Below, in pieces: positions 1-64,000 of a stretch of 64,000 nt of DNA. The stretch covers positions 552,205 through 616,204 of the forward strand of contig NZ_JADQTO010000002.1 in NCBI RefSeq assembly GCF_015704865.1, given 5' to 3'. The stretch comes from Actinoplanes aureus. Its GTDB lineage: Bacteria > Actinomycetota > Actinomycetes > Mycobacteriales > Micromonosporaceae. A model generated the notes under the pieces. That model ran no database searches, was not told where the DNA came from, and worked only from the letters and a program-made list of their open reading frames with translations. Each line of letters starts with the position of its first letter. Positions within the stretch are counted from its first letter, which is position 1. Made by a program: the position numbers and the translations under genes.

Positions 1-393
1 CTCCTTGACCTTGCCGGTGAGCAGCACGTCGCGCAGGCCCGGCGCGATCGTGGTGGCGAAGTCGATGGCGCCGACCTTGCGCAGCGCCCGGCCGGCCGCG
101 CCGAGCTTGTAGAACATGTCCAGGTACTCGAGGAGGGCCTCCTCGGGATCCACGGCCAGGGCGCGGACCTCACCACCACCGGTCGTGGTGGCGATCCGCT
201 GCTCCGCGTACGGCAAGGGTTCGAGGTTGAACAGCTGGGCGATGCCCTGCCGGCCCTCCACCTCGACCAGAAGCGTGCGCCGCCCGCCGGAGGCCAGGCC
301 CAGGGCCAGGGCGGCGGCCACGCTGGTCTTGCCGGTCCCGCCCTTGCCGGTCACCACGTGCAGCCGCTCCGGCCAGTTCCGGTGTTCGCCCAT
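1..393 (-). CDS. ArsA/GET3-family ATPase (N-terminal part, runs off the window)
   Basis: The visible 131 residues are the amino-terminal part of an ArsA-like ATPase; the rest lies beyond position 1. Residues 13-25 carry the deviant P-loop GKGGTGKTSVA typical of the SIMIBI/ArsA class, followed by a switch-like region (LLVEVEGRQG). The family couples ATP hydrolysis to partner handling; in actinobacteria a pair of ArsA proteins (Rv3679/Rv3680 in M. tuberculosis) sits beside a DUF4177 protein, as here. The ATG at 393 has no clear Shine-Dalgarno sequence, but a TACCGT box lies 7 nt upstream, so a leaderless transcript is possible. It follows the membrane protein gene at 417-1385 by 23 bp. Substrate unknown. 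Confidence 0.88.
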   Translation of the reverse strand, partial: MGEHRNWPERLHVVTGKGGTGKTSVAAALALGLASGGRRTLLVEVEGRQGIAQLFNLEPLPYAEQRIATTTGGGEVRALAVDPEEALLEYLDMFYKLGAAGRALRKVGAIDFATTIAPGLRDVLLTGKVKE

Positions 394-400
394 GCGTCCA

Positions 401-406
401 ACGGTA
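401..406 (-). promoter_or_regulatory. Possible -10 box of a leaderless promoter for the ArsA gene
   Basis: On the minus strand TACCGT matches the actinobacterial TANNNT -10 element and ends 7 nt before the ATG at 393. No good -35 is visible. Transcription would begin at or next to the start codon. Confidence 0.4.
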
Positions 407-416
407 CGGGGCAATC

Positions 417-1385
417 TCAGCCGGACACGTCGCAGACCAGCCAGCCGGACTTGCGGATGACGGTGAACCGCAGATCCTGTGCGGCGGCCTTCTCGTCGTC
501 GGTCGACATGACGACCCGGACGCCGACGGTGGCCTCGTCGTCACCCCGGCTGGCCACGGTGGGGTCGTCCCAGCGGAAGACAGCACCCTGATAGCCGTCC
601 GCGTACGTGCTGATCTGCTCCACCCGCTCGGCGAGCTTGGTCTCGTCCCGCGATTTGCGGCACACCAGGTCCTCGGCGGCGTTCGCGTCCTGTTGCGTGT
701 AGACGGCGGTCAGGAAGCGGTTGACCGCGGTCATCGGGTCCGGCGAGCCGGGATTGTCGGCGTCCCGGAACAGGAAGTACGCCGAGACCGCGCCGCCGCC
801 GCAGAGCACCAGCGTGGCCGCGAACGCCAGGGAGAGGAAGACCGTCGAGCGCCGGCGCGGGTCGCCCGGCAGAAGCGGCGACTGCCCGGTCGGCGGGCCC
901 ACCCAGATCGGCTCCGGTCCGGCCTCGGCCGGCGGCGAGTGCTGGTAGGCCAGGTGCTCGGGTGGCACGTGCCGCCACTCGCCGGGTTTCTCGTGCTGGG
1001 CGTGCCAGGGGCCGTCCGGCGGCGGCTGATGCCAGCCCTCCGGCGGGGTGTGTGAGATCACCTGGGTCGGGTCGGGCGGAGCGTACGCCGAGTGATGGAC
1101 CACCGCGCCGGACACCGCCGGATGCTCGGCGGTGTCCGCGTGGAGATCGAGATGCGGTTCGGATGCCCCCGCGACATCCGGACCGCCGTGCCGGGCGACC
1201 GGCGGTGGTGGCCCGCCGGCGACCGGTAGCTCGACCGGTGGATCGGTCCCGGCCGCGCTCGTCGCGTGCGGCGGCTCCGGGATCGGGATCGGCTCGTCCG
1301 GCGGGATCGGCATCGGCGGTTCCGGGTCGGGCGACGGCGGTGGATCCGGATGTCCGGACCGCTCCCCACCGGCGTGTCGCGTCAT
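417..1385 (-). CDS. Proline-rich single-pass membrane protein, function unknown
   Basis: A 322-aa protein starting at the ATG at 1385, which has GGAGGG four nt upstream on the minus strand; the longer frame running to 1712 overlaps the DUF4177 gene and is not believed. Residues 1-200 are Pro/His/Gly-rich and look disordered. One hydrophobic helix follows ([15 protein letters not shown] region, about residues 205-230), then a ~95-residue extracellular domain containing two Cys (LVCRKS and WLVCDVSG) that may pair. The outer domain has the general look of small NTF2-like/DUF4878 lipoprotein domains. The protein at 40003-40563 has the same layout and a similar C-terminal ending. Function not recognised. 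Confidence 0.8.
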
Positions 1386-1507
1386 GTCACCCTCCGCTGA
1401 TGGCGTGTTCGCTTTACGTGAGCTTGTCCCGCTCAGCCTAACCAACCACCTGATCCGTCGCGTCCTAAGCTGTGCCGGTAGCCGACGGATAGGGAGTAGT
1501 CCACGCC

Positions 1508-1663
1508 ATGCAGAAGTGGGAGTACGTGACCGTGCCCCTGCTGGTCCACGCGACCAAGCAGATTCTCGACAACTGGGGCGAGGACGGCTGGGAGCTCGTC
1601 CAGGTCGTGCCCGGCCCCAACCCGGAGCAGCTCGTCGCGTACCTGAAGCGGCCGAAGTCATGA
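1508..1663 (+). CDS. Small DUF4177-like protein (51 aa)
   Basis: This 51-aa frame starts [12 protein letters not shown] and contains the signature [12 protein letters not shown] typical of the short DUF4177 proteins (compare Rv3678A in M. tuberculosis). A GGGAG-like ribosome site lies about 12 nt upstream. Its TGA overlaps the ATG of the next gene (ATGA at 1660-1663), so it is translationally coupled to the RidA-like protein, as in other actinobacteria. It is divergent from the minus-strand membrane protein gene at 417-1385. The function of the family is not known. Confidence 0.9.
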
Positions 1664-2151
1664 CCACGCCGGCGCCGGTGGCCGGCGAAGGTGGGGTGGA
1701 CGCGTACGCCAAGCTGGCCGAGCTGGGCCTGACGCTGCCGAAGGTGGTTCCGCCGCTGGCGTCCTACGTGCCGGCCGTGCAGTCCGGCAATTACGTCTAC
1801 GTCTCGGGTCAGGTGCCGCTGGTCGACGGCAAGCTGCCGAAGGCCGGCAAGGTCGGCGACGACGTCACCGTGGAGGAGGCCGTCGAGCTGGCCCGGATCT
1901 GCGCGCTGAACGCGCTGGCCGCGATCGAGTCGCTGGTCGGCCTGGGCCGGCTTGTCAAGATCGTCAAGGTGACCGGGTTCGTGGCGTCCGCGCCGGGCTT
2001 CACCGGTCAGCCGGCCGTCGTCAACGGTGCCTCCAACCTCTTCGGCGACGTTCTCGGCGAGCAGGGCCGGCACGCACGCAGCGCTGTCGGGGTCTCCGAA
2101 CTGCCGCTCGGAGCACCGGTAGAGGTGGAAGTCATCGCCGAAGTGGCGTGA
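1660..2151 (+). CDS. RidA/YjgF-YER057c-UK114 family protein
   Basis: A 163-aa protein of the RidA superfamily. Members deaminate reactive enamine/imine intermediates, or are of unknown role in the longer actinobacterial subgroup (Rv3678c-like). Visible family features are the [18 protein letters not shown] strand-turn region and a C-terminal [19 protein letters not shown] segment, where the canonical family has an Arg-containing R-x-x-V motif; the catalytic Arg of archetypal RidA is therefore not evident, and enzyme activity should not be assumed. The start overlaps the DUF4177 stop (ATGA). The gene lies upstream of the metallo-hydrolase gene, an order conserved in mycobacteria. Confidence 0.85.
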
Positions 2152-2232
2152 TCTTGGGGGGATTCGGGCGCTTTTGGTGACCCAAGGTGACCGCGTCGGA
2201 CATCGTGTCTCGGCCATCGGCCGGGTGCGACG

Positions 2233-2238
2233 TACGAT
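2233..2238 (+). promoter_or_regulatory. Possible -10 box of a leaderless promoter (metallo-hydrolase gene)
   Basis: TACGAT matches TANNNT and ends 7 nt before the ATG at 2246; there is no Shine-Dalgarno sequence between them. Confidence 0.45.
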
Positions 2239-2245
2239 TCGGGTC

Positions 2246-3049
2246 ATGGGGGGTGCTGAGCCCGAGTCGGCGGGGGTCGACCGGCTACCGGGTTGGGTGA
2301 CGCTGCTGCGAGCGCCCAACCCGGGTCCGATGACGCTGGACGGCACCAACACGTGGATCTTGCGTGCGCCGGGTGCCGATTACGCGACCGTGATCGACCC
2401 CGGCCCGCTGGACGAGGGCCATCTGCGCCGGATCGCCGAGCACGGGCCGTTCCAGTTCATCCTGGTGACGCACGGTCATCACGACCACGTCGAGGGCGCC
2501 GACCGGCTCTCCGAGCTGCTCGGCGGGACCGCCGTGCTCGCCGCCGACCCGGCGTACTGCCGGCACGGTGACGTGTTGGACCCGAACGAGTCACTCGGTG
2601 GGAACGGCCTCGAAATACAGGTTCTGGACACTCCGGGGCACACCAGCGATTCGGTGTGCTTTCTCGTCGAGTGTGGGAACGACCGTGCGATGTTCACCGG
2701 TGACACCATTCTCGGGCGCGGGACCACGGTGGTGGCCCGGCCGGACGGTGACCTGGGGGCGTACCTGGGCAGCCTGGAACTGCTCAGCGCGTACCCCGAG
2801 GTGTTGATGTTGCCCGGCCACGGACCGGCCCGGGCCGACACCGCCGAGCGCGCCGACTTCTACCTGGACCACCGCCGGGAGCGACTCGCGCAGGTGGCCG
2901 CCGCCGTGGCGGCCGGCGCGACGACCCCGGAAGCGGTCGTCGATCTGGTCTATCCGGACATCGATCCGGGCGTGCGGTTCGCGGCCGAGTGGTCCGCCGC
3001 CGCGCAGTTGGAATACCTGGGCCGGACCCACCGGTTGGATCGGCCGTGA
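2246..3049 (+). CDS. Metallo-beta-lactamase-fold hydrolase
   Basis: A 267-aa protein. The metal-binding signature THGHHDHVEG (about residues 76-85) provides the HxHxDH cluster; a second His is in DTPGHTSDS, an Asp in MFTGDTILG, and a further His in LPGHGP, giving a complete two-metal site. The overall plan matches the LACTB2/Rv3677c-like group rather than antibiotic-hydrolysing enzymes; the substrate (possibly a nucleic acid or thioester) cannot be read from sequence. The start was placed at the ATG at 2246 behind a TACGAT box rather than the earlier GTG. Its stop overlaps the GTG of the cyclase gene (GTGA, 3046-3049). Confidence 0.9.
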   Translation: MGGAEPESAGVDRLPGWVTLLRAPNPGPMTLDGTNTWILRAPGADYATVIDPGPLDEGHLRRIAEHGPFQFILVTHGHHDHVEGADRLSELLGGTAVLAADPAYCRHGDVLDPNESLGGNGLEIQVLDTPGHTSDSVCFLVECGNDRAMFTGDTILGRGTTVVARPDGDLGAYLGSLELLSAYPEVLMLPGHGPARADTAERADFYLDHRRERLAQVAAAVAAGATTPEAVVDLVYPDIDPGVRFAAEWSAAAQLEYLGRTHRLDRP

Positions 3050-6000
3050 CCTGCCCCGTGTGCGGGACCGTCGCCGTTCCCGGTGCCCGCTTCTGCCACA
3101 ACTGCGGTGCCGCCCTGCCCTCGGCCGCCTCGCTGCCCGCGGCCGAGCGCCGCATCGTGACCGTGCTCTTCGGTGACCTCTCGGACTTCACCTCCTGGTC
3201 GGAGGACCTCGACCCGGAGCGGGTCGGCGCGGTCACCGACCGGGTGCTCGCCTCGCTGGCCGGCGCGGTGAAGACGTTCGGCGGGCACGTGGACAAGCTC
3301 ACCGGCGACGGGATCATGGCCGTCTTCGGGGCGCCGGTGGCGCACGAGGACGACGCCGAGCGTGCCGTCCGGGCCGCGCTGAGCATGCAACGCGCGGTGC
3401 GCCGGGTGCTCGACGACGAGCGTGGCGGTGGCGCGCCGCTCGGCCTGCGCGTCGGTCTGAACACCGGCGAGGTGGTCGCCGGGATGCAGGCGGGGATCGA
3501 ATACACGGTCATCGGCGACACGGTGAACACCGCGGCCCGGCTGGCCGACGCCGCCGCGGTCGGCGCGGTCTACGCCGGCGAGCGGACCAGCGCGGGGACC
3601 CGGCACGTCGCCTCCTGGCGGCAGCTGCGCCCGCTGCGGCTCAAGGGCAAGCGGGAGCCGGTGCCGACGTACGAGCTGCTCGGCCTGCACGACGCGCCGG
3701 GCACCCGGTCCGGCCTCGGTGACGAGGCGCCGTTCGTGGGCCGCGAGATCGAGCTGGGCCGCGTCTCCGGCCGGGTCGCCGAGGCGATCGACTCCGGCAC
3801 CCCGCGGATCATGGTGATGACCGCGGAGGCCGGCATCGGTAAGTCCCGGTTCGCCGGCGAGGTGAAGCGGCTCGCCCTCGATTTCAACGGACATGGTGCC
3901 CGGGTGCTCCGCGTCCGCTGCCGCGCTTTCGGTGAGCGACGCCGGTACGCACCCCTGGCCGACCTGATCCGTAAGGCGGCCGGCCTGCCCAAGGACGTGG
4001 TCGCCACGGTCGGCCGTACGGTCGTCGAGGAACGCCTGCGCAAGCTGGCCAACCGGCTCGGCGCCCAGTTCGACACCGACCGGCTGCTGGTGCTGCTCGG
4101 CTACGGCGAGGCCAAGACGAACAAGGTGGGCCCGGCCGCCCCGGCGGACTGGCCGCCGAGCGCCAAGCGGGTCGACGCCGAGGCCATCTCGATCGCGGTG
4201 GCCGACGTGCTCAACGCGCTCGCCACCGAGTCGCCCCTGATGGTCATCGTCGACGACCTGCACGACGCCACGGCCACCACCATGGACGCGCTCGGCAGCA
4301 CTCTCTCCCGGCTGGAGGGCCCGGTCGTGGTGCTGCTGCTCGGGCGTCCCGAGCTGGTGCGTACCGCCGGTGCGATGACCCGGCTGGCCGACGCCGAGGT
4401 GCACACCCTGCCGCCGCTGCGGGGTGCCGACGCGTCCCGGCTGCTCACCTCGTACCTGAACGGCGGCAAGCTGCCCGCGCACGACAGCGACCGGCTGCTC
4501 GCCACCGCGCAGGGCAATCCGTTCTACCTGGCCGAGATGGTCACCCTGCTGATGGAGCGGGGGCTGCTCGCCCCGGCGGTGGGCGCGAACGCGGTCGGCC
4601 GCTGGCAGCTGGCCGCCGGATCGCTCGGCAGCCAGCTGCTCTCCCGGGACCTGGCGGCCGTGCTGGCCGCCCGCATCGACGCACTGCCCGCGGAGCCGCG
4701 GGCAGTGCTGCGCGACGCGTCGGTGGCCGGGACGACCGTGCCGAGCGGAGTGCTGGAGGCGTTGCAGGAGCGCCGGGCGGGTACCGACATGCTGCCCGGT
4801 GCGGTCCCGACGGTGGAGCTCGAACGGGCCGTGGACGAGCTGCTGCAGCGCCGCATGCTGCACCGGTCGCGCTCCGGCGGCTACCAGTTCAGCACCCCGC
4901 TGATGCGCGAGGCCGCCTACGCCGGCATCGGCAAGGCGGACCTCGCCGAGCGGCACGCCTACCTGGCGACGTGGGCGGCGCCGGAGACGATCCGGGACGG
5001 GCATGACGGCGCGGTCCGGCTCAATCTGAGCGAGAACGAGCGGGACGCGTTCATCGCCACCCACGCCGAGTGCGCGGTGGAACTCGCCGACGCGGTACGG
5101 CTGCGCCCGGACGCCGCGGCCCGCGAGGTGGCGCCGCTGGGCGTCGCGGCGCTCGGCCGGATGGCCCGGCGGGCGCTGGCCAACATCGAGCCGGCCGCCG
5201 CGATCGAGTACGCCGAGCGGGCCACCACCCTGACCAAGGACGGCCTGTCGCTGGCCGACCAGCTGGTGCACGCACGAGCGCTGCTGCGCCTGGGCCGGGC
5301 AGAGGAGGCGCTGGCGTACGGCGAGAAGATCACCGTGGCGGCCGAGGACGACCCGGTGTGTCGCGCCGAGGGGACGATCCTGGTCGGCCGGGCGTACGAG
5401 GCGCTCGGCGACACCACCCGGGCGGTGGCGGCCTGGCAGGAGGCCCTCGAAGTGGCCACCGAGGCGCAGCTGCTGCCGGAGCGGGCGAACGCGATGCGCC
5501 GCCTCGGCATGGCCGACTTCCTGGCCGGCAAGCTCAGCCAGGCGAGCAGCCGGTTCGCGGCCGCCTACCAGGTCACGCTCGCCGCCGGTGACCGGCACGG
5601 GCAGGCCTGGGCGTTGCAGAACCTGGCCTGGGTGACCACCACCCGGGGTGACTTCGCCGGCACCGACGCGGTGCTGGGCCGGGCCGCGCGCCTCTTCGCC
5701 GAGCTGGGTGACCCGGTCGGGCGGTCCTGGCTGCGCGGCACCACGGCCTTCGCCCGGCTGCTCGCCGGCCGGTTGCAGGAGTCGCGCCGGCTGGCCCGGA
5801 TCTTCCTGCCGTTCGGTGACCGGGTCGGCGAGGGCTGGGCGGTGGGCACGCTGCGGGTCGTGGAGGCGTACGCGGCCGCCGAACTGGGCGACCTCGGCGT
5901 GGCGGACAGCCAGGCCCGGCGGGCGTTCCGCGAGTTCAACGAGCTCTCCGACGACTGGGGCCGGGGACTCGCCATGGTGGTGCGCGGCGCCATCGCGCGC

Positions 6001-6645
6001 AGCCTGAACGAGCTGGATCACGCCGCCGACCTGCTCAACGACGCGCTCGTCTACGCCGACCGGACCGGACACCCGCTGCTGCTCGGGATGGCCGGCACCC
6101 TGCACGGCTTCGTGGCGTTGCAACGCGGCGACCTGGCCACCGCGGAGGCCGACGCGCGCCGGGTGATGACCGCGGTCGAGCCGCACAACCCGCTGGCGCC
6201 CGCACAGGTGGGCCCCCGGGTGCTGCTGGCCGAGGCGCGCAACCGGTCCGGGGACTCGGGTACCGCGATCGGGCTGCTGGCGCCGATCGCAAGTGACACG
6301 TCGACCCCCTCGCTGCTCTTCTCGCGTCGGCACGCGCTTGCCGCGTACGCGTCGGCGCTGCTCGCCGACGGCCGGGTGGAGTCGGCCCTGACCTGGATCG
6401 AGCGGGCTCGTGAGGTGCCCGCCGAGGACGTCCGCAGCGGTGTGATCCTGGCCATGGTCCGGGCCCGGGTGCTGGCCGCGGCGGACCGGTGCGAGGAGGC
6501 CAGGATGGCCGCGGAGGACGCGGTTCGCCTGGCGTACGCGACCGAGCAGGCGAGTGAGCGCGCGGCCGCCGAGGAGCTGCGGGACACCCTCGCGGTGACC
6601 GTCGTCGAGGAAACTGTCGCCTACGCGTCTGACGTGCCCGGATGA
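3046..6645 (+). CDS. Class III adenylate cyclase / AAA ATPase / TPR signalling protein
   Basis: A 1199-aa multidomain regulator beginning at a GTG that overlaps the previous stop. Residues 1-25 form a zinc ribbon (CPVCG...CHNCG). Residues about 35-225 are a class III cyclase homology domain with both metal-binding Asp (FGDLSDF and GDGIMAVFG), the adenine-specifying Lys (HVDKLTGDG) and the transition-state Asn/Arg (NTAARLAD), so cyclase activity is expected. Residues about 230-560 are an AAA/NACHT-like NTPase with Walker A EAGIGKSRFA and Walker B LMVIVDDL. The rest is a long helical TPR-like array. cAMP made here could act on the Crp protein encoded at 11613-12290. It precedes a Ser/Thr kinase gene, so the two may form a signalling unit. 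Confidence 0.93.
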   Translation: MTCPVCGTVAVPGARFCHNCGAALPSAASLPAAERRIVTVLFGDLSDFTSWSEDLDPERVGAVTDRVLASLAGAVKTFGGHVDKLTGDGIMAVFGAPVAHEDDAERAVRAALSMQRAVRRVLDDERGGGAPLGLRVGLNTGEVVAGMQAGIEYTVIGDTVNTAARLADAAAVGAVYAGERTSAGTRHVASWRQLRPLRLKGKREPVPTYELLGLHDAPGTRSGLGDEAPFVGREIELGRVSGRVAEAIDSGTPRIMVMTAEAGIGKSRFAGEVKRLALDFNGHGARVLRVRCRAFGERRRYAPLADLIRKAAGLPKDVVATVGRTVVEERLRKLANRLGAQFDTDRLLVLLGYGEAKTNKVGPAAPADWPPSAKRVDAEAISIAVADVLNALATESPLMVIVDDLHDATATTMDALGSTLSRLEGPVVVLLLGRPELVRTAGAMTRLADAEVHTLPPLRGADASRLLTSYLNGGKLPAHDSDRLLATAQGNPFYLAEMVTLLMERGLLAPAVGANAVGRWQLAAGSLGSQLLSRDLAAVLAARIDALPAEPRAVLRDASVAGTTVPSGVLEALQERRAGTDMLPGAVPTVELERAVDELLQRRMLHRSRSGGYQFSTPLMREAAYAGIGKADLAERHAYLATWAAPETIRDGHDGAVRLNLSENERDAFIATHAECAVELADAVRLRPDAAAREVAPLGVAALGRMARRALANIEPAAAIEYAERATTLTKDGLSLADQLVHARALLRLGRAEEALAYGEKITVAAEDDPVCRAEGTILVGRAYEALGDTTRAVAAWQEALEVATEAQLLPERANAMRRLGMADFLAGKLSQASSRFAAAYQVTLAAGDRHGQAWALQNLAWVTTTRGDFAGTDAVLGRAARLFAELGDPVGRSWLRGTTAFARLLAGRLQESRRLARIFLPFGDRVGEGWAVGTLRVVEAYAAAELGDLGVADSQARRAFREFNELSDDWGRGLAMVVRGAIARSLNELDHAADLLNDALVYADRTGHPLLLGMAGTLHGFVALQRGDLATAEADARRVMTAVEPHNPLAPAQVGPRVLLAEARNRSGDSGTAIGLLAPIASDTSTPSLLFSRRHALAAYASALLADGRVESALTWIERAREVPAEDVRSGVILAMVRARVLAAADRCEEARMAAEDAVRLAYATEQASERAAAEELRDTLAVTVVEETVAYASDVPG

Positions 6646-6663
6646 TCTTTGATCCGGCTGGCG

Positions 6664-6669
6664 TATTTT
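6664..6669 (+). promoter_or_regulatory. Possible -10 box of a leaderless promoter (kinase gene)
   Basis: TATTTT ends 7 nt before the GTG at 6677 in an unusually AT-rich patch; there is no ribosome-binding sequence. Confidence 0.45.
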
Positions 6670-6676
6670 CTTTAAC

Positions 6677-7672
6677 GTGACGGAGACCCGGCCTGGCACC
6701 CTACCCCCGCCGTACGTGCCAGGCATGTCCGGATTGTCGGTAATGGCGCGCGGCGGGTACGCCACTGTGTACCGCGCGACGCAGGACTCGGTGGGCCGCG
6801 AGGTCGCCATCAAGATGGAGAACCGCACCCTCGACAACCAGCGGGACCAGGCACGCTTCCTCCGCGAGGCGCGCGCGGCCGGCCGGATGTCGTCGCACCC
6901 ACACGTGGTCGATCTCTTCGACGTCGGCGTCACGCACGACCAGCACCCCTACCTGATCATGGAGCTCTGCGACGGGTCGTACCTGGACCGCATGCGCGTC
7001 TCCCCGCTCACCCCGGTCGAGGCGCGCGACGTCGGCATCAAGATCGCTGACGCGCTGGTGCATTCGCACGCCAACGGTGTGCTGCACCGCGACGTGAAGC
7101 CGGCGAACATCCTCTACTCGCACTTCAACGCGGCTGTGCTCGCCGACTTCGGGCTAGCCGTGCTCGGCGAGATGCGCGATTCCTCGGTCACCCTCGAAGT
7201 GCTCACCCCGGCGTACGCGCCGCCCGAGATGTTCCGCCACGACAGCCCGTCCGGCGCCTGCGACGTCTACGCACTGTGTGCCACTCTTTACGCGGTGATG
7301 AACGGCCGGCCGCCGCGCTGGGACACCGACCGCAGCCCCAGCCTGATCACGCTGATGGATCTCTTCCACCAGCCGATCCCGGAGCTGCCCGGCGTGCCGC
7401 GCGCGCTCACCGACATCCTCCGCTACGGCATGGCCAACGACCCGGCGTCGCGGCCCACCGCCGAGCAGCTGCGCGACCTGCTGAACAACCTCCAGCTCGA
7501 CCCGAACACCCCGCAGCCGCCACCCACCGTCTACCGGTCGGGCTCGACGCCGGGCTACCAGCCGCCGCGGCCGCGCCCCATCGTGCCCAGCACGCCCACC
7601 CACGAGGACGACACGCCGACGGTGCACAACCCCGGCGCCCGCAAGGGCTTCTTCAGCCGCTGGTTCAGCTGA
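6677..7672 (+). CDS. Soluble serine/threonine protein kinase
   Basis: A 331-aa Hanks-type kinase. It has a glycine loop (ARGGYATVYRA), the VAIK lysine, the catalytic loop HRDVKPANIL, the DFG motif (ADFGLAVL) and an APE equivalent (YAPPEMF), so it should be active. The C-terminal ~70 residues are Pro-rich and end in a basic GFFSRWFS tail; unlike most actinobacterial receptor kinases there is no transmembrane helix. The GTG start has no Shine-Dalgarno sequence but a TATTTT box 7 nt upstream. It lies 31 bp after the cyclase/AAA/TPR gene; a functional link is inferred from position only. Targets unknown. Confidence 0.93.
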   Translation: MTETRPGTLPPPYVPGMSGLSVMARGGYATVYRATQDSVGREVAIKMENRTLDNQRDQARFLREARAAGRMSSHPHVVDLFDVGVTHDQHPYLIMELCDGSYLDRMRVSPLTPVEARDVGIKIADALVHSHANGVLHRDVKPANILYSHFNAAVLADFGLAVLGEMRDSSVTLEVLTPAYAPPEMFRHDSPSGACDVYALCATLYAVMNGRPPRWDTDRSPSLITLMDLFHQPIPELPGVPRALTDILRYGMANDPASRPTAEQLRDLLNNLQLDPNTPQPPPTVYRSGSTPGYQPPRPRPIVPSTPTHEDDTPTVHNPGARKGFFSRWFS

Positions 7673-7882
7673 GGACGCCGGACAAGCCTTTTTAGGTACG
7701 CGTGACGACTGTCCCGCCGAACCCGCACCTCCCGCCGCGACCGCGGCCCCCTGCACCCTTGCGGCCGCAGCGCGGCCGCCGGGCCCAGGCACACCCCGTG
7801 CGGTTCCCGGCGGGCGCGCTGGGGCCGTAAGTGGGCTGGTGGTCGCGCGGTAGGGCGGGGACGGTCCCGGTCGGCGGAGCGA

Positions 7883-7916
7883 CCGGTCACGCGTACCGAA
7901 AAAGGCGCGTGACCGG
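7883..7916 (-). terminator. Hairpin between convergent kinase and carboxylase genes
   Basis: Perfect 11-bp inverted repeat CCGGTCACGCG (7883-7893) and CGCGTGACCGG (7906-7916) with a 12-nt A-rich loop, lying 12 bp beyond the carboxylase stop. It could serve both strands. Positions 7673-7882 show nothing else. Confidence 0.6.
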
Positions 7917-7927
7917 AAAGCCCACCG

Positions 7928-9931
7928 TTATTCGGGGTCGAGGACGGCCAGGAGTTCGCCGGTGTCGACCTCGGCGCCGGGATGCACCGGCAGGGAGGCG
8001 ACGACGCCGGCGGAGGGGGCGTGGACCGGGTGTTCGAGTTTCATCGCCTCCAGGGTGAGGAGCAGCTCGCCGGCCCGGACGCGCTGGCCGGGTACGACCA
8101 GGACGCGGCGGACGGCGCCCGGAAGCGGGGCGATCAGCGAGCTCTCGGCGGCCTCGGGGGCGGGCAGCGGGAAGCGGGAGATCTCCCGGAGAGCGACCGA
8201 ACCCTCGGGGCTGTCCACGTACGAGACGTCGCCGACCCGGTGTACCAGGACGGTGAGGCGAATGCCCTGCACGTTGAGCACGACCCGCTCGCCGCTCGCC
8301 TGGACCACGACGATCGGCGGATGCTCATCCATCGGGGCCTGCCCGAGGCCGGCCAGATCGAGTTCCTCGGGGTCGACCGCGCGTACCCACCAGCCGCCCA
8401 GCTCGCCGTGGCGGTTCATCCGGTAGCCGACCTCGACCGGGCCGGTCGGGCCGTCGTACACCGCGGTCTGGGAGCCGGACGGGACGTTGCGCCAGCCGGA
8501 CGGCAGCGAGCCGAGCACCGGGGCGGTGGCTCGCCGGGCGGCGGCGCCGGCCAGGGCGGCGGCCAGGCAGGACAGGCGCACCGCGTCGACCGAGGACAGC
8601 AGCGGGGCGAACACCTCGGGGTGCCGGTCCAGGAAGCCGGTGTCGATGTCGCCGGCCCGGAAGGCGTGGTGGCGCAGCACGCGTACCAGCAGGTCCCGGT
8701 TCGAGACCACGCCGTGCAGCTGTGCCCGGGCCAGCGCGGACGCCAGCATCCGGGCGGCCTCCTGCCGGCTCGGTGCCCAGGCGATCAGCTTCGCCAGCAT
8801 CGGGTCGTGGTGCATGCCGACCACCGACCCGTCCACCACCCCGGCGTCCAGGCGCAGGCCGGGCTGCGGCAGCGGCCGGAACGAGCCGGCCACGTCGGGA
8901 ACCGCGAACCGGTGCAGGGTGCCGGCGGCCGGCAGCCACGCGTACGCCGGATCCTCCGCGCAGACCCGCACCTCGATGGCGTGCCCCCGGATCGGCGGCG
9001 GTCCCGGCATCGGCAGGCTGCCGCCCTCCGCCACCAGCAGTTGCAGGCGCACCATGTCGTAGCCGGAGACGCACTCGGTGACCGCGTGGTCGGCCTGGAG
9101 CGTGGGGGTGAGCTCGAGGAACCAGAAGTCGCCGTCGGTGTCCAGGAGGAACTCCACCGCACCGGCGCCCACGTAGCCGAGCGCCCGGACCGCGACGATC
9201 GCCGCCCGGCACAGCTCCTCGCGCAGAGCCGGGTCGACCGCCGGCGACGGGGTCTCCTCGACGATCTTCTGATAGCGCCGCTGCACCGAGCACTCCCGCT
9301 CGCCGAACGGAACCACCGAGCCCTGGGCGTCGGCCAGGATCGGCACCTCGATGTGGCGGACGTTGCCCACGTACGGCTCGCAGAAGACGTCGCCACCGAC
9401 CTCGCGGCGGGTGGAGGCGACCGCCTCGGCCAGCGTGGCGGCGTCCCGGACGACCCGCATGCCGGCGCCGCCGGTCCCGATCACCGGCTTGATCAGCACC
9501 GGGAATCCGGGCACCTTGTCCGGGTCGGTGAAGCTGGGCAGCACCGGCACCTGTGCCTCGGCGACCAGCTTCTTCACGCCGGTCTTGACGTTCAGCGTAC
9601 GCAGCGTGGCGGCTGGCGCCCCGACCCAGATCATCTCGGCCTCGACCACCGCGGCGGCGAACTCCGGATCCTCGGCGAGTGCGCCGCTGCCCGGGTGCAC
9701 CGCGTTCGCCCCGGACCGCTGTGCGGCCGCGATGAGCGCCTCGGTACGCAGGTAGGTGGCCGAGGGCGTGGTGCCCGGCAGGTGGACGGCGTAGTCGGCC
9801 TCGGTGACGTGTGGCGCGTTGGAGTCGACGTCGGAGTAGACGGCTACCGTCTCGATGCCGACGAGTCGGCAGGTGGCGAACACCCGGCGGGCGACCTCAC
9901 CACGGTCGGCCACCAGCAGTCGTCGGATCAC
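7928..9931 (-). CDS. Acyl-CoA carboxylase alpha-like protein (biotin carboxylase + BCCP) with altered active site
   Basis: A 667-aa protein laid out like the biotinylated alpha chain of actinobacterial acyl-CoA carboxylases: N-terminal biotin carboxylase (LLVADRGEVARRVF), ATP-grasp, and a C-terminal biotinyl domain with EAMKLEH, whose Lys should accept biotin. The central catalytic segment reads ELTPTLQADHAVTE where active enzymes have E-N-x-R-x-Q-V-E-H; the residues equivalent to E. coli Asn290, Arg292 and Glu296 are Thr, Thr and Asp. The glycine-rich loop (VIGTGGAGM) and HPGSGALAE also depart from HPGYGFLSE. ERECSVQRRYQK is kept. It may be a low-activity or repurposed enzyme. GTG start with AAAGG upstream, 10 bp after the beta-like gene. 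Confidence 0.85.
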   Translation of the reverse strand: MIRRLLVADRGEVARRVFATCRLVGIETVAVYSDVDSNAPHVTEADYAVHLPGTTPSATYLRTEALIAAAQRSGANAVHPGSGALAEDPEFAAAVVEAEMIWVGAPAATLRTLNVKTGVKKLVAEAQVPVLPSFTDPDKVPGFPVLIKPVIGTGGAGMRVVRDAATLAEAVASTRREVGGDVFCEPYVGNVRHIEVPILADAQGSVVPFGERECSVQRRYQKIVEETPSPAVDPALREELCRAAIVAVRALGYVGAGAVEFLLDTDGDFWFLELTPTLQADHAVTECVSGYDMVRLQLLVAEGGSLPMPGPPPIRGHAIEVRVCAEDPAYAWLPAAGTLHRFAVPDVAGSFRPLPQPGLRLDAGVVDGSVVGMHHDPMLAKLIAWAPSRQEAARMLASALARAQLHGVVSNRDLLVRVLRHHAFRAGDIDTGFLDRHPEVFAPLLSSVDAVRLSCLAAALAGAAARRATAPVLGSLPSGWRNVPSGSQTAVYDGPTGPVEVGYRMNRHGELGGWWVRAVDPEELDLAGLGQAPMDEHPPIVVVQASGERVVLNVQGIRLTVLVHRVGDVSYVDSPEGSVALREISRFPLPAPEAAESSLIAPLPGAVRRVLVVPGQRVRAGELLLTLEAMKLEHPVHAPSAGVVASLPVHPGAEVDTGELLAVLDPE

Positions 9932-9941
9932 TGTCTACCTT

Positions 9942-11342
9942 TCAAGGTCGGAACACACCGACGGGTCCAGCGCCCTCCACAGCCGCGCTGTGCACGGCGG
10001 AGAGACAGAGGCCGAGGACCGTACGGGTGTCGCGGGGGTCGATGACGCCGTCGTCGGCCGAGGCGGTGCACTGCCCTGGCCGGCCCGGTACGGGCCAGCT
10101 GAACCGGAATCGTGGTTCGTCGGTGCGGTCCGCCGTGTCGTCGGCGGCGCAACCGATGGTGAGGACCAGGTGCGGGACGGCCGACTTGGCAACCGCGTGC
10201 ACCAGGGGAGCGTCGTGCCGGGCGTCGGTCTCGGTTTCGCCCGGAGCGCCGCGATGCCGCAGGAAGAGCAGCGGAGTGGCGGTCGCGTTCGCCAGGTGCA
10301 GGAAGTGGACCGCCTTCTGGGCCTCGGCGGCCGAGCACACGCCGCTCGGGGTGGCGAGCACCCCGAGCGGGTATCCGTGCAGCTCACCCCAGCCGGCCAG
10401 CAGAGCCGGGCCCTGCCCGGGCTTGAACTCGTCGAAGTCGCTGTCGTCGAGGATCCGGGCCAGCACCTCACGTGGCTCGAAGCCGGCCGGGTCGGCGGAG
10501 GCCAGGGTGAGCAGGTCCTCGGCGTCGTACCGGGGCGCGGCCGGGTAGAGGGTGCGCGGCGGCGGTCCGTGCTTGCGCCAGTTGAGGCGGCGTACGCACT
10601 GGCGGGCCAGCCGCAGCCCGTCCCGCTCGTCCTCGGCGAGCTGGTCGGCGGGCCCGGCCGGCCCGGCCGGCACCACGGGAGTGGCACGCACTTCCACGCC
10701 GGAGTGGCCGTTGGCCGTGCCGCGTACCGGCTGCGGGTGGATCGTGAGCACCTTGGCGTGCCCGCGCACCATGATCGTGTAGTCGGAGAGCGCCGGCAGG
10801 TAGGCCGCGTCGCCGGTGGTGAGCCCGAAGATCACACAAACGGTCGGTACCCGGTCGGCGGTGAGGCGGCTCAACTCGCGCGCGATGCCGCCGGCCGGCG
10901 TGCCGCCGCCCGCCGACTCCACCAGGTTCACCAGGGGCAGGCGGTTGACCGACGCGATCCGCGCGGCCCGGCGGATCTTGTCCGCGGTGTACGGGTTGAC
11001 CGCGCCCCCGTCCACCGTCGGATCGTTCGCGACGACGACGCACTCGACGCCTTCGACGACGCCGACCCCGGTGACCACGCTGGCGCCGACCGGGTACTCG
11101 GAGCCCCAGGCCGCGACCGGGGAAAGCTCCAGGAACGGGCTGTCCTGGTCGAGCAGCATCTCGATGCGCTCGCGTGGAAGCAGCTTGCCCCGGGCGTGGT
11201 GCCGGGTGACCCACTTCTCGCCGCCGCCGGCGCGTGCCTGGTCGAGCACGGCCTCGAGTTCGGCGAGAAGTTGCAGGGTGGAGCTGCGCCCCTCCAGGTA
11301 GGCGGGATCGCGGGGGTCCAGCGAGGTGTCGAGCACGGTCAT
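9942..11342 (-). CDS. Acyl-CoA carboxylase beta-like (carboxyltransferase) subunit, divergent C-terminal half
   Basis: A 466-aa protein, somewhat shorter than the 510-540 aa usual for methylcrotonyl/propionyl-CoA carboxyltransferases. The N-terminal crotonase-like half is recognisable (HARGKLLPRERIEMLLD; VNLVESAGGGTPAGG), as is the FDEFKPGQGPALLAGW region. In the second half the segments that normally give the glycine-rich oxyanion site and the alanine/glycine-rich end motif are missing or replaced (TIGCAADDTADRTDEPRF). Together with the odd alpha subunit this suggests a degenerate or newly specialised carboxylase. Its ATG overlaps the stop of a 30-codon repeat ORF at 11339-11431, which also provides the ribosome site (AGGGGA). 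Confidence 0.83.
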   Translation of the reverse strand: MTVLDTSLDPRDPAYLEGRSSTLQLLAELEAVLDQARAGGGEKWVTRHHARGKLLPRERIEMLLDQDSPFLELSPVAAWGSEYPVGASVVTGVGVVEGVECVVVANDPTVDGGAVNPYTADKIRRAARIASVNRLPLVNLVESAGGGTPAGGIARELSRLTADRVPTVCVIFGLTTGDAAYLPALSDYTIMVRGHAKVLTIHPQPVRGTANGHSGVEVRATPVVPAGPAGPADQLAEDERDGLRLARQCVRRLNWRKHGPPPRTLYPAAPRYDAEDLLTLASADPAGFEPREVLARILDDSDFDEFKPGQGPALLAGWGELHGYPLGVLATPSGVCSAAEAQKAVHFLHLANATATPLLFLRHRGAPGETETDARHDAPLVHAVAKSAVPHLVLTIGCAADDTADRTDEPRFRFSWPVPGRPGQCTASADDGVIDPRDTRTVLGLCLSAVHSAAVEGAGPVGVFRP

Positions 11343-11431
11343 GCTGTGCTTCCCCTGGCATGCCCTCCTGGCCCTCGCCTGCGACGTTGAGGGGCAGGCG
11401 CGGCCGGGTGCCGCTCGGTGCAGTCGGTCAT
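11339..11431 (-). CDS. 30-aa coupling ORF, repeat cassette copy 1
   Basis: A small frame starting MTDCTERHPA, with AAAGG upstream, whose TGA overlaps the ATG of the carboxyltransferase gene (ATGA). At DNA level it is one of three near-identical cassettes in the window (others at 55347-55436 and 62667-62759). The first 24 nt and the segment TCGCAGGCGAGGGCC are shared. Relative to the other copies it has one extra base in the middle and one fewer near the end, so the peptide is out of phase in between (RRRRGPGGHARG) yet total phase and the stop/start overlap are kept. That favours a role in translation coupling over a functional peptide. Confidence 0.6.
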   Translation of the reverse strand: MTDCTERHPAAPAPQRRRRGPGGHARGSTA

Positions 11432-11497
11432 GCCTTTGCCACCTTTGCCATGCCCCTTCCCTGTTACGCCGGTGCCTCTCGGCCACCTCCGTAACGA

Positions 11498-11524
11498 GGA
11501 TCCGTGTGGGTGCGACACGGATCC
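11498..11524. promoter_or_regulatory. Inverted repeat upstream of the carboxylase operon (operator or terminator)
   Basis: Perfect 10-bp arms GGATCCGTGT and ACACGGATCC around a 7-nt spacer, 67 bp upstream of the coupling ORF. The inner part (GTGT...ACAC) is loosely Crp/GlxR-like, but spacing differs from TGTGA-N6-TCACA. Role not established. Confidence 0.35.
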
Positions 11525-11568
11525 GGGCATACCGGCCCGGTACCACGAACAGGTGGAACGGGCACGAT

Positions 11569-11598
11569 TACGGGGCCGTCCGCATGGACGGCCCCGTA
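11569..11598 (-). terminator. Crp gene terminator hairpin
   Basis: A 13-bp perfect stem (TACGGGGCCGTCC / GGACGGCCCCGTA) with a GCAT loop, 14 bp beyond the crp stop on the minus strand. It has no U-tract, as is common in actinobacteria. Confidence 0.7.
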
Positions 11599-11612
11599 TA
11601 AGCGTGCGTGGG

Positions 11613-12290
11613 TCAGACGCGAGCCCGGCGAGCCAGGCGCTCCGGGTCCAGGATGATCACGCTCTTGCCGTCGAGCCGCAGCCACGCCCGGGAGGCGAAG
11701 TCGGCGAGCGCCTTGTTCACCGTCTCGCGCGAGGCGCCGACGAGCTGGGCCAGCTCCTCCTGGGTCAGGTCGTGGGTGACCCGCAGGACGCCCCCGTCCC
11801 GGGTGCCGAAGCGACCCGCCATCTGGAGCAGGTTCTTCGCGACCCGGCCCGGGACATCGGTGAAGATCAGGTCGGCGAGCGCGTCGTTGGTCCGGCGCAG
11901 GCGGCGAGCCAGCACCCGGAGCAACTGCTCGGCGATCTCGGGCCGGTTGTTCAGCCACGGTCGCAATGACGACTTCTTCAGCCGGGCCAGGCGACTGTCC
12001 GTGACCGCGGTCGCCGTAGCCGTACGGGGACCGGGGTCGAAGAGGGAGAGCTCGCCGAGCATGTCCGACGGACCCATGATGGAGACGAGATTCTGCCGAC
12101 CGTCCGCAGCCCGGCGACCCAGCTTGATCTTGCCGGAGAGCACGATGTACAGGCTGTCGCCGGCCTCGCCCTCGTTGAAGACCACGTCGCCCTTACGGAC
12201 TTCGATAGTGTCCATCTCCTTGGCGAGCGCCTCGGCGGCTTCCGGGTCGACACCCTGGAAGATTCCGCTGCGAGCCAGTACCTCATCCAT
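11613..12290 (-). CDS. crp: Crp/Fnr-family cAMP-responsive regulator (GlxR/Rv3676 type)
   Basis: A 225-aa global regulator. Residues about 1-120 are a cyclic-nucleotide-binding domain with the phosphate-binding cassette [16 protein letters not shown], including the Glu and Arg that contact cAMP. Residues about 150-220 are a winged helix with recognition segment [15 protein letters not shown]. Length and sequence match the actinobacterial GlxR/Crp group. The start is the ATG at 12290 ([11 protein letters not shown]), as in orthologues, not the upstream in-frame ATG. A strong hairpin follows. The gene diverges from capA over a 206-bp intergenic region. The cyclase encoded at 3046-6645 is a possible cAMP source. 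Confidence 0.95.
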
Positions 12291-12482
12291 CGCCGCACCT
12301 CCGAAAACGCGCAACGTCTGCGCTCGATCAGTCTAGGCGCACGCGGGCGGGAAACGGGCGCCCACCCCTTGATCCAGATACTGGACGGTAACCAGATTCG
12401 CCATGACCGCCAGTAATGATTCGGCGGTCCGGGCATATCAGGACAGGCCTTTCGTCTGTCGATCCCGCTTGCTGACCGACGG

Positions 12483-12488
12483 TATCGT
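12483..12488 (+). promoter_or_regulatory. Possible -10 box before the CapA-like gene
   Basis: TATCGT ends 8 nt before the ATG at 12497, with no ribosome-binding sequence between them. Confidence 0.35.
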
Positions 12489-12496
12489 CCCGGTCG

Positions 12497-13678
12497 ATGA
12501 ATCCGCACCCCCCGTCGCGACGCCGGAGTTTGTTCGGCCGACCGGTTCTCACCATCACCATTGCCGTTGCCGCCCTCGTTGGGGCGGGTTTGGGCGGAAT
12601 TGCCCTGGCGCAACGTGACGACGACAAAAGTGCCCGCTGGAGCGCGCCAACGGCGTCCGAGCCTCCGGTCGCCGGCAGCGCCGCCCCGGTCGAGGAGTCC
12701 GCCGAGGTGGAGTCGATCACGCTCTCCGCCACCGGCGACATCATCATGGGCAGCGCGCCCAACAAGCTCCCGGCGAACGACGGGGAGGGCTTCTTCGACT
12801 CGGTGCGCGAGGGACTCGAATCCGACCTGGTGATGGGCAACCTGGAACAGCCTCTCACCGGGGACACCGGCACCTCGAAGTGCGGTTCGCCGCCGCGGCC
12901 CAACTGCTTCGCCTTCCGCTCGCCGCCGGCCTACGCCGAGCACCTCAAGGACGCCGGCTTCCAGCTGCTCAACACGGCGAACAATCACTCCAAGGATTAC
13001 GGCACCCAGGGGTACCGCAATACCGTGGCGGCGCTGGAGAAGGCCGGGCTGGAGCACACCGGGGCCGAGGACCAGATCACCGTGGTCGAGGTCCAGGGCG
13101 TCAAGGTCGCGGTGGTCGGTTTCTCGCCGTACGAGGGGGCGAACGACCTGAACGACCTGCCCGCGGCCCGGGCCGTCGTGAAGGAGGCCGGGTCGCAGGC
13201 CGACCTGGTCGTGGTGCAGGTGCACATGGGTGCCGAGGGCTCCGACAAGACGCACGTGAAACCGGGCAAGGAGCTGTTCTTCGGGGAGGACCGGGGCGAC
13301 CCGATCAAGTTCAGTCACACGGTCGTGGACGCCGGTGCCGATCTGGTGGTCGGCCACGGGCCGCACGTGTTGCGCGGGATGGAGTTCTACAAAGGCAAGC
13401 TGATCGCGTACAGCCTGGGCAACTTCGCGGGCGGCGGCCGGACGCTGTCCCGGGACGGGGTGCTCAAGTACTCCGGGATCCTGCACGTGTCGCTGACCAA
13501 GGACGGCGAGTACGCGGGCGGCAAGTTCCTGTCCACGTACCTGAACGACAACGGCGTACCGATCCGCGACAAGAAGAACGAGCGCGGCCGGAAGATGGTC
13601 GATCAGCTGTCCGCGGCTGACTTCGACGAGACGGCGGCCACGATCGGCGACGACGGGACGATCAAGCCGTCGGCGTGA
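12497..13678 (+). CDS. CapA/PgsA-family metallophosphoesterase-like membrane protein
   Basis: A 393-aa protein with an N-terminal basic segment and one signal-anchor helix (residues about 16-37), a short linker, then a CapA domain. Motifs seen are [43 protein letters not shown] and AYSLGNF, in the calcineurin-like order of poly-gamma-glutamate/capsule CapA proteins. These motifs are the putative metal-site residues, all present. The protein should act outside the membrane; its substrate is unknown, and PgsB/PgsC partners are not in the window. The stop is followed by the nth gene. It is an extra gene compared with the mycobacterial crp-nth neighbourhood. Confidence 0.88.
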
Positions 13679-13701
13679 CCGATGATCTGGAGCAGCCGAC
13701 G

Positions 13702-13707
13702 TACTCT
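13702..13707 (+). promoter_or_regulatory. Possible -10 box of a leaderless nth promoter
   Basis: TACTCT ends exactly 6 nt before the GTG at 13714, the same spacing as at marP, folP and 52841. Confidence 0.45.
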
Positions 13708-13713
13708 TTACCG

Positions 13714-14619
13714 GTGACTCGACCCCGCGCAGCATCAACGCCTGACTCTGCGCGGAAGAGCTTCGCGCGGGAAACGGATCTGGGCCGCAAGCGGCGGGCC
13801 CGCCGGATGAGCCGGGTGCTCACCGAGACCCATCCGGACGCGCACTGCGAGCTGGATTTCACCAATCCGCTCGAGCTGGCCGTCGCGACCATCCTGTCCG
13901 CGCAGACCACCGACGTCCGGGTCAACCAGGTGACGCCGAAGCTCTTCCAGCAGTACCGGACGGCCGCCGACTACGCCGCGGCCGACCGGGCCGAGATGGA
14001 GCAGCTGCTCCGGCCGACCGGCTTCTTCCGGGCCAAGACGAACTCGTTGATCAGGCTCGGTCAGGCACTGGTCGAGGAGTACGACGGTCAAATTCCCAAC
14101 AAATTGGACAAATTGGTTAAGTTGCCCGGCATTGGCCGGAAAACCGCCAACGTCATCCTGGGTAACGCGTTCGGTGTGCCCGGCATCACGGTGGACACCC
14201 ACTTCAAGCGGCTGACCAATCGCTTCGGCTGGGTCGACGAGCAGGACGAGGTGAAGATCGAGTTCCTGGTCGGGGACCTGATCGAGAAGCGCGACTGGAC
14301 CATGCTCTCGCACCGGGTGATCTTCCATGGGCGGCGCGTCTGCCACGCCCGCAAGCCGGCCTGCGGAGCCTGCGCGCTGGCGACCATGTGCCCGTCGTAC
14401 GGGACCGGGCCGACCGAGGCGGCCGCCGCGGCGAAACTGCTCAAGGGACCGCGAGCCCGCGACCTGGCCGCGGCCGCCGGTGTCGATCCGGATCTGGTGC
14501 CGGCCGCGGCGCTGCTCGCTCCGGAAGAGCCGGAGGGGCAGCTGGCGGCTGCTGTGGAGCCGGCTTCCGTGGAGCCGGAGGAGCGGCTCGCGGCTTCCGT
14601 GGAACCGGAGGTTCGGTGA
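13714..14619 (+). CDS. nth: Endonuclease III (DNA glycosylase/AP lyase)
   Basis: A 301-aa base-excision repair enzyme removing oxidised pyrimidines. The HhH motif with catalytic Lys is [12 protein letters not shown]; the catalytic Asp follows in [11 protein letters not shown]; the 4Fe-4S loop C-x6-C-x2-C-x5-C is complete ([17 protein letters not shown]). The start was chosen at GTG 13714, which fits a leaderless promoter and the usual N-terminus; a GTG at 13675 overlapping the capA stop would add 13 residues. The C-terminus carries about 60 extra residues, rich in Ala/Glu/Pro with repeated [22 protein letters not shown] units, absent from standard Nth. Its stop overlaps the next GTG (GTGA). 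Confidence 0.95.
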
Positions 14620-15176
14620 GTCGGGTTCGCGGGGCGCTGGCGGCGGTGGCCGCCGTTTTGGTGCTCTCGGCCTGCACTGCCGCGGTCGAACCGGACCAGC
14701 CGGAGACGCCGTCACCGTTCGCCGCTTGCCCGGCACCGTCCGGTGCCCCGGACGGCCTCACTGAGCTGCCTGATCTGTCGCTGGAGTGCTTCACCGGCGG
14801 GCAGCCGGTCGAGCTGCGCACCCTGCCTCGCCCAGCCGTGATCAACGTCTGGGCGTCCTGGTGCGCGCCCTGCCGGGAAGAGCTGCCGGTCATGCAGGGC
14901 CTCGCCGATCGTGCCGCCGGGCGGCTCAGCGTGATCGGGCTGGACAGCGGAGACCGGCGGGAGGCCGCCGCCTCGTTCGCCACCGACCACGACGTCAGTT
15001 TTCCGACTCTGTTCGATCCGGACCGCCGGTTCGCCGGTGAGCTGGGTCAGGCCACCCTGCCGATCACCGTCTTCGTCGACACGGACGGAAAGACCTACAT
15101 TCACCGCAGCGCTCTGACCGTCGACGAGCTGATCGAAAAGGTACGGGAGCACACCGGCGTGACGGTGACACGATGA
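14616..15176 (+). CDS. TlpA/ResA-like thioredoxin-fold lipoprotein
   Basis: A 186-aa exported thiol-disulfide oxidoreductase. Residues 1-21 are a lipoprotein signal with lipobox LSAC; the thioredoxin domain follows with active site [13 protein letters not shown] and a cis-Pro segment (ATLPITVF). Such proteins reduce or oxidise extracytoplasmic disulfides, for example in cytochrome c maturation or envelope proteins. Two further Cys (FAACPAP and LECF) lie before the domain. The GTG start overlaps the nth stop and the stop overlaps the Nudix ATG, so nth, this gene and the Nudix gene form one coupled unit, as in the Rv3674c-Rv3672c cluster of M. tuberculosis. Confidence 0.92.
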
Positions 15177-15901
15177 GCCGCGGACAGATCCTCGACCGGC
15201 CGGACGACCTGCCGCCCTGGTTCGAACCGCTGCTGACCCGGGTCGGGCAGTGCCGTACCGAGGACTTCACCACCCTGCGGCAACCGGCCGGCGGCGACGG
15301 GCGCCACAGCGCGGTCCTGGTGCTGCTCGGCGAGAGCGAGCCGGCCGCCGACACCCCGGGCGGCCCCGACCTGCTCGTGCTGCAACGGGCCGCGACCATG
15401 CGCAACCATGCCGGGCAGCCCGCCTTTCCCGGCGGCGCGACCGACCCGGAGGACGCCGACGCCGCCGCAACCGCGCTGCGCGAGGCCGACGAGGAGGTCG
15501 GACTCGACCGGTCCACTGCGGACGTGCTGGCCCTGCTTCCCGACCTGTGGATCCCGGTCAGCCGCTTCGTCGTCACCCCGGTGCTGGCCTGGTGGCGGAA
15601 CCCGCACCCGGTGCGGCCCCGGCAGCCCGCCGAAGTGGCGCACGTCGCCCGGCTGCCGATCAGTGAACTGGCCGACCCCGCCAACCGTATCCGGGTGCGA
15701 CATCCGAGCGGCTGGATCGGGCCCGCCTTCCAGATTCGTGGACTGCTCGTCTGGGGCTTCACAGCGGGGGTGATCTCGGTTCTGCTGGACATGGCCGGCT
15801 GGTCGCTCCCGTGGGAGCCGGGTCGCGTCGTCGAACTTCCGGACGCCGCGGCGCCCGTACCCGCGGCGCGTGGCGGGGCGCCCGACGAGGTGGTGCCGTA
15901 A
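15173..15901 (+). CDS. Nudix hydrolase, CoA pyrophosphatase type
   Basis: A 242-aa Nudix enzyme. The Nudix box runs from GGATDPED to READEEVGL, giving the metal-binding Glu triad, and is preceded by MRNHAGQPAFPGG, which matches the CoA-pyrophosphatase subfamily signature (NUDT7/YeaB type). Such enzymes cleave CoA or acyl-CoA to 4'-phosphopantetheine and 3',5'-ADP. The ATG overlaps the upstream stop. The last ~25 residues are Ala/Pro-rich and probably flexible. The gene lies immediately before marP, the same order as Rv3672c-Rv3671c. Confidence 0.9.
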   Translation: MSRGQILDRPDDLPPWFEPLLTRVGQCRTEDFTTLRQPAGGDGRHSAVLVLLGESEPAADTPGGPDLLVLQRAATMRNHAGQPAFPGGATDPEDADAAATALREADEEVGLDRSTADVLALLPDLWIPVSRFVVTPVLAWWRNPHPVRPRQPAEVAHVARLPISELADPANRIRVRHPSGWIGPAFQIRGLLVWGFTAGVISVLLDMAGWSLPWEPGRVVELPDAAAPVPAARGGAPDEVVP

Positions 15902-15917
15902 ACGTGCGCCGGACTTC

Positions 15918-15923
15918 TACGCT
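15918..15923 (+). promoter_or_regulatory. Possible -10 box of a leaderless marP promoter
   Basis: TACGCT ends 6 nt before the GTG at 15930; the Nudix stop is only 28 bp upstream, so this would be an internal promoter. Confidence 0.45.
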
Positions 15924-15929
15924 AAGTGA

Positions 15930-17108
15930 GTGCCTGTGGTCGATGTCTTCCTGATCGTGCTGATGCTGCTCTTCGCGGTCAGCGGCTACCGCCAGGGCTT
16001 CGTCATCGGCGCGCTCTCGCTCGGCGGGTTCTTCAGTGGCGTACTTATCGGCCTTCAGCTCGGCCCCCTGATCGCGCGACAGTTCGCGGACGGCACGATC
16101 CGGCTCGTGGTGGCCCTCGCGGTCATCCTCACGCTCGCCGTGCTCGGACAGACCCTGGCCGGCTGGCTCGGCACCAATCTGCGGCGCGGCATCTTCAGCA
16201 AGCCGCTGCAACACCTCGACGACGCGGGCGGCGCGGTCGTCTCCGTGGTCGCTCTGCTGCTGGCCGCCTGGCTGGTCGCGGTGCCGCTCGGCTCCACCCC
16301 GTTCCCGGCGGTCAACCGGGAGTTCCGCAGCAGCGCGATTCTCGGCGGCATCAACGGCCTGATGCCGGAGGAGGCGCAGACGCTCTCCTCGGCGCTGCGC
16401 GACACCCTGAACACCAGCGGGTTCCCGGACGTGTTCGGCGGGCTCGCGCGTACTCAGGCGAAAGAGGTCGCCGCGCCGGACCCACGGCTGCGCAACTCGG
16501 AGGTCGTGCAGAACTCGAAGCGGTCGGTGCTGAAGATCCTCGGCTCAGCGCCGAGCTGCTCGCGGCGCATCGAGGGCACCGGGTTCGTGTACGCGCAGGA
16601 GCGCGTGATGACCAACGCGCACGTGGTGGCCGGCACTCGGGAGGTCGTCGTGGAGACCTCCCGCGGCCAGCTGGAGGGCAAAGTCGTGGTGTACGACCCC
16701 AAGCGCGACCTGGCCGTCCTCCACGTGCCCGGCCTGAAGGCGCCGACCATGTCGTTCGCCAGCAAGGAGGCCGCGAGCGGGGCGAACGCGATCGTCCTCG
16801 GCTACCCCCAGGACGGGCCGTATGACGCCCAGTCGGCCCGGGTCCGCGACGTGAGCCGGATCACCGGACCGGACATCTACGACTCCACCGACGTGACCCG
16901 GGAGATCTACACGATCAAGTCGCTGGTCCGCAGCGGCAACTCAGGCGGCCCGCTGATCGACCCGAGCGGCGCTGTCATCGGGGTGATCTTCGCGGCGGCC
17001 GCCGACGACAAGAATGTCGGTTTCGCCCTCACGGCTGACGAGGCCGCCGGGGTGGCGAAGGCGGGACGCGAGAACAACAAGGGCGTCCGCACCGGCGACT
17101 GCGCCTGA
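15930..17108 (+). CDS. marP: MarP-like membrane serine protease (CvpA domain + trypsin fold)
   Basis: A 392-aa protein with four N-terminal transmembrane helices (CvpA/colicin V production domain, residues about 1-120) and an extracytoplasmic chymotrypsin-like protease. The triad is visible: His231 (TNAHVVAG), Asp260 (DPKRDLAVL) and Ser338 (SGNSGGPL). Cys210 and the penultimate-residue Cys391 occupy the same relative places as the disulfide that stabilises M. tuberculosis MarP (Rv3671c). MarP protects against acid and oxidative stress by processing the wall hydrolase RipA. GTG start behind a TACGCT box. The 3' end converges on mycP across a tandem repeat array. Confidence 0.93.
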   Translation: MPVVDVFLIVLMLLFAVSGYRQGFVIGALSLGGFFSGVLIGLQLGPLIARQFADGTIRLVVALAVILTLAVLGQTLAGWLGTNLRRGIFSKPLQHLDDAGGAVVSVVALLLAAWLVAVPLGSTPFPAVNREFRSSAILGGINGLMPEEAQTLSSALRDTLNTSGFPDVFGGLARTQAKEVAAPDPRLRNSEVVQNSKRSVLKILGSAPSCSRRIEGTGFVYAQERVMTNAHVVAGTREVVVETSRGQLEGKVVVYDPKRDLAVLHVPGLKAPTMSFASKEAASGANAIVLGYPQDGPYDAQSARVRDVSRITGPDIYDSTDVTREIYTIKSLVRSGNSGGPLIDPSGAVIGVIFAAAADDKNVGFALTADEAAGVAKAGRENNKGVRTGDCA

Positions 17109-17112
17109 GCCG

Positions 17113-17304
17113 CACTCCGGCCGGCTGGCCGGTGGCTCGCGCGAACCGGCAGATCGTCACGGCTGTGCCGGACCCGTGCTCCGGCCGGCTGGCCGGCGGC
17201 CTGCGCGAACCGGCGGATCGTTACGGCTGCGCTTGAGCCGGGCTCCGGCTGGCTAGCCGGTGGCTCGCGCGAATCGGCGGATCGTGACGGCTGCTGCGGC
17301 TGCC
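17113..17304. repeat. Three tandem 64-bp repeats at the marP/mycP junction
   Basis: Three units with an exact 64-bp period (CTCC anchors at 17115, 17179 and 17243). Each contains the hairpin CCGGCC-GGCT-GGCCGG or a variant, then GCGCGAACCGGCGGATCGT-like sequence. The third unit lies inside the 3' end of mycP, encoding its RRFARATG terminus, so the outer two look like duplicated copies of the mycP end. The hairpins may terminate transcription in both directions. Confidence 0.85.
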
Positions 17305-18539
17305 GAGATCAGGAACAGCACGATCGCGATCCACCGGGCATGGCTGGTGTCGTTCCGGGCCGGCGCGGCCGCCGGAGTCGCCCAGCCACCCGCGTTCGAT
17401 CCAGGCACCCGGGTGGCGACGCCCGGCTGCCCGGACGCCTCCGGCGCCGACTGGGCCTGGCCCGAGGCGGGCGCGTTGCCGAACCGGGCCACACCCTGCG
17501 GAGGCGTGGTGTCCAGCGGGTTGCTCAGCACGATCGGCACGTCGGCGGTGAGCGCCGCGACCGGGTCCACCATGCCGAACCCGAACTCCGGGTCCCGGCC
17601 CGGAGCGCCGCGGTCCTGCGCGGTCCGGATCAGCCGGTTGATCACCTCGCCGGCCGCCATGTCCGGCCAGCGGGACCGGATCAGCGCCGCCGTGCCGGCC
17701 ACCATCGGGGCGGCGAAGCTCGTCCCCTGCACCTTCCAGTAGCCGTCCGGCCGGGCACCGACCAGCTGCGTGGCCGGCGCGGTGATCACTGTCTCCTTGC
17801 CGCTTATCGAACCGGACCAGAGCTCGTTGCCGTTGCGCTCCACGCCGGAGACGGCGACCACGCCCGGCTCCCGAGCCGGGTACCACACCCCGTCGGAGCC
17901 CGACGTGGTCGAGGCGGTCGCGTTGCCGGTGCAGGCGATCACCACCACGTCCTTGGCGAACGCGTAATCCAGCGCCGCGGCCAGTGCGGCGCTCGAGCCG
18001 CTGCCGCCGAGCGACAGGTTCAGCACCTTGGCGCCCTGGTCCACCGCCCAGCGCACGCCTTTCGCAACGACCAGGGCGTCGTCGTAGCGATTTTCCGCGT
18101 CCAGCACCCGGACCGGCAGAATCTTGGCCTTCGGGGCGATCCCGACGACCCCGGCGCTGTCGTCGGAGCGGCCGGCGATGATGGCCGACACCGTGGTGCC
18201 GTGACCGACCGGGTCGGAGTCGCCGTCGCCGTCCTTCTCCACCAGGTCGAGGCCGGGCAGCACCTGGCCCTCCAGGTCGTCGTGGTGGGCGTCGACCCCG
18301 GAGTCGAGGACCGCGACCGTCACGCCGTTGCCGTCCGCGTACGTCCACGCGCCGGCCAGATTCAGCGCCTGCACGTGCCACTGCTCGGCACGTGCCCAGT
18401 CGCCGTCGGTGGTGCTCGGCTCGGCCAGCGGGCCGAGCCTGGTCGGCCCGGGCGCGGCGAAGGCCGCGGTGGCGGGAGAGCCGACCGCGATCAACCCGGC
18501 CAGGACGGCCGCGCCCAGTCGTGACCGGGACGAGGGCAT
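17253..18539 (-). CDS. mycP: Mycosin, T7SS subtilisin-like protease
   Basis: A 428-aa membrane-anchored S8 protease of ESX/type VII secretion loci. Residues 1-29 form a signal peptide (MPSSRSRLGAAVLAGL...ATAAFA). The triad is Asp79 (VAVLDSGVD), His113 (VGHGTTVSAI) and Ser274 (QGTSFAAPMV), with oxyanion Asn206 (CTGNATAS). A Pro-rich linker precedes a C-terminal transmembrane helix (WIAIVLFLISAAAAAV) and a basic tail. MycP stabilises the ESX membrane complex and cleaves substrates. The start was set at the ATG at 18539 because of the signal peptide; an upstream ATG at 18608 is possible. It follows eccC on the same strand by 161 bp. Confidence 0.93.
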   Translation of the reverse strand: MPSSRSRLGAAVLAGLIAVGSPATAAFAAPGPTRLGPLAEPSTTDGDWARAEQWHVQALNLAGAWTYADGNGVTVAVLDSGVDAHHDDLEGQVLPGLDLVEKDGDGDSDPVGHGTTVSAIIAGRSDDSAGVVGIAPKAKILPVRVLDAENRYDDALVVAKGVRWAVDQGAKVLNLSLGGSGSSAALAAALDYAFAKDVVVIACTGNATASTTSGSDGVWYPAREPGVVAVSGVERNGNELWSGSISGKETVITAPATQLVGARPDGYWKVQGTSFAAPMVAGTAALIRSRWPDMAAGEVINRLIRTAQDRGAPGRDPEFGFGMVDPVAALTADVPIVLSNPLDTTPPQGVARFGNAPASGQAQSAPEASGQPGVATRVPGSNAGGWATPAAAPARNDTSHARWIAIVLFLISAAAAAVTIRRFARATG

Positions 18540-18700
18540 GCTCAGCACCGGCCACCGCCGGGTGGCCGGAAGAGTTCGCTCACATCGCTCACGGGTCGGC
18601 GTCGCCATTCCTGAGTCGGGCCCGGGCCACCTTGCAGAAGGTTCAGTCGATGGAGGGAGATTACTCCCATGGGGCGGCGTGTCGCTGCGGTCCTTCATGG

Positions 18701-21700
18701 CTAATCGCACTCCGAGTCTGCCGATTTAGCCGAATCCCGAAAGGGTGGCAGGTGGGCCAGCTGAATCAGCCGGATTCCCTCACGCCGGGTGACCAGACGG
18801 CCACGTCCAGGTGGCAGTGCGGCGGGACGCACGGCGCCGAGCAACGCACCCTCCTCCGGTGCGCCGGACATCACCAACCCGGGAGCGGAGAGCTCGCGCA
18901 GCCGCTGGATCACCGGCTCGTAGAGTGCCCGGCCCGCGCCGCCGGCCCGGCGGGTGAGCACCACGTGCAGTCCGATGTCCCGGGCCTGCGGCAGGAACTC
19001 CAGCAGCGGCGTCAGCGGGTTGACCGGTCCGGCCACCACGAGGTCGTAGTCGTCGACGAGGACGAACAGCTCCGGTCCGGTCCACCAGGACCGGTCCCGC
19101 AACTGCTGGGCGGTCACCTCCGGACCGGGCAGCCGGCGCTGCATGTAGCCGGCCACCGACCGCATCAGGTCCTGAGTCTGCTGGGCCTGCATCCCGTACC
19201 CGATGCGGTGCTCGGTCGCGGGCATGTCCATCAGGCTGCGCCGGTAGTCGACCAGGATGGTCCGGGCCTGCTCGGGCGCGAACCGCCGGGTCACCGAGGT
19301 GGCGAGCGCCCGCAGGAACGACGACTTGCCGCACTCCGCGTCGCCGAAGAGCAGGAAGTGCGGGTCGGTCGCGAAGTCGATCGTCACCGGCTGAAGGTCC
19401 GCCTCGGCGATGCCGATCGGGATGGCCAGGCCGGCGCCGCGATCCGGGACCACCTCGGCGTACGGCACGGAGGCCGGCAACAACCGCACCCGGGGTGCCC
19501 GTGCACCGTCCCAGGCCGTCGCCACCGCCTTGACCAGGCCGGTGGTGTCACCCAACACGCTCACCTCGGGCCGCACCGTGAGCAGGTGCAGTCCCCGGCT
19601 GCGATCCGCCGGGTGCTCCATCACGCCCCGGCCCGGCTGCTGCTCCGGGACGGTCTGCGCGGCCCGCCGGTTGACGATCGAGTCGGCCGGATCGCCGAGC
19701 CGCAGCTCGAGCCGGGAGCCGAACAGGTCCCGGACGGCCGGCCGGAAGTCCATCCAGCGGGAGGTGGCCGCGGCCAGGTGAATGCCGTACGACAGGCCGC
19801 GGGTGGCGAGGTCGGTGAGGACCGGCTCCAGTTCCTCGTAGTCCGTCCGCAGCGTCGCCCAGCCGTCCACCACGAGGAAGACGTCCCCGAACGGATCGGA
19901 GCCGCGCCGCCGCCGGTACGCCGCCATCGAGTCCACACCCAGTTCGGCGAACCGCCGCTCCCGCTCGGCGAGCAGTGTCACCATCTCTCCGACCGTCCGC
20001 CGTACGCCCTCCGCCTCCAGCCGCCCGAACACCCCACCCACGTGCGGCAGATCCCGCAGCGTGCTGAGCGCCCCACCGCCGAAGTCCAGGCAGTACACCT
20101 GCACCTCGGCCGGGGTATGGGTGAGGGCCAGCCCGCAGATCAGTGTCCGGAGCACTGTGGACTTGCCGCTCAGCGTCCCGCCGACCACCGCGACGTGCCC
20201 GGCCGAACCGGCCAGTTGCAGCCACATCACGTCGCGCAGCTGCTCCCTGGGCTTGTCGACGAGCGCGACCGGCACCTGGAGCCGCCCGTGCAACGCGGGG
20301 TTGGCGAAGGCCAGTCCTCGTTCCGGGACGGCGCCGACCGGACCGAGCAGGTCGTCGAGCGCGGTGGAGCGGTCCAGCGGCGGCAGCCACACCTGATGCG
20401 CCGGTGGGCCCTGCCCGGCGAGGCGGCCGACCAGTACGCCGAGCAGGGTCTCACCGAGCGGGGTCTCCTCCGGCCGGGCGGGTGCGACCGGTTCCGGGGC
20501 GGGCACGTGCCGTGTGGTCCAGGACAGCACGCGGGGGCCGTCGCTCCGGTCGGCTGCCCGGCCCGGGCCGGTGGTGCGGCGTACCGGCCCGGAGGCGTAG
20601 GCGGCCCGGAACCGGGTCAGTGGCTCGGTCCCGAACTTGACGTACCCGTGGCCGGGTGACCTGGGCAGCTCGTACGCGTCCGGCACGCCGAGCACCGCCC
20701 GGGACTCCAGCGCCGAGAACGTCCGCAACCCGATCCGGTACGACAGGTGCGTGTCCAGCCCGCGCAGCCGCCCGTCCTCGAGCCGCTGACTGGCCAGCAG
20801 CAGATGCACGCCGAGCGACCGCCCCAACCGGCCGATCTGCAGAAACAGCTCGATGAACTCGGGTTTCTTCTGGAGCAGCTCGGAGAACTCGTCACAGACC
20901 ACCAGCAGTGACGGCAACGGGGGCAGCGCGGCTCCGGCCTCCCGGGCCTTCTCGTAGTCCCGCAGGCCGGCGTAGTTCCCGGCCCGGCGCAGCAGCTCCT
21001 GGCGGCGGATCAGCTCGCCGTCGATCGCGTCGGCCATCCGGTCGACCAGCGGCAGCGCGTCCTCCAGGTTGGTGATCAGAGCGGCGGTGTGCGGCAGCCG
21101 GTCCATCGAGGCGAACGTCGCGCCACCCTTGAAGTCGATCAGGACGAAGTTGAGCGTCTCCGACGAGTGGGTGGCGGCGAGCGCCAGCACGAGCGTGCGC
21201 AGCAACTCCGACTTGCCGGAGCCGGTGGCGCCGATCAGCAGGCCGTGCGGGCCCATCCCGTCGTGTGCGGACTCCTTCAGATCCAGCTCCACCGGCAGCC
21301 CGTCGGCGCTCATCCCGATCGGAACCCGGAGCCGGTCCCGGAGTGGCCGGGACCGCCAGCCGCTCAGCACGGAGAAGCCCTCCGGATCCGCGATGCCGAG
21401 CAGCTCGGCCAGTCCGGTGTCGGCAGCCGTCGCCGTACCGGTCGGATCCGGCGCCGTGGCCAGCCGCAACGGCGCCAGGCGGCGGGCGACCGCCTCCGCC
21501 TCGGCCGCCGACAGGCCGTCCGCCCGGCCGGCCTCCGCCTCGCGATCCATTGTGGACGTATCGAGGCGTCCGTCGTCCTGCACCTCCAGGACCAGCATCG
21601 ATCGGTCCAGCAGCCGGGGTGGAGCGGCCTCCAGGTCCAGCACGGTCACCCCGGCCAAGCCCTCCTCCCAGCGCGTCGCACCGGCCGGCTCCGCGCAGTC

Positions 21701-22660
21701 CCGCACGATCACCAGATGCGGGACCGCGCCGCCGTCCTCGCCCGGATGGAACCGCGGGCGCCCGGTGAGGACGTCCTCGAGCATCGCCTCCAGCAGCGCG
21801 GCGGCGCCGGCGACCAGCCGCACCGGACCCAGCCCGTCGGAACGGCTGGGATGCCGGCCGTGCGGCAGCCACTTCACCCACTCCCAGCCGGCCCGCCGCT
21901 CCGGCCCGGCGCAGACCGCGACGAGCAGGTCGCCGGGCGGGTGGAAGACCGCGAGCTGGATCAGCACGGCCCGGACCAGCGCCCGGGCGCCCTCGGCGTC
22001 GGTGCCGCGGACGATGACCTGGGCGAAACCGCGCAGTGACATCGCCACCGGCAGGTCGGGCACCACCGAGTACGCGTCCAGGAAGCGCCGCAGCGCCCCG
22101 GCGGTCAACGGCTCCAACTCGTCCAGCGGCCGGGTGACCGGCGGGATCAGCGGCGTCGATAGTGTCTGCGGGCCCAACCCGATCCGGACCACCCCGAAGT
22201 CGGGATCCGCCGGCCGGCGCTCCCAGACTCGATGACTGCCCACCGTGGACCAGAGCCGCCACGGGTCCGGATGCCGGTAGAGCAGGCCGACTCGCTGCCG
22301 CTGCGCGGTGTCCCGGACCCGGCGGCGCAACGCCGAGAGCTGTCGCAGGTACTCCCGGCGGGCGGCGATCATCTCGGCTTTCCGCGGCGCGCCGGACGCG
22401 CCGAACGAGGTGGTGAGCATGGCCAGCGACGAGACGCCGAACAGGCCACCGATCACGTACGAATACGCCCCGCCGCGACCCTGGCCCATCATCATCGCCA
22501 TGGCCAGCGTGCCGCCCAGCATCGGCAGCGCCATCAGCCACTGCTGCCACCGCCCGGCCACCTGCTCCGGGATCTCCGGCGGCGGATCGACGGTCAGCTC
22601 ACCGACCGGGATCTCGGGAGCCGGCCGGCGGGCGGACCGCTTGATCGTCACGGTGCCCAT
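18701..22660 (-). CDS. eccC: T7SS motor ATPase EccC (fused EccCa-EccCb)
   Basis: A 1319-aa FtsK/SpoIIIE-type ATPase driving type VII secretion. Two hydrophobic helices at residues about 38-80 (LPMLGGTLAMAMMMG; IGGLFGVSSLAML) anchor it. Three ATPase modules follow with P-loops GATGSGKSELL, GGTLSGKSTVL and GDAECGKSSFL (Lys near residues 483, 833 and 1112). Walker B-type segments are VVCDEFSELL, VFLVVDGW and LFVLVDDY; the first keeps Asp-Glu, the others look more divergent, as usual for EccC, where the later modules bind the EsxB signal. ATG start at 22660. It is divergent from eccD across 153 bp, and mycP follows downstream. Confidence 0.96.
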   Translation of the reverse strand: MGTVTIKRSARRPAPEIPVGELTVDPPPEIPEQVAGRWQQWLMALPMLGGTLAMAMMMGQGRGGAYSYVIGGLFGVSSLAMLTTSFGASGAPRKAEMIAARREYLRQLSALRRRVRDTAQRQRVGLLYRHPDPWRLWSTVGSHRVWERRPADPDFGVVRIGLGPQTLSTPLIPPVTRPLDELEPLTAGALRRFLDAYSVVPDLPVAMSLRGFAQVIVRGTDAEGARALVRAVLIQLAVFHPPGDLLVAVCAGPERRAGWEWVKWLPHGRHPSRSDGLGPVRLVAGAAALLEAMLEDVLTGRPRFHPGEDGGAVPHLVIVRDCAEPAGATRWEEGLAGVTVLDLEAAPPRLLDRSMLVLEVQDDGRLDTSTMDREAEAGRADGLSAAEAEAVARRLAPLRLATAPDPTGTATAADTGLAELLGIADPEGFSVLSGWRSRPLRDRLRVPIGMSADGLPVELDLKESAHDGMGPHGLLIGATGSGKSELLRTLVLALAATHSSETLNFVLIDFKGGATFASMDRLPHTAALITNLEDALPLVDRMADAIDGELIRRQELLRRAGNYAGLRDYEKAREAGAALPPLPSLLVVCDEFSELLQKKPEFIELFLQIGRLGRSLGVHLLLASQRLEDGRLRGLDTHLSYRIGLRTFSALESRAVLGVPDAYELPRSPGHGYVKFGTEPLTRFRAAYASGPVRRTTGPGRAADRSDGPRVLSWTTRHVPAPEPVAPARPEETPLGETLLGVLVGRLAGQGPPAHQVWLPPLDRSTALDDLLGPVGAVPERGLAFANPALHGRLQVPVALVDKPREQLRDVMWLQLAGSAGHVAVVGGTLSGKSTVLRTLICGLALTHTPAEVQVYCLDFGGGALSTLRDLPHVGGVFGRLEAEGVRRTVGEMVTLLAERERRFAELGVDSMAAYRRRRGSDPFGDVFLVVDGWATLRTDYEELEPVLTDLATRGLSYGIHLAAATSRWMDFRPAVRDLFGSRLELRLGDPADSIVNRRAAQTVPEQQPGRGVMEHPADRSRGLHLLTVRPEVSVLGDTTGLVKAVATAWDGARAPRVRLLPASVPYAEVVPDRGAGLAIPIGIAEADLQPVTIDFATDPHFLLFGDAECGKSSFLRALATSVTRRFAPEQARTILVDYRRSLMDMPATEHRIGYGMQAQQTQDLMRSVAGYMQRRLPGPEVTAQQLRDRSWWTGPELFVLVDDYDLVVAGPVNPLTPLLEFLPQARDIGLHVVLTRRAGGAGRALYEPVIQRLRELSAPGLVMSGAPEEGALLGAVRPAALPPGRGRLVTRREGIRLIQLAHLPPFRDSAKSADSECD

Positions 22661-22813
22661 CGGCTCGCCTCCGATCGTTGCTTTCTGTACCCCGAGTGAT
22701 TACGGGGCATCACGATCGGCCCATGCTAGGTAAAGTTCCGTCGGTCCCGCAGCCTCATCTTCATCGATGTGGATAACCCCCGGCTCGAGCCTGTGGACAA
22801 CGGAAGGATCCCG

Positions 22814-24229
22814 GTGAGCGTCGCTCTGGCCCGCGTCACGATCAGCGCACCTCAGCGCCGCGTCGACGTCGCCCTTCCCGAGCACGTTCCGCTCGCTGAG
22901 CTGCTGCCCGAGGTGCTCCGGCACGCCGGCGAGGGCCTCGCCGACGAGGGCGAGAAGCACGGCGGCTGGTTGCTGCGGCGCGCCGACGGGGTCGCACTCA
23001 GCACGGGGCAGGGCTTGCACCCGCAGGGGGTACGCGACGGCGAAGTGCTCCACCTGGTCCCGGCCCACGACGAGTGGCCCGAGTTGGAGTACGACGACGT
23101 GGTCGAGGCGATCGCCGAGGGAGCGCGGCGCCGTGGTGGGGTCTGGACGCCCGCCGCCACCCGTGTGGCGACGCTGGCGGCCGCAGGGGTGCCGCTCGCT
23201 CTCGGCCTGCTGGCCCTGCTCGCCGCCGGATCCGGGAACAGCGGCGCCGGCCCGCTGGGGCTCGGCGTGGCCACGCTGCTCACGCTTGCCGCGACGACCG
23301 CATCTCGGGCGTACGGGGACGCGCGTGCCGGTGTGGCCCTCGGTGGGTACGCGTTGCCCTATGCCTTCGTCGGTGGCGCCGCGCTCGTCACGTCGTACGA
23401 CGATGCCGGCATCCTGGCGCCGCTGCCCTGGATCGGCAGCCCGGAGCTGCTCGCCGGGTCTCTCGCGGTGCTGCTGTTCGCGGCGTTCGGTGGCCTGGGA
23501 GTGGCGGCCGGCGGGCGGATCTTCGCGGCCGGTGTGACGGCCGGCCTGCTCGGTGCGCTGACCGCCCTGGCCGGCCTGTTCACCGCGGCTGCCGGTGCCG
23601 CCGCGGTGCTCATCTCGGTGCTGGTCTGCGGGATCGGGCTGCTGCCCCTGCTGGCCGTGCGCCTCGGCCGAACGCCCCGGCCTCCGGTAGTCCTCCCGGC
23701 CGAGGACCAGGCTGGGCTCGGTGCCGCTGATCCGGGCCGGGAGCGGCTCGACCGGGCGGAGGTTTTCGCTGCGGTCGCGCGTACCGAAGAATTGCTGGCC
23801 GGCATGCTGCTAGGCCATGCCGTCCTGGCGGCCGGCGCCTTCGCCGTGCTGGCCGCCGCCGGCACGCTCTCCGCCCGGATCCTCATCGCGGTCAGCGCGA
23901 TCGCGCTGCTGCTGCGCTCCCGGCTGTTCGTCACCCGGCGCCAGCGCATCCCGCTGCTCGCCGGCGGCCTCGCCGGCGCCGCCGCGCTCGGCGCGGACCT
24001 GCTGCGCACCGGCGCCGCCGACATGCCCGGCTCGCAACCCGCCGTGATCGCCGCCGCGGTCCTGATCGCGCTGCTCACGGTGGTCACCGGCGCGACGTAC
24101 GCCGAGCGGCCGCCCTCGCCCTACATCGGCCGCGCCGCGGACCTGCTCGACGCACTCGCCGTGATCGCGGTGATCCCGGTCGCTTGCGCCGTCACCGGCC
24201 TCATCACCGCCGTCTCCGGCCTCACCTGA
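22814..24229 (+). CDS. eccD: T7SS membrane protein EccD
   Basis: A 471-aa integral membrane protein of the ESX channel. The N-terminal ~95 residues form the ubiquitin-like domain (VTISAPQRRVDVALP...PLAELLPEVL), followed by about 11 hydrophobic helices. The GTG at 22814 was chosen because GGAAGGA lies 6 nt upstream and the protein then starts like other EccD (MSVALARVTI); the GTG at 22769 lacks a ribosome site. It is divergent from eccC. In ESX loci EccD forms the inner-membrane pore vestibule with EccB, EccC and EccE; eccB and eccE are not seen in this window and must be elsewhere if the system works. Confidence 0.93.
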   Translation: MSVALARVTISAPQRRVDVALPEHVPLAELLPEVLRHAGEGLADEGEKHGGWLLRRADGVALSTGQGLHPQGVRDGEVLHLVPAHDEWPELEYDDVVEAIAEGARRRGGVWTPAATRVATLAAAGVPLALGLLALLAAGSGNSGAGPLGLGVATLLTLAATTASRAYGDARAGVALGGYALPYAFVGGAALVTSYDDAGILAPLPWIGSPELLAGSLAVLLFAAFGGLGVAAGGRIFAAGVTAGLLGALTALAGLFTAAAGAAAVLISVLVCGIGLLPLLAVRLGRTPRPPVVLPAEDQAGLGAADPGRERLDRAEVFAAVARTEELLAGMLLGHAVLAAGAFAVLAAAGTLSARILIAVSAIALLLRSRLFVTRRQRIPLLAGGLAGAAALGADLLRTGAADMPGSQPAVIAAAVLIALLTVVTGATYAERPPSPYIGRAADLLDALAVIAVIPVACAVTGLITAVSGLT

Positions 24230-24264
24230 CCCACAGCGCCCTCGACCACGGCCGCATACGCCGC

Positions 24265-24430
24265 ACACCTGGCCCGGCTCGCGTCGGCCATGCCTGCTCG
24301 GCGTGTGCGCGGGTCACCTGGCCCGGCTCGCGTCCGCCATGCCTGCCCGGCGTGTGCGCGGGTCACCCGGCCCGGCTTGCGTCGGCCATGCTTGCTCGGC
24401 ATTTGCCCGTGTCGCCTGGGCCGGCGTCGG
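24265..24430. repeat. 49-bp tandem repeat downstream of eccD
   Basis: Three clear units and a decayed fourth with exact 49-bp period: the anchor GGCCCGGCT recurs at 24271, 24320 and 24369, with GGCCATGCCTGCTCGGCGTG-like cores. Frames through it look like noise, so it is taken as non-coding. It begins 35 bp after the eccD stop. Confidence 0.85.
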
Positions 24431-24460
24431 GCTGCGTCTGGTTGGCGTTGCTCGGCGTTG

Positions 24461-24660
24461 CCCGCCGCGATCTTGGGTGATTGTGCGCCCTATGGACTGG
24501 TCAGAAGCTCAAGATCGGCGGGCACCTAGAGAGCCTTCGTGGTCAGGGTCTTGTCCGGCCCAACGTGGGTGCTGTCTTGCGGCCGTTGAGACAGCAGTGA
24601 GCGTGGGCCAAGCAAGATCACCGCTTGGGGACCCTGACTACGGAAGCCTTCTAGAGGGCT
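24461..24660. repeat. Long imperfect palindrome in the eccD-ppa intergenic region (MITE-like or structured RNA)
   Basis: Two nested inverted structures. Outer: CCCGCC..GATCTTG (24461-24475) against CAAGATCGGCGGG (24510-24522). Inner: CCTAGAGAGCCTTCGTGG (24525-24542) continuing TCAGGGTC against GACCCTGACTACGGAAGCC (24630-24648) plus CTAGAGG (24651-24657). At the centre GGCCCAACG...GCTGTCT faces AGACAGC...CGTGGGCC (24558-24608). The rest of the 602-bp gap (24661-24765) shows nothing recognisable. No transposase is present. It may be a miniature inverted-repeat element or a folded transcript. Confidence 0.5.
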
Positions 24661-24765
24661 CGGCCGGCGGTTGTGGATGTCGGCGGGGCCGGCGGCGGCG
24701 CACGGATGCGGCGTCGTAGCTGGTGGTTAGGCCGTTTCGTCGGCGGGCGGCGGATTGGATGCCAA

Positions 24766-24807
24766 ACGACCGCACCTGCGGGGCGCGGGCCCCGCAGGTG
24801 CGGTCGT
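24766..24807 (-). terminator. ppa terminator hairpin
   Basis: A perfect 19-bp stem (ACGACCGCACCTGCGGGGC, 24766-24784, and its complement, 24789-24807) with a 4-nt loop, 24 bp after the ppa stop on the minus strand. One of the strongest hairpins in the window. Confidence 0.8.
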
Positions 24808-24831
24808 CAGCGGTATGGCGGGAGCGTGCGG

Positions 24832-25332
24832 TCAGTGCTCTCCGTCGGCCTCGGCGACCTCGGCGCGCTTGAACGAGGCGCGGATCTCGTTCTCCGCTTC
24901 GATCCGGCCGACCCAGGTGGCGCCCTCGACGGACTTGCCCGGCTCCAGGTCCTTGTAGACCGTGAAGAAGTGCTGGATCTCCATCCGGTCGAACTCGCCC
25001 AGGTGGTGGATGTCGCGCAGGTGCTCCTGCCGCGGGTCCTCGAAGGGAACGCAGAGGACCTTGTCGTCGCGGCCCTTCTCGTCGGTCATCCGGTACATGC
25101 CGATGGCGCGGGCCCGGACCAGGCAGCCGGGGAAGGTCGGCTCCTGGATCAGGACCAGCGCGTCCAGCGGGTCACCGTCCTGGCCGAGGGTGCCCTCGAT
25201 GTAGCCGTAGTCCGCGGGATACTGTGTCGCGGTGAAGAGAGTCCGGTCCAGCCGGATTCGACCCGTCTTGTGGTCGACCTCGTACTTGTTGCGCTGCCCC
25301 TTGGGGATCTCAACCAGAACGTCGAAATCCAT
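24832..25332 (-). CDS. ppa: Inorganic pyrophosphatase, family I
   Basis: A 166-aa soluble enzyme hydrolysing pyrophosphate to phosphate, pulling biosynthetic reactions forward. The metal-binding signature D-x-D-P-x-D is present ([10 protein letters not shown]), along with [13 protein letters not shown] and [11 protein letters not shown]. Length is normal for bacterial family I. The start is the ATG at 25332 ([12 protein letters not shown]) with GGGAG upstream; the longer frame to 25425 would overlap the promoter region shared with dacB. It is divergent from the PBP4-type gene, an arrangement also found in mycobacteria (Rv3628/Rv3627c). Confidence 0.97.
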
Positions 25333-25484
25333 TATGTCGCTCCCCTTTTGCTTGCCCGCTCGAATAGACCGGTCCGCCGGGCGGGTAGCGGGGCATGGAG
25401 CAGGGCCCGCAGGATCCGCGCGCAACGGTGTGCCGGATGTCGCTAGTCTCCCCTAAGTCTGACGCCACGGGCGAGGAGGGGCGT

Positions 25485-28400
25485 GTGACGAGGCAAGATT
25501 CACATAACGGTCCGGACAATACCGGCGTGTCGGGTTCGCAAAACGGGCCGGATGGCGCTAGTCGGTCGCCGGATCACAGTGGTGTGCCTTCGCCGCAACC
25601 GCCGGCTCCTGGGCGTGCCGCGGTTCCGGGGTCTATGGAGCAGCAGTTCAGCGGGCACTCGGCCGGTCCGGTTGCGCCGGCTGCGCAGCGGCAGCCCTTT
25701 CCCTGGCAGCAGGACGATCAACCGCCGTCCCAGCCCGGGCGCGCCTCCGTGCCGCCGAGCCGGCCGGCGATCCCGGGCCCGAGAGCGCCCGGATCCGAAC
25801 CGGCTGGCCCGTTCAGGCCGGCAGGCTCTTCTGGACCGGTTGACCCCTCCAGGCCGCAGGGCGGTGCCTTCGGGCCGAAGGCCGGCCCGACTCCGGAAGC
25901 GGCGCAGTCGAGCGACTATCCACCGAGCGGCCCCAGCCCGGCCGGGCCCTGGGGCGCACCGCCGGCGAGCTCAGCCTGGACTGCCGGGGGAAACGCCGAG
26001 CACAACTCCTCCGGCCGGCCGCAGCCGCCCGCCGATTCGGCGGACCAGACGCAAGCGCTGGGCATGCCGGGCGATGTGGCACGTGCGGAGGGGTCTGGGC
26101 AGGGCCGGACTCCACACTCTGCGAATTTGGCCGACCAGACGCAGGCCTTGGGCGGCCAACAGGGTCGTGCGCAGACGCCAGACAGGCCCGGCGAGCTGAA
26201 CAGGTACGGCACCGGCGCCCCGGGTGAGGAAACGCAAGCACTCGGTCCGGTGGCCAACAACCCGCAGAGTCGAGGTTCGGCGGCCAGCAGCCCTCAGGTT
26301 CCGGGCGATGCGGGGCGGCCACCTGCTGACAAATCCCAGCCGCCCGCGCCGGGCGGCCCAGGGGAACGCACGGTGATGTTGGAACCGGGCCGCGCCGGCG
26401 GTCCGGCGGCGAGTCGTCCTGGGGTGACCGGCCCGCACGGGGCGGGCGCTGCGGGGACGGCGGCGAATCAGCCTGGGGTGACCGGCCCGCACAGGGCGGG
26501 CGCTGCGGGGACGGCGGCGAATCAGCCTGGGATGACTGGCTCGCACGGGGCTGCGAGTCAGCCTCGGGCGACCGGCCCGCAGGGACCCGGCGCTGTGGGG
26601 GAGCAGACGGTGGCACTGGACCGGAGTGCTGCCGGGCCAGTGGCGGGGCCGGGGGGACCTGCGGCTCAGGGAATCCGCCCGATGGGCGATCAGAATTCTG
26701 TGCGTGGGTCCGCAGGCGACACTGCCCGGCCCGGGACCGACCCGGCGGATGCCGGAGGCGGCACCTACGGGCAAGCGTCGATTCCGCTGAACACCGCCGC
26801 AACCGCGGCCGGCCGCGCGCCGCAGCCCGGTGTGGGCGCTGATCACCCGCGTCCGGGCGGCGCGAGCGATGACCGCTTGTATCAGGGCGGTGCGAGCGCT
26901 GGTCAGGGCGGTGCGAGCACTGGCCAGAGCGGTGCGAGCGGTGATCGCCTGTATCAGGGCGGTGCGAGCGCTAGTCAGGGCGGTGCCAGCGGTGATCGCC
27001 TGTATCAGTCCGGTGCGGGCGCTGACCACCTGCACCAGGCCGGGTCCGGCGCCGTGCTTCAGCCCGGCGCGGGCGCTGGGGCCGGGACCACCGGTGAAGA
27101 TCGCCCGGCCGAGGCGGGACCGGTTCGGAAAACTCGTACCAAAATGGTGTCGGTTCTCGCGGTCTTGGTGCTGCTTGCGGTGGTGGCGGCAGTTGGTCTG
27201 GTGGTGCGGCCCGGGCCGATCGATGGATGGCTCGGCGCTTCGCCGACCACCGCGCCCACCCCGGCGCCCACTACGCCGGAGCCCAGTCCGACACCGGTGC
27301 TCGCTGCGGCCGAGGCCGAAGGTGTCACGCCGGACACGGCGGCGGTGAAGGCGGCGCTGGATCCGCTGGTGGGTGCGGCGGCGCTCGGTTCGGCCGTACA
27401 TGTCTCGGTGCTGGACGTGGCTTCGGACACGGTGCTCTACCAGCGGAACGCCGCCAGCATGATCACGCCGGCTTCGACGACGAAGGTGCTGACCGCGGCG
27501 ACCGCGCTGGCCGCGCGCGGGCCGGCCTACCGGTTCGAGACGCGGGTGGTGGCCGGGAAGAACCCGGGCGAGGTGGTGATCGTCGGCGGTGGTGACGTCA
27601 CGTTGGGGGTCGGTTCGAAGACGCTCTTCCCGGGTGCGGCCCGGCTGGACCGGCTGGCCGAGCAGGTGACGGAGGCGCTCGGCGACACCAAGCCGACGAA
27701 GGTGCTGGTGGACACGTCGCTGTTCACCGGGCCGGAGACCGCGCCGGGCTGGGGTGGCGGGGACATCGCGGCGGGGCAGGTGGCGCGGGTTCAGGCGCTG
27801 ATGACCAACGGTGGCCGGGTTCAGCCGGTGCACAACGACTTCGGGGGCGATCCGCGGTACACCGACCCGGCGCTGGCGGCCGGGAAGGCCTTCGCGAAGT
27901 TTCTCGGTGTGACGTCGGTGAGCCGCGGCAAGGCGCCGGCAACAACAACAGCAACAGCATCGGCTGCGGCTAGTGCGCCCGCGGAGGCCACCCTGGCGGC
28001 CGGGACCGAGCTCGGCAAGGTGGAGTCGCCGCCGCTGGTTCAGGTCGTCGAGTGGATGTTGCAGATGAGCGACAACGTGCTGGCCGAGGCGATCGGGCGG
28101 CAGGTGGCGCTGGCCGCCGGCAAGCCGGCGAGCTTCGCGGGCGCGGCCGAGGCGATGTCGGCCAAGCTGGGCGAGCTGGGGTTGCCGGCCGGAGGAGCCC
28201 GGCTGTACGACGCCAGCGGGCTCTCCAATCGCAACGTCATCAGCCCGGATCTCCTGGTGCGGACGCTGTCCCTGGCGGCCGGTGGTGAGCAGGCCGCGCT
28301 GAGCAACATGTTCAACGGCCTGCCGGTGGCCGGATGGTCCGGCACGATGCGGACCCGTTTCGTCACGCCCAGCCCGAACCAGAGCGCGCAGGGCATCGTG

Positions 28401-28571
28401 CGGGCCAAGACCGGGACGCTGAGCGGGGTGAACACCCTGGCCGGGGTTTTGATCACCAAGGACGGGCGGGTGCTCGCCTTCGCGATCATGGCGAAGGGCG
28501 GGGCGAACGCGGTGACCGCACGCTCGGCGCTGGACCGGGTGGCGGCGCGGCTGGTGCAGTGTGGCTGCTGA
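25485..28571 (+). CDS. dacB: PBP4-type D-alanyl-D-alanine carboxypeptidase with ~550-aa disordered cytoplasmic extension
   Basis: A 1028-aa protein from the GTG at 25485, behind GAGGAGGGG. Residues 1-545 are Pro/Gly/Ala/Gln-rich and repetitive (18-aa VTGPHGAGAAGTAANQPG units; later GDRLYQGGASA units) and contain recurring ADQTQALG motifs. One transmembrane helix follows (about 552-575), then an S13/PBP4 domain with SxxK (ASTTKVL, Ser near 664), SxN (MSDNVL, near 861) and KTG (RAKTGTLSG, near 975), all intact. It should trim peptidoglycan stem peptides outside the membrane. Ordinary actinobacterial DacB is about 450-550 aa, so the cytoplasmic extension roughly doubles it; it could be a regulatory or scaffolding region, possibly a kinase target. 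Confidence 0.92.
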   Translation: MTRQDSHNGPDNTGVSGSQNGPDGASRSPDHSGVPSPQPPAPGRAAVPGSMEQQFSGHSAGPVAPAAQRQPFPWQQDDQPPSQPGRASVPPSRPAIPGPRAPGSEPAGPFRPAGSSGPVDPSRPQGGAFGPKAGPTPEAAQSSDYPPSGPSPAGPWGAPPASSAWTAGGNAEHNSSGRPQPPADSADQTQALGMPGDVARAEGSGQGRTPHSANLADQTQALGGQQGRAQTPDRPGELNRYGTGAPGEETQALGPVANNPQSRGSAASSPQVPGDAGRPPADKSQPPAPGGPGERTVMLEPGRAGGPAASRPGVTGPHGAGAAGTAANQPGVTGPHRAGAAGTAANQPGMTGSHGAASQPRATGPQGPGAVGEQTVALDRSAAGPVAGPGGPAAQGIRPMGDQNSVRGSAGDTARPGTDPADAGGGTYGQASIPLNTAATAAGRAPQPGVGADHPRPGGASDDRLYQGGASAGQGGASTGQSGASGDRLYQGGASASQGGASGDRLYQSGAGADHLHQAGSGAVLQPGAGAGAGTTGEDRPAEAGPVRKTRTKMVSVLAVLVLLAVVAAVGLVVRPGPIDGWLGASPTTAPTPAPTTPEPSPTPVLAAAEAEGVTPDTAAVKAALDPLVGAAALGSAVHVSVLDVASDTVLYQRNAASMITPASTTKVLTAATALAARGPAYRFETRVVAGKNPGEVVIVGGGDVTLGVGSKTLFPGAARLDRLAEQVTEALGDTKPTKVLVDTSLFTGPETAPGWGGGDIAAGQVARVQALMTNGGRVQPVHNDFGGDPRYTDPALAAGKAFAKFLGVTSVSRGKAPATTTATASAAASAPAEATLAAGTELGKVESPPLVQVVEWMLQMSDNVLAEAIGRQVALAAGKPASFAGAAEAMSAKLGELGLPAGGARLYDASGLSNRNVISPDLLVRTLSLAAGGEQAALSNMFNGLPVAGWSGTMRTRFVTPSPNQSAQGIVRAKTGTLSGVNTLAGVLITKDGRVLAFAIMAKGGANAVTARSALDRVAARLVQCGC
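26424..26531 (+). repeat. 54-bp tandem repeat inside dacB
   Basis: Two near-identical 54-bp units encoding VTGPHGAGAAGTAANQPG and VTGPHRAGAAGTAANQPG, followed by a degenerate third (MTGSHGAASQPR). In-frame period, so copy number could vary without breaking the gene. Confidence 0.8.
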
Positions 28572-28611
28572 TCCCGGGGTTTCACCTGAGTGCGGTGTGG
28601 ATTCGCACGGG

Positions 28612-28617
28612 TACGGT
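28612..28617 (+). promoter_or_regulatory. Possible -10 box of a leaderless promoter (metalloprotease gene)
   Basis: TACGGT ends 7 nt before the ATG at 28625 with no ribosome-binding sequence between them. Confidence 0.4.
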
Positions 28618-28624
28618 GGGTCGC

Positions 28625-29665
28625 ATGGCGCAGTTCGTAGACTGGGATCTGGCCGCCGCCACCGCGGGCGCCCTCTCCAAATCCGGCCCCGCGGTCTCCA
28701 TCTCCGAGGCCACCCAGGTGGTGTCCGAGCTGCGGACTCTCACCGATGAGGCGGCCGGCCACGTGGCGGCGTACACCGGGTTGACCCCACAGGTCGAGGT
28801 GCCGCCGGTCCGCGTGGTGGACCGGCGGGACTGGGCGAAGGTGAACATCGCCGGCCTGCAACAGGTGATCGGCCCGCTGGTCAGCCGGCTCTCCGGGGAC
28901 AAGCCGCCCGGTCCGCTCGCCGAGGCGATCGGGTCCCGGGTGACCGGGGTGCAGGCCGGGACGATTCTGGCCTACCTGTCCGGCCGCGTCCTCGGGCAGT
29001 ACGAGGTGTTCTCCGGCGACCCCGGTCAGCTGCTGCTGAACGCGCCGAACATCGTCGAGGTGGAACGCAAGATCAATGCCGATCCCCGGGACTTCCGGCT
29101 CTGGGTGTGCCTGCACGAGGTGACGCACCGGAGCCAGTTCACCGCGGTGCCGTGGATGCGCGGCTACTTCCTCGGTGAGGTGCAGGCCTTCGTCGACGCC
29201 TCGCAGGGCGGCGAGCACCTGCTGGAGCGGCTGCGCCGGGGCGTGGCAACGCTCTCCGACGCGGTACGCGATCCGGACAGCCGCCTCTCCGTGCTGGACA
29301 TCGTGCAGACCCCGGGGCAGAAAGCGGTGCTGGACCGGCTGACCGCGCTGATGACCCTGCTCGAGGGGCACGCCGAGTTCGTGATGGACGGGGTCGGGCC
29401 CGAGGTGATCCCCTCGGTCGAGTCGATCCGGTCCAAGTTCAACCGCCGCCGGGAGAGCGGCAACCCGCTCGAGAAGGCGATCCGCCGTCTGCTCGGCGTC
29501 GAGGTCAAGATGCGGCAGTACGCCGAGGGCCGCAAATTCGTGCACGGCGTGGTGGAGCGGGTCGGCATGACCGGCTTCAACAAGATCTTCACGTCACCGC
29601 TGACTCTGCCCCGGTTGGAGGAGCTGGGCGACCCGGACGCGTGGGTCGCCCGGGTTCACGGCTGA
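28625..29665 (+). CDS. Zinc-dependent metalloprotease-like protein (DUF2342/Rv3626c type)
   Basis: A 346-aa protein with the zincin motif HEVTH (LWVCLHEVTHRSQF, His near residue 162) and a downstream Glu (LLEGHAEFVMDGV, near 265) that could be the third ligand. It matches the actinobacterial DUF2342 family, sometimes labelled coenzyme F420 biosynthesis-associated; the in vivo substrate is not known. No signal peptide is apparent. The order dacB - this gene - tilS - hpt is the same as M. tuberculosis Rv3627c-Rv3624c. ATG at 28625; the TGA overlaps the tilS ATG by one base. Confidence 0.88.
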   Translation: MAQFVDWDLAAATAGALSKSGPAVSISEATQVVSELRTLTDEAAGHVAAYTGLTPQVEVPPVRVVDRRDWAKVNIAGLQQVIGPLVSRLSGDKPPGPLAEAIGSRVTGVQAGTILAYLSGRVLGQYEVFSGDPGQLLLNAPNIVEVERKINADPRDFRLWVCLHEVTHRSQFTAVPWMRGYFLGEVQAFVDASQGGEHLLERLRRGVATLSDAVRDPDSRLSVLDIVQTPGQKAVLDRLTALMTLLEGHAEFVMDGVGPEVIPSVESIRSKFNRRRESGNPLEKAIRRLLGVEVKMRQYAEGRKFVHGVVERVGMTGFNKIFTSPLTLPRLEELGDPDAWVARVHG

Positions 29666-30633
29666 TGGCCCGGATTCCGCCGCCGGTCGCGGCGGTCCGT
29701 GCCGCGGTGCGCCGTGCGCTACCCGGTGACGGCCTGGTGCTGGTCGCCTGCTCGGGCGGTGCCGACTCGCTGGCGCTGGCGTCGGCGGCGCGGTTCCTCA
29801 GCCCGCGCCGGGTCGGCCTGGTCACCGTCGATCACGGCTTGCAGGAGGGCTCCGACCGGCGGGCCCGTTCGGTGGCCGCCTGGGCGCAGGACGCCGGCTT
29901 CGACCCGGTGCGGATCGCGACCGTCTCGGTGGCCGGCCTGCCCGGTGGCCCGGAGGCGGCCGCCCGCACGGCTCGTTACGCGGCGTTGAGCGCCGCCGCC
30001 GCCGAACTGGGCGCTGCCGCTGTGCTGCTCGGGCACACGCGGGACGACCAGGCGGAGACGGTGCTGCTGGCACTGGCCCGGGGCGCCGGACCACGCGGGC
30101 TGGCCGGGATGCCGGCCCGGCGCGGGGTGTTCCGCCGGCCGATGCTCGAGGTCTCCCGGGCGGAGACCCGTAAGGCGTGCGCGGCGCTCGGACTGGCGCC
30201 CTGGGAGGACCCGCACAACACCGATCCGGCGTACGCGCGGTCCCGCGTCCGAGCCTCGGTCCTGCCCGCTCTGGTCGGCGCACTCGGCCCGGCGGTGGTG
30301 GACAACCTGGCCCGGACGGCGTCGTTGCTGGCGGAGGACACCGTGGCACTGGACTCGCTCGCGGAGACGGCTCTGGAGTCGGCCCGCTCCGAGGCGGGGC
30401 TCTCGATCGCCGCGCTGACCGTTCTGCTGCCCGCGATCCGGAGCCGGGTGCTGCACCGCTGGGCCCGGGAGCTGGGCGCGCCCGGCGGTGCGCTGGGATA
30501 CCCGCACGTGGTGTCACTGAACGCGCTGGTGATCGATTGGCGCGGGCAGGGACCGGTGCACCTGCCCGGTGGGATCGGCGTGGCGCGTCGCTCGGGCGAC
30601 CTCGTTCGGGTGGTTCCGGCACATACCAAGTGA
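29665..30633 (+). CDS. tilS: tRNA(Ile)-lysidine synthetase
   Basis: A 322-aa N-type ATP-pyrophosphatase that converts C34 of the tRNA-Ile CAU anticodon to lysidine, so that AUA is read as Ile. The PP-loop SGGADS is present (VACSGGADSLALA), as are the family segments VDHGLQEGS, GHTRDDQAET and DPHNTDPAYARSRVR. Shorter than E. coli TilS, but normal for actinobacteria, which lack part of the C-terminal domain. The ATG at 29665 overlaps the preceding stop; 63 bp separate it from hpt. Confidence 0.95.
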   Translation: MARIPPPVAAVRAAVRRALPGDGLVLVACSGGADSLALASAARFLSPRRVGLVTVDHGLQEGSDRRARSVAAWAQDAGFDPVRIATVSVAGLPGGPEAAARTARYAALSAAAAELGAAAVLLGHTRDDQAETVLLALARGAGPRGLAGMPARRGVFRRPMLEVSRAETRKACAALGLAPWEDPHNTDPAYARSRVRASVLPALVGALGPAVVDNLARTASLLAEDTVALDSLAETALESARSEAGLSIAALTVLLPAIRSRVLHRWARELGAPGGALGYPHVVSLNALVIDWRGQGPVHLPGGIGVARRSGDLVRVVPAHTK

Positions 30634-30696
30634 GCTCGCTGACCGGAATCCGGCCCCGTTCGACCATCCGTAACCTCGATGGGGCAGGCTTAGTCC

Positions 30697-31272
30697 ATGG
30701 CTGATGGCTCTTGGTACGACGCCGACATCGACCACGTGATCATCTCGGAGCAACAGATCCGGGACAAGATCGACGAGCTTGCGAAGCAGGTCTCCACGGA
30801 CCACACCGATGCCGTCGACGGGATTCTGCTGGTCTGCGTGCTGAAGGGCGCGGTCATGTTCATGGCCGATTTCGCCCGGTCACTCGGGCGGCACGGCCCG
30901 TCCACCGAGATGGAGTTCATGGCCGTCTCGTCGTACGGGCAGGGCACCACCTCCTCGGGCGTGGTCCGCATCCTCAAGGATCTGGACCGGGACATCGCCG
31001 GCCGGCACGTGCTGGTGGTCGAGGACATCGTGGACTCCGGCCTGACCCTCTCCTGGCTGATGAAGTACCTGGAGTCGCGCTCCCCGGCGAGCGTCGAGGT
31101 GGTCGCGCTGTTCCGCAAGCCGGATGCGGTCAAGGTGCAGGTCCCGGTGCGGTACGTGGGCTTCGACATCCCGAACGAGTTCGTGGTCGGCTACGGATTG
31201 GACTTCTCCGAGCGCTACCGGGAGTTGCCGTACGTCGGTGTGCTGAAGCCTGAGGTGTACGCCCGTAGCTGA
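30697..31272 (+). CDS. hpt: Hypoxanthine phosphoribosyltransferase
   Basis: A 191-aa purine-salvage enzyme forming IMP/GMP from hypoxanthine/guanine and PRPP. The PRPP motif VVEDIVDSGLTLSW, the LKGA loop (VCVLKGAVMF) and the flexible-loop SSYGQGTTSSG are present. Ribosome site GGGGCAGG lies 9 nt upstream of the ATG. A 9-bp hairpin terminator follows (31310-31334), separating it from ftsH. In actinobacteria hpt commonly lies between tilS and ftsH. Confidence 0.96.
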   Translation: MADGSWYDADIDHVIISEQQIRDKIDELAKQVSTDHTDAVDGILLVCVLKGAVMFMADFARSLGRHGPSTEMEFMAVSSYGQGTTSSGVVRILKDLDRDIAGRHVLVVEDIVDSGLTLSWLMKYLESRSPASVEVVALFRKPDAVKVQVPVRYVGFDIPNEFVVGYGLDFSERYRELPYVGVLKPEVYARS

Positions 31273-31309
31273 ACCGCTTTCTCAGCGTGTTCTCAGTAAT
31301 GGTCGGTAT

Positions 31310-31334
31310 GGGCGGTTTTGTCCCGAAACCGCCC
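31310..31334 (+). terminator. hpt terminator hairpin
   Basis: GGGCGGTTT / AAACCGCCC with a 7-nt loop, 37 bp after the hpt stop. The remaining 180 bp to ftsH probably hold the ftsH promoter; no clear -35/-10 pair could be fixed. Confidence 0.65.
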
Positions 31335-31507
31335 CAACCTACCGCCGGGTACGCGGGGTTCGCCCTACTCCCTCGCGGGTTCGTAAACGGCACCTACGGT
31401 GTACGGTCGAGTGACCAATGGCGTGGTAGGCACAAACAGTAAGAGCGCCGGAGGGGCCGCCGACAAGCGGCGACGTTGAGGTGACCAGGACGCCGATCAG
31501 GAGGGTC

Positions 31508-31524
31508 CGGGCGCTTGGCGCCCG
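31508..31524 (+). promoter_or_regulatory. Hairpin with the ftsH TTG codon in its loop
   Basis: CGGGCGC-TTG-GCGCCCG is a perfect 7-bp stem whose three-base loop is the TTG at 31515. A strong AGGAGGG (31499-31505) lies 9 nt before the TTG. If folded, the start codon is in the loop; if the hairpin is bridged, the same site sits near the ATG at 31533. Confidence 0.45.
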
Positions 31525-33548
31525 ACAACAGTATGGAACGTACGCGTTTCTTCCGCCGCCCGGTGGTCTGGATCATTCTGGTGATCATCGGCGTAGTCGC
31601 GCTGAGCTCTTTCTTCACCAGTGGTCCCAGCTACCAGCGGGTAGATACTTCGGTCGCCCTTGAGCGTCTGAACCAGCCCGGCATCGAAAAGGTCGTCCAG
31701 AAGGACAAGGAGCAGACGCTCCAGATCGACCTGGCAACGTCGGAACGGTTCAACGGCAAGACCACCGACAAGATCGAGACCCAGTACCCGTACGAGGTCA
31801 CGAACCAGATCTGGGACGACGTCCTCGAGGCCAAGAACGCGGGCCGTATCACCGGGACCGTGAACGCCACGGTCTCCGGCGACAACATCCTCGTCAGTCT
31901 GCTGATCAACCTGCTGCCGATCGCGATCCTCGTGGTCCTGCTGCTGCTGTTCATGTCGCAGATGCAGGGTGGCGGCTCGCGGGTGCTCAACTTCGGCAAG
32001 TCCAAAGCGAAGATGATCACCAAGGACACGCCGAAGACGACGTTCGCCGACGTGGCGGGCGCCGACGAGGCGGTCCAGGAACTGCACGAGATCAAGGACT
32101 TCCTGCAGAACCCGGCGAAATACCAGGCACTCGGCGCGAAGATCCCGAAGGGCGTGCTGCTCTTCGGTAGCCCGGGTACCGGTAAGACGCTGCTGGCCCG
32201 TGCCGTGGCCGGCGAGGCGGGGGTGCCGTTCTACTCGATCTCCGGTTCGGACTTCGTCGAGATGTTCGTCGGTGTCGGCGCGAGCCGGGTCCGTGACCTC
32301 TTCGAGCAGGCCAAGTCGAACGCTCCGGCGATCGTCTTCGTCGACGAGATCGACGCCGTCGGCCGGCACCGTGGTGCCGGTATGGGTGGCGGCCACGACG
32401 AGCGCGAGCAGACGCTCAACCAGCTCCTCGTCGAGATGGACGGCTTCGACACCAAGGGCGGGGTCATCCTGATCGCGGCCACCAACCGGCCCGACATCCT
32501 CGACCCGGCGCTGCTGCGCCCGGGCCGTTTCGACCGGCAGATCCCGGTGGACAACCCGGACATGGAGGGCCGCAAGGCGATCCTCCGGGTGCACGCCAAG
32601 GGCAAGCCGTTCACGCCCGACGTCGACCTCGACTCGGTGGCCCGCCGCACGCCCGGTTTCTCCGGCGCCGACCTGGCCAACGTGATCAACGAGGCCGCGC
32701 TGCTGACCGCCCGTAACGAGAAGCGGGCGATCTCGAACTACTTCCTCGAAGAGGCGATCGACCGGGTCATCGCCGGGCCGGAACGCCGGACCCGGGCGAT
32801 GAGCGACAAGGAAAAGAAGATCACCGCGTACCACGAGGGTGGGCACGCGCTGGTGGCGTACGCGTTGCCGCACTCCGCCCCGGTGCACAAGGTGACGATC
32901 CTGCCGCGTGGCCGCTCACTGGGTCACACGCTGGTCCTGCCGACCGAGGACAAGTACACGCAGACCCGGGCCGAGATGATCGACACCTTGGCGTACGCGC
33001 TGGGTGGCCGGGCCGCCGAGGAGCTCGTCTTCCACGAGCCCACCACCGGTGCCGGCAACGACATCGAGAAGGCGACCGGCCTGGCCAAGGCCATGGTCAC
33101 GCAGTACGGCATGAGCTCCAAGCTGGGCGCCGTGAAGTACGGCACCAGCGGCGACGAGCCGTTCATGGGGCGCAGCATGGGCCACGAGAAGGCGTACTCG
33201 GACGCGGTCGCCGCCGACATCGACGGCGAGGTGCGCGCGCTCATCGAGCTCGCGCACGACGAGGCCTGGGAGATCCTGGTCGAATACCGCGACGTCCTCG
33301 ACAACATGGTGCTTGAGTTGATGGAGAAGGAAACCATCACTCAGGAAGACATGAACCGGATCTGCGCACGGGTGCAGAAGCGGCCACCGATGTCGCCGTT
33401 CAACGGCTTCGGCAAGCGGCTGCCCTCCGAGGCTCCGCCGGTGCTCACCCCCGCCGAGCGGGAGAAGCTGAAGGCGCAGGCGGAGGCGGACGGGCAGATC
33501 GCCGTCGGCCCGAACCCGACCGCGAACGGTTCGGAAGGCAGCAACTGA
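31515..33548 (+). CDS. ftsH: ATP-dependent membrane zinc metalloprotease FtsH
   Basis: A 677-aa AAA+ protease that degrades membrane and regulatory proteins. Two N-terminal transmembrane helices (about residues 17-34 and 122-143) flank a small extracytoplasmic domain. The AAA module has Walker [12 protein letters not shown], Walker [12 protein letters not shown], pore loop EMFVGVGAS and arginine fingers in LLRPGRFDR; the protease has HEGGH ([12 protein letters not shown]). The start is either TTG 31515, with an ideal AGGAGGG 9 nt upstream, or ATG 31533 (MERTRFF), which lacks its own ribosome site. It heads ftsH-folE, with the stop at 33548 overlapping the proposed folE start. Confidence 0.96.
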
Positions 33549-34192
33549 TCAGCGCGCAAGACGAGCTCGACTATCTAGCCGCCCGGCTGGTCGACGGCAA
33601 GCTCACCGGAACTCCGGTGGAGCAGGCCGTCGACCTCGGGCGGATCGAGAAGGCGATCCGGGAGATCCTCATCGCGATCGGTGAGGACCCGGATCGCGAC
33701 GGTCTTCAGCGCACCCCGGCCCGGGTGGCCCGGGCCTACGCGGAACTCTTCGCCGGCCTGCGGGTGGACCCGTCGACCGTGCTCACCACCACCTTCGAGG
33801 CGGACCACGAGGAACTCGTCCTGGTCCGCGACATCGAGGTGCAGAGCATGTGCGAACACCACCTGCTGCCGTTCAAGGGCGTCGCGCACATCGGCTACAT
33901 CCCGGGCACCGACGGGCGCATCACCGGCCTGTCCAAACTGGCCCGGCTGGTCGAGGTCTACGCCCGCCGCCCGCAGGTGCAGGAGCGGCTCACCTCGCAG
34001 ATCGCCGACCTGCTGATGAAGCAGCTCGGCGCCCGCGGTGCGATCGTTGTGCTGGAGTGCGAGCACCTCTGCATGGAGATGCGCGGCATCCGCAAGGTCG
34101 GCGCGCGTACCGTCACGAGCGCGGTCCGCGGCGGCTTCCAGACCGACGGCAAGGTCCGCGCCGAGGCGATGGCCCTCATAAACGCCAGGTAA
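33545..34192 (+). CDS. folE: GTP cyclohydrolase I (start codon uncertain, probably non-AUG)
   Basis: Converts GTP to dihydroneopterin triphosphate, first step of folate synthesis. Zinc ligands are visible ([10 protein letters not shown] and [12 protein letters not shown]), as are the family segments [13 protein letters not shown] and [21 protein letters not shown]. The first conventional start is the GTG at 33617 (191 aa), which lacks a good ribosome site and gives a short N-terminus. The frame continues upstream with sensible coding ([17 protein letters not shown]) to a CTG at 33545 that overlaps the ftsH stop and has GGAAGG six nt upstream, giving 215 aa. CTG, or ATC at 33548, is proposed; enzyme identity is certain. 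folP is not adjacent, unlike in most relatives. Confidence 0.92.
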
Positions 34193-34195
34193 GCC

Positions 34196-34215
34196 CGGGC
34201 GGCGCTAGCCGCCCG
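34196..34215. terminator. Bidirectional hairpin between folE and the convergent accessory genes
   Basis: CGGGCGGC-GCTA-GCCGCCCG, perfect 8-bp stem, starting 4 bp after the folE stop and ending 7 bp before the end of the minus-strand gene. Confidence 0.7.
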
Positions 34216-34221
34216 ACCATG

Positions 34222-34482
34222 TCAGATGAGGCTGCGGAACATGTTGGCCGACTCCATGCCGGCCCGGGTCAGCTGAGTCGCCTCGTCCAGTCGCTCGCGG
34301 GCCTGCTCCAGGCTCGCGATGGCGGCCGCCGCGGCCGGATGGAACGAGCCGATCGCGGTCATCCGCAGCAGCACCAGCGCCTGGTCCAGCTGGTCCGACA
34401 CGGCCTGGATCCCGACGACCGCCCGCTCGGCGCCGTCCACCGACGCCGCCACGTTGACCTTGACCTCTTCAACGTTCGCCAT
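34222..34482 (-). CDS. Small helical protein, possibly WXG100-like partner of the FtsK-like ATPase
   Basis: An 86-aa, probably all-helical, acidic protein (MANVEEVKVNVAASVDGAE...) with no Cys and no transmembrane helix. Size and Ala/Leu heptads recall the small ESX/WXG100-type substrates or partners of T7SS ATPases, but the W-x-G turn is absent, so the resemblance is only general. GGAGG sits 5 nt upstream of the ATG. It is the last of three minus-strand genes (ATPase, membrane protein, this), spaced 15-26 bp, likely one operon ending at the 34196-34215 hairpin. Function not recognised. Confidence 0.75.
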   Translation of the reverse strand: MANVEEVKVNVAASVDGAERAVVGIQAVSDQLDQALVLLRMTAIGSFHPAAAAAIASLEQARERLDEATQLTRAGMESANMFRSLI

Positions 34483-34497
34483 TGTGCCTCCGATCTT

Positions 34498-35172
34498 CTA
34501 GTTGAAGAGCACCTTGAGACCCTGACCCATGCAGGTGAGCAGCACCGGGACCAAGCAGACGATCACGCCGAGGAGCGGGGTGCGGTCGACCTTGCGGCCC
34601 TCGTCGCCGTACACGAAGCCGATCGTGGCCCAACCCAGCCCGAACGCCAGCAGCGGCATGCTCAGCCCGCAGAGCAGGGCGTAGTCCGGCGGCGAGCCGG
34701 CCAACAGGAACAGCACGATCTGCACCAGCAGCACCACGGCCGCGAACGGTCCGTAGATCAGCAGATTGCGCAGCCAGGGACGGTGCGGCCCGAGCGGCGC
34801 CGGGCCGACGAAGGCGTTGTCCGCGGCGTCCGCGGTGGTCCGGGCATCGCGCAGCGCCGCCAGCACGGCAGCCGGGCCGCCGGCCACCCGTTCCATCGCC
34901 GCGGCCTGGTCGGTCGCCTGCGGCAAGAGCTCATTTTCCGGTACGCCGAAATCGCGCACCAACCTCGCTCGTTGCGGGGCCAGCCGCGCCCGTACCGCGG
35001 AAAGTTCCTGCTGTGCGGCCGTGACCGTCGCGGTGTGCTCGCCCACCGCTGAGCTCTCCGCCCGGCGCACCGCGTCCAGCTCCCGTGCGGCCGCCAGGTA
35101 CTCCGCCCACGGGTCAGCGGGCGGCCCGGCCTGGGCCGGCACGACGCCGCGCTGTTCCGCCTGCTCAGTCAC
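34498..35172 (-). CDS. Coiled-coil protein with C-terminal membrane helices, FtsK-like operon
   Basis: A 224-aa protein. Residues 1-120 are helical, Ala/Glu/Arg-rich and probably coiled coil; three hydrophobic segments follow (LLIYGPFAAVVLLVQIVLF; ALLCGLSMPLLAFGLG; LLGVIVCLVPVLLTCMG). GTG at 35172 was preferred, with GGAAAG upstream, over a longer frame that would overlap the ATPase gene. It lies between the FtsK/EccC-like ATPase and the 86-aa helical protein, suggesting a membrane anchor or channel component for that ATPase. No family recognised. Confidence 0.75.
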   Translation of the reverse strand: MTEQAEQRGVVPAQAGPPADPWAEYLAAARELDAVRRAESSAVGEHTATVTAAQQELSAVRARLAPQRARLVRDFGVPENELLPQATDQAAAMERVAGGPAAVLAALRDARTTADAADNAFVGPAPLGPHRPWLRNLLIYGPFAAVVLLVQIVLFLLAGSPPDYALLCGLSMPLLAFGLGWATIGFVYGDEGRKVDRTPLLGVIVCLVPVLLTCMGQGLKVLFN

Positions 35173-35197
35173 CGCGCGCCACTTTCCGGGTGCTCTC

Positions 35198-37789
35198 TCA
35201 CTGTGCGTCACTTTCCGGGTCCACAAACGGCACCACGGTCACCGTGCGGTCGGCGTGCCGGTCGTGCAGCAGCGCCCGGTTCGGCCGGGGATGCCAGTCC
35301 ACCGGCCGGCCCAACATCAGCGTCACATCGTGCTGCGGCACGTTGAGAAAGAGCAGGCCGGCCACATCCTCGCGGCCCATGCTGCCGCCGGTCTCCTCGC
35401 CAAACCGCCGCACTCCGCGCCACCAGGACAGCAGGTGTGACCCGCGGCTCGGCCCGTCCCGCAGCAGCTGCCGCAGCCCGGTCAGGCTCCCCGGCGGCGC
35501 GGCGTCCATCCCGAACACCACCCGGTAGCCCGGGCGCTCGGCGTCCAGTTCCGCGGCGAGGCCGGCGGCGTCGACCACGACCACCTCCTGCCGGTGGGCC
35601 AGCTCTGCGGCGAGCGCGGCGGCCGGCGCGTCGCCCTCGGCCACCAGGGACGCGATCACGAACCGGGCGGTACGCGGTGTGTGACAGGCGGCCACGCTCC
35701 GGGCCGCCGCGTCCAGCACCTCCGCACCGGTCGACAGCGAGCCCAGGATCGCCAGGTGCCGTCCCGGCGAGGAGTCGAGCGGGAAGGTGGCCGTCGACAG
35801 GTTCACGTCGATCACCCGGCCGACCAGAGCTGCCGGGCGGCCCACCCGTCCGGCCAGCGCGGCCCGGTAGGTGGGGTCGTCGGCGAGGTGCTGCTGCGCG
35901 TACCCGGCGAAGACCCGGGGCGGCTGCGCCTCCTGGTCGCGGGCACCCCACAGGCGGTGCCGCAGGTCGCTCAGCAGTGGCTGGTCGGCGTGCGGATCGG
36001 GGAAGCGCACCACCCGCTCGTGACCGCGGGTCGCGCCACGCGGGCCGCCCAGACCGCCGGCCGTGTTCACCACCGCGCTGCCCATCGGCAGTCCCGCCGC
36101 GGCGTCGTTGGTCGGCTCCAGCACGTCCCCGCCGCCGGGCAGAGCGATCCGCACCGGGAACTGACCGAAGATCGAATCCCGCTTGGCGTAGAGCGCTTCC
36201 ACGCCGAGCACGGTCTGACTGGCCAGGACCAGGTGAATACCGTACGAGCGGCCCTTGCGAGCCAGCGACTCCAGCAGCGCCACGGCCTCGCCGGCTATCG
36301 GATCGTTGCCGGCCAGCAGCACCTGGAACTCGTCGATCACACAGAGGATCCGCGGCAGCGGTGTGCCCCGGCCCTCCTCGGCGACGACCGTCCGCAGGTC
36401 CGCGAAGCGGGACACACCAGCTCGCTTGTACGCCATCGAGCGGCGGGTCATCTCGGCATCCAGCTCGCGGAGCACCGCCAGGCCGTACTCCCGGTCGGAC
36501 TCGACACCGACCGCGCGGGCGTGCGGCAGCCAGGTGCGGTCCCGCCGGGTCGGCACGAACTCCGCGAAGGACACGCCCTCCTTGAAGTCGAGCAGGTAGA
36601 GGGCCAGCTGGTCGGGGCCGTACCGGGCGCCCAGGCCGTACAGCACGTTGATCAGGAAGGCGGTCTTGCCGGCACCCGACCGGCCACCCACCATCCAGTG
36701 CGGGGTCAGGTCGTTGAACCTCAGCACCAGCGGCACGTCGCCGTGGTGACCGACCACGATCTCCACCCCGGTTGCCGCGTCACCGCCCCACAGCTCATCG
36801 GCCGGCTCCGGCAGCAGGTCGGAGAGGGTGACCCGGGACGCCTCCGCGGTGTCCGCGGCCAGCGCATGGCAGACCGCGTCGATCAGATGCGGCGGCGGGT
36901 CCTCGTCGAGAAAGACCGGAGCGTTCAGCCACAGCGCCTCCGGCCGCGAACCGAACGTGCCACCCGGCGGATCGCCGATGATCGCGAACGGGTTCCGCAC
37001 CGAGATCGCGGTCGTCCGTGGCAGTGGAGCCTGAGTGGTCTCGGCGGTCAGCGGCGGAGGCGGCCAGCCGGCCACGATCAGATGCAGCCCGGAATCCGGC
37101 CCCTGCTGCGCCAGCGCCGCGATCCGGCGCAACTCCTCACCCTCGGTGAGCTCGGGCAGGCTGGCGATCACCACCAGCATCAGCCGGTCCCGCCGGTTGC
37201 GCCGGACGGCGCCGCCACGGACCGGGCGCAGCCACTTCTCCGCCTCGGAGAGCACGTCGCGCAACCCCTGCCGGTCGGTGGCCGGCGGCGCCATCAGGCC
37301 GGCGTCGGCCAGCTCCTCGAAGGGCGCGAACACGGTGCCGCCACCCACCCCGTCGACCGTCCGGACCAATAGTGATCCGGCCGGAGCGGCGGCTAGCAGG
37401 CGCAGCAGGAGCGAACGCAGCAGACCAAACACGCGAGGATCGGTAGCGGTCGCGTCGACGGTCAGGTGACCCGTGCCGAGCAGCGGCACGACGGCTGGAA
37501 AACGTACGTCGTCCAACGGCTGGGCGATACCCAGCCGGACGAACTGCGGCGTGCTCTCACCACCGCCCAGCGGCGCGGTCGAGGACAGCGCGTCCAGCGT
37601 GGCACCCAGCCAACCGGGCGCGAGCTCGCCGGCCGCCGCCCGCAACCGGTCGGCCAGCCGGTGCTGCTCCCGGGGATCGGGAACGGTCGGGGCGTACGCC
37701 TCAAGCGCGGCCGCGGCCGCGTCCACCGTCGCCGCTGCCTGCCGGTGCAAGGCAGCGGCCTGCCGGACCCGCAGAGTCGAATCCGCCAC
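35198..37789 (-). CDS. FtsK/SpoIIIE-type (EccC-like) ATPase with a degenerate second module
   Basis: An 863-aa protein with no transmembrane helix. Residues 1-70 are helical. An intact FtsK-like module has Walker A VGGRSGAGKTAFL (Lys near 375), LLDFKEGVSFAEF, Walker B RILCVIDEFQVLL and LASQTVLG, the same order as ATPase 1 of EccC. A C-terminal module resembles EccC ATPase 2, but its P-loop reads LGSLSTGAEVL (about 680-690) and lacks Gly-Lys. It is thus a two-module relative of EccC, probably a substrate-pumping motor. GTG start with AGGAGG 9 nt upstream. It is divergent (147 bp) from a YbaB-like/WXG-like/effector operon, which may supply its cargo. Confidence 0.85.
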   Translation of the reverse strand: MADSTLRVRQAAALHRQAAATVDAAAAALEAYAPTVPDPREQHRLADRLRAAAGELAPGWLGATLDALSSTAPLGGGESTPQFVRLGIAQPLDDVRFPAVVPLLGTGHLTVDATATDPRVFGLLRSLLLRLLAAAPAGSLLVRTVDGVGGGTVFAPFEELADAGLMAPPATDRQGLRDVLSEAEKWLRPVRGGAVRRNRRDRLMLVVIASLPELTEGEELRRIAALAQQGPDSGLHLIVAGWPPPPLTAETTQAPLPRTTAISVRNPFAIIGDPPGGTFGSRPEALWLNAPVFLDEDPPPHLIDAVCHALAADTAEASRVTLSDLLPEPADELWGGDAATGVEIVVGHHGDVPLVLRFNDLTPHWMVGGRSGAGKTAFLINVLYGLGARYGPDQLALYLLDFKEGVSFAEFVPTRRDRTWLPHARAVGVESDREYGLAVLRELDAEMTRRSMAYKRAGVSRFADLRTVVAEEGRGTPLPRILCVIDEFQVLLAGNDPIAGEAVALLESLARKGRSYGIHLVLASQTVLGVEALYAKRDSIFGQFPVRIALPGGGDVLEPTNDAAAGLPMGSAVVNTAGGLGGPRGATRGHERVVRFPDPHADQPLLSDLRHRLWGARDQEAQPPRVFAGYAQQHLADDPTYRAALAGRVGRPAALVGRVIDVNLSTATFPLDSSPGRHLAILGSLSTGAEVLDAAARSVAACHTPRTARFVIASLVAEGDAPAAALAAELAHRQEVVVVDAAGLAAELDAERPGYRVVFGMDAAPPGSLTGLRQLLRDGPSRGSHLLSWWRGVRRFGEETGGSMGREDVAGLLFLNVPQHDVTLMLGRPVDWHPRPNRALLHDRHADRTVTVVPFVDPESDAQ

Positions 37790-37936
37790 TGCCCACCACC
37801 TCCTGTCCGCGGATAAAACTTATCCCAGACCCGCCCGAGAGCCGCGTTGCGTCCCCGATGCCACTTTCGCGCCGCACCGTGGTCGGTTGAACCCGGAGCG
37901 TGCATCGGTGGTATTCGCCATCGACGGGAGGTCGAG

Positions 37937-38257
37937 ATGGACGCTGCGGGTAACGAGGTAGCGGTCGTGGCCGAGGCGGCCGGCGGCCGGATCCAGGTCG
38001 AACTCGACAGTGACGGCCGGCTCTGGGACCTGGTCATCGACCCACGGGCGATGACGCTGCCCGCCGAGGAGTTTCGTGCCGCGCTGATCAGCGCGTTCAC
38101 GCTGGCGCAGGACCACCTGCGCGAGCAGGTTTCCGCCGCCGCGGCGGCATACGCCGCCGAGATGCCTCCGCAGGACGCCGTGGAGATCGCGGACCGCCGC
38201 TTCGCGGAGATATCCCTGGCCCTGTACGACATCTCCCGACGGGCGGCACGACGATGA
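37937..38257 (+). CDS. YbaB/EbfC-like small protein, first gene of effector operon
   Basis: A 106-aa protein with the beta-then-helix layout of YbaB/EbfC proteins (GRIQVELDSDGRLWDLVIDP, followed by a long amphipathic helix). In actinobacteria such proteins are often encoded just before WXG100-like and polymorphic-toxin genes, where they may be chaperones or adaptors rather than nucleoid proteins. GGGAGG lies 5 nt upstream of the ATG at 37937. Its stop overlaps the ATG of the WXG-like gene (38254-38257). It is divergent from the FtsK-like ATPase gene. Confidence 0.75.
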   Translation: MDAAGNEVAVVAEAAGGRIQVELDSDGRLWDLVIDPRAMTLPAEEFRAALISAFTLAQDHLREQVSAAAAAYAAEMPPQDAVEIADRRFAEISLALYDISRRAARR

Positions 38258-38700
38258 CGAGCGTACGGCTGCGCCTGGACCCGGAATCGGTCGCCGCGGC
38301 CGGTGGCACCCTGGCGGGCATCGCACAGCGGATGGCCGACGACGTCGCCGTTCTGGAGAACACGGTGCACGGGGCCGCCCATCCGTGGGGCGACGACGAG
38401 AGCGGTAGCACCTTCACCGTCGCCTACTCGTCCATCCTCGGGCACGCGCTTGCCGCGCTCGGTTCGTATGTGCAGCAGGTGGGCGATGCCGCGCTCTCCT
38501 TGGCCGTGCAGGCTCGCGCGATGGCCGGGACGGACGCGGCCGCGGCCGCGTCCTTGGTCTCCCTCGCGCCGCCCGCCGATCGTGTCGAGCCTGTTTGTCT
38601 GGCGCGGCCCGCCGATCGTGTCGAGCCTGTTCCCCTCGCGCCGCCCGCTGATCTCGTCGGGCCCGGTGCCTCCGGCTGTTCGGGTGGGCCGGGGACATGA
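38254..38700 (+). CDS. WXG100/ESX-like protein with repeat tail
   Basis: A 148-aa protein. Residues 1-95 match the helical hairpin of ESX-type proteins and in particular the first part of the CpnT N-terminus (RLRLDPESVAAAGGTL; a PWGDDESGS turn in place of W-x-G). The remaining ~50 residues are three 12-aa repeats related to PPADRVEPV (36-bp DNA repeats), likely disordered. It overlaps both neighbours (ATGA), so it is translationally coupled to the YbaB-like protein and the effector. Role inferred: secretion partner or leading domain for the effector at 38697-39689. Confidence 0.7.
   Translation: MTSVRLRLDPESVAAAGGTLAGIAQRMADDVAVLENTVHGAAHPWGDDESGSTFTVAYSSILGHALAALGSYVQQVGDAALSLAVQARAMAGTDAAAAASLVSLAPPADRVEPVCLARPADRVEPVPLAPPADLVGPGASGCSGGPGT
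38566..38673 (+). repeat. 36-bp tandem repeat in the WXG-like gene
   Basis: Three units, anchors GCCGAT at 38575 and 38611 and GCTGAT at 38647, exact 36-bp period, in frame. Confidence 0.8.
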
Positions 38701-39689
38701 CGATCGAGCTGCCCGCCGAACTCACCGAGCCGCTCGGCTGGGTCGGCCTCACCTGGCCGCAGGCCGACGAGGACCGGCTGTACGCCGACGGGCGGGCCTG
38801 GATCGAGCACGGCGCGCGGCTGCGCGTACACGCCTCGGAGGCCGACGCCGCGGCTCGCCGCGTGTGGATGGAGAACGAAGGCGCCTCCGTCGAAGCCTTC
38901 GAGCAATGGTGGAACGGCCCGGACGGCCCCGGCCGCCACCTGGAGGACGCGGCCACCGCGGTCGAGCTGATCGGCGCCGGGCTGATCGCCATGGCCGGCG
39001 TGACCGTCGCGCTCAAGACCGCCTTCATCGCCCAGCTCACCATCCTGACCTTCCAGGTCGGCCAGGCGGTGGCCACGGCGTTCGTGACGGCCGGCGCGAC
39101 CCTGGCCGAGGTCCCGGTCTTCATTGCCGCGAGCCGCCTAGCCTGCCGGGAGATCATCCATCGCTCGCTACAGGTGGTGGAGGGCGAGATCGCGCAGATG
39201 TTCACCCGGGCGGCCGACCTGCTCCAGACCGCCGGCAGCCGAGCCGCGGCGCAGAGCGCCGGACAGCTGGCGAAACACTTCGGCCAGAACTCCGACTTCC
39301 ACCGGCTGATGCGCGAGGTCGAGAAGGTCGACGTACGCAGCCCCACGGACGGCGCCACCTTCTACTCCGGAGCGGCCTACGACGGTACGCGCATGCGGGC
39401 GTACGCCGAGGCCAACACCGACGGCCTCACCACGGTGACCCTGGAACAGACCCCCGGCGGCAGCGTCTTCGACGGCCGGGCCCTGTACGAGGCCGGCTCG
39501 CCGGTCACCAAGGACCACGCCGACAAGATCTGGGGCCGCCTCTCCGAGCGGTACGCCGAGAACGCCAACGGCGAGGTGACCGCCTGGAGTCACGCACCCA
39601 GCCACCGCAGCATCTGGCTCAACCGGGAACTGCCCGCCTTGCAGAACAACCCGAACGTCACCAGCATCAACGTCATAGATCCGGTGTAG
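38697..39689 (+). CDS. Candidate T7SS polymorphic toxin/effector
   Basis: A 330-aa protein. Residues 1-75 resemble the second part of the CpnT N-terminus (WVGLTWPQADEDRLYADG; WWNGPDG gives a W-x-G-like turn). Residues about 80-150 are hydrophobic and helical (GAGLIAMAGVTVALK; FQVGQAVATAF), perhaps membrane-inserting. The last ~115 residues form a separate domain (SPTDGATFYSGAAYD, LEQTPGGSVFDG, KIWGRLSERYAENANGEV, ELPALQNNPNV). This resembles a recurring toxin C-terminus on bacterial polymorphic toxins, whose activity I cannot assign. The next gene encodes a small acidic candidate immunity protein 3 bp downstream. Start overlaps the WXG-like stop. Confidence 0.75.
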   Translation: MTIELPAELTEPLGWVGLTWPQADEDRLYADGRAWIEHGARLRVHASEADAAARRVWMENEGASVEAFEQWWNGPDGPGRHLEDAATAVELIGAGLIAMAGVTVALKTAFIAQLTILTFQVGQAVATAFVTAGATLAEVPVFIAASRLACREIIHRSLQVVEGEIAQMFTRAADLLQTAGSRAAAQSAGQLAKHFGQNSDFHRLMREVEKVDVRSPTDGATFYSGAAYDGTRMRAYAEANTDGLTTVTLEQTPGGSVFDGRALYEAGSPVTKDHADKIWGRLSERYAENANGEVTAWSHAPSHRSIWLNRELPALQNNPNVTSINVIDPV

Positions 39690-39692
39690 AAC

Positions 39693-39989
39693 GTGGAGCC
39701 CACGGTGTCAGTGCGTGAACTGCGAAGCCAGGAAGCCCAGCACGACTCCGGAGCGATCCTGCGCAGCCACGGGAAGGAGGCGGTGCAGTTCGAACTGGAC
39801 GGCAAGGTGATGACCCTCGGCGTCGAACGCGGCGTCGGCGGCGACGTGTTCTACCTGCCGGTGGTGCTGAGATGGGACGACGGCTCTCCGGTCGAAGATC
39901 CGACCGCGGCCCTGCTGCGCCCGGTGATCGAGGAGATCAACGCGTTCTGGGGCTCCGGCTCGGAATTCCGGGAGGTGCGACCGGAGTGA
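39693..39989 (+). CDS. Candidate immunity protein (Imm74-like)
   Basis: A 98-aa acidic protein (SHGKEAVQFELDGKVMTLGV, FYLPVVLRWDDGSPVED) resembling immunity protein family 74, which neutralises polymorphic toxins. It starts at a GTG 3 bp after the effector stop, so production is tied to the toxin. No signal peptide or membrane helix, as expected for an immunity protein acting in the cytoplasm. The assignment rests on position, size and moderate resemblance. An alternative start is the GTG at 39705. Confidence 0.65.
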   Translation: MEPTVSVRELRSQEAQHDSGAILRSHGKEAVQFELDGKVMTLGVERGVGGDVFYLPVVLRWDDGSPVEDPTAALLRPVIEEINAFWGSGSEFREVRPE

Positions 39990-39990
39990 C

Positions 39991-39996
39991 TAGGGT
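39991..39996 (+). promoter_or_regulatory. Possible -10 box of a leaderless promoter (40003 gene)
   Basis: TAGGGT ends 6 nt before the ATG at 40003; it starts within 2 bp of the immunity gene stop. Confidence 0.4.
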
Positions 39997-40002
39997 TTAG
40001 GT

Positions 40003-40563
40003 ATGCAGCCGCGGAAGCCTGACACCGAGGTCGGACCCGATTCGTCGACAGTGGCGGAGAAGGAGGTCGAAGCCATGGTGACGCCGAAGCCGCCGCGAAA
40101 GCGCGGCCGGTTGCAGAGCCGGCGGGCGAGGCTGGCGCTGGCTTTGGGTGCGGGCATGATGGCCCTGCTCTGCCTGGGTGGTGTAGGCGTCTTCATAGCC
40201 CTCTACGACGAGGCCACCGAGATCAAACGCACCGAGCCCGACGCGGTGGTTGATAGTTTTCTCGGCGCCTTCCTCGTTACCCGAGACGACAACGAGGCGA
40301 AACTCTACCAATGCGATTCGGGCGGTGACTTCACCCAGCTCGTCCAATACCGTGACGACACGGTGAGCCGCGAGAAGGAATTCTCCGTAGGCATCTCGAT
40401 TACCTGGTCCAGTCTTGCGGTGGAGACCACGGGTGCTAATGGAAACGTGGGCGTCGACCTGATACGGACCATTGCCGGTCAAGGGGGACGTGACAGCAGT
40501 TCTTGGCAAATCGCGCTGGTCGATCAGGATGGGTGGCGCGTGTGTGGTGCCACGAAGGTTTGA
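40003..40563 (+). CDS. Single-pass membrane protein, paralogue-like to the one at 417-1385
   Basis: A 186-aa protein with a basic N-terminus, one transmembrane helix (LALALGAGMMALLCLGGVGVFIAL, about residues 46-68) and an external domain of about 115 residues with two Cys (YQCDSG and WRVCGATKV). The layout and ending (AVVDSFLGAFLVTRDDNEA... DGWRVCGA) parallel [18 protein letters not shown]... SGWLVCD of the membrane protein at 417-1385, suggesting one small family. Its codons use more A/T in third positions than neighbours, hinting at a different origin. It converges tail-to-tail with the minus-strand operon (stops 1 bp apart). Function unknown. Confidence 0.75.
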   Translation: MQPRKPDTEVGPDSSTVAEKEVEAMVTPKPPRKRGRLQSRRARLALALGAGMMALLCLGGVGVFIALYDEATEIKRTEPDAVVDSFLGAFLVTRDDNEAKLYQCDSGGDFTQLVQYRDDTVSREKEFSVGISITWSSLAVETTGANGNVGVDLIRTIAGQGGRDSSSWQIALVDQDGWRVCGATKV

Positions 40564-41166
40564 TCACTCGGCCCAGAGTCGATTGACGGGAACCTCGGCG
40601 GTGCGAGGCGAGCGACCGGTCCACTGCCATCGGTACCAATCCAGTTCGGTGCACACACGTGCACAGACATGGCCGTCCTCGCTGGTGTGGATCTCGGTGA
40701 CCGCGCGCAGGTCACGGCGTTCCGTGCCGTCGTCCACCGCGATTTCGACGACTCGCCGGCCGGTCAGCTGGCCGGCGTCCAAGGCGGCAACCGGCGACCT
40801 GCGAGGCGGCTCGTCCAACGACACCAGGCGCGAAGCGCTCGCATCCGGCAGGGCGGGCCCTGCCATCCCGTATTCCTCAACCCACACCCGTTCGACGGGC
40901 ACTAAAGGAGCGAATACCTCGACCTGCTCGGCTTCGGCGCGGTACCACTCCGATTCCGGTATCACCGGCACATAGGTGCGGCTTCCTTGAATGACCTTCT
41001 CATCCGCCCGGAGATCGGTGCGCCATCCATGCCCTGGCAAGCCGATGATCACTCGCCGGCCACGAAGATTGCCGCCCATGGTGGCCGGCGTCGGAACGAC
41101 GGGACGAGGCGCTTCGGAGGTCCAGTTCGGATGCGATGACGAACTGGACGAAGGGCCGCTGGTCAT
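40564..41166 (-). CDS. Hypothetical protein, last gene of the T4SS-like operon
   Basis: A 200-aa soluble protein with a Ser-rich start (MTSGPSSSSSSHPNW) and repeated Trp/Tyr-containing strands (ESEWYRAEAEQVEV; ELDWYRWQW). It shows two similar halves, each with a pattern like RRVVEIAVDDGTERRDLRAV / RRVIIGLPGHGWRTDLRAD followed by WYR and VPVERVWVEEY / VPVNRLWAE, so it may be an internal duplication. Its ATG overlaps the stop of the M23 peptidase gene (41163-41166), so it belongs to that operon. No family recognised. Confidence 0.7.
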   Translation of the reverse strand: MTSGPSSSSSSHPNWTSEAPRPVVPTPATMGGNLRGRRVIIGLPGHGWRTDLRADEKVIQGSRTYVPVIPESEWYRAEAEQVEVFAPLVPVERVWVEEYGMAGPALPDASASRLVSLDEPPRRSPVAALDAGQLTGRRVVEIAVDDGTERRDLRAVTEIHTSEDGHVCARVCTELDWYRWQWTGRSPRTAEVPVNRLWAE

Positions 41167-42278
41167 CCCTCGCCGCCCAAGGAAGCGCCCTGGTTACGCA
41201 TGAATTGCACCGGATCCACCGCTCCGGCGCTCGACCGGTCGTTGTTCAGGTGAACCTCGAAATGCAGATGCGGGCCGGACGAGTTCCCGCTTGAGCCGAC
41301 CCGGCCGATGATCTCGCCGGCGGCCACCTGCTGGTTCTCTCGCACGAAGGGCCGTTGCACCAGGTGACAGTACCGTGTCATCACGTTGCCGGGGTGCAGG
41401 ATCTCCACCATCCAGCCGCATCCGCCCTTGCCCGGATACCCGTCCACATTGCAGCTCTTGCGGCCGTTGAAGTCCTCGTCGCATTTCACCATTGAGACCA
41501 CACCACTGGCCACTGCGCCGATCGGCGTGTATTTCCCGATGCTGAGGTCGACGCCATGGTGATTGGGGCGTTCCGACGTCCGGAACCCGGAACCCACACC
41601 GGCTCGCAACGGGATCGTCCATCCGGAGGCGGCGATCTGCCCGGACGCCGCGCAAACCATGGCCAGCGAGTCACCCACCGCGTTGGCCGCACCGTCGGCC
41701 AGCGAGTTGACGATCTGCGTGGCCATCGGTTCATGCTTCGCGTACGCATCGGGGTAGGCGCTGATCTGCACTGCCTGCGCGGCCCGGGTCAGCGGCATGG
41801 TCTGCCATCCGTCGATCGTCTTGAGCTTCTCGTAGAACTTGGTGCTCGCGTAGACCGGATCCCGCACCTGTTCCGGCGTGCCCCAGCCCGAGCTCGGCCG
41901 CTGCTGGAAGAGACCCTGCGAGTCGTGGTCGTTGCGATCGCCCAGGTGTCCGAGGTTGACCAGGCGGGACTCCTGCATCGCGGTCGCCACCGCGATCACC
42001 CAGGCCCGGGGCGGCATCTGCATGTCCGCACCCACGTTGATGATGACCGCGGCGTTGCGGATCTGTGCGCCGCCGTACGAACGGATCCGCGGCAGCTTGG
42101 AGTCCGGGTCTACCGGACCTCCCTTGCCGCAGCCCAGCGACGCGTTCAGAGTGCTCGGGTTGTCGTCGCCGGTGCCGCCGAGGAGGAGCACCGTCACACT
42201 GCCGCCGCAGCAGAGCAGAACAAGCGTCACGACCAGGGCTATCAGGAGGACGACCTTGCGCGGCCGGGGGACTCTCAC
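41163..42278 (-). CDS. Membrane-anchored wall hydrolase: lysozyme-like domain + M23 peptidase (VirB1-like)
   Basis: A 371-aa protein. Residues 1-35 hold a basic N-terminus and signal anchor (VVLLIALVVTLVLLCCGG). A lysozyme/SLT-like domain follows (AVATAMQESRLVNLGHLG, with the probable catalytic Glu in QES; SQGLFQQRPSSGWG). The C-terminal M23/LytM peptidase has NHHGVDLSIG and GPHLHFEVHL, supplying the zinc ligands. In Gram-positive T4SS such two-domain hydrolases open the peptidoglycan for the channel. The gene overlaps both neighbours (ATGA at each end), placing it firmly in the VirB4/VirB6-like operon. Confidence 0.88.
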   Translation of the reverse strand: MRVPRPRKVVLLIALVVTLVLLCCGGSVTVLLLGGTGDDNPSTLNASLGCGKGGPVDPDSKLPRIRSYGGAQIRNAAVIINVGADMQMPPRAWVIAVATAMQESRLVNLGHLGDRNDHDSQGLFQQRPSSGWGTPEQVRDPVYASTKFYEKLKTIDGWQTMPLTRAAQAVQISAYPDAYAKHEPMATQIVNSLADGAANAVGDSLAMVCAASGQIAASGWTIPLRAGVGSGFRTSERPNHHGVDLSIGKYTPIGAVASGVVSMVKCDEDFNGRKSCNVDGYPGKGGCGWMVEILHPGNVMTRYCHLVQRPFVRENQQVAAGEIIGRVGSSGNSSGPHLHFEVHLNNDRSSAGAVDPVQFMRNQGASLGGEG

Positions 42279-42817
42279 GCTGCTTCCCAGTCGATGCCGT
42301 CGACCAGCCAGTGCCCTTCCGGTGCTACCAGCCGGAGGCTGAGTTTGCCGGAGTCCATGGTGACGACCGCGTTGACCATGGATTCGTTGACCGCCACCAG
42401 ATCGGGACGGCCGATGACTCGGTCTGCCGGCACTCGGGCCGGATCAACTCCGCGAAGTTGTTCCGCGAGGTTCTTGGTCGCGTTCGGCAGAAGCCGATCA
42501 CGCCACTTCTTCGCGGTGATGTCGCTGTGATCAACCCATGCGGAGGCGAACGCGTAGGCGACCGCCTCCGGCTGCGCCCGTCCGGGGCTGGTCTTCGGCG
42601 TCGGCGGCGGCTCGCTCGAGACGACGCTGTCGTCCTCGGAGGGGTTCACGCTGATCACAGCCGCAGGACTGTCTCCGCCCAGCGTTGGCGTGGTGCGGCC
42701 GTCGGAGAAGAGCCGGCCGATCCCCACCACCGCCAGGACGATGCCGGCAAGGACGAGAGCGACACCCCACCGGGATCGGAAGATCCCGGTGAGGCTGCGT
42801 TCAATGAATCCCGCCAA
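42275..42817 (-). CDS. Membrane-anchored accessory protein of the T4SS-like operon
   Basis: A 180-aa protein with one transmembrane helix near the N-terminus (WGVALVLAGIVLAVVGIG, residues about 17-34), a Pro/Ser-rich linker and an external alpha/beta domain of about 95 residues (VAYAFASAWVDHSDITAKKW ... GHWLVDGIDWEA). The fold outline recalls the NTF2-like external domains of VirB8/TcpC conjugation proteins; this is inferred from layout only. The start is uncertain: a TTG at 42817 with GAGG directly before it. The stop overlaps the ATG of the wall hydrolase gene. Confidence 0.72.
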   Translation of the reverse strand: MAGFIERSLTGIFRSRWGVALVLAGIVLAVVGIGRLFSDGRTTPTLGGDSPAAVISVNPSEDDSVVSSEPPPTPKTSPGRAQPEAVAYAFASAWVDHSDITAKKWRDRLLPNATKNLAEQLRGVDPARVPADRVIGRPDLVAVNESMVNAVVTMDSGKLSLRLVAPEGHWLVDGIDWEAA

Positions 42818-42823
42818 CCTCGG

Positions 42824-44776
42824 TCACCTGGCCTCGGAACGCACCCGCGGACTTGCCGGTTCCTGTGTCGTGGAACCGGTCTCCGGCCGGTAGATGGCGA
42901 ATGAAGCAGGCCGTTCGGCCACGTCGGGCTCGGTCCAATCCGATGTGTTCCGGGTTCGGGTAGAGCTGGGCAGGCCTCGACGTTCGGCGTTGACGGTCCG
43001 ATCGTCGGGCCGCACGGTTTCGGTGCCGTCCGGACGCGCTGCGACTGCGGTGGAGACACCCTCGCCGGCAGTCTCGGTGCGAGTCGCTGCGGAGTGCGCC
43101 GGGTCCTCGAGGCGCGCCTCGGGACGTAGGTTCCGCTGCTCGACGTAGATGGGGCGACCATCCTTGCCGAATGTCGGCTCGCGGGTACCTCCGCCTTCGG
43201 CTACCTCGAGCTTGGCGGCTTCTCGCATGTCCCGGAAGAACCGGCGGTGCCAGGAGCCCGCGGACGCGATCGCGGCCGCGCCGTCCTTGCCGCCCAACTG
43301 CGTGATTCGGCGGTAGGGACGAAGGAGGAGCCATCCGACGACGCCGCAAAGCCACACCAGTACGACCTGCAACCAACCGGCGAGGCTCGCTGTGTTCATG
43401 ATCAGGTCCACGGCGAACAAATAAATCGCTGCGCCGGTCCCGAAGATGGCGATGTTGAAAACGGCCGCGACGACCGCGTTGCCAAGGCGTCGGATTCCGG
43501 CACTGGCCGGCCGCAGGAGGCCGATCGTCCCGAGGATGGGTGCCGCGATCACAGCCCATCGGAAGACCAGGAATCCCAGGAGAACCAGGAGGGAGGCGGT
43601 GATGTCGAACATCGCGAACATGAACGCGGCCAGCATCGCGATGAAGCCGGCGCCGACCCGCTCCATCCCGTTGATGCCTTGGAGGTACTCGTATGCCTCG
43701 GGGTCTTCCTGCTTGATCTGTTCCGCGACCCGCATCCACTGAGCCTTCTTGCGATCCAGAGTGGCGTCGCGCGTGGCGGGATTGGTGCGGATCTTCTCGA
43801 CTTCCTCCCACTTCAGGGACCGGGCGTTGTAGAGCGCTTCACCGTATTTCTGTGCGGTCTCGCTGTCGGCCGACCCGAGAAGCCCACGAAGCCAGTTCCG
43901 GTAAAGCATGGTCTCGGTCGCGGTATCGCTGGCGCGCACGGCGGGAGGGCGGTTGTCGGTACACGCATCCGGACCCAGGGCGCATCGTGTGGTCGGTTCC
44001 GCAGGCCTGGGGCCGACGGCGTCGTGAACGACTCCGAGCGTGCCAATGAGCGTCTGATCAGCGATATTGGCCGACCGCACCGGCCACGACGCGATCGCCG
44101 TCACCACCACCATGATCAAAATCGCCCAACCGGCAGTAGTCGTCGCCATGCCCATCTCGGCTTGCCGCGACCGCCACAGCAGATACAGCCCGATAACCGC
44201 CAGCGTCACCACACCGAAGACGGTGAAGACCTTCTGGTAGACAGCCTTCGTGGTCTGGTCCACAAGCGGATCAGCCCAGCCCCACAGCGTCTCCGGGTTC
44301 CACGCCCGCTCGCGCAGCGCGTTCGAAGCACCGATCACCGCCGTCGCGATCATGAACTCGCCGTTGGCGATCGTATTCTCGATCTTGGAGTCGGCCTCCA
44401 CGATGGTGGACGCGCAGCCTCCGTCGAGATCGTAGGTCGAATAGCTGTAACCGGCGTAGCCGTAGTCGCTGTAGAGGCCGGGGAAGCTGCCGCTGGTCGA
44501 CGATTGCGGGCGCTCGGCGAACCAGCCCGCCAGCCCCGAATCCGGCGTATTGGGCGTAGGCGGCGTCAAACACTGCGCCCGCGTGCTGCCCACCTCCGCC
44601 AGCCGCTTCACGCACCCTTGGATGTCCTGCTGCCACTCCTCGACGCTGCACGCGCCGTTCGGTGCCTTTGCCGGCGCGGCGTACGCGCCGGAGCTGGGAG
44701 CCGCCACCGCCCAGGCGATCGACGCCACCACGACCAGAGCCATCGTCGTGATCAGCGCCAACCCGCGCTGCACCAT
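42824..44776 (-). CDS. Polytopic membrane protein, VirB6/TrbL-like
   Basis: A 650-aa protein with a signal peptide (MALVVVASIAWAVAAPSSGAYA), an exported Cys-containing region (ACSVEEWQQDIQGC; GGCASTIVEAD) and about seven hydrophobic helices between residues 170 and 490. The C-terminal ~160 residues are hydrophilic and probably cytoplasmic. This plan, and its position just after the VirB4-like ATPase gene, fits the VirB6/TrbL inner-membrane channel component of Gram-positive type IV secretion systems. ATG start one bp after the ATPase stop. Sequence similarity to named families is not strong enough to be sure. Confidence 0.8.
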   Translation of the reverse strand: MVQRGLALITTMALVVVASIAWAVAAPSSGAYAAPAKAPNGACSVEEWQQDIQGCVKRLAEVGSTRAQCLTPPTPNTPDSGLAGWFAERPQSSTSGSFPGLYSDYGYAGYSYSTYDLDGGCASTIVEADSKIENTIANGEFMIATAVIGASNALRERAWNPETLWGWADPLVDQTTKAVYQKVFTVFGVVTLAVIGLYLLWRSRQAEMGMATTTAGWAILIMVVVTAIASWPVRSANIADQTLIGTLGVVHDAVGPRPAEPTTRCALGPDACTDNRPPAVRASDTATETMLYRNWLRGLLGSADSETAQKYGEALYNARSLKWEEVEKIRTNPATRDATLDRKKAQWMRVAEQIKQEDPEAYEYLQGINGMERVGAGFIAMLAAFMFAMFDITASLLVLLGFLVFRWAVIAAPILGTIGLLRPASAGIRRLGNAVVAAVFNIAIFGTGAAIYLFAVDLIMNTASLAGWLQVVLVWLCGVVGWLLLRPYRRITQLGGKDGAAAIASAGSWHRRFFRDMREAAKLEVAEGGGTREPTFGKDGRPIYVEQRNLRPEARLEDPAHSAATRTETAGEGVSTAVAARPDGTETVRPDDRTVNAERRGLPSSTRTRNTSDWTEPDVAERPASFAIYRPETGSTTQEPASPRVRSEAR

Positions 44777-44777
44777 C

Positions 44778-47700
44778 TCAAGCCTCCAGGTCGGACGGAA
44801 GCGGAAGGACCGCCGGGGGTGGCGTGCCCGGTGTGGTGTCCAGGTGCTCGAGTAGACCCTCGACGTACGACACGTCGACTCGGACCTTCTGGACCCGCCC
44901 GTCCACGTCGCGCATCACGAATTCGCGGAAGCCCAGCCGGTGGTGGGACGACGTGTCGACCTGGGAGAGGGACGCCAGCGTCGCCTCGTACCCGTCGTGT
45001 ACGGGCACCCGCAGCAGCCGGAGCGCTTCGGAGGCGATCTCCTGATCCTCGGCGATGCGGCCGACGAAGACCGTGGAGACCAGGTTCTGCACGTCGAGGC
45101 CGAGGATGTCCCGCGGGTTCTGAGAGGCGACCAGCGCGGCTAGGTTCCACTTCCGGGAGTCACGGGCGAGCCGGACCAGGAACGAGCGGCCGGACCGCCA
45201 GCCTTCCATGAAGTGGGCCTCGTCCAGGCCGACCATCTTGCGGGACGACATCGAGCCGCCGTAGCAGCGGCGGACCGCCAGCCGGTGCGCGGTGTGCAGC
45301 ATCGGCAGGGCCAGCGACTCCTCGGCTGACCAGTACTCCCGCTCGATCTTGAGGTCGGGGAGTCGCAGGCCGGCCATGGTGATGACGGTGAGTGCGGCGT
45401 CCGCGCCGAGCAGGTGTGCCGGCGGGTGGCCGAAGAAGAGCAGCGCGAGCGGCATCTCGGCGGTGTCGAGCAGCAGGTTCGCCAGCTCCTTGCCCTCGTC
45501 GTCGTCCAGACCTTGCAGGGTACGAACGACGTCGTCCAGGGTCGACGTCTCCTCGGCCGGCACCTGCCGTACCGCGTGCCGCAGCAGCGTCGCGGTCGAC
45601 GCCTCCTTGGCGACCTGCGGCGGCACCAGCATCGAGCAGATGTCCTGGACCAGCATGCGGCGCTCGGCGCGGGCGTTGGAGACGGCGATCTCGAACTCGC
45701 GGTCGCCGGACGGACCGGTCGGGAACTCGGATCGGACCGGGGTCGGGATCAACGCGTACGGCGCGAGCGTGCCCTGCTCCGAACCGGTCAGGTTCAGCAC
45801 CCGCGAGTACGGCCGCAACTCCGGCATCTGGCACAGCCGGGCGAGCGGCCCGGACGGGTCGAGCAGGGTCACCTGGACACCGCGCCGGGCGTTCAGGTAG
45901 CCGAGCGCGCCCATCAGCGTGGACTTGCCACCGCCGGGCTCGGCCACGAACACCCCGAGCCCGGAGCGCTCCCGGACCTCCATCGGGAAGTGCAGGTCGA
46001 GGAAGACCGGCCGCCGGCACGTGCCCGCGGTACGCCCGATCAGGTCCCCGCGCCGGTCACCGACCGTGGAGGCGGCCTGCGGGAGTGCCGCCGCGAGCAG
46101 TTTGACCGGCATCCGGCGTACGTATCCGGTGTTGGCGATCGGCTCGCCCGGGATGAACTCGCGGGCGAGCTGGTCCTGGCCCTTCGGGTGCTGCAGCGAG
46201 ATGCGCAGCTCGCGCGAGTAGAGCTGGATCAGCCGGCGGGCGCGTTCCAGGCACTCCTCGCGGGTGGCGCCGCCGACCGCGATCCGGTGCCAGCCGTGCG
46301 CCCGGGCCGACTCGACCGGCAGGCCGGTGGTCATCTCGTCGCCGATCACCAGCGCCCGCTTGGCGAGGCGCTCCAGCTCGGGCGGGGCGTCGATGCCGTG
46401 CTCGGCGTAGTCCAGCTGCTGCGAGCGGATCATCCGGAGCCGGTGCTCGAGGTTCTTGAACGAGCTGTTCGAGCCGAGGATGTCGATCCGGGAGGAGAGC
46501 TCCATCGGCCACGGCAGCCGCTCGTGGAAGTGCATCCACGGCTCGTGCTTCTCCGGGATCTCCAGCGGCTCCATCCGGCCGACCGAGAGCACGGCGACGT
46601 GCCGTTCCTCGCCGGACATCCGGTTGACCAGCTTCACCGTGGAGCCGTACGGAGTGCGGTAGCGCTCCACCTGCTCGGTGAGTGCGAGCAGGTCACCGGT
46701 CTCCCAGTGGCCGTTGGTGACCGGGGAGAGCAGCCCGGGCGGTGCCATGCAGAGCGCCACCGAGCGGTAGAGCAGCCACTCCAGCTCCTGCGGGGTGACC
46801 CGCCGGCCGCGCATGCCGAACGCGTTCAGCACCTCGTCGAACTGCTCGACCGTACGGCCCAGTTTGCGCCGCTCGCCGTCGGACGTGCCGCGGCCGAAGA
46901 CCCGCAGGATCCGCTCGGAGAAGGTGTCGCCGAGGGACCGCCGGGCGAACGTCACGCCGAGGTACGTCTGGCCCTCGGCATGGTTCACCGAGAGCAGGTG
47001 GCGCTGCGCCGCGACCAGGTGGTCCGACCACGAGGTGGCGCCGTGCACGTCGGCCAGGGGTTTCGCGGTGAACGAGTCGACCGTGCGGGCCCACTCGTCG
47101 GCCGGGAAGGGCCGGGTGGTCCGGCGCAGGTGCAGGCGGAACCCGGCGAGTCCGGCGTACTGCTCGGAGATGGCGCTGAGCAGTGCCTCGCGCTCGGCGT
47201 CCGGCCGGAAGGCCCAGCGCACCTCGGGCAGGTGGTACCAGGCCGTCACCGTGCTCTGCGTGAAGGTGAGGTGCCCGGCGATCTCGCTGATCGCCAGCTC
47301 CATGGCCGGGTCGCGGTCGCTGAACTTGAGCTTCTGCGGCCGCAGCGCCACCGGCTTGGCGGGCTTGGGCTCCTTGCGCTTGACCGCCTTGCTCTTCTCC
47401 CGCCGGGCCGGCGCCTTCTCCCGGCGCTCGGCCGGGGCCCGCTCCGGCATCGGGACCGGCAGCGGAGCCGAGGGGGCCTGCTGCCACAGCGCGACCGGCT
47501 CAGCCGGTGCGGCGGGCGCGGGCGGCGGGGGCGGTGCGGGAAGCGCGGACGCTGGTGCGGAGTGCGACGGCTGCGGGGGCCAGTCGTCGAACTCGGACCA
47601 GTCGTCCTCCGGGTCGGCCGCGGGGGCGGCCGGCTCCGCGGTGCCCGGCTCCGGGAAGAAGTCAGCCTTGGGTCCGACCGGCGCCCGGGTGAACGGCGCG

Positions 47701-48119
47701 CCGTTCCATCCAGGCGAGTTCTCCACGGCCGGCTCCGCGGCGGCGCCGTTCGGTGCCGGCGGCGGAGCCGGGGTCACCGGACGGTCGTTGAACCCGAACC
47801 CACGATCCGGATCCGGCTCGGCCGGTTTCGCGTAAAGATCACTCGGACGGGTAGCGGGGGTACGCGCCGGAGTGGCCGTACCGCCGAACAGGTCGAGGAA
47901 GGGCGAGTCGATGTCCATCGTGGTGTCGACCGCCGATCCTCGTGGACGAACCGGCTGCGGTGCCTGGAACACCCCCACACCGCCATGTCCGGGCGCGGGA
48001 ACGAGTTCCTCGGGGTCGTCAGGCGAGGAGTAGTTGTCCGAACGCACACCGTTACTCTGCCTGCCTGTGGACGAGGCATCCGCGCGGGGATGCCCGTGCG
48101 GAGGAGGGGTTCCGCTCAT
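44778..48119 (-). CDS. VirB4-like secretion ATPase with long Pro-rich N-terminus
   Basis: A 1113-aa ATPase. Residues 1-270 are Pro/Ala-rich and disordered, ending in a Lys/Arg-rich stretch (ARREKSKAVKRKEPKPAK). The conserved body has VirB4/TraC features: Walker A VAEPGGGKSTLMG (Lys near residue 732), LLDPSGPLARL, Walker B MVGLDEAHFM, and a downstream SQNPRDILGL motif. VirB4 ATPases energise assembly and transport in type IV secretion systems. ATG 48119 chosen; an in-frame TTG at 48197 would overlap the VirB3-like gene. No relaxase or VirD4-type coupling protein is visible nearby, though the FtsK-like ATPase at 35198-37789 could serve as coupling protein. Confidence 0.88.
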   Translation of the reverse strand: MSGTPPPHGHPRADASSTGRQSNGVRSDNYSSPDDPEELVPAPGHGGVGVFQAPQPVRPRGSAVDTTMDIDSPFLDLFGGTATPARTPATRPSDLYAKPAEPDPDRGFGFNDRPVTPAPPPAPNGAAAEPAVENSPGWNGAPFTRAPVGPKADFFPEPGTAEPAAPAADPEDDWSEFDDWPPQPSHSAPASALPAPPPPPAPAAPAEPVALWQQAPSAPLPVPMPERAPAERREKAPARREKSKAVKRKEPKPAKPVALRPQKLKFSDRDPAMELAISEIAGHLTFTQSTVTAWYHLPEVRWAFRPDAEREALLSAISEQYAGLAGFRLHLRRTTRPFPADEWARTVDSFTAKPLADVHGATSWSDHLVAAQRHLLSVNHAEGQTYLGVTFARRSLGDTFSERILRVFGRGTSDGERRKLGRTVEQFDEVLNAFGMRGRRVTPQELEWLLYRSVALCMAPPGLLSPVTNGHWETGDLLALTEQVERYRTPYGSTVKLVNRMSGEERHVAVLSVGRMEPLEIPEKHEPWMHFHERLPWPMELSSRIDILGSNSSFKNLEHRLRMIRSQQLDYAEHGIDAPPELERLAKRALVIGDEMTTGLPVESARAHGWHRIAVGGATREECLERARRLIQLYSRELRISLQHPKGQDQLAREFIPGEPIANTGYVRRMPVKLLAAALPQAASTVGDRRGDLIGRTAGTCRRPVFLDLHFPMEVRERSGLGVFVAEPGGGKSTLMGALGYLNARRGVQVTLLDPSGPLARLCQMPELRPYSRVLNLTGSEQGTLAPYALIPTPVRSEFPTGPSGDREFEIAVSNARAERRMLVQDICSMLVPPQVAKEASTATLLRHAVRQVPAEETSTLDDVVRTLQGLDDDEGKELANLLLDTAEMPLALLFFGHPPAHLLGADAALTVITMAGLRLPDLKIEREYWSAEESLALPMLHTAHRLAVRRCYGGSMSSRKMVGLDEAHFMEGWRSGRSFLVRLARDSRKWNLAALVASQNPRDILGLDVQNLVSTVFVGRIAEDQEIASEALRLLRVPVHDGYEATLASLSQVDTSSHHRLGFREFVMRDVDGRVQKVRVDVSYVEGLLEHLDTTPGTPPPAVLPLPSDLEA

Positions 48120-48156
48120 GCGGAGACCCCACCGAGACGCACGACGGCCCAACTGG

Positions 48157-48519
48157 TCATACCAACTCCTCCCGAACCCGGATGCGAGTGGCGACAAGTC
48201 TCGGATCGCGTTGCTCCACGGCGGGCTCGCGGGTGCGGCGCCAGTCGGTGAGCGCGGTGCGGATGACGACCCGGGCCGGCCGGTCCGGGTCGACGTGCCG
48301 GAACACGTACGACGTGGTGACCATGGCGAGGGCGATCTCCCACGCCGGGAAGGGGTCGAAGTCGAGCGTGATCAGGTAGTGAATGACCATGAAGAGCGGC
48401 ACCAGCACGACGAACATCCCGTACTGCGCGTACGGCAGGTGGATGGGCAGCGTGTAGCCGGGCGGGCCCAGATAGACAAGGCGTGCCCGGTAGATGTCGT
48501 CATCGGTCCGGAGCCGCAT
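48157..48519 (-). CDS. Small two-helix membrane protein, VirB3/PrgI-like
   Basis: A 120-aa protein with two adjacent hydrophobic helices (YGMFVVLVPLFMVIHYLIT; WEIALAMVTTSYVFR, about residues 33-72) and a hydrophilic, Arg-rich C-terminus. Size, topology and position between a pilin-like gene and a VirB4-like gene fit the VirB3/PrgI component that docks VirB4 at the membrane. Its ATG lies one bp after the stop of the pilin-like gene; the VirB4-like start is 37 bp downstream. The sequence itself is not diagnostic. Confidence 0.72.
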   Translation of the reverse strand: MRLRTDDDIYRARLVYLGPPGYTLPIHLPYAQYGMFVVLVPLFMVIHYLITLDFDPFPAWEIALAMVTTSYVFRHVDPDRPARVVIRTALTDWRRTREPAVEQRDPRLVATRIRVREELV

Positions 48520-48520
48520 C

Positions 48521-48784
48521 TCAGTTGAAGATCAGCTCGATGATCGATTCGCCGACGAAGAAGAGCGTGGCGGCGCCGGCGATGAACGCCAGGCCCACGA
48601 TCGCGATCGCCGAGCTGGTCAACACCTTCGAGATCTCGCCGCGGCTGGCCCGGCCGATGAAGATCACGCCGAGGACCGCGAGCAGGATCGGAGCGATGTT
48701 GCTCGCGAAGAAGGTGACAATGCCTTCCGTGTTGATGCTGCCGGCTGGCTCAGCCGCCAGAATGGCGAGCTCGGTGGCGATCAT
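48521..48784 (-). CDS. Small hydrophobic protein, VirB2-pilin-like, first gene of the T4SS-like operon
   Basis: An 87-aa protein with two transmembrane helices (FFASNIAPILLAVLGVIFIG; AIAIVGLAFIAGAATLFFVG) joined by a short basic loop (RASRGEISK), the standard topology of VirB2/TrbC-type pilins and of small T4SS membrane proteins in Gram-positives. The start is the ATG at 48784 with GGGGAGG 8 nt upstream; a longer frame exists but has no ribosome site. It opens a seven-gene minus-strand operon running to 40564 and diverges from folP across 294 bp. Confidence 0.75.
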   Translation of the reverse strand: MIATELAILAAEPAGSINTEGIVTFFASNIAPILLAVLGVIFIGRASRGEISKVLTSSAIAIVGLAFIAGAATLFFVGESIIELIFN

Positions 48785-49066
48785 CGGTAAACCTCCCCGT
48801 GTCCGGTATGGGGGGTACGGACACGCTGCAGTTGTGAAGCCGTACGGCAATGCCCATATCGTGCTACCTCTGGCTCACCACGTCGAGTGAGCCCTTCGGG
48901 CACTGCCATGCTCATCTGCTCTCTTCGGTCACTTCATGATGCCCAGTTCCGAAGAGTACGGCCCGTACTTGCGAGCAACAAGCGCCCTTTTCGTTACCCA
49001 AGGTGATTGAGTGGTTGAATATGAGTCACGTGGGATCGTACACGTGTTCGAAAGACAACCGCCCCG

Positions 49067-49072
49067 TACCCT
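49067..49072 (+). promoter_or_regulatory. Possible -10 box of a leaderless folP promoter
   Basis: TACCCT ends 6 nt before the GTG at 49079, with no ribosome site. A dedicated promoter would be needed because folP is cut off from ftsH-folE here. Confidence 0.5.
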
Positions 49073-49078
49073 CTTCTT

Positions 49079-49960
49079 GTGCCGACCACGCCGACAGACA
49101 CGCAGCTCAAAGGTGCTGAACTGCTCCGCCGGGATCACCCGGTCGTGATGGGCGTCCTCAACGTCACGCCGGATTCTTTCTCTGACGGTGGGAGATACAC
49201 CGACCTCGAAGCCGCGGTTCAACACGGCATCGCACTTTTCCGCCAGGGCGCGCATGTCATCGACGTCGGCGGCGAGTCGACCCGGCCCGGAGCGGAGCGG
49301 GTGGACGCCGCGACGGAGATCGCCCGAGTGGTTCCGGTGATCGAGCGCCTGACCGCCGGCGGCGTACCGGTCAGCATCGACACCACCCGCGCGGTGGTCG
49401 CCGAGGCCGCGCTGACGGCCGGCGCCGTGGTGATCAACGACGTCTCCGGCGGGCTCGCCGATCCGGGCATGGCGGCGGTCGCCGCCGCCGCGCGCTGCCC
49501 CTGGATCCTCATGCACTGGCGCGGGCACTCCCGTGACATGCAGAAACTCGCCGTCTACGACGACGTGGTCACCGAGGTCCGCGACGAGTTGCGGTCCCGC
49601 GCCGACGAGGCGATCGCCGCCGGCGTCGATCCGAGCCGGATCATCCTCGACCCCGGGCTCGGGTTCGCCAAGACGGCCGAGCACAACTGGGCACTCAGCG
49701 CCCACCTCGACGTACTGATCGATCTGGGCTTCCCGGTGCTCTTCGCGGCGAGCCGCAAGACCTACCTGGGCCGTCTGCTGGCGGGCCCGGACGGCACGCC
49801 GCGGCCGGTCGGCGGCCGCGAGGCGGCCACCTTGGCCACCACGATCCTTGCGGTCGCCGCCGGCGCGTGGGGGGTCCGGGTGCACGAGGTGGGCGCGACC
49901 GTGGACGCGCTCGCGGTCTGGCACGCCACCGGCTCACCACGATTCGGGGGTACGCGGTGA
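49079..49960 (+). CDS. folP: Dihydropteroate synthase
   Basis: A 293-aa enzyme joining dihydropterin pyrophosphate and p-aminobenzoate, the sulfonamide target. The diagnostic motifs are present: VMGVLNVTPDSFSDGG, VIDVGGESTRPGAE, INDVSGG, the pterin-site Lys in ASRKTYLGRLL, and RVHEV near the end. GTG start, apparently leaderless. It begins folP-folB-folK-DUF3180, matching M. tuberculosis Rv3608c-Rv3605c, but folE, which should be just upstream, is 14.9 kb away. Confidence 0.97.
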   Translation: MPTTPTDTQLKGAELLRRDHPVVMGVLNVTPDSFSDGGRYTDLEAAVQHGIALFRQGAHVIDVGGESTRPGAERVDAATEIARVVPVIERLTAGGVPVSIDTTRAVVAEAALTAGAVVINDVSGGLADPGMAAVAAAARCPWILMHWRGHSRDMQKLAVYDDVVTEVRDELRSRADEAIAAGVDPSRIILDPGLGFAKTAEHNWALSAHLDVLIDLGFPVLFAASRKTYLGRLLAGPDGTPRPVGGREAATLATTILAVAAGAWGVRVHEVGATVDALAVWHATGSPRFGGTR

Positions 49961-50055
49961 ACCGCACCGCCGAAGCCGGACCGTCCCGCCCCGCGCAGGG
50001 CGTCACGCCCGACCGTGATCTTCTGCCGGACGACTCGACATCACGGGGAGAACAG

Positions 50056-50418
50056 ATGACCGGACAGATCACGCTGACCGGCCTGCGTGCCCACGGCCGG
50101 CACGGCGTCTACGACTTCGAGCGCGAGCAGGGCCAGGACTTCGTCGTCGACGTCCGCCTGGACCTGGACCTGAGCCGGGCCGCCGAGACCGACGACGTGA
50201 CCGACACCGTTCACTACGGCGAACTGGCCGGCAAGCTCGTCGAGGTGCTCACCGGCGAGCCGGTCAACCTGCTGGAACGGCTCGCCGACCGGCTCCTCGA
50301 CGTCTGCCTCGCCGACCCGCGGGTGACGTCCGCCGAGGTCACCGTGCACAAGCCGCAGGCCCCGATCCCGCACGAGTTCGCCGACGTCGCCGTCACGCTG
50401 CGCCGGAGCCGCTCGTGA
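50056..50418 (+). CDS. folB: Dihydroneopterin aldolase
   Basis: A 120-aa enzyme converting dihydroneopterin to 6-hydroxymethyl-dihydropterin and glycolaldehyde. Seen are GLRAHGRHGVYDFEREQGQD, with the catalytic-region Glu, and VTVHKPQAPIPHEFADVAVT, with the conserved Lys. GGGGAG lies 6 nt upstream of the ATG at 50056; the frame is open further upstream, but that part overlaps folP and is not believed. Its stop overlaps the folK GTG. Confidence 0.95.
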   Translation: MTGQITLTGLRAHGRHGVYDFEREQGQDFVVDVRLDLDLSRAAETDDVTDTVHYGELAGKLVEVLTGEPVNLLERLADRLLDVCLADPRVTSAEVTVHKPQAPIPHEFADVAVTLRRSRS

Positions 50419-50942
50419 CCCGCGCCGTCCTCTCCCTCGGCAGCAACCTCGGTGACCGTCTCGCGCACCTGCGCGCCGCCGTCGATCTCCTGGGCGAGAG
50501 CGTCACCGCTGTCTCCGGGGTGTACGAGACACCCCCGTGGGGCGATGCCGCGCAGCCGTCGTACCTCAACGCGGTTGTGCTCGTGCACGAAGCCGGCGCG
50601 ACGCCGCGGCACTGGCTGGAGCGCGCCCAGGCGTGCGAGACGGCCGAAGGCCGGATGCGGGACCCGGGCCGCCGTTTCGGCCCGCGCACGCTGGACGTCG
50701 ACGTGATCGCGGTCTGGGCGGCCGACGGGACCCCGGTGGTCAGCGACGACGCCGAGCTGACCCTGCCGCACCCCCGTGCCCACATGCGGGCCTTCGTGCT
50801 TCGGCCGTGGCTGGACCTGGAACCACGGGGCCGGTTGCCCGGGCACGGCCCGCTCACCGAGCTGCTGGACTCGCCGGAGGTCGCCGCCGACCTCGCCGGG
50901 GTGAGCCCGCGTCCGGAACTGTCGCTAGAGTCGATGGCGTGA
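50415..50942 (+). CDS. folK: 6-hydroxymethyl-7,8-dihydropterin pyrophosphokinase (HPPK)
   Basis: A 175-aa enzyme that pyrophosphorylates hydroxymethyl-dihydropterin for FolP. Motifs: LSLGSNLGDRLAHLR at the N-terminus, and the signature RRFGPRTLDVDVI with the two metal-binding Asp; LPHPRAHMRAFVLRP closes the site. The GTG overlaps the folB stop and the TGA overlaps the start of the DUF3180 gene, so folB-folK-DUF3180 are translationally coupled. Confidence 0.96.
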   Translation: MTRAVLSLGSNLGDRLAHLRAAVDLLGESVTAVSGVYETPPWGDAAQPSYLNAVVLVHEAGATPRHWLERAQACETAEGRMRDPGRRFGPRTLDVDVIAVWAADGTPVVSDDAELTLPHPRAHMRAFVLRPWLDLEPRGRLPGHGPLTELLDSPEVAADLAGVSPRPELSLESMA

Positions 50943-51460
50943 GCGCCAACCCCGAAGGCGGAGGCCGCCGGACCGACCCGTCGCTACGGCCGACGAGCAT
51001 CTCGGTGCTGGTGGTGGCCGCGCTGGCCGCCGCCGCGGTGGGCTGGCTGCTGCTCAGCTTCACCTATTCGAGCCTGCCCGAGCTGCCCTGGTCACCGGTC
51101 CTCGTGCTCGCCGTGCTGGCGGTCGCCGAGGCCATGCTGGCGCAGAACACCAGCGCCCGGATCCAGCGCAAGCCCGGTGCGCCGCCGGTCGAGCCGCTCG
51201 CGGTCGCCCGCTACGTCGCGCTGGCCAAGGCCTCCTCGCTGGTCGGCGCGATCTTCGCGGGTTTCTCCGCCGGCCTGCTCGGCTGGCTGCTGCTGGAGCC
51301 GACCCGGGCCGCCCGGGAGGACGTGCCGGCCACGGTCGGCGCGCTGGTCGCCGCGGCGGCGCTGATCGCCGCCGCGCTGTGGCTGGAGCGCGCGTGCCGG
51401 GTGCCCGAGCAGCCCGACCGTGAGGACGACGACTCGGATCGTCCGACCGGACGACGTTGA
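50939..51460 (+). CDS. DUF3180 membrane protein
   Basis: A 173-aa protein with four hydrophobic helices: SVLVVAALAAAAVGWLLLSF, PVLVLAVLAVAEAMLA, a third near 95-117 and a fourth near 130-150, between short hydrophilic ends. It corresponds to the DUF3180 protein that follows folK in many actinobacteria (Rv3605c). The conserved link suggests a folate-related or membrane-transport role, unproven. The GTG overlaps the folK stop. Confidence 0.9.
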   Translation: MSANPEGGGRRTDPSLRPTSISVLVVAALAAAAVGWLLLSFTYSSLPELPWSPVLVLAVLAVAEAMLAQNTSARIQRKPGAPPVEPLAVARYVALAKASSLVGAIFAGFSAGLLGWLLLEPTRAAREDVPATVGALVAAAALIAAALWLERACRVPEQPDREDDDSDRPTGRR

Positions 51461-51587
51461 CGTTTGTCGAAGGTATCTAGCCTCTGAACTGAGGCCATGC
51501 CGTATCCGTATGCTTTGCGGCGGGCGGCCGTCAGCCGGAGTAGCGTGCGCCTCGAACCGCTCGTGGAGGCGTAAGGAGGCGCGGAGC

Positions 51588-52826
51588 ATGGCCTACGACG
51601 AGACCACCTTCCGCCGGCCCGGTGGGGACGACACCCCGACAGACCCGGCGGCGTACCGTCGCCGCGTGCAGTACGACGACACCGCCGGTACGACTCTCGA
51701 CCAGTCGTTACGCGCGCCGGTGACCACGGGTGCCCTCCCCGCCGTGGAGGAGGAGCGGGACCGGCTCGGGATCCACCTCGGCTGGGAGGTGGTGCTGCTG
51801 GTCGCCGCGGGCGTCATCGGCTTCCTTCTGTTCCGGGAGGACTCCGGAGCGCTTCAGCGTCCCGCCCTCGACACGCTGCTCGTCACGGGTGCCGCGATCG
51901 GACTGATCACTCTCGGCGCCGGGCTGAGCCTGCGGGCCGGCGTACCGAACCTGGCCATCGGCCCGATCGCCCTGGCCGCCGCGCTCCAGTACGCGGAGAA
52001 CAGCGACCGCGGGCTGCCGCAGGCCGTGGTGCCCGCTCTGATCATCGCCGCGGCCGGTGGCCTGGTGGTGTCCGTCCTGGTCGCCGGCCTGCACGTGCCC
52101 GGCTGGGCGGCCAGCCTGGCCGCCGGATTCGGCACGATCGTCTACGTCCAGCTGCGGGCCGCGCCGGTCCTGGTGCAGGGCGACTGGGACCCGACCGACA
52201 AGGCGTTCCTGCTGTTCGGCGGTTTCGCGCTGCTGGCCGTACTGGGCGGTGCGCTCGGTGCGGTCGGCCCGGTGCGGCGGTTCTTCGGCCGGCAGCGCCC
52301 GTCCGCGGACCCGGCTCGCCGGCGGGGGCCGATGGCCGCGGTACCGGTCGTAGTCGCTCTGGTGCTCTCGTCACTCTTCGCGGTCGGCGCCGGCACGCTG
52401 ATCGCCGCTCAGGCCGCCCAGACCGGCGAGCCGATCGTCCCGGGCACCGGCCTGGAGTGGACCGGCATCGGCATCGGCCTGGCCCTGCTCGCCGGCACGA
52501 GTGCGTACGGCCGGCGCGGCGGCATCTTCGGCACCCTCTTCGCGGTGACCGCGCTGACGCTCTTCCTGGACTACGAGTCCCGCCGCGAACTCGACATCGC
52601 GCTCTTCGCGATCGCCGCGAGCCTCATGGTCGCCGGACTGCTGGTCACCCGGCTGGTGGAGACGGGCAGCCCGTTCGCCGGCGGCGGCAACGAGGAGTGG
52701 AACGCCGCACCTTCCAGCGGCACCGCGAACTGGTCGCCGACGCTGCCGGAGACCTGGAACTCGCCGGCCACGCCGCCGGCGCGCAGCGACCGTTGGGACG
52801 ACGGCCCGTGGGGTAACCCGCGCTGA
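51588..52826 (+). CDS. ABC-type permease-like membrane protein (BPD_transp_2/RbsC-like)
   Basis: A 412-aa protein with a hydrophilic N-terminus (~75 residues), about ten transmembrane helices and a hydrophilic Trp-rich C-terminal tail. The region LGAGLSLRAGVPNLAIGPIA matches the sugar/nucleoside-type (RbsC) permease signature, where L-S-x-G-x-x-N-L-A-x-G is typical. There is no ATPase or binding-protein gene next to it, so it may be an orphan subunit or a derived membrane protein. Strong ribosome site AAGGAGG 8 nt before the ATG. Confidence 0.8.
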   Translation: MAYDETTFRRPGGDDTPTDPAAYRRRVQYDDTAGTTLDQSLRAPVTTGALPAVEEERDRLGIHLGWEVVLLVAAGVIGFLLFREDSGALQRPALDTLLVTGAAIGLITLGAGLSLRAGVPNLAIGPIALAAALQYAENSDRGLPQAVVPALIIAAAGGLVVSVLVAGLHVPGWAASLAAGFGTIVYVQLRAAPVLVQGDWDPTDKAFLLFGGFALLAVLGGALGAVGPVRRFFGRQRPSADPARRRGPMAAVPVVVALVLSSLFAVGAGTLIAAQAAQTGEPIVPGTGLEWTGIGIGLALLAGTSAYGRRGGIFGTLFAVTALTLFLDYESRRELDIALFAIAASLMVAGLLVTRLVETGSPFAGGGNEEWNAAPSSGTANWSPTLPETWNSPATPPARSDRWDDGPWGNPR

Positions 52827-52828
52827 CC

Positions 52829-52834
52829 TATGCT
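52829..52834 (+). promoter_or_regulatory. Possible -10 box of a leaderless promoter (52841 gene)
   Basis: TATGCT ends 6 nt before the ATG at 52841. Confidence 0.45.
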
Positions 52835-52840
52835 TCGTTC

Positions 52841-53122
52841 ATGACCACGCCCAGCTTCGCTGAACTGGACGCCCTGCCCACCGAGGCGCTCAGAGAACGC
52901 GCCTTCGCCAAGGCCCGGGAGCGCCACGACCTCAGGTTCTACTGGTCGGTGCTGCGGCATCTGCCGGACTCCGACGAGGCCGCCACCCTGGACGGCGCGC
53001 CCAACTCGATCGGACCGACGGTCGACGAGGCGGTCGCACTCTGGCGTGAGCTGGAGGGACGAGACCTGGGCGAGCAGGAGCCGCTGCTGCGTGCCGCGTT
53101 CATCGACTACTTGAGCAAGTGA
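52841..53122 (+). CDS. Small hypothetical soluble protein (93 aa)
   Basis: A 93-aa, acidic, mainly helical protein (FAELDALPTEALRERAFAKA; FYWSVLRHLPDSDEA). No signal peptide, no Cys, no recognised motif. The helical LRERAF/ARERHD section is common in small actinobacterial proteins of unknown function. It begins 15 bp after the permease stop with its own TATGCT-N6-ATG arrangement and no ribosome site. Coding is supported by codon bias and length. Confidence 0.75.
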   Translation: MTTPSFAELDALPTEALRERAFAKARERHDLRFYWSVLRHLPDSDEAATLDGAPNSIGPTVDEAVALWRELEGRDLGEQEPLLRAAFIDYLSK

Positions 53123-53141
53123 CGTCTGTCGTTTGAAGCCG

Positions 53142-53168
53142 TGGCCCCGCAGGGAAATAGCGGGGCCA
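53142..53168 (+). promoter_or_regulatory. Hairpin overlapping the start of the 53168 gene
   Basis: TGGCCCCGC (53142-53150) pairs with GCGGGGCCA (53160-53168); the loop holds AGGGA and the last base of the stem is the A of the start codon. It could mask translation initiation or end the upstream transcript. Confidence 0.4.
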
Positions 53169-53659
53169 TGGCTCTCGGTAATCGATATAAGACCGCACCG
53201 GGTGCTGGCACACTCGCCGCACTCATACTCGTACTCGTCTTCGGCAGCCCCTGGTACGCGGACTGGGCGCTGGAGAACACCGACCCGGACACGGCCGGTG
53301 GCTGGTGGCTGCGACTGCTGGCCTGGCCGCACTGGAGCTTCGACTCCGACGACCCGCTGCGTGACGTGATCGTCGGCGACCTCAAGGCGATCCTGGTCGT
53401 GGTAATGACCGCGCTCTTCCTCTTCCTGCTGCCCGGCTCCCAGCTGGCCCGGGCCCGAGGCACGATCAGTCAGTTCTTCGCCGGCTGGGCGGCGTACGTC
53501 TTCGCGGGTGGCTTCGCCGCCCTGCTCGCCACCCTCTTCCTCAGCAACCCCTCACTGCTCGGCGCGTTCCGGGCGGCCGGGTCGGGCGCCGAGTACGGCC
53601 TGTTCGTCGGCTGGATCGTCGGCCTGGCCTCGCTCGGTGGCTGGCGCGGGACCCGTTGA
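53168..53659 (+). CDS. Small integral membrane protein, unknown function
   Basis: A 163-aa protein with four hydrophobic helices (GTLAALILVLVFG; ILVVVMTALFLFLLPG; FAGWAAYVFAGGFAALLATLFL; YGLFVGWIVGLASLGGW). The loop after helix 1 is Trp-rich (WWLRLLAWPHWSFD). The ATG at 53168 sits at the foot of a hairpin; a GTG at 53141 in the same frame is possible. It is convergent with the OpuCA-like gene, with stops 3 bp apart. No family recognised. Confidence 0.78.
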   Translation: MALGNRYKTAPGAGTLAALILVLVFGSPWYADWALENTDPDTAGGWWLRLLAWPHWSFDSDDPLRDVIVGDLKAILVVVMTALFLFLLPGSQLARARGTISQFFAGWAAYVFAGGFAALLATLFLSNPSLLGAFRAAGSGAEYGLFVGWIVGLASLGGWRGTR

Positions 53660-53662
53660 CCG

Positions 53663-54625
53663 TCACACCGTTGCCGGCACCTCGAACACGGCCGCCCGGG
53701 ACACCGTTCCGACCGGGCGGCCGTCGTCGGTCACCAGAACGGTCTCGGTCGACTCGGTGAGCATCAGGGCCAGGGCGTCGTGCAGGGTGGCGCCCGCGTC
53801 CACGCTCGGCAACTCACCGGCCGAACCGTCGTACCGGGTCATCACGTCGCGGACCGGTGTGACGGCGAGACGGCGGATGCCCCGGTCGGCGCCGACGAAT
53901 TCGCGTACCTCGGGCGATGCCGGTGCGCTCAGCAATTCTGCGGGCGGCGCGAACTGGAGCAGCCGGCCGCCCTGGGCGAGCACCGCGATCCGGTCACCCA
54001 TCCGGACAGCCTCGTCGATGTCGTGAGTGACCAGCACGATGGTCTTGCGCACGGTGGCCTGGAGCCGGAGGAACTCCTCCCGCAGGCGGGCACGCACGAT
54101 CGGGTCCACCGCGGAGAACGGCTCGTCCATCAGCAGCACGAGCGGGTCCGCGGCGAGGGCCCGGGCCACCCCCACCCGCTGGCGCTGACCGCCGGAGAGC
54201 TCGTGCGGATAACGCTTGCCGTACTTCGACGGCTCCAGGCCGACCATGTCGAGCAGCTCGTCGGCCCGGGTCTGGATCCGCTTGCGGTCCCAGCCGAGCA
54301 GGCGCGGCACGGTCCCGACGTTGGCGCGGACCGTCTGGTGCGGGAAGAGTCCCACATTCTGGATGACGTAGCCGATCTGGCGGCGCAGTTCCACCGGATC
54401 CTGCTCCAGCACGTTGCGTCCGTCGATCGTGATGACGCCGCTGGTGGGCTCGATCAAGCGGTTGATCATGCGCAGGATGGTGGACTTGCCCGAACCGGAC
54501 GGGCCGATCAGGACGCTGAGCTCGCCGGCGCGTACCTCCAGGCTGAAACCCGAGACGGCGGCGGTGCCGTCCGGATACACCTTGCCGACGTCCACCAGCG
54601 TGATCGATGCCGAGGTAGCGTCCAC
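53663..54625 (-). CDS. Osmolyte (glycine betaine/choline-type) ABC transporter ATPase with CBS region
   Basis: A 320-aa OpuCA/ProV-like ATPase. Walker A IGPSGSGKSTILR, Q-loop YVIQNVGLFPHQT, signature HELSGGQRQRVGVARAL, Walker B VLLMDEPFSAVDP and the switch His (VLVTHDIDEA) are complete. The C-terminal ~65 residues look like a single CBS domain (PVRDVMTRYDG; ETVLVTDDGRPVGTVSRAA), the ionic-strength sensing part in OpuA-type systems. GTG start at 54625, only 2 bp from the ATG of the divergent permease. It works with the permeases at 54628 and 55433 and the binding protein at 56289. Confidence 0.93.
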   Translation of the reverse strand: MDATSASITLVDVGKVYPDGTAAVSGFSLEVRAGELSVLIGPSGSGKSTILRMINRLIEPTSGVITIDGRNVLEQDPVELRRQIGYVIQNVGLFPHQTVRANVGTVPRLLGWDRKRIQTRADELLDMVGLEPSKYGKRYPHELSGGQRQRVGVARALAADPLVLLMDEPFSAVDPIVRARLREEFLRLQATVRKTIVLVTHDIDEAVRMGDRIAVLAQGGRLLQFAPPAELLSAPASPEVREFVGADRGIRRLAVTPVRDVMTRYDGSAGELPSVDAGATLHDALALMLTESTETVLVTDDGRPVGTVSRAAVFEVPATV

Positions 54626-54627
54626 GT

Positions 54628-55350
54628 ATGCCCTTCCTGTCGTGGGGCCCGGCGCTGCTCACGCCGGTCGCCGCACCCGCCGATGACGGCCCGGGGAACC
54701 CCTGGTTCTCCTGGCGATATGTCCAGGAGAACGCCGAGGCGCTCGGCGCCGCGCTCAGTTTCCACGCCGGACTGACCGCACAGACGGTCCTCATCGCCCT
54801 CGTGGTCGCGCTGCCGCTCGCCGTCGTCGCCTACTGGATCAGACCGCTGACCGCGCCGATTCTCGCACTCTCCGGCGTGCTCTACACGATCCCTTCGCTG
54901 GCTCTGCTCGCTCTCTTGGCCCCGCTGGTCGGCACGACCAGCACCACGTCGGTCCTGATCGCCCTGGTCATGTATGCGTTGCTGGTGCTCGTCCGCAACG
55001 CGCTGGCCGGGCTCACCCAGGTGCCGGCCGAGGTGCTGGAGGCGGCGGCGGGCATGGGTTACGGCCGGTTGGGCCGGCTGTGGCGGGTCGAACTCCCGCT
55101 CGCCCTGCCCGGCATCCTCACCGGCGTACGCCTGGCCACGGTGTCGACGGTGGCTCTGGTCACGGTCGGCTCGCTGATCGGACAGGGCGGCCTCGGCGAC
55201 CTGATCCTGAGCGGCTTCCGGAACAACTTCTTCAAGGCGCAGATCATGACCGCCGCACTGCTCTGTGTCGGCCTGGCCCTGGTCCTCGACCTGCTGTTGG
55301 CGGGTCTGGGCCGGTTGCTCACGCCGTGGGCACGCGGGAGGGTGGCATGA
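54628..55350 (+). CDS. Osmolyte ABC transporter permease 1 (OpuCB-like)
   Basis: A 240-aa permease. After an extracytoplasmic N-terminal part (WFSWRYVQENAEALG) come five to six transmembrane helices. The EAA loop is visible (EVLEAAAGMGYGRLGRLWRVELPLALPGILTGVRLA), the contact site for the ATPase. The ATG lies 2 bp from the divergent ATPase start, so the ribosome sites of each gene lie inside the other. The TGA overlaps the ATG of the 29-codon coupling ORF. Confidence 0.92.
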   Translation: MPFLSWGPALLTPVAAPADDGPGNPWFSWRYVQENAEALGAALSFHAGLTAQTVLIALVVALPLAVVAYWIRPLTAPILALSGVLYTIPSLALLALLAPLVGTTSTTSVLIALVMYALLVLVRNALAGLTQVPAEVLEAAAGMGYGRLGRLWRVELPLALPGILTGVRLATVSTVALVTVGSLIGQGGLGDLILSGFRNNFFKAQIMTAALLCVGLALVLDLLLAGLGRLLTPWARGRVA

Positions 55351-55436
55351 CCGCCTGCACCGAACGGCACCCAGCCGGGGCGACGTGTTCCCTCGCAGGC
55401 GAGGGCCGGAAGGGCATGCCGAGGTGCTCAGCGTGA
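55347..55436 (+). CDS. 29-aa coupling ORF, repeat cassette copy 2
   Basis: Starts at an ATG overlapping the permease 1 stop (ATGA) and ends in a TGA overlapping the permease 2 GTG (GTGA). Peptide begins [11 protein letters not shown] and contains LAGEGRKGMP, shared with copy 3. The end of the ORF carries GAGG 8 nt before the next start. A CCCTCG-CAGG-CGAGGG hairpin sits mid-cassette. Confidence 0.65.
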   Translation: MTACTERHPAGATCSLAGEGRKGMPRCSA

Positions 55437-56149
55437 ACTACTTCCAAGAGGGCATCGTCTGGCTCAACGACCCGCTCAACTGGACCAACCCGGGCGGCCT
55501 GCTGGACCGGCTCGTCGAGCACCTGGTGATCAGTTTCTGGGCCGTACTGCTCGGGTGCCTGATCGGATGGCCGATCGGCATCTGGCTGGGGCATCGCGGG
55601 CGGGGCGGCGGTGCCGTCGTCACCGTGGCCAACCTGACCCTGGCCATCCCGACCCTGGCCCTGCTGACCATCCTGCCGCTCACCCCGCTCGGCTTCGGCA
55701 AACCGCCGGTCGTGGTGGCGCTCGCCGTCTTCGCGGTGCCGCCGCTGCTGGCCAACGCGTACACCGGTCTACGGGCGGTGGACCCGGAGACCCGGGACGC
55801 GGCTCGGGGGATGGGGCTCTCCGGCGGGCAGCTGCTGCGCCAGGTGGAGTTGCCGCTGGCGGTGCCGTACCTGGCGGCCGGACTGCGTACCGCCGCGGTC
55901 CAGGTGGTGGCGACCGCGGCGCTGGCCGCCTTCGTCAACGGTGGCGGCCTCGGTCAGATCATCAGCGCCGGGTTCGGCATCGGGATGAGCAACGGCGGCG
56001 GAGGCCAGATCGTGGCCGGTGGCATCGCTGTGGCGTTGCTCGCACTTCTCGTCGAGGGCATCCTCGCGCTGGTCCAGCGCCTGGTCACACCGCCTGCGCT
56101 CCGTCCACGCCGGAGCCGTACCGCGTCCGCGGCGATACCGGCTGGATAA
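55433..56149 (+). CDS. Osmolyte ABC transporter permease 2 (OpuCD-like)
   Basis: A 238-aa permease with about six helices and the EAA loop (DAARGMGLSGGQLLRQVELPLAVPYLAAGL). It starts MNYFQEGIVWLNDPLNW at the GTG overlapping the coupling-ORF stop, with GAGG 8 nt upstream. It pairs with permease 1 as a heterodimeric channel. The C-terminal ~20 residues are basic and polar (RPRRSRTASAA). A 139-bp gap follows before the binding-protein gene. Confidence 0.92.
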   Translation: MNYFQEGIVWLNDPLNWTNPGGLLDRLVEHLVISFWAVLLGCLIGWPIGIWLGHRGRGGGAVVTVANLTLAIPTLALLTILPLTPLGFGKPPVVVALAVFAVPPLLANAYTGLRAVDPETRDAARGMGLSGGQLLRQVELPLAVPYLAAGLRTAAVQVVATAALAAFVNGGGLGQIISAGFGIGMSNGGGGQIVAGGIAVALLALLVEGILALVQRLVTPPALRPRRSRTASAAIPAG

Positions 56150-56288
56150 CGCTGCGGCCCCGGGTGATGATCTTGTCATACCCAACGGGTAGGAATGGTT
56201 AAGAACCGAGAAACGGGCACGCACTCCGGCTGCCCGTCGGACACGCGTTCCGGCCACCCGGCCGGGACGGGACACAGAAGGCGGCAGT

Positions 56289-57287
56289 ATGCGTAGACAT
56301 CTCTTCCGGGCGGCCGGCGTTCTCGCCGTGGCCGTCGTCCTTGCCGGTTGTGGCGACGCCGGCTCGTCCGGCACCGAGGCTCCGCCGTCGGCGGCCGCCG
56401 CGGGCCAGGGCTGTGCCCCCGTCGCCGGCGACACGCTCGTCGTGCTCGACGACGACAAGCAGTTGCAGAACACCGACAACGTCATCCCGGCCATCAACTC
56501 CAAGGCCGCCACCCCCGAGCTGATCGCCGCGCTCGACAAGGTCTCGGCCGCGCTCGACACAACCAAGCTGATCGAGCTCAACAAGGCCGTCGACATCGAC
56601 CGCAAGTCGTCGAAGGCGGCCGCCGAGGAGTTCGCCAAGGCCAGCAACCTGACCGCGGGGATCGCCAAGGGCCCGGGCGGCAACATCACCGTCGGCGCCG
56701 CCAACTTCAGCGAGAACGCGACGCTCGGCGAGCTCTACGGCATCGCCCTGACCGCGGCCGGCTACACGGTCAAGGTGCAGCAGATCGGCAACCGCGAGCT
56801 GTACGAGCCGGCGCTGGAGAAGGGCGACATCCAGGTCGTCCCGGAGTACGCGGCCACGCTGGCGTACTTCCTGGCCGGCAAGGTCGAGGGCAAGAACGCC
56901 AAGGATCCGTCCTCGAGCGACCTGAACACCACGGTCACCAACCTGAAGGCGCTCGGTGAGAAGACCGGTCTGGCCTTCGGCGCGCCCAGCCAGGCGCAGG
57001 ACCAGAACGCCTTCGCCGCCACGCAGGCGTTCGCCGACAAGTACGGCGTGAAGAGCCTCTCCGACCTGGCGGCCAAGTGCTCCGGGGCGGCCACGATCCT
57101 GGGCGGTCCGGCCGAGTGCCCGCAGCGGCCCAAGTGCCAGCAGGGCCTCGTGGAGACGTACGGGTTCAAGGCCGGCAGCTTCACCACCCTGGACGCCGGT
57201 GGTCCGCTCACCAAGACCGGCCTGAAGCAGGGCACCATCTCGGTGGGCCTGGTCTTCAGCTCGGACGGCGCACTGGCCGCCGGCTGA
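56289..57287 (+). CDS. Osmolyte-binding lipoprotein, apparently circularly permuted OpuAC domain
   Basis: A 332-aa lipoprotein (lipobox LAGC, Cys21) that binds the transported osmolyte. The order of parts is unusual. Residues about 47-125 (TLVVLDDDKQLQNTDNVIPA ... AALDKVSAALDTTKL) are what normally forms the last ~80 residues of ProX/OpuCC proteins. Residues about 128-330 (NITVGAANFSENATLGELYG ... ISVGLVFSSDGALAAG) are the normal beginning through to the point just before that tail. The C-terminal end would join smoothly onto residue ~47, so it looks circularly permuted, not truncated. AAGG precedes the ATG. A terminator follows. Confidence 0.9.
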   Translation: MRRHLFRAAGVLAVAVVLAGCGDAGSSGTEAPPSAAAAGQGCAPVAGDTLVVLDDDKQLQNTDNVIPAINSKAATPELIAALDKVSAALDTTKLIELNKAVDIDRKSSKAAAEEFAKASNLTAGIAKGPGGNITVGAANFSENATLGELYGIALTAAGYTVKVQQIGNRELYEPALEKGDIQVVPEYAATLAYFLAGKVEGKNAKDPSSSDLNTTVTNLKALGEKTGLAFGAPSQAQDQNAFAATQAFADKYGVKSLSDLAAKCSGAATILGGPAECPQRPKCQQGLVETYGFKAGSFTTLDAGGPLTKTGLKQGTISVGLVFSSDGALAAG

Positions 57288-57322
57288 GCCATCCGCCGCC
57301 GGTCACCCCGGCGGTGGACCGG

Positions 57323-57370
57323 AACGGCCGAGCGTCGGGGGCCATCTGGACCGTCCCCCGCTCGGCCGTT
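57323..57370 (+). terminator. Terminator after the binding-protein gene
   Basis: AACGGCCGAGCG (57323-57334) pairs with CGCTCGGCCGTT (57359-57370), extended by GGGGG/CCCCC with a small bulge; TCATCC follows. It is 35 bp past the stop. Confidence 0.75.
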
Positions 57371-57391
57371 TCATCCCAGGCGCACTCTCGG

Positions 57392-57397
57392 TAACAT
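57392..57397 (+). promoter_or_regulatory. Possible -10 box of a leaderless promoter (57406 gene)
   Basis: TAACAT ends 8 nt before the ATG at 57406, after the terminator. Confidence 0.4.
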
Positions 57398-57405
57398 CTG
57401 CGCCC

Positions 57406-59199
57406 ATGCCGGACCGGGACCACCAAGCGGAAAACAACGCGCGGCTGCTCCGTGGCCTCCTCTGGGCCGGGGTGGTCCTCGCCCCGCTGGGCGCTGCCGT
57501 GATCCTGCTGGGCGACAACTCCAACTCGGCTCGCCTGGCCGTGCTGCTGCTCGCCGTCAGCCTGGTGCTGGTCGGGACATCGGTGCTGGTCCGCAGCGAT
57601 CCGGTGCTGGCACGGATGAACGTGGACGACCGCGTCGCGGAGGAGATCGAGGCGCTCCGCCAGGAGATGCGAGCCGAGATCGCGGCTCTCGCCTCCACCG
57701 GCGCGGGTCCGCACCTCCCGCCCCGCCAGCCTGGAGGCCGGGCGCAGGTGTCCGTTCCGCCGCCCGCTCCCGGTTACGGTGCGCAGTCCGGCTACGGCCT
57801 CGATGCCGACTCCGGCGGTTACCCACCCGGCGATCAGGCCGGGCCGTACTACGCCGCCGATGCGGGCCCCGGGTTCGATCCCGGCGCCGGCTATGACGCG
57901 GGTGCCGGCTTCGACCCGGAAGCCGGATACGACGCCGGCCAGGGCTATGACGACCACGCCGGGTACGGCGCCGGGCCGGGCCACGACGCGGACGCGCTCC
58001 CCGGCTATGGGCGGAATGCCGGCTCGGTCCCTGCGGCGGCAACTGGTTATGACGCCGGCTACGGCGCTGGTCAAGGCGCGGACGCCGGATACGACGCGAA
58101 CGCCGGCTACAGCGGTGGGCCCGGCTATGACGACGGTCCTGAGTTCAGTGGTGGGCCCGGCTATGGCTCGGAGCCCGGGTATGCCCCGGCTCCGGGTGGT
58201 CGGCCGGGCGGGCCGGGTGGCCGGTCGGGTGGCTACGGCCCCGAGAGATATGACGAGGCCGGCGCCATCCCTGCTGCCCGTCCGACGAATCCCGGACGCA
58301 GCACCGGAGGGCGGGCGTCGGTTCCGGCGCCGGCGCAACCCGTCTCGCCGGCCCGGGCACCGGGCGCGGCCGGTCGGGCTTCCGCGGCCGTTCCTTCCGC
58401 AGCCGCTTCTTCCGCTTCTGCTTCGGTGCCGCGGTCAGGCCCTCCGGCCGCCGCCGTTTCGGTGCCGAGGTCAGGGTCTTCGGTGGGCGGTGCCTCAGTG
58501 CCGAGGTCAGGGCCTTCGGTGGGCGGTGCCTCAGTGCCACGGTCAGGGCCTCCGGTGGGCGGTGCCTCAGTGCCACGGTCAGGGCCTCCGGTAGGCGCCG
58601 CCTCGGTTCCGGGCACGACTGGTGGCTCGGCCCGCATGCCGGGCCAGGCCGGGAAGAAGGGGGCCGGCCAGGCCGCAGTGCCCGGGAACGCAGTGATTGC
58701 CGGCCCGCCCCCGGGCGCCCGAGCGGCCGCTGTGCCGCCCGGTGCGATGCCGCCAGGCCCGGCTCCTCGGGCTCGTGCCGGGGCCGCGGTACCGCCTCCG
58801 GCAGCCGGCCAGGTCCGCGCGGGCGCCGCTGTGCGATCCGGCGCCCAGTACGGGCGGCCGGAGGCACCGAACGGCGACTTCGGTGCAGCCGACGGTTACG
58901 GCTCCCCGAGCGGCGGCTACCAGGGCTACGGCTCGGAGAACGGCACCGACTACGGCTACCAGGGCTACGGCTCGGAGAACGGCACCGACGACGGCTACCA
59001 GGGCTACGGCCCCGAGGACGGCTACTACGGCGACGACAGCGGGTCCGGTGGCTACGAGGTAGGCGGTTTCGGCTCGGGTGGTCACCAGGCGGCAGGACAG
59101 GACGAGGGCGAGTACAAGGCCCGCCGCCACCGGCCGTCGGCGAACGACACCAACGTCGGAACTCTCGCCGAATTCGCCGCGTACCGCGGCTACCGATAG
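57406..59199 (+). CDS. Repeat-rich membrane protein (Rv3604c-like position)
   Basis: A 597-aa protein. Two transmembrane helices lie at residues about 18-37 and 44-62; a short helix (DDRVAEEIEALRQEMRAEIA) may form a coiled coil. Residues about 110-290 are Gly/Tyr/Asp/Ala-rich; 340-400 hold five 12-aa repeats (SVPRSGPPVGGA type); about 500-545 hold three 13-aa repeats (GYQGYGSENGTDY type). The last ~25 residues are again conserved-looking (PSANDTNVGTLAEFAAYRGY). The position between folK-DUF3180 and panC, and the Ala/Pro/Arg-rich membrane nature, match Rv3604c. A role at the cell surface or as a phase-separating scaffold is conjecture. Confidence 0.8.
   Translation: MPDRDHQAENNARLLRGLLWAGVVLAPLGAAVILLGDNSNSARLAVLLLAVSLVLVGTSVLVRSDPVLARMNVDDRVAEEIEALRQEMRAEIAALASTGAGPHLPPRQPGGRAQVSVPPPAPGYGAQSGYGLDADSGGYPPGDQAGPYYAADAGPGFDPGAGYDAGAGFDPEAGYDAGQGYDDHAGYGAGPGHDADALPGYGRNAGSVPAAATGYDAGYGAGQGADAGYDANAGYSGGPGYDDGPEFSGGPGYGSEPGYAPAPGGRPGGPGGRSGGYGPERYDEAGAIPAARPTNPGRSTGGRASVPAPAQPVSPARAPGAAGRASAAVPSAAASSASASVPRSGPPAAAVSVPRSGSSVGGASVPRSGPSVGGASVPRSGPPVGGASVPRSGPPVGAASVPGTTGGSARMPGQAGKKGAGQAAVPGNAVIAGPPPGARAAAVPPGAMPPGPAPRARAGAAVPPPAAGQVRAGAAVRSGAQYGRPEAPNGDFGAADGYGSPSGGYQGYGSENGTDYGYQGYGSENGTDDGYQGYGPEDGYYGDDSGSGGYEVGGFGSGGHQAAGQDEGEYKARRHRPSANDTNVGTLAEFAAYRGYR
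58423..58602 (+). repeat. 36-bp tandem repeat (five units)
   Basis: Unit starts at 58423, 58459, 58495, 58531 and 58567; the last four are nearly identical. In frame, encoding SVPRSGPPVGGA-like units. Confidence 0.9.
58915..59031 (+). repeat. 39-bp tandem repeat (three units)
   Basis: Unit starts at 58915, 58954 and 58993, encoding GYQGYGSENGTDY, GYQGYGSENGTDD and GYQGYGPEDGYYG. Confidence 0.9.
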
Positions 59200-59388
59200 A
59201 CGCACGGCGCTCTGCCGCAGTGGTCCGGGAGGCGCGGTGTCTTGCCGTGGCTGCCGGGAGGCGCGTGGCGTTCTGCTGCGGTTGCACAGCGCCCTATGAG
59301 CGGCGCGCTGGCCGGAGGCGGCTGGTGTCCGGCCGCGCGGCCGCCGGCAAGCGCACACCGACCAATGACAGACCCGCCGACCCGAGGC

Positions 59389-59422
59389 GGCGCGGCGGGC
59401 AAAGAACGCCCGTAGCCGCGCC
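59389..59422 (-). terminator. Terminator of the nuoD-like gene
   Basis: GGCGCGGC-GGGC pairs with GCCC-(GTA)-GCCGCGCC around AAAGAAC, 27 bp past the nuoD-like stop on the minus strand. The rest of the convergent gap (59200-59388) is GC-rich with short direct repeats (CCGGGAGGCGCG twice) and nothing coding. Confidence 0.6.
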
Positions 59423-59449
59423 GAAGGCGAAACGGGAACCCGGCCGGGA

Positions 59450-60628
59450 CTACTTGTCGATGTCGCCCACGACGAAGAACATCGAGCCGAGAATCGCGAT
59501 CAGGTCCGGCACCAGGCAGCCGGGGATCAACGTGGCCAAGGCCTGCACATTCGCATACGACGCAGTGCGCAGTTTCAGCCGCCATGGGGTCTTCTCACCC
59601 CGGGACACCAGGTAATAACCGTTCACCCCGAGCGGATTCTCCGTCCACGCATACGTATGCCCTTCGGGAGCCTTGACCACCTTGGGCAGGCGCACATTCA
59701 CCGGGCCGCCGGTGCGGTCGACCTGGTCCAGGCACTGCTCGACCAGGGCGAGTGACACGTACACCTGCTCCAGCAGCACCTCGAACCGGGCGTGGCAGTC
59801 GCCGGCCGTGCGGGTGACGACCGGGACATCCAACCGGTCGTAGAAGAGGTAGGGCTCGTCTCGGCGTACATCAAAATCCAGACCGCTTGCCCGCGCCACC
59901 GGGCCGGAGGCGCCGTAGGCGGCGGCTTCGGCCGCTGAAAGCACGCCGACGCCCACCGTGCGCGCCAGGAAGATGTCGTTCTTGTGGATGATGTTGTCCA
60001 GGTCCGGCATGCGCCGCCGCACCGCCGCGACCGCCTGCCGGGCGCGCTTCGTCCACCCGGCCGGCACCTCCTCCTTCAGGCCGCCCACCCGGTTGAACAT
60101 GTAGTGGATCCGGCCGCCGGAGACCTCCTCCATGACCGCCTGCAGGGTTTCCCGCTCGCGGAACGCGTAGAACATCGGCGTGATCGCGCCGATCTCCAGT
60201 GGGTAGGAGCCGAGGAACATCAGGTGGTTGAGCACCCGGTTCAGCTCGGCCAGGGCCATCCGCAGCCAGACCGCCCGCTCTGGCACCTCGATGCCCATCA
60301 GCCGTTCCACGGCCAGCACGACGCCCAGCTCGTTGGAGAACGCCGACAGCCAGTCGTGCCGGTTCGCCAGCATGATGATCTGCCGGTAGTCGCGTACCTC
60401 GAAGAGTTTTTCGGCGCCGCGGTGCATGTAGCCGACGATCGGCTCGCAGGCGACCACCCGCTCGCCGTCGAGGGTGAGCTTGAGCCGGAGTACGCCGTGG
60501 GTGGACGGGTGTTGCGGCCCGATGTTGAGCACCATGTCGGCCGTGTCCAGGCCGGCGCCGGTCCCGACGGTCATCTCCTGGAGAGAGCCTTCAGTCCGCT
60601 CCGGGGCGGTTGGATGGGCTTCGGTCAC
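59450..60628 (-). CDS. Orphan NADH-quinone oxidoreductase subunit D-like protein
   Basis: A 392-aa NuoD/49-kDa-family protein. The N-terminal loop [15 protein letters not shown], including the Arg that is dimethylated in mitochondrial NDUFS2, and [10 protein letters not shown] and YNVNGYY-type C-terminal segments ([14 protein letters not shown]) are present; it ends GDIDK, whereas canonical NuoD ends VMGDVDR. No other nuo genes are nearby, so it is a second, orphan NuoD (nuoD2-like) as known in some streptomycetes. GTG start at 60628. The MidA/NDUFAF7-like methyltransferase gene lies 19 bp upstream on the same strand. Confidence 0.92.
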
Positions 60629-60647
60629 GGCAGCATCGTCCCATGTC

Positions 60648-61619
60648 TCAGGTCAGGGGGACATCCACGCCGACGGTGTGCCAGAGCCACCAGTGTTCGC
60701 CCAGCCCGGCCGGGTCGATCAGTTCGGCGGCGCTGCCGGCCGCGGCGAGCGCACGCAGGTAGGCCGCCGGGTCGCTGCGAGCCAGATCCAGCGGTGGCCG
60801 GGCGCCGTCGACACCGAGCGCTTTCAGCGCCGCGCGCTGGCGGATCATCCGGTACGGGACACCGGCCGCCATCGCCACCGCGTCCATCGCCACATGGGCC
60901 GTCACGTCGCAGCTCCCGTCCGGGACCGGGGTGACCTGCCGCCCGTCCCGGAATCCGGTGAGGGTCCCGAAGGCCGGCCGTTCGTCGCGCCGGTGCCCGT
61001 AGTCGACGCAGAGTGCGGCGCCGCGGCGTACCGAGGCGACCGCGTCGGCCCAGGCGGTGTCCCGGGGCCAGCCGATCTCGATCCGGCCCGGGCCGGGCCA
61101 CCAGCGGCTGAGCCAGAACATGTCGGCCGGGTCGGCCGGCGGGCCCAGCGTCTCGGTGCCGGTGGGCCGGTCCACCAGTACCTTGCGCAGCCGCCCGGCA
61201 TCGTCGGTGTCGACCACGTCGAGCGGCACGTTGTCCAGCCATTCGGTCGCGATCAGCAGCCCGGTCAGCGAAGGGATGTCGCGCCGCCAGCGGATCGCCG
61301 GGTCGAGTCGCTCGGGCCGGGGCGCCATTTCGACGGCGACCGGGCGTACCCGCTCGGCGAGTCCGGCCGGGAGCCGCGCGCACAGGGCGGTGAGCAGTTC
61401 GCCGCGTCCGGCACCCACGTCGACCAGGTCGAACGTCTTCGGGTGGCCGAGGGCGGCGTCGACCCGCTCGATCAGCTTCAGCAGGGCGCCGGCGAAGAGC
61501 GGGGAGGCGTGCACGCTGGTGCGGAAGTGCTCGGCGGGACCGCTGTGCGGCCGTGCGAAGAAGCCGTCGGAGGAGTAGAGGGCCGACTGCATCGCCAGCC
61601 GCCAGCCGATCGCCGTCAT
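60648..61619 (-). CDS. SAM-dependent methyltransferase, MidA/NDUFAF7 (DUF185) family
   Basis: A 323-aa protein with SAM-binding motif [16 protein letters not shown], then [13 protein letters not shown] and the family segment [19 protein letters not shown] with [14 protein letters not shown], characteristic of DUF185. In mitochondria NDUFAF7 dimethylates an Arg of NDUFS2, the NuoD homologue; here the partner gene is directly downstream, so modification of the encoded NuoD-like protein is a reasonable inference. The start is the ATG at 61619 ([10 protein letters not shown]); longer frames run into the promoter region shared with the DUF2520 gene. Confidence 0.88.
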
Positions 61620-61812
61620 GCGCTCAGCGTAGGCACGCCCCGTACCGGGCCAAACAGCAGTGGCGTTGGGCTGGGGGCTCAGGCGGGGCGGGGCTCGGTC
61701 GAACGTACGAGGGCGCCTGGTGCAGTTCTTCACAGGTGGTTGCTACGAACGTGTGATTCCGGCGCATACTGGCGCTCGACCGGTACCCCGACCTTGAGGA
61801 CTGGATCCATAG

Positions 61813-62670
61813 ATGAACGCTCTGACCGTCGGCGTCATCGGCGCCGGCCGGGTGGGTGCTGTGCTGGGTGCAGCCCTGATCTCGGCCGGGCACCGGGTGG
61901 TCGCCGCCGCCGCGGTTTCCGCGGCTTCCCGTGAACGTGCCGCGCGCCTGCTGCCGGACGCCGCCGTTCTCCCGGCTCACGAGGTGGCTCAGGCCGCCGA
62001 GGATCTGCTGTTGCTCGCCGTACCGGACGACTCCCTCGCGGGTGTGGTGGCCGGGCTGGACCGGACCGGGGCGTTGCGCGCCGGCCAGGTCGTGGCACAC
62101 ACCTCAGGAGCTCATGGACTCGCCGTTCTGGGCGATGTGAACGGCATGGCGCTGCACCCCGCGATGACCTTCACCGGCGCGGACTCCGACCTGGACCGGC
62201 TCCCCGGGATCGCCTGGGGCGTCACCACCCGCGACCGCGTCTTCGCCACCCGGCTCGTCGCCGATCTCGGCGGGGTGCCGGAGTGGGTGGCCGAGGACTC
62301 CCGCCCGCTCTACCACGCCGCGCTGGCGCACGGCGCGAATCACCTGGTGACCCTGGTCAACGAGGCGGCCGATCTGCTGCGCTCGGCCGGCGTGGAGCGG
62401 CCCGGCCGGGTGCTGGAGCCGCTGCTGACCGCCGCGCTGGACAACGCCTTGCGGATGGGCGACACGGCGCTCACCGGTCCGGTCTCCCGCGGCGACGCCG
62501 GCACGGTCGCCAAGCACCTGGACCGGATGCCCGCCGACGCGGTACCGGCCTACCTGGCGATGGCCCGGCGGACCGCGGACCGGGCGATCGCCTCCGGCCG
62601 CCTGCGCCCCCAGGACGCCGCCGCACTGCTCGACGTTCTTGCCCGCACGGCTGTGAAGGAGACGGCATGA
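61813..62670 (+). CDS. DUF2520/Rossmann NAD(P)-binding protein (Rv3603c-like)
   Basis: A 285-aa protein with an N-terminal dinucleotide-binding motif VGVIGAGRVGAVLGAAL and a C-terminal helical DUF2520 domain (YHAALAHGANHLVTLVNEA). It resembles ketopantoate-reductase-type oxidoreductases in plan. In actinobacteria it almost always precedes panC, hence a proposed but unproven role in pantothenate synthesis. ATG preceded by GAGGA. The TGA overlaps the ATG of the coupling ORF (ATGA). Confidence 0.9.
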   Translation: MNALTVGVIGAGRVGAVLGAALISAGHRVVAAAAVSAASRERAARLLPDAAVLPAHEVAQAAEDLLLLAVPDDSLAGVVAGLDRTGALRAGQVVAHTSGAHGLAVLGDVNGMALHPAMTFTGADSDLDRLPGIAWGVTTRDRVFATRLVADLGGVPEWVAEDSRPLYHAALAHGANHLVTLVNEAADLLRSAGVERPGRVLEPLLTAALDNALRMGDTALTGPVSRGDAGTVAKHLDRMPADAVPAYLAMARRTADRAIASGRLRPQDAAALLDVLARTAVKETA

Positions 62671-62759
62671 CCGCCTGCACCGAGCGGCACTCAGCCGCAC
62701 CGACGGACGGCCTCGCAGGCGAGGGCCAGAAGGGCATGCCTAAGGAGGGCACAGCGTGA
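62667..62759 (+). CDS. 30-aa coupling ORF, repeat cassette copy 3
   Basis: Starts at an ATG overlapping the DUF2520 stop and ends in a TGA overlapping the panC GTG (GTGA). Begins [11 protein letters not shown], contains [20 protein letters not shown] near its end is 7 nt before the panC start. It shares its first 24 nt and the TCGCAGGCGAGGGCC core with copies 1 and 2. Confidence 0.65.
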
Positions 62760-63595
62760 CCGCGACCTCGCTGGTGCACACCCGCGCCGAGCTGGCGTCC
62801 GTTCTGGATCTGGCGCAGGGTGAGATCGCCGTCGTGATGACCATGGGCGCGCTGCACGAGGGGCACCGCCAGCTCATCCGGGAGGCCCGCAAGCGGTCCG
62901 AGTTCGTGCTGGTCACCATCTTCGTGAACCCGCTGCAGTTCGGGCCGAGCGAGGATTTCGAGAAGTACCCCCGGACGCTGGAAGCCGACATGGCGGCCTG
63001 CGCGGCGGAGGGCGTCTCGGTGGTCTTCGCGCCGGGCCGGGACGACGTCTATCCCGGCGGGGCACCGGCGATCACCATGCATCCGGGGCCGCTCGGCGAG
63101 ATCCTGGAGGGCGCCAGCCGTCCCGGTCACTTCTCCGGGATGCTCACCGTGGTCGAGAAGCTGCTGATGCTGACCCGCGCGGACGTCGCGTACTTCGGTG
63201 AGAAGGACTTCCAGCAGCTCGCGCTCATCCGCCGGATGGTCGCCGATCTGGAACTCGGCGTCGAGATCGTGGGCGTTCCGACCGTACGCGAGCCTGATGG
63301 TTTGGCTCTCAGCAGCCGCAACCGATATCTCTCGCCGGACCAGCGCCGGGCGGCGCTGGCGCTTTCTCGCGCGCTGCGCGAGGGCGCCGCGCAGACCGAC
63401 CCCGAGGCGGTCCTGGCCGCAGCTCACAAAATCTTGGCAGAGGAGCCAGACGTACGCGTGGACTACCTCTCCCTGACCGGTACGGACCTCGGGCCCGCAC
63501 CGGACGAGGGCGAGGCTCGCCTGCTCGTGGCCGCCAAGGTCGGTACCACCCGTTTGATCGACAATGTCCCGCTCCGTCTCCAGAAGGGCGCCTGA
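62756..63595 (+). CDS. panC: Pantothenate synthetase (pantoate-beta-alanine ligase)
   Basis: A 279-aa enzyme condensing pantoate and beta-alanine with ATP. The ATP-site motif [10 protein letters not shown], the [16 protein letters not shown] segment and [12 protein letters not shown] are all present. The GTG start overlaps the coupling-ORF stop, with AAGGAGG 7 nt upstream, so expression depends on that cassette. The stop overlaps the panD ATG by one base, so panC and panD are coupled. Confidence 0.96.
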
Positions 63596-64000
63596 TGCTC
63601 CGCACCATGCTGAAGTCGAAGATTCACCGGGCCACCGTGACGCAGGCCGACCTGCACTACGTCGGCTCCGTCACCGTTGATCTCGATCTGCTGGAGGCAG
63701 CCGACCTGATCCCGGGCGAGCAGGTGGCGATCGTCGATGTCACGAACGGTGCCCGGCTGGAGACGTACGTGATCCCGGGCGAGCGGGGCAGCGGCGTGAT
63801 CGGCATCAACGGTGCCGCCGCCCACCTGGTGCACCCCGGTGACCTGGTCATCCTGATCTCGTACGGGCAGATGGAGGACGCCGAGGCGCGCGCCTACCAG
63901 CCGCGGGTCGTGCACGTCGACGCCGCCAACAAGGTGATCGAGCTGGGCGCGGACCCGGCCGAGGCGGTGGCCGGCATGGCGGACGACCTGGTGCGGGGTG
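63595..64000 (+). CDS. panD: Aspartate 1-decarboxylase (3' end cut by the window)
   Basis: About 135 residues of a pyruvoyl enzyme making beta-alanine for PanC. The self-cleavage site Gly-Ser is at residues 24-25 (YVGSVTVD), and the catalytic region ([32 protein letters not shown]) is complete. Usual length is about 139 aa, so only a few residues are missing. ATG overlaps the panC stop. Confidence 0.95.

Follow-up and report, generated by a model that had tools for sequence, protein, structure and literature searches.

The closest described counterparts of the insert considered here are the MIRUs of mycobacteria. A 2025 review, citing Supply et al. 1997, presents these as apparently mobile elements that insert at start codons and carry an internal ORF coupled to the gene at -4 spacing, an arrangement that likely softens the insertion (PMC12548453), and two further papers describe them as well (PMC4213456, PMC2734929). 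The same review also treats RNA-unfolding translational coupling, in which ribosomes translating the upstream gene unfold a hairpin at a start codon (PMC12548453). In the genus Actinoplanes, the genome paper of Actinoplanes sp. SE50/110 mentions unspecified short repeats (PMC3364876). Our literature searches on the insert returned no paper describing it. Among other small repeats, the REP/BIME elements are small palindromic repeats located in untranslated spacers and needing RAYT (Y1) transposases, and the ERIC and Rickettsia palindromic elements are hairpin-forming inserts within DNA that is transcribed or translated, with in-frame reading in the case of Rickettsia. The MIRUs run in the same direction as the genes and, in the 1997 work of Supply et al., reportedly lack obvious dyad symmetry.

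The element described below is dispersed through genomes of the genus Actinoplanes as an insert with a unit length of ~89 nt, at up to ~30 copies per genome. It resembles the MIRUs (40-100 bp, often tandem) in being short, dispersed and found in tandem, at one place as a triplet with a period of 89; in sitting at start codons and appearing mobile, with 131 of 134 copies beginning on RTGA and 13 of 15 sites empty in the relative G532; in its putative ORF with a 4-nt overlap to the next gene, which in 96 of the 134 copies ends on the next start; and in running in the same direction as the genes. It differs in belonging to another actinobacterial genus, BLASTN giving no clear match beyond the family, and in possessing a conserved hairpin, P1, that includes and co-varies with the host stop/start, the MIRUs having been compared by description only. 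The anatomy is otherwise the same, and what is new relative to the MIRUs is this hairpin and its match to the host site. With the REP/BIME elements it shares small size, a palindromic build, conserved mismatches and many copies per genome, but it is an open frame on start codons, and two genomes rich in it, the window's own (G000, 21 places) and G004 (31 places), are without a Y1 match. Like the ERIC and Rickettsia elements, it is a hairpin-forming insert tolerated in transcribed or translated DNA; those elements, however, do not lie on stop/start overlaps, carry no coupling ORF and have no known pairing with the host flank. RNA-unfolding coupling likewise involves a hairpin around the start codon that is opened by the upstream ribosome, as we propose for the insert, but there the hairpin belongs to one gene pair, whereas in Actinoplanes it would be a portable insert. 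Our preferred explanation, which we regard as probable, is that the insert takes up (A/G)TGA starts, mostly at gene overlaps, and works like the MIRUs, with a ribosome handover and an RNA hairpin. This suggests that start-codon coupling inserts are a class rather than a mycobacterial oddity, of which the hairpin joining host and insert letters is the testable part.

Copies in the window and in other genomes

In the window, the whole stretch of 64,000 nucleotides of Actinoplanes aureus DNA that was analysed, a scan with the family covariance model finds three copies at 80 to 111 bits, the next best place reaching 18.5. They lie at the positions, and end on the overlapping ATGA or GTGA starts, given in a sequence-only reading of the same DNA, which also had copies 2 and 3 beginning on an ATGA over the upstream stop, as they do. 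Copy 1 (11339..11431, minus strand; 92 bits) is an ORF of 30 codons, MTDCTERHPAAPAPQRRRRGPGGHARGSTA and stop, which ends on the ATGA of a carboxyl transferase gene (9942..11342, minus strand; Pfam PF01039, E 3.6e-59). Copy 2 (55347..55436, plus strand; 80 bits; 29 codons) stands between two genes for ABC transporter inner-membrane proteins (both plus strand and Pfam PF00528), the TGA stop of the upstream one (54628..55350) overlapping its ATG and the downstream one (55433..56149) starting on GTGA. Copy 3 (62667..62759, plus strand; 111 bits; 30 codons) follows a gene for a Rossmann-like/DUF2520 protein (61813..62670, plus strand; Pfam PF10728, PF10727) and precedes panC (pantoate ligase; 62756..63595, plus strand, start GTGA; Pfam PF02569, E 1.1e-95), whose putative ribosome-binding stretch, AAGGAGG (62742..62748, plus strand; 7 nt before the GTG), is inside the insert. 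Copy 1 too begins on an overlap, absent from the earlier reading, with a 7-codon frame read from the sequence, MAKVAKA and stop (11428..11451, minus strand); the G532 counterpart of this stretch (site 8) has one extra base and runs in frame into the gene start. The letters that the three copies had been said to share are indeed shared, but the second half of copy 1 uses another frame than copies 2 and 3, so that shared letters are not a shared peptide.

The claim that these copies belong to a dispersed element is borne out by searches of the whole genome (10.7 Mb) and of relatives. Searched by BLASTN against its own genome, copy 2 retrieved copy 3 (E 2.6e-20), and a total of 18 places, one being the query, fell below E 1e-3; the weakest of these was unconfirmed by the profile search. 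The covariance model found 21 places there at E<=0.01, so further copies are not lacking, and 31 in G004. A tandem triplet with a period of 89 lies 2.7 kb past the window (C22:618947-619221), and tandem copies are present in other genomes as well.

The searches of other genomes, many of them drafts, place the insert in the genus. With copy 3 as the query, matches were obtained in 22 of 23 other genus genomes and in none of 16 genomes of other genera, and of the 200 genomes in a family draw, matches came from 31 of 36 listed for the genus, the window's own among them, and from one of the 164 others. Another copy as query matched 59 of 67 genus genomes, and a phylum draw by BLASTN (n=296, own included) yielded two other genomes with partial matches of 28 and 35 nt. 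The covariance model adds copies, mostly short forms, in G433 (2) and G442 (4), both missed by BLASTN; G003 and G469 have no copy by BLASTN or by the covariance model. Outside the genus, this model detects one short form in G334, which belongs to another genus, and none in nine more genera. When named genomes were scanned for the pattern, 26 stretches turned up, confined to Actinoplanes, Paractinoplanes, Symbioplanes, Jidongwangia and Amorphoplanes, which we take to be kin genera, and the phages and plasmids searched for the insert gave no match.

Placement at gene overlaps and the open frame

Removal of 17 duplicates or hits too near a locus end from 151 profile hits left 134 distinct copies, a non-random sample made up of the window genome's own copies and mostly the best matches of its relatives. 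With (A/G)TGA at the start of 131 of these (ATGA in 122, GTGA in 9), placement relative to genes is not random. As the sequence-only reading held, the insert occurs as an open frame at stop/start overlaps between unrelated genes: 110 copies (82%) begin on a TGA closing a frame of at least 60 codons, compared with a background of 32% among the 2199 other RTGA places of these loci, and the proteins encoded downstream of 122 copies form 102 clusters. In the 96 copies mentioned above, the frame of the insert closes precisely at the start of a following frame, 60 codons or longer, which it overlaps; both overlaps are present in 79 copies, and 89 nt separate the two starts in 87 of the 134. A long downstream frame alone is a weak criterion, because 62% of the background RTGA places are followed by one of 60 codons. 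The remaining 38 copies, as read from the list, include 15 that precede a further copy and 6 that form an in-frame fusion with the gene; in some copies, the frame does not match that of the next start. ATGA is retained also in copies that have no long upstream frame.

The in-frame fusions (L084, L089, L137, L141, L153, L092) provide the downstream gene with a new N-terminus of ~25-30 codons. One worn copy, L021 (C33:48884-48972 in the window's genome), lies antisense over a gene start and is the sole such case noticed.

A purely selfish repeat that inserts at any [CG]C[AG]TGAC, with only the harmless insertions surviving, would also be expected at such places, as stop/start overlaps tolerate an 89-nt insert with both genes left whole. 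We consider this improbable: 31 of the 45 places of the motif in the window are inside genes, yet none of the 15 sites of the window's genome compared with G532 interrupts one, and the presence of 21 versus 6 places in two relatives would lead one to expect fresh insertions in dispensable genes.

Across the tested stretch, 125 of 127 copies have no stop in frame 0, and the other two frames contain stops in 27 and 39; column shuffles predict 8.4 copies with a stop among 110, where 1 was observed (0/500 shuffles). For copies that are not 89 nt long, frame-keeping by length was judged by eye and is not decisive. The near-uniform N-terminus, MT(A/D)CTERH in most copies, would fit a translated micropeptide working in trans, with the DNA repeated because the peptide gene was copied. 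However, the three codon positions vary alike (0.58/0.65/0.55 bits), an internal frame change in 7 of 85 standard-length copies, which still end on the next start, keeps the DNA and not the peptide, the short forms described below lack the middle, and the peptide has no match in Pfam. A function of the peptide is rejected for want of a codon-position signal and given the frame-changed copies, and the micropeptide account as a whole appears highly improbable. Since the frame is open while the peptide is unconserved, it is translation across the insert, and not the product, that seems to matter.

Under our preferred explanation, the ribosome ending the upstream gene would restart on the overlapping ATG of the insert, read the open frame of ~30 codons and pass to the overlapping start of the downstream gene. 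The host stop/start would be held in one arm of the predicted RNA hairpin, to be opened by the arriving ribosome. By forming in the mRNA, P1 could bar independent starts on the insert and act as a gate that hides its start unless an upstream ribosome arrives, whereby the downstream gene would stay tied to the upstream one; selection on P1 would then act through translation. As the frame stays readable across the junction and the predicted hairpin takes in the host start codon, the insert likely spreads without breaking the link between neighboring genes. Judged by eye, four copies (L068, L049, L152, L016) are a few nucleotides after a TANNNT-like box, at apparently leaderless starts. At such starts a start-codon hairpin would hinder rather than help, which counts against this explanation.

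The hairpin P1

The two conserved blocks of the sequence-only reading, a head and a core, are real; what it missed is that they are the complementary arms of one imperfect hairpin and that the outer part of this hairpin is host sequence. After six truncated or odd copies were removed from the 134, 128 rows entered the covariation scan and RNAalifold, and 127 distinct copies form alignment A1, in which the arms take up columns 8-29 and 65-86. In the window, the 5' and 3' arms are found at 11413..11434 (host GGC and ATGACCGACTGCACCGAGC; coordinates counted) and 11357..11378 (GCGAGGGCCAGGAGGGCATGCC) on the minus strand for copy 1, and on the plus strand at 55344..55365 and 55399..55420 for copy 2 and at 62664..62685 and 62719..62740 for copy 3, where they contain an inverted repeat (62664-62677 / 62727-62740). 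The layout is NNC-ATG, a 1x1 mismatch, CC, a 2x2 loop, CTG, a 2x2 loop, CC, a 2x2 loop and GC. These 15 pairs have 97.3% of their cells paired over the 127 copies, the outermost pair, 8:86, being unpaired in 22. One arm contains the host stop/start, and the partner segment within the insert is matched to it down to the host bases.

Changes on both sides are seen in nine pairs and 60 cells; none of 500 shuffles was as good on any measure, and slid controls reached at most 24 cells. In an unguided scan, the top covarying column pair joins host base -2 to the inner base 74 columns on, which are paired in 127 of 127 copies (103 G-C, 10 T-A, 7 C-G, 5 A-T, 2 G-T). The second joins the middle base of codon 2 to an inner base, and the third is almost never standard, yet changes in step (C.A 68, A.G 47, A.A 10). 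Mismatches co-vary at column pairs 18.76 (MI 0.60) and 17.77, each with 0/2000 shuffles, and weakly at 14.80 (34/2000 shuffles), although such shuffle tests overstate independence because the copies are related. RNAalifold returns the same helix at both ends, with a different register for two pairs in the middle. Over 14 pairs, G.T cells outnumber A.C cells by 30 to 6 (17 of the 30 at pair 20:74), and by 31 to 16 with the outermost pair included, which favors the sense-strand RNA. In 16 pairs of copies at the same site, several perhaps independent insertions, 102 of ~528 loop places differ versus 28 of ~704 arm places, a comparison that serves as support only. Two further hairpins seen by eye in the middle of the insert, P2 (GCGGC..GCCGC) and P3 (CCTCG..CGAGG), are absent from the consensus fold.

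Folding energies add a different picture for full-length copies, in only 34 of 127 of which P1 comes within 3 kcal/mol of the optimum (mean gap 5.9); the window copies fold no better than shuffles (z -0.14 to -0.60). As energies alone do not favor P1 here, the case for it in full-length copies is one of covariation. The ~90-bp cassette of the sequence-only reading agrees with the unit of ~89 nt, but its shrinkage down to the hairpin went unseen: forms of 67-78 nt consist of only P1 and the stretch before the next start, and occur at panC (L158, L161, L174), at ilvN (L262) and in G442, G433 and G334. P1 is the predicted fold in 8 of 10 short forms. With RNA energies it is obtained in all six that were refolded (z -0.85 to -2.26; one shortened by the coordinates used), and with DNA energies in two of six, weakly. 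At the ilvN start, short P1-only forms are present in two genera, L319 (G334, gene named by eye) and L262 (G004). Four short forms, L158, L262, L268 and L321, bear a GCGAAGC cap, a sequence that forms an unusually stable mini-hairpin in DNA.

Covarying arms ahead of genes of core metabolism, namely panC and those for the acetolactate synthase small subunit, argJ, an amino-acid kinase, quinolinate phosphoribosyltransferase and dihydroorotate dehydrogenase, could also point to a regulatory RNA leader, a riboswitch or protein-binding site that is incidentally mobile and sets downstream expression. Against this, the Rfam covariance models gave no match at E<=1 in six loci, the downstream proteins are as diverse as noted above, and most orthologous sites examined are empty; we regard such a leader as quite improbable.

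Empty sites, host match and movement

The genome nearest to that of the window by PanC among 60 searched is G532. Of 16 insert sites, 15 could be located in it, 13 empty, among them the panC site of copy 3, and 2 filled. The empty sites are ordinary gene starts, one of them antisense to the copy. At the carboxylase site, the empty form reads GGCATGACCG, and the filled form GGCATGACCG, the insert and then AGCATGACCG. Relatives thus have both filled and empty sites when loci with and without the element are aligned, as had been suggested for checking the earlier claim, and it is from these empty sites that we infer that the insert moves. Short direct repeats surround the start at several sites, such as CTGCCATGAC at a mutY-like gene, where ctgccATGAC is found on both sides of the insert in G004 and is present in 4 of 5 relatives. 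Over 95 copies, the identical flank run is 8.24 versus 7.29, and the identity of a copy's own left and right flanks exceeds the different-copy level only at -2 (z 4.2) and weakly at +4 (z 2.0). These comparisons indicate that target duplication is likely, though not uniform, since flank identity goes beyond chance only at these positions; the left flank at site 4 is not host-derived.

The quinolinate phosphoribosyltransferase start carries triple, double and single inserts with different arms in three genomes (L009 18952-19226 in G000, L043, L044), is empty in G532 and G469, and is likely an insertion hot spot. Together with the empty relatives, these single, double and triple inserts offer a natural series for the effect of an extra overlapping ORF. 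At ilvN, six of 31 parsed genomes are filled (33 loci, two unparsed). A single old insertion inherited vertically is not upheld, as the six are scattered on the ilvBN tree, requiring six changes without clustering, despite a TAG stop common to all six and otherwise seen only in G433; repeated loss, lateral exchange or repeated insertion may account for the pattern. In G433 itself, the ilvN locus has a 24-nt spacer with a TAG stop, perhaps a scar.

The match between the inner arm and the host was followed at nine sites where a rare triplet precedes the start. Six have at least one empty relative with the same triplet (L068 4/5, L120 4/5, L088 2/3, L084 1/1, L125 1/5, L133 1/3), and the other three have none (L152 0/4, L082 0/1 readable, ilvN 0/8). 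The inner arm of each rare-triplet copy is the complement, that of L125 being seen nowhere else among the listed copies. At the panC and dihydroorotate dehydrogenase sites, the flank differs from that of the empty relatives and fits the common inner arm. It thus seems that either arm can adjust. The ilvN copies, which are apparently related, show simultaneous two-sided differences at three mismatches and one pair, and one pair is broken in G483. The pattern fits in-place selection on the structure of P1, and a guide for insertion could account for some of it as well. The idea that the target was copied as a template into the inner arm is rejected, as it leaves the conserved mismatches unexplained, for instance A.G at 14:80 in 124 of 127 copies.

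Such a guide forms the core of a further alternative, modeled on single-strand or RNA-guided transposons, in which P1 serves the mobility machinery: the inner arm would direct targeting by pairing with NNC-RTG, and the open frame would only make the insertion harmless. It draws on the triplets already present in empty relatives at six of the nine sites, on the retention of ATGA in copies that have no long upstream frame, and on the want of interrupted genes among the 15 sites in spite of so many intragenic motif places. However, the empty relatives at L152, L082 and ilvN lack the triplet; copies with a mutated guide would be expected at old sites, whereas 0 of 127 are unpaired at -2; and DNA energies do not favor P1. 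A Y1 transposase (PF01797) has no match in G000, G004, G005, G013 and G019, all many-copy genomes, and is rejected as the mover on this count, though 20 of 67 genus genomes have a match, among them the many-copy genomes G014, G520 and G530 with at least one each. An IS-derived MITE would share its ends with a transposase gene elsewhere; in G000, BLASTN and the covariance model, with half-copies covered unsystematically, saw no copy with a gene inside. We consider the guide possible but rather doubtful; if the inner arm does guide insertion, mobile DNA would have a novel means of targeting gene starts. The two roles might also be combined in a mobile RNA hairpin, whose inner arm, pairing with the stop/start of a gene, would pick the target and which would then act as the gate opened by the ribosome, with the MIRUs as relatives by mechanism. 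To this more speculative reading we give little credence; were it true, the element would enter operons without breaking them.

A different way to multiply a start region is seen in G521, at the panC start as well, where the gene's first 30 nt recur as four head-to-tail units (L177; GAGGACATGACACACGTGATCCACACCCGC).
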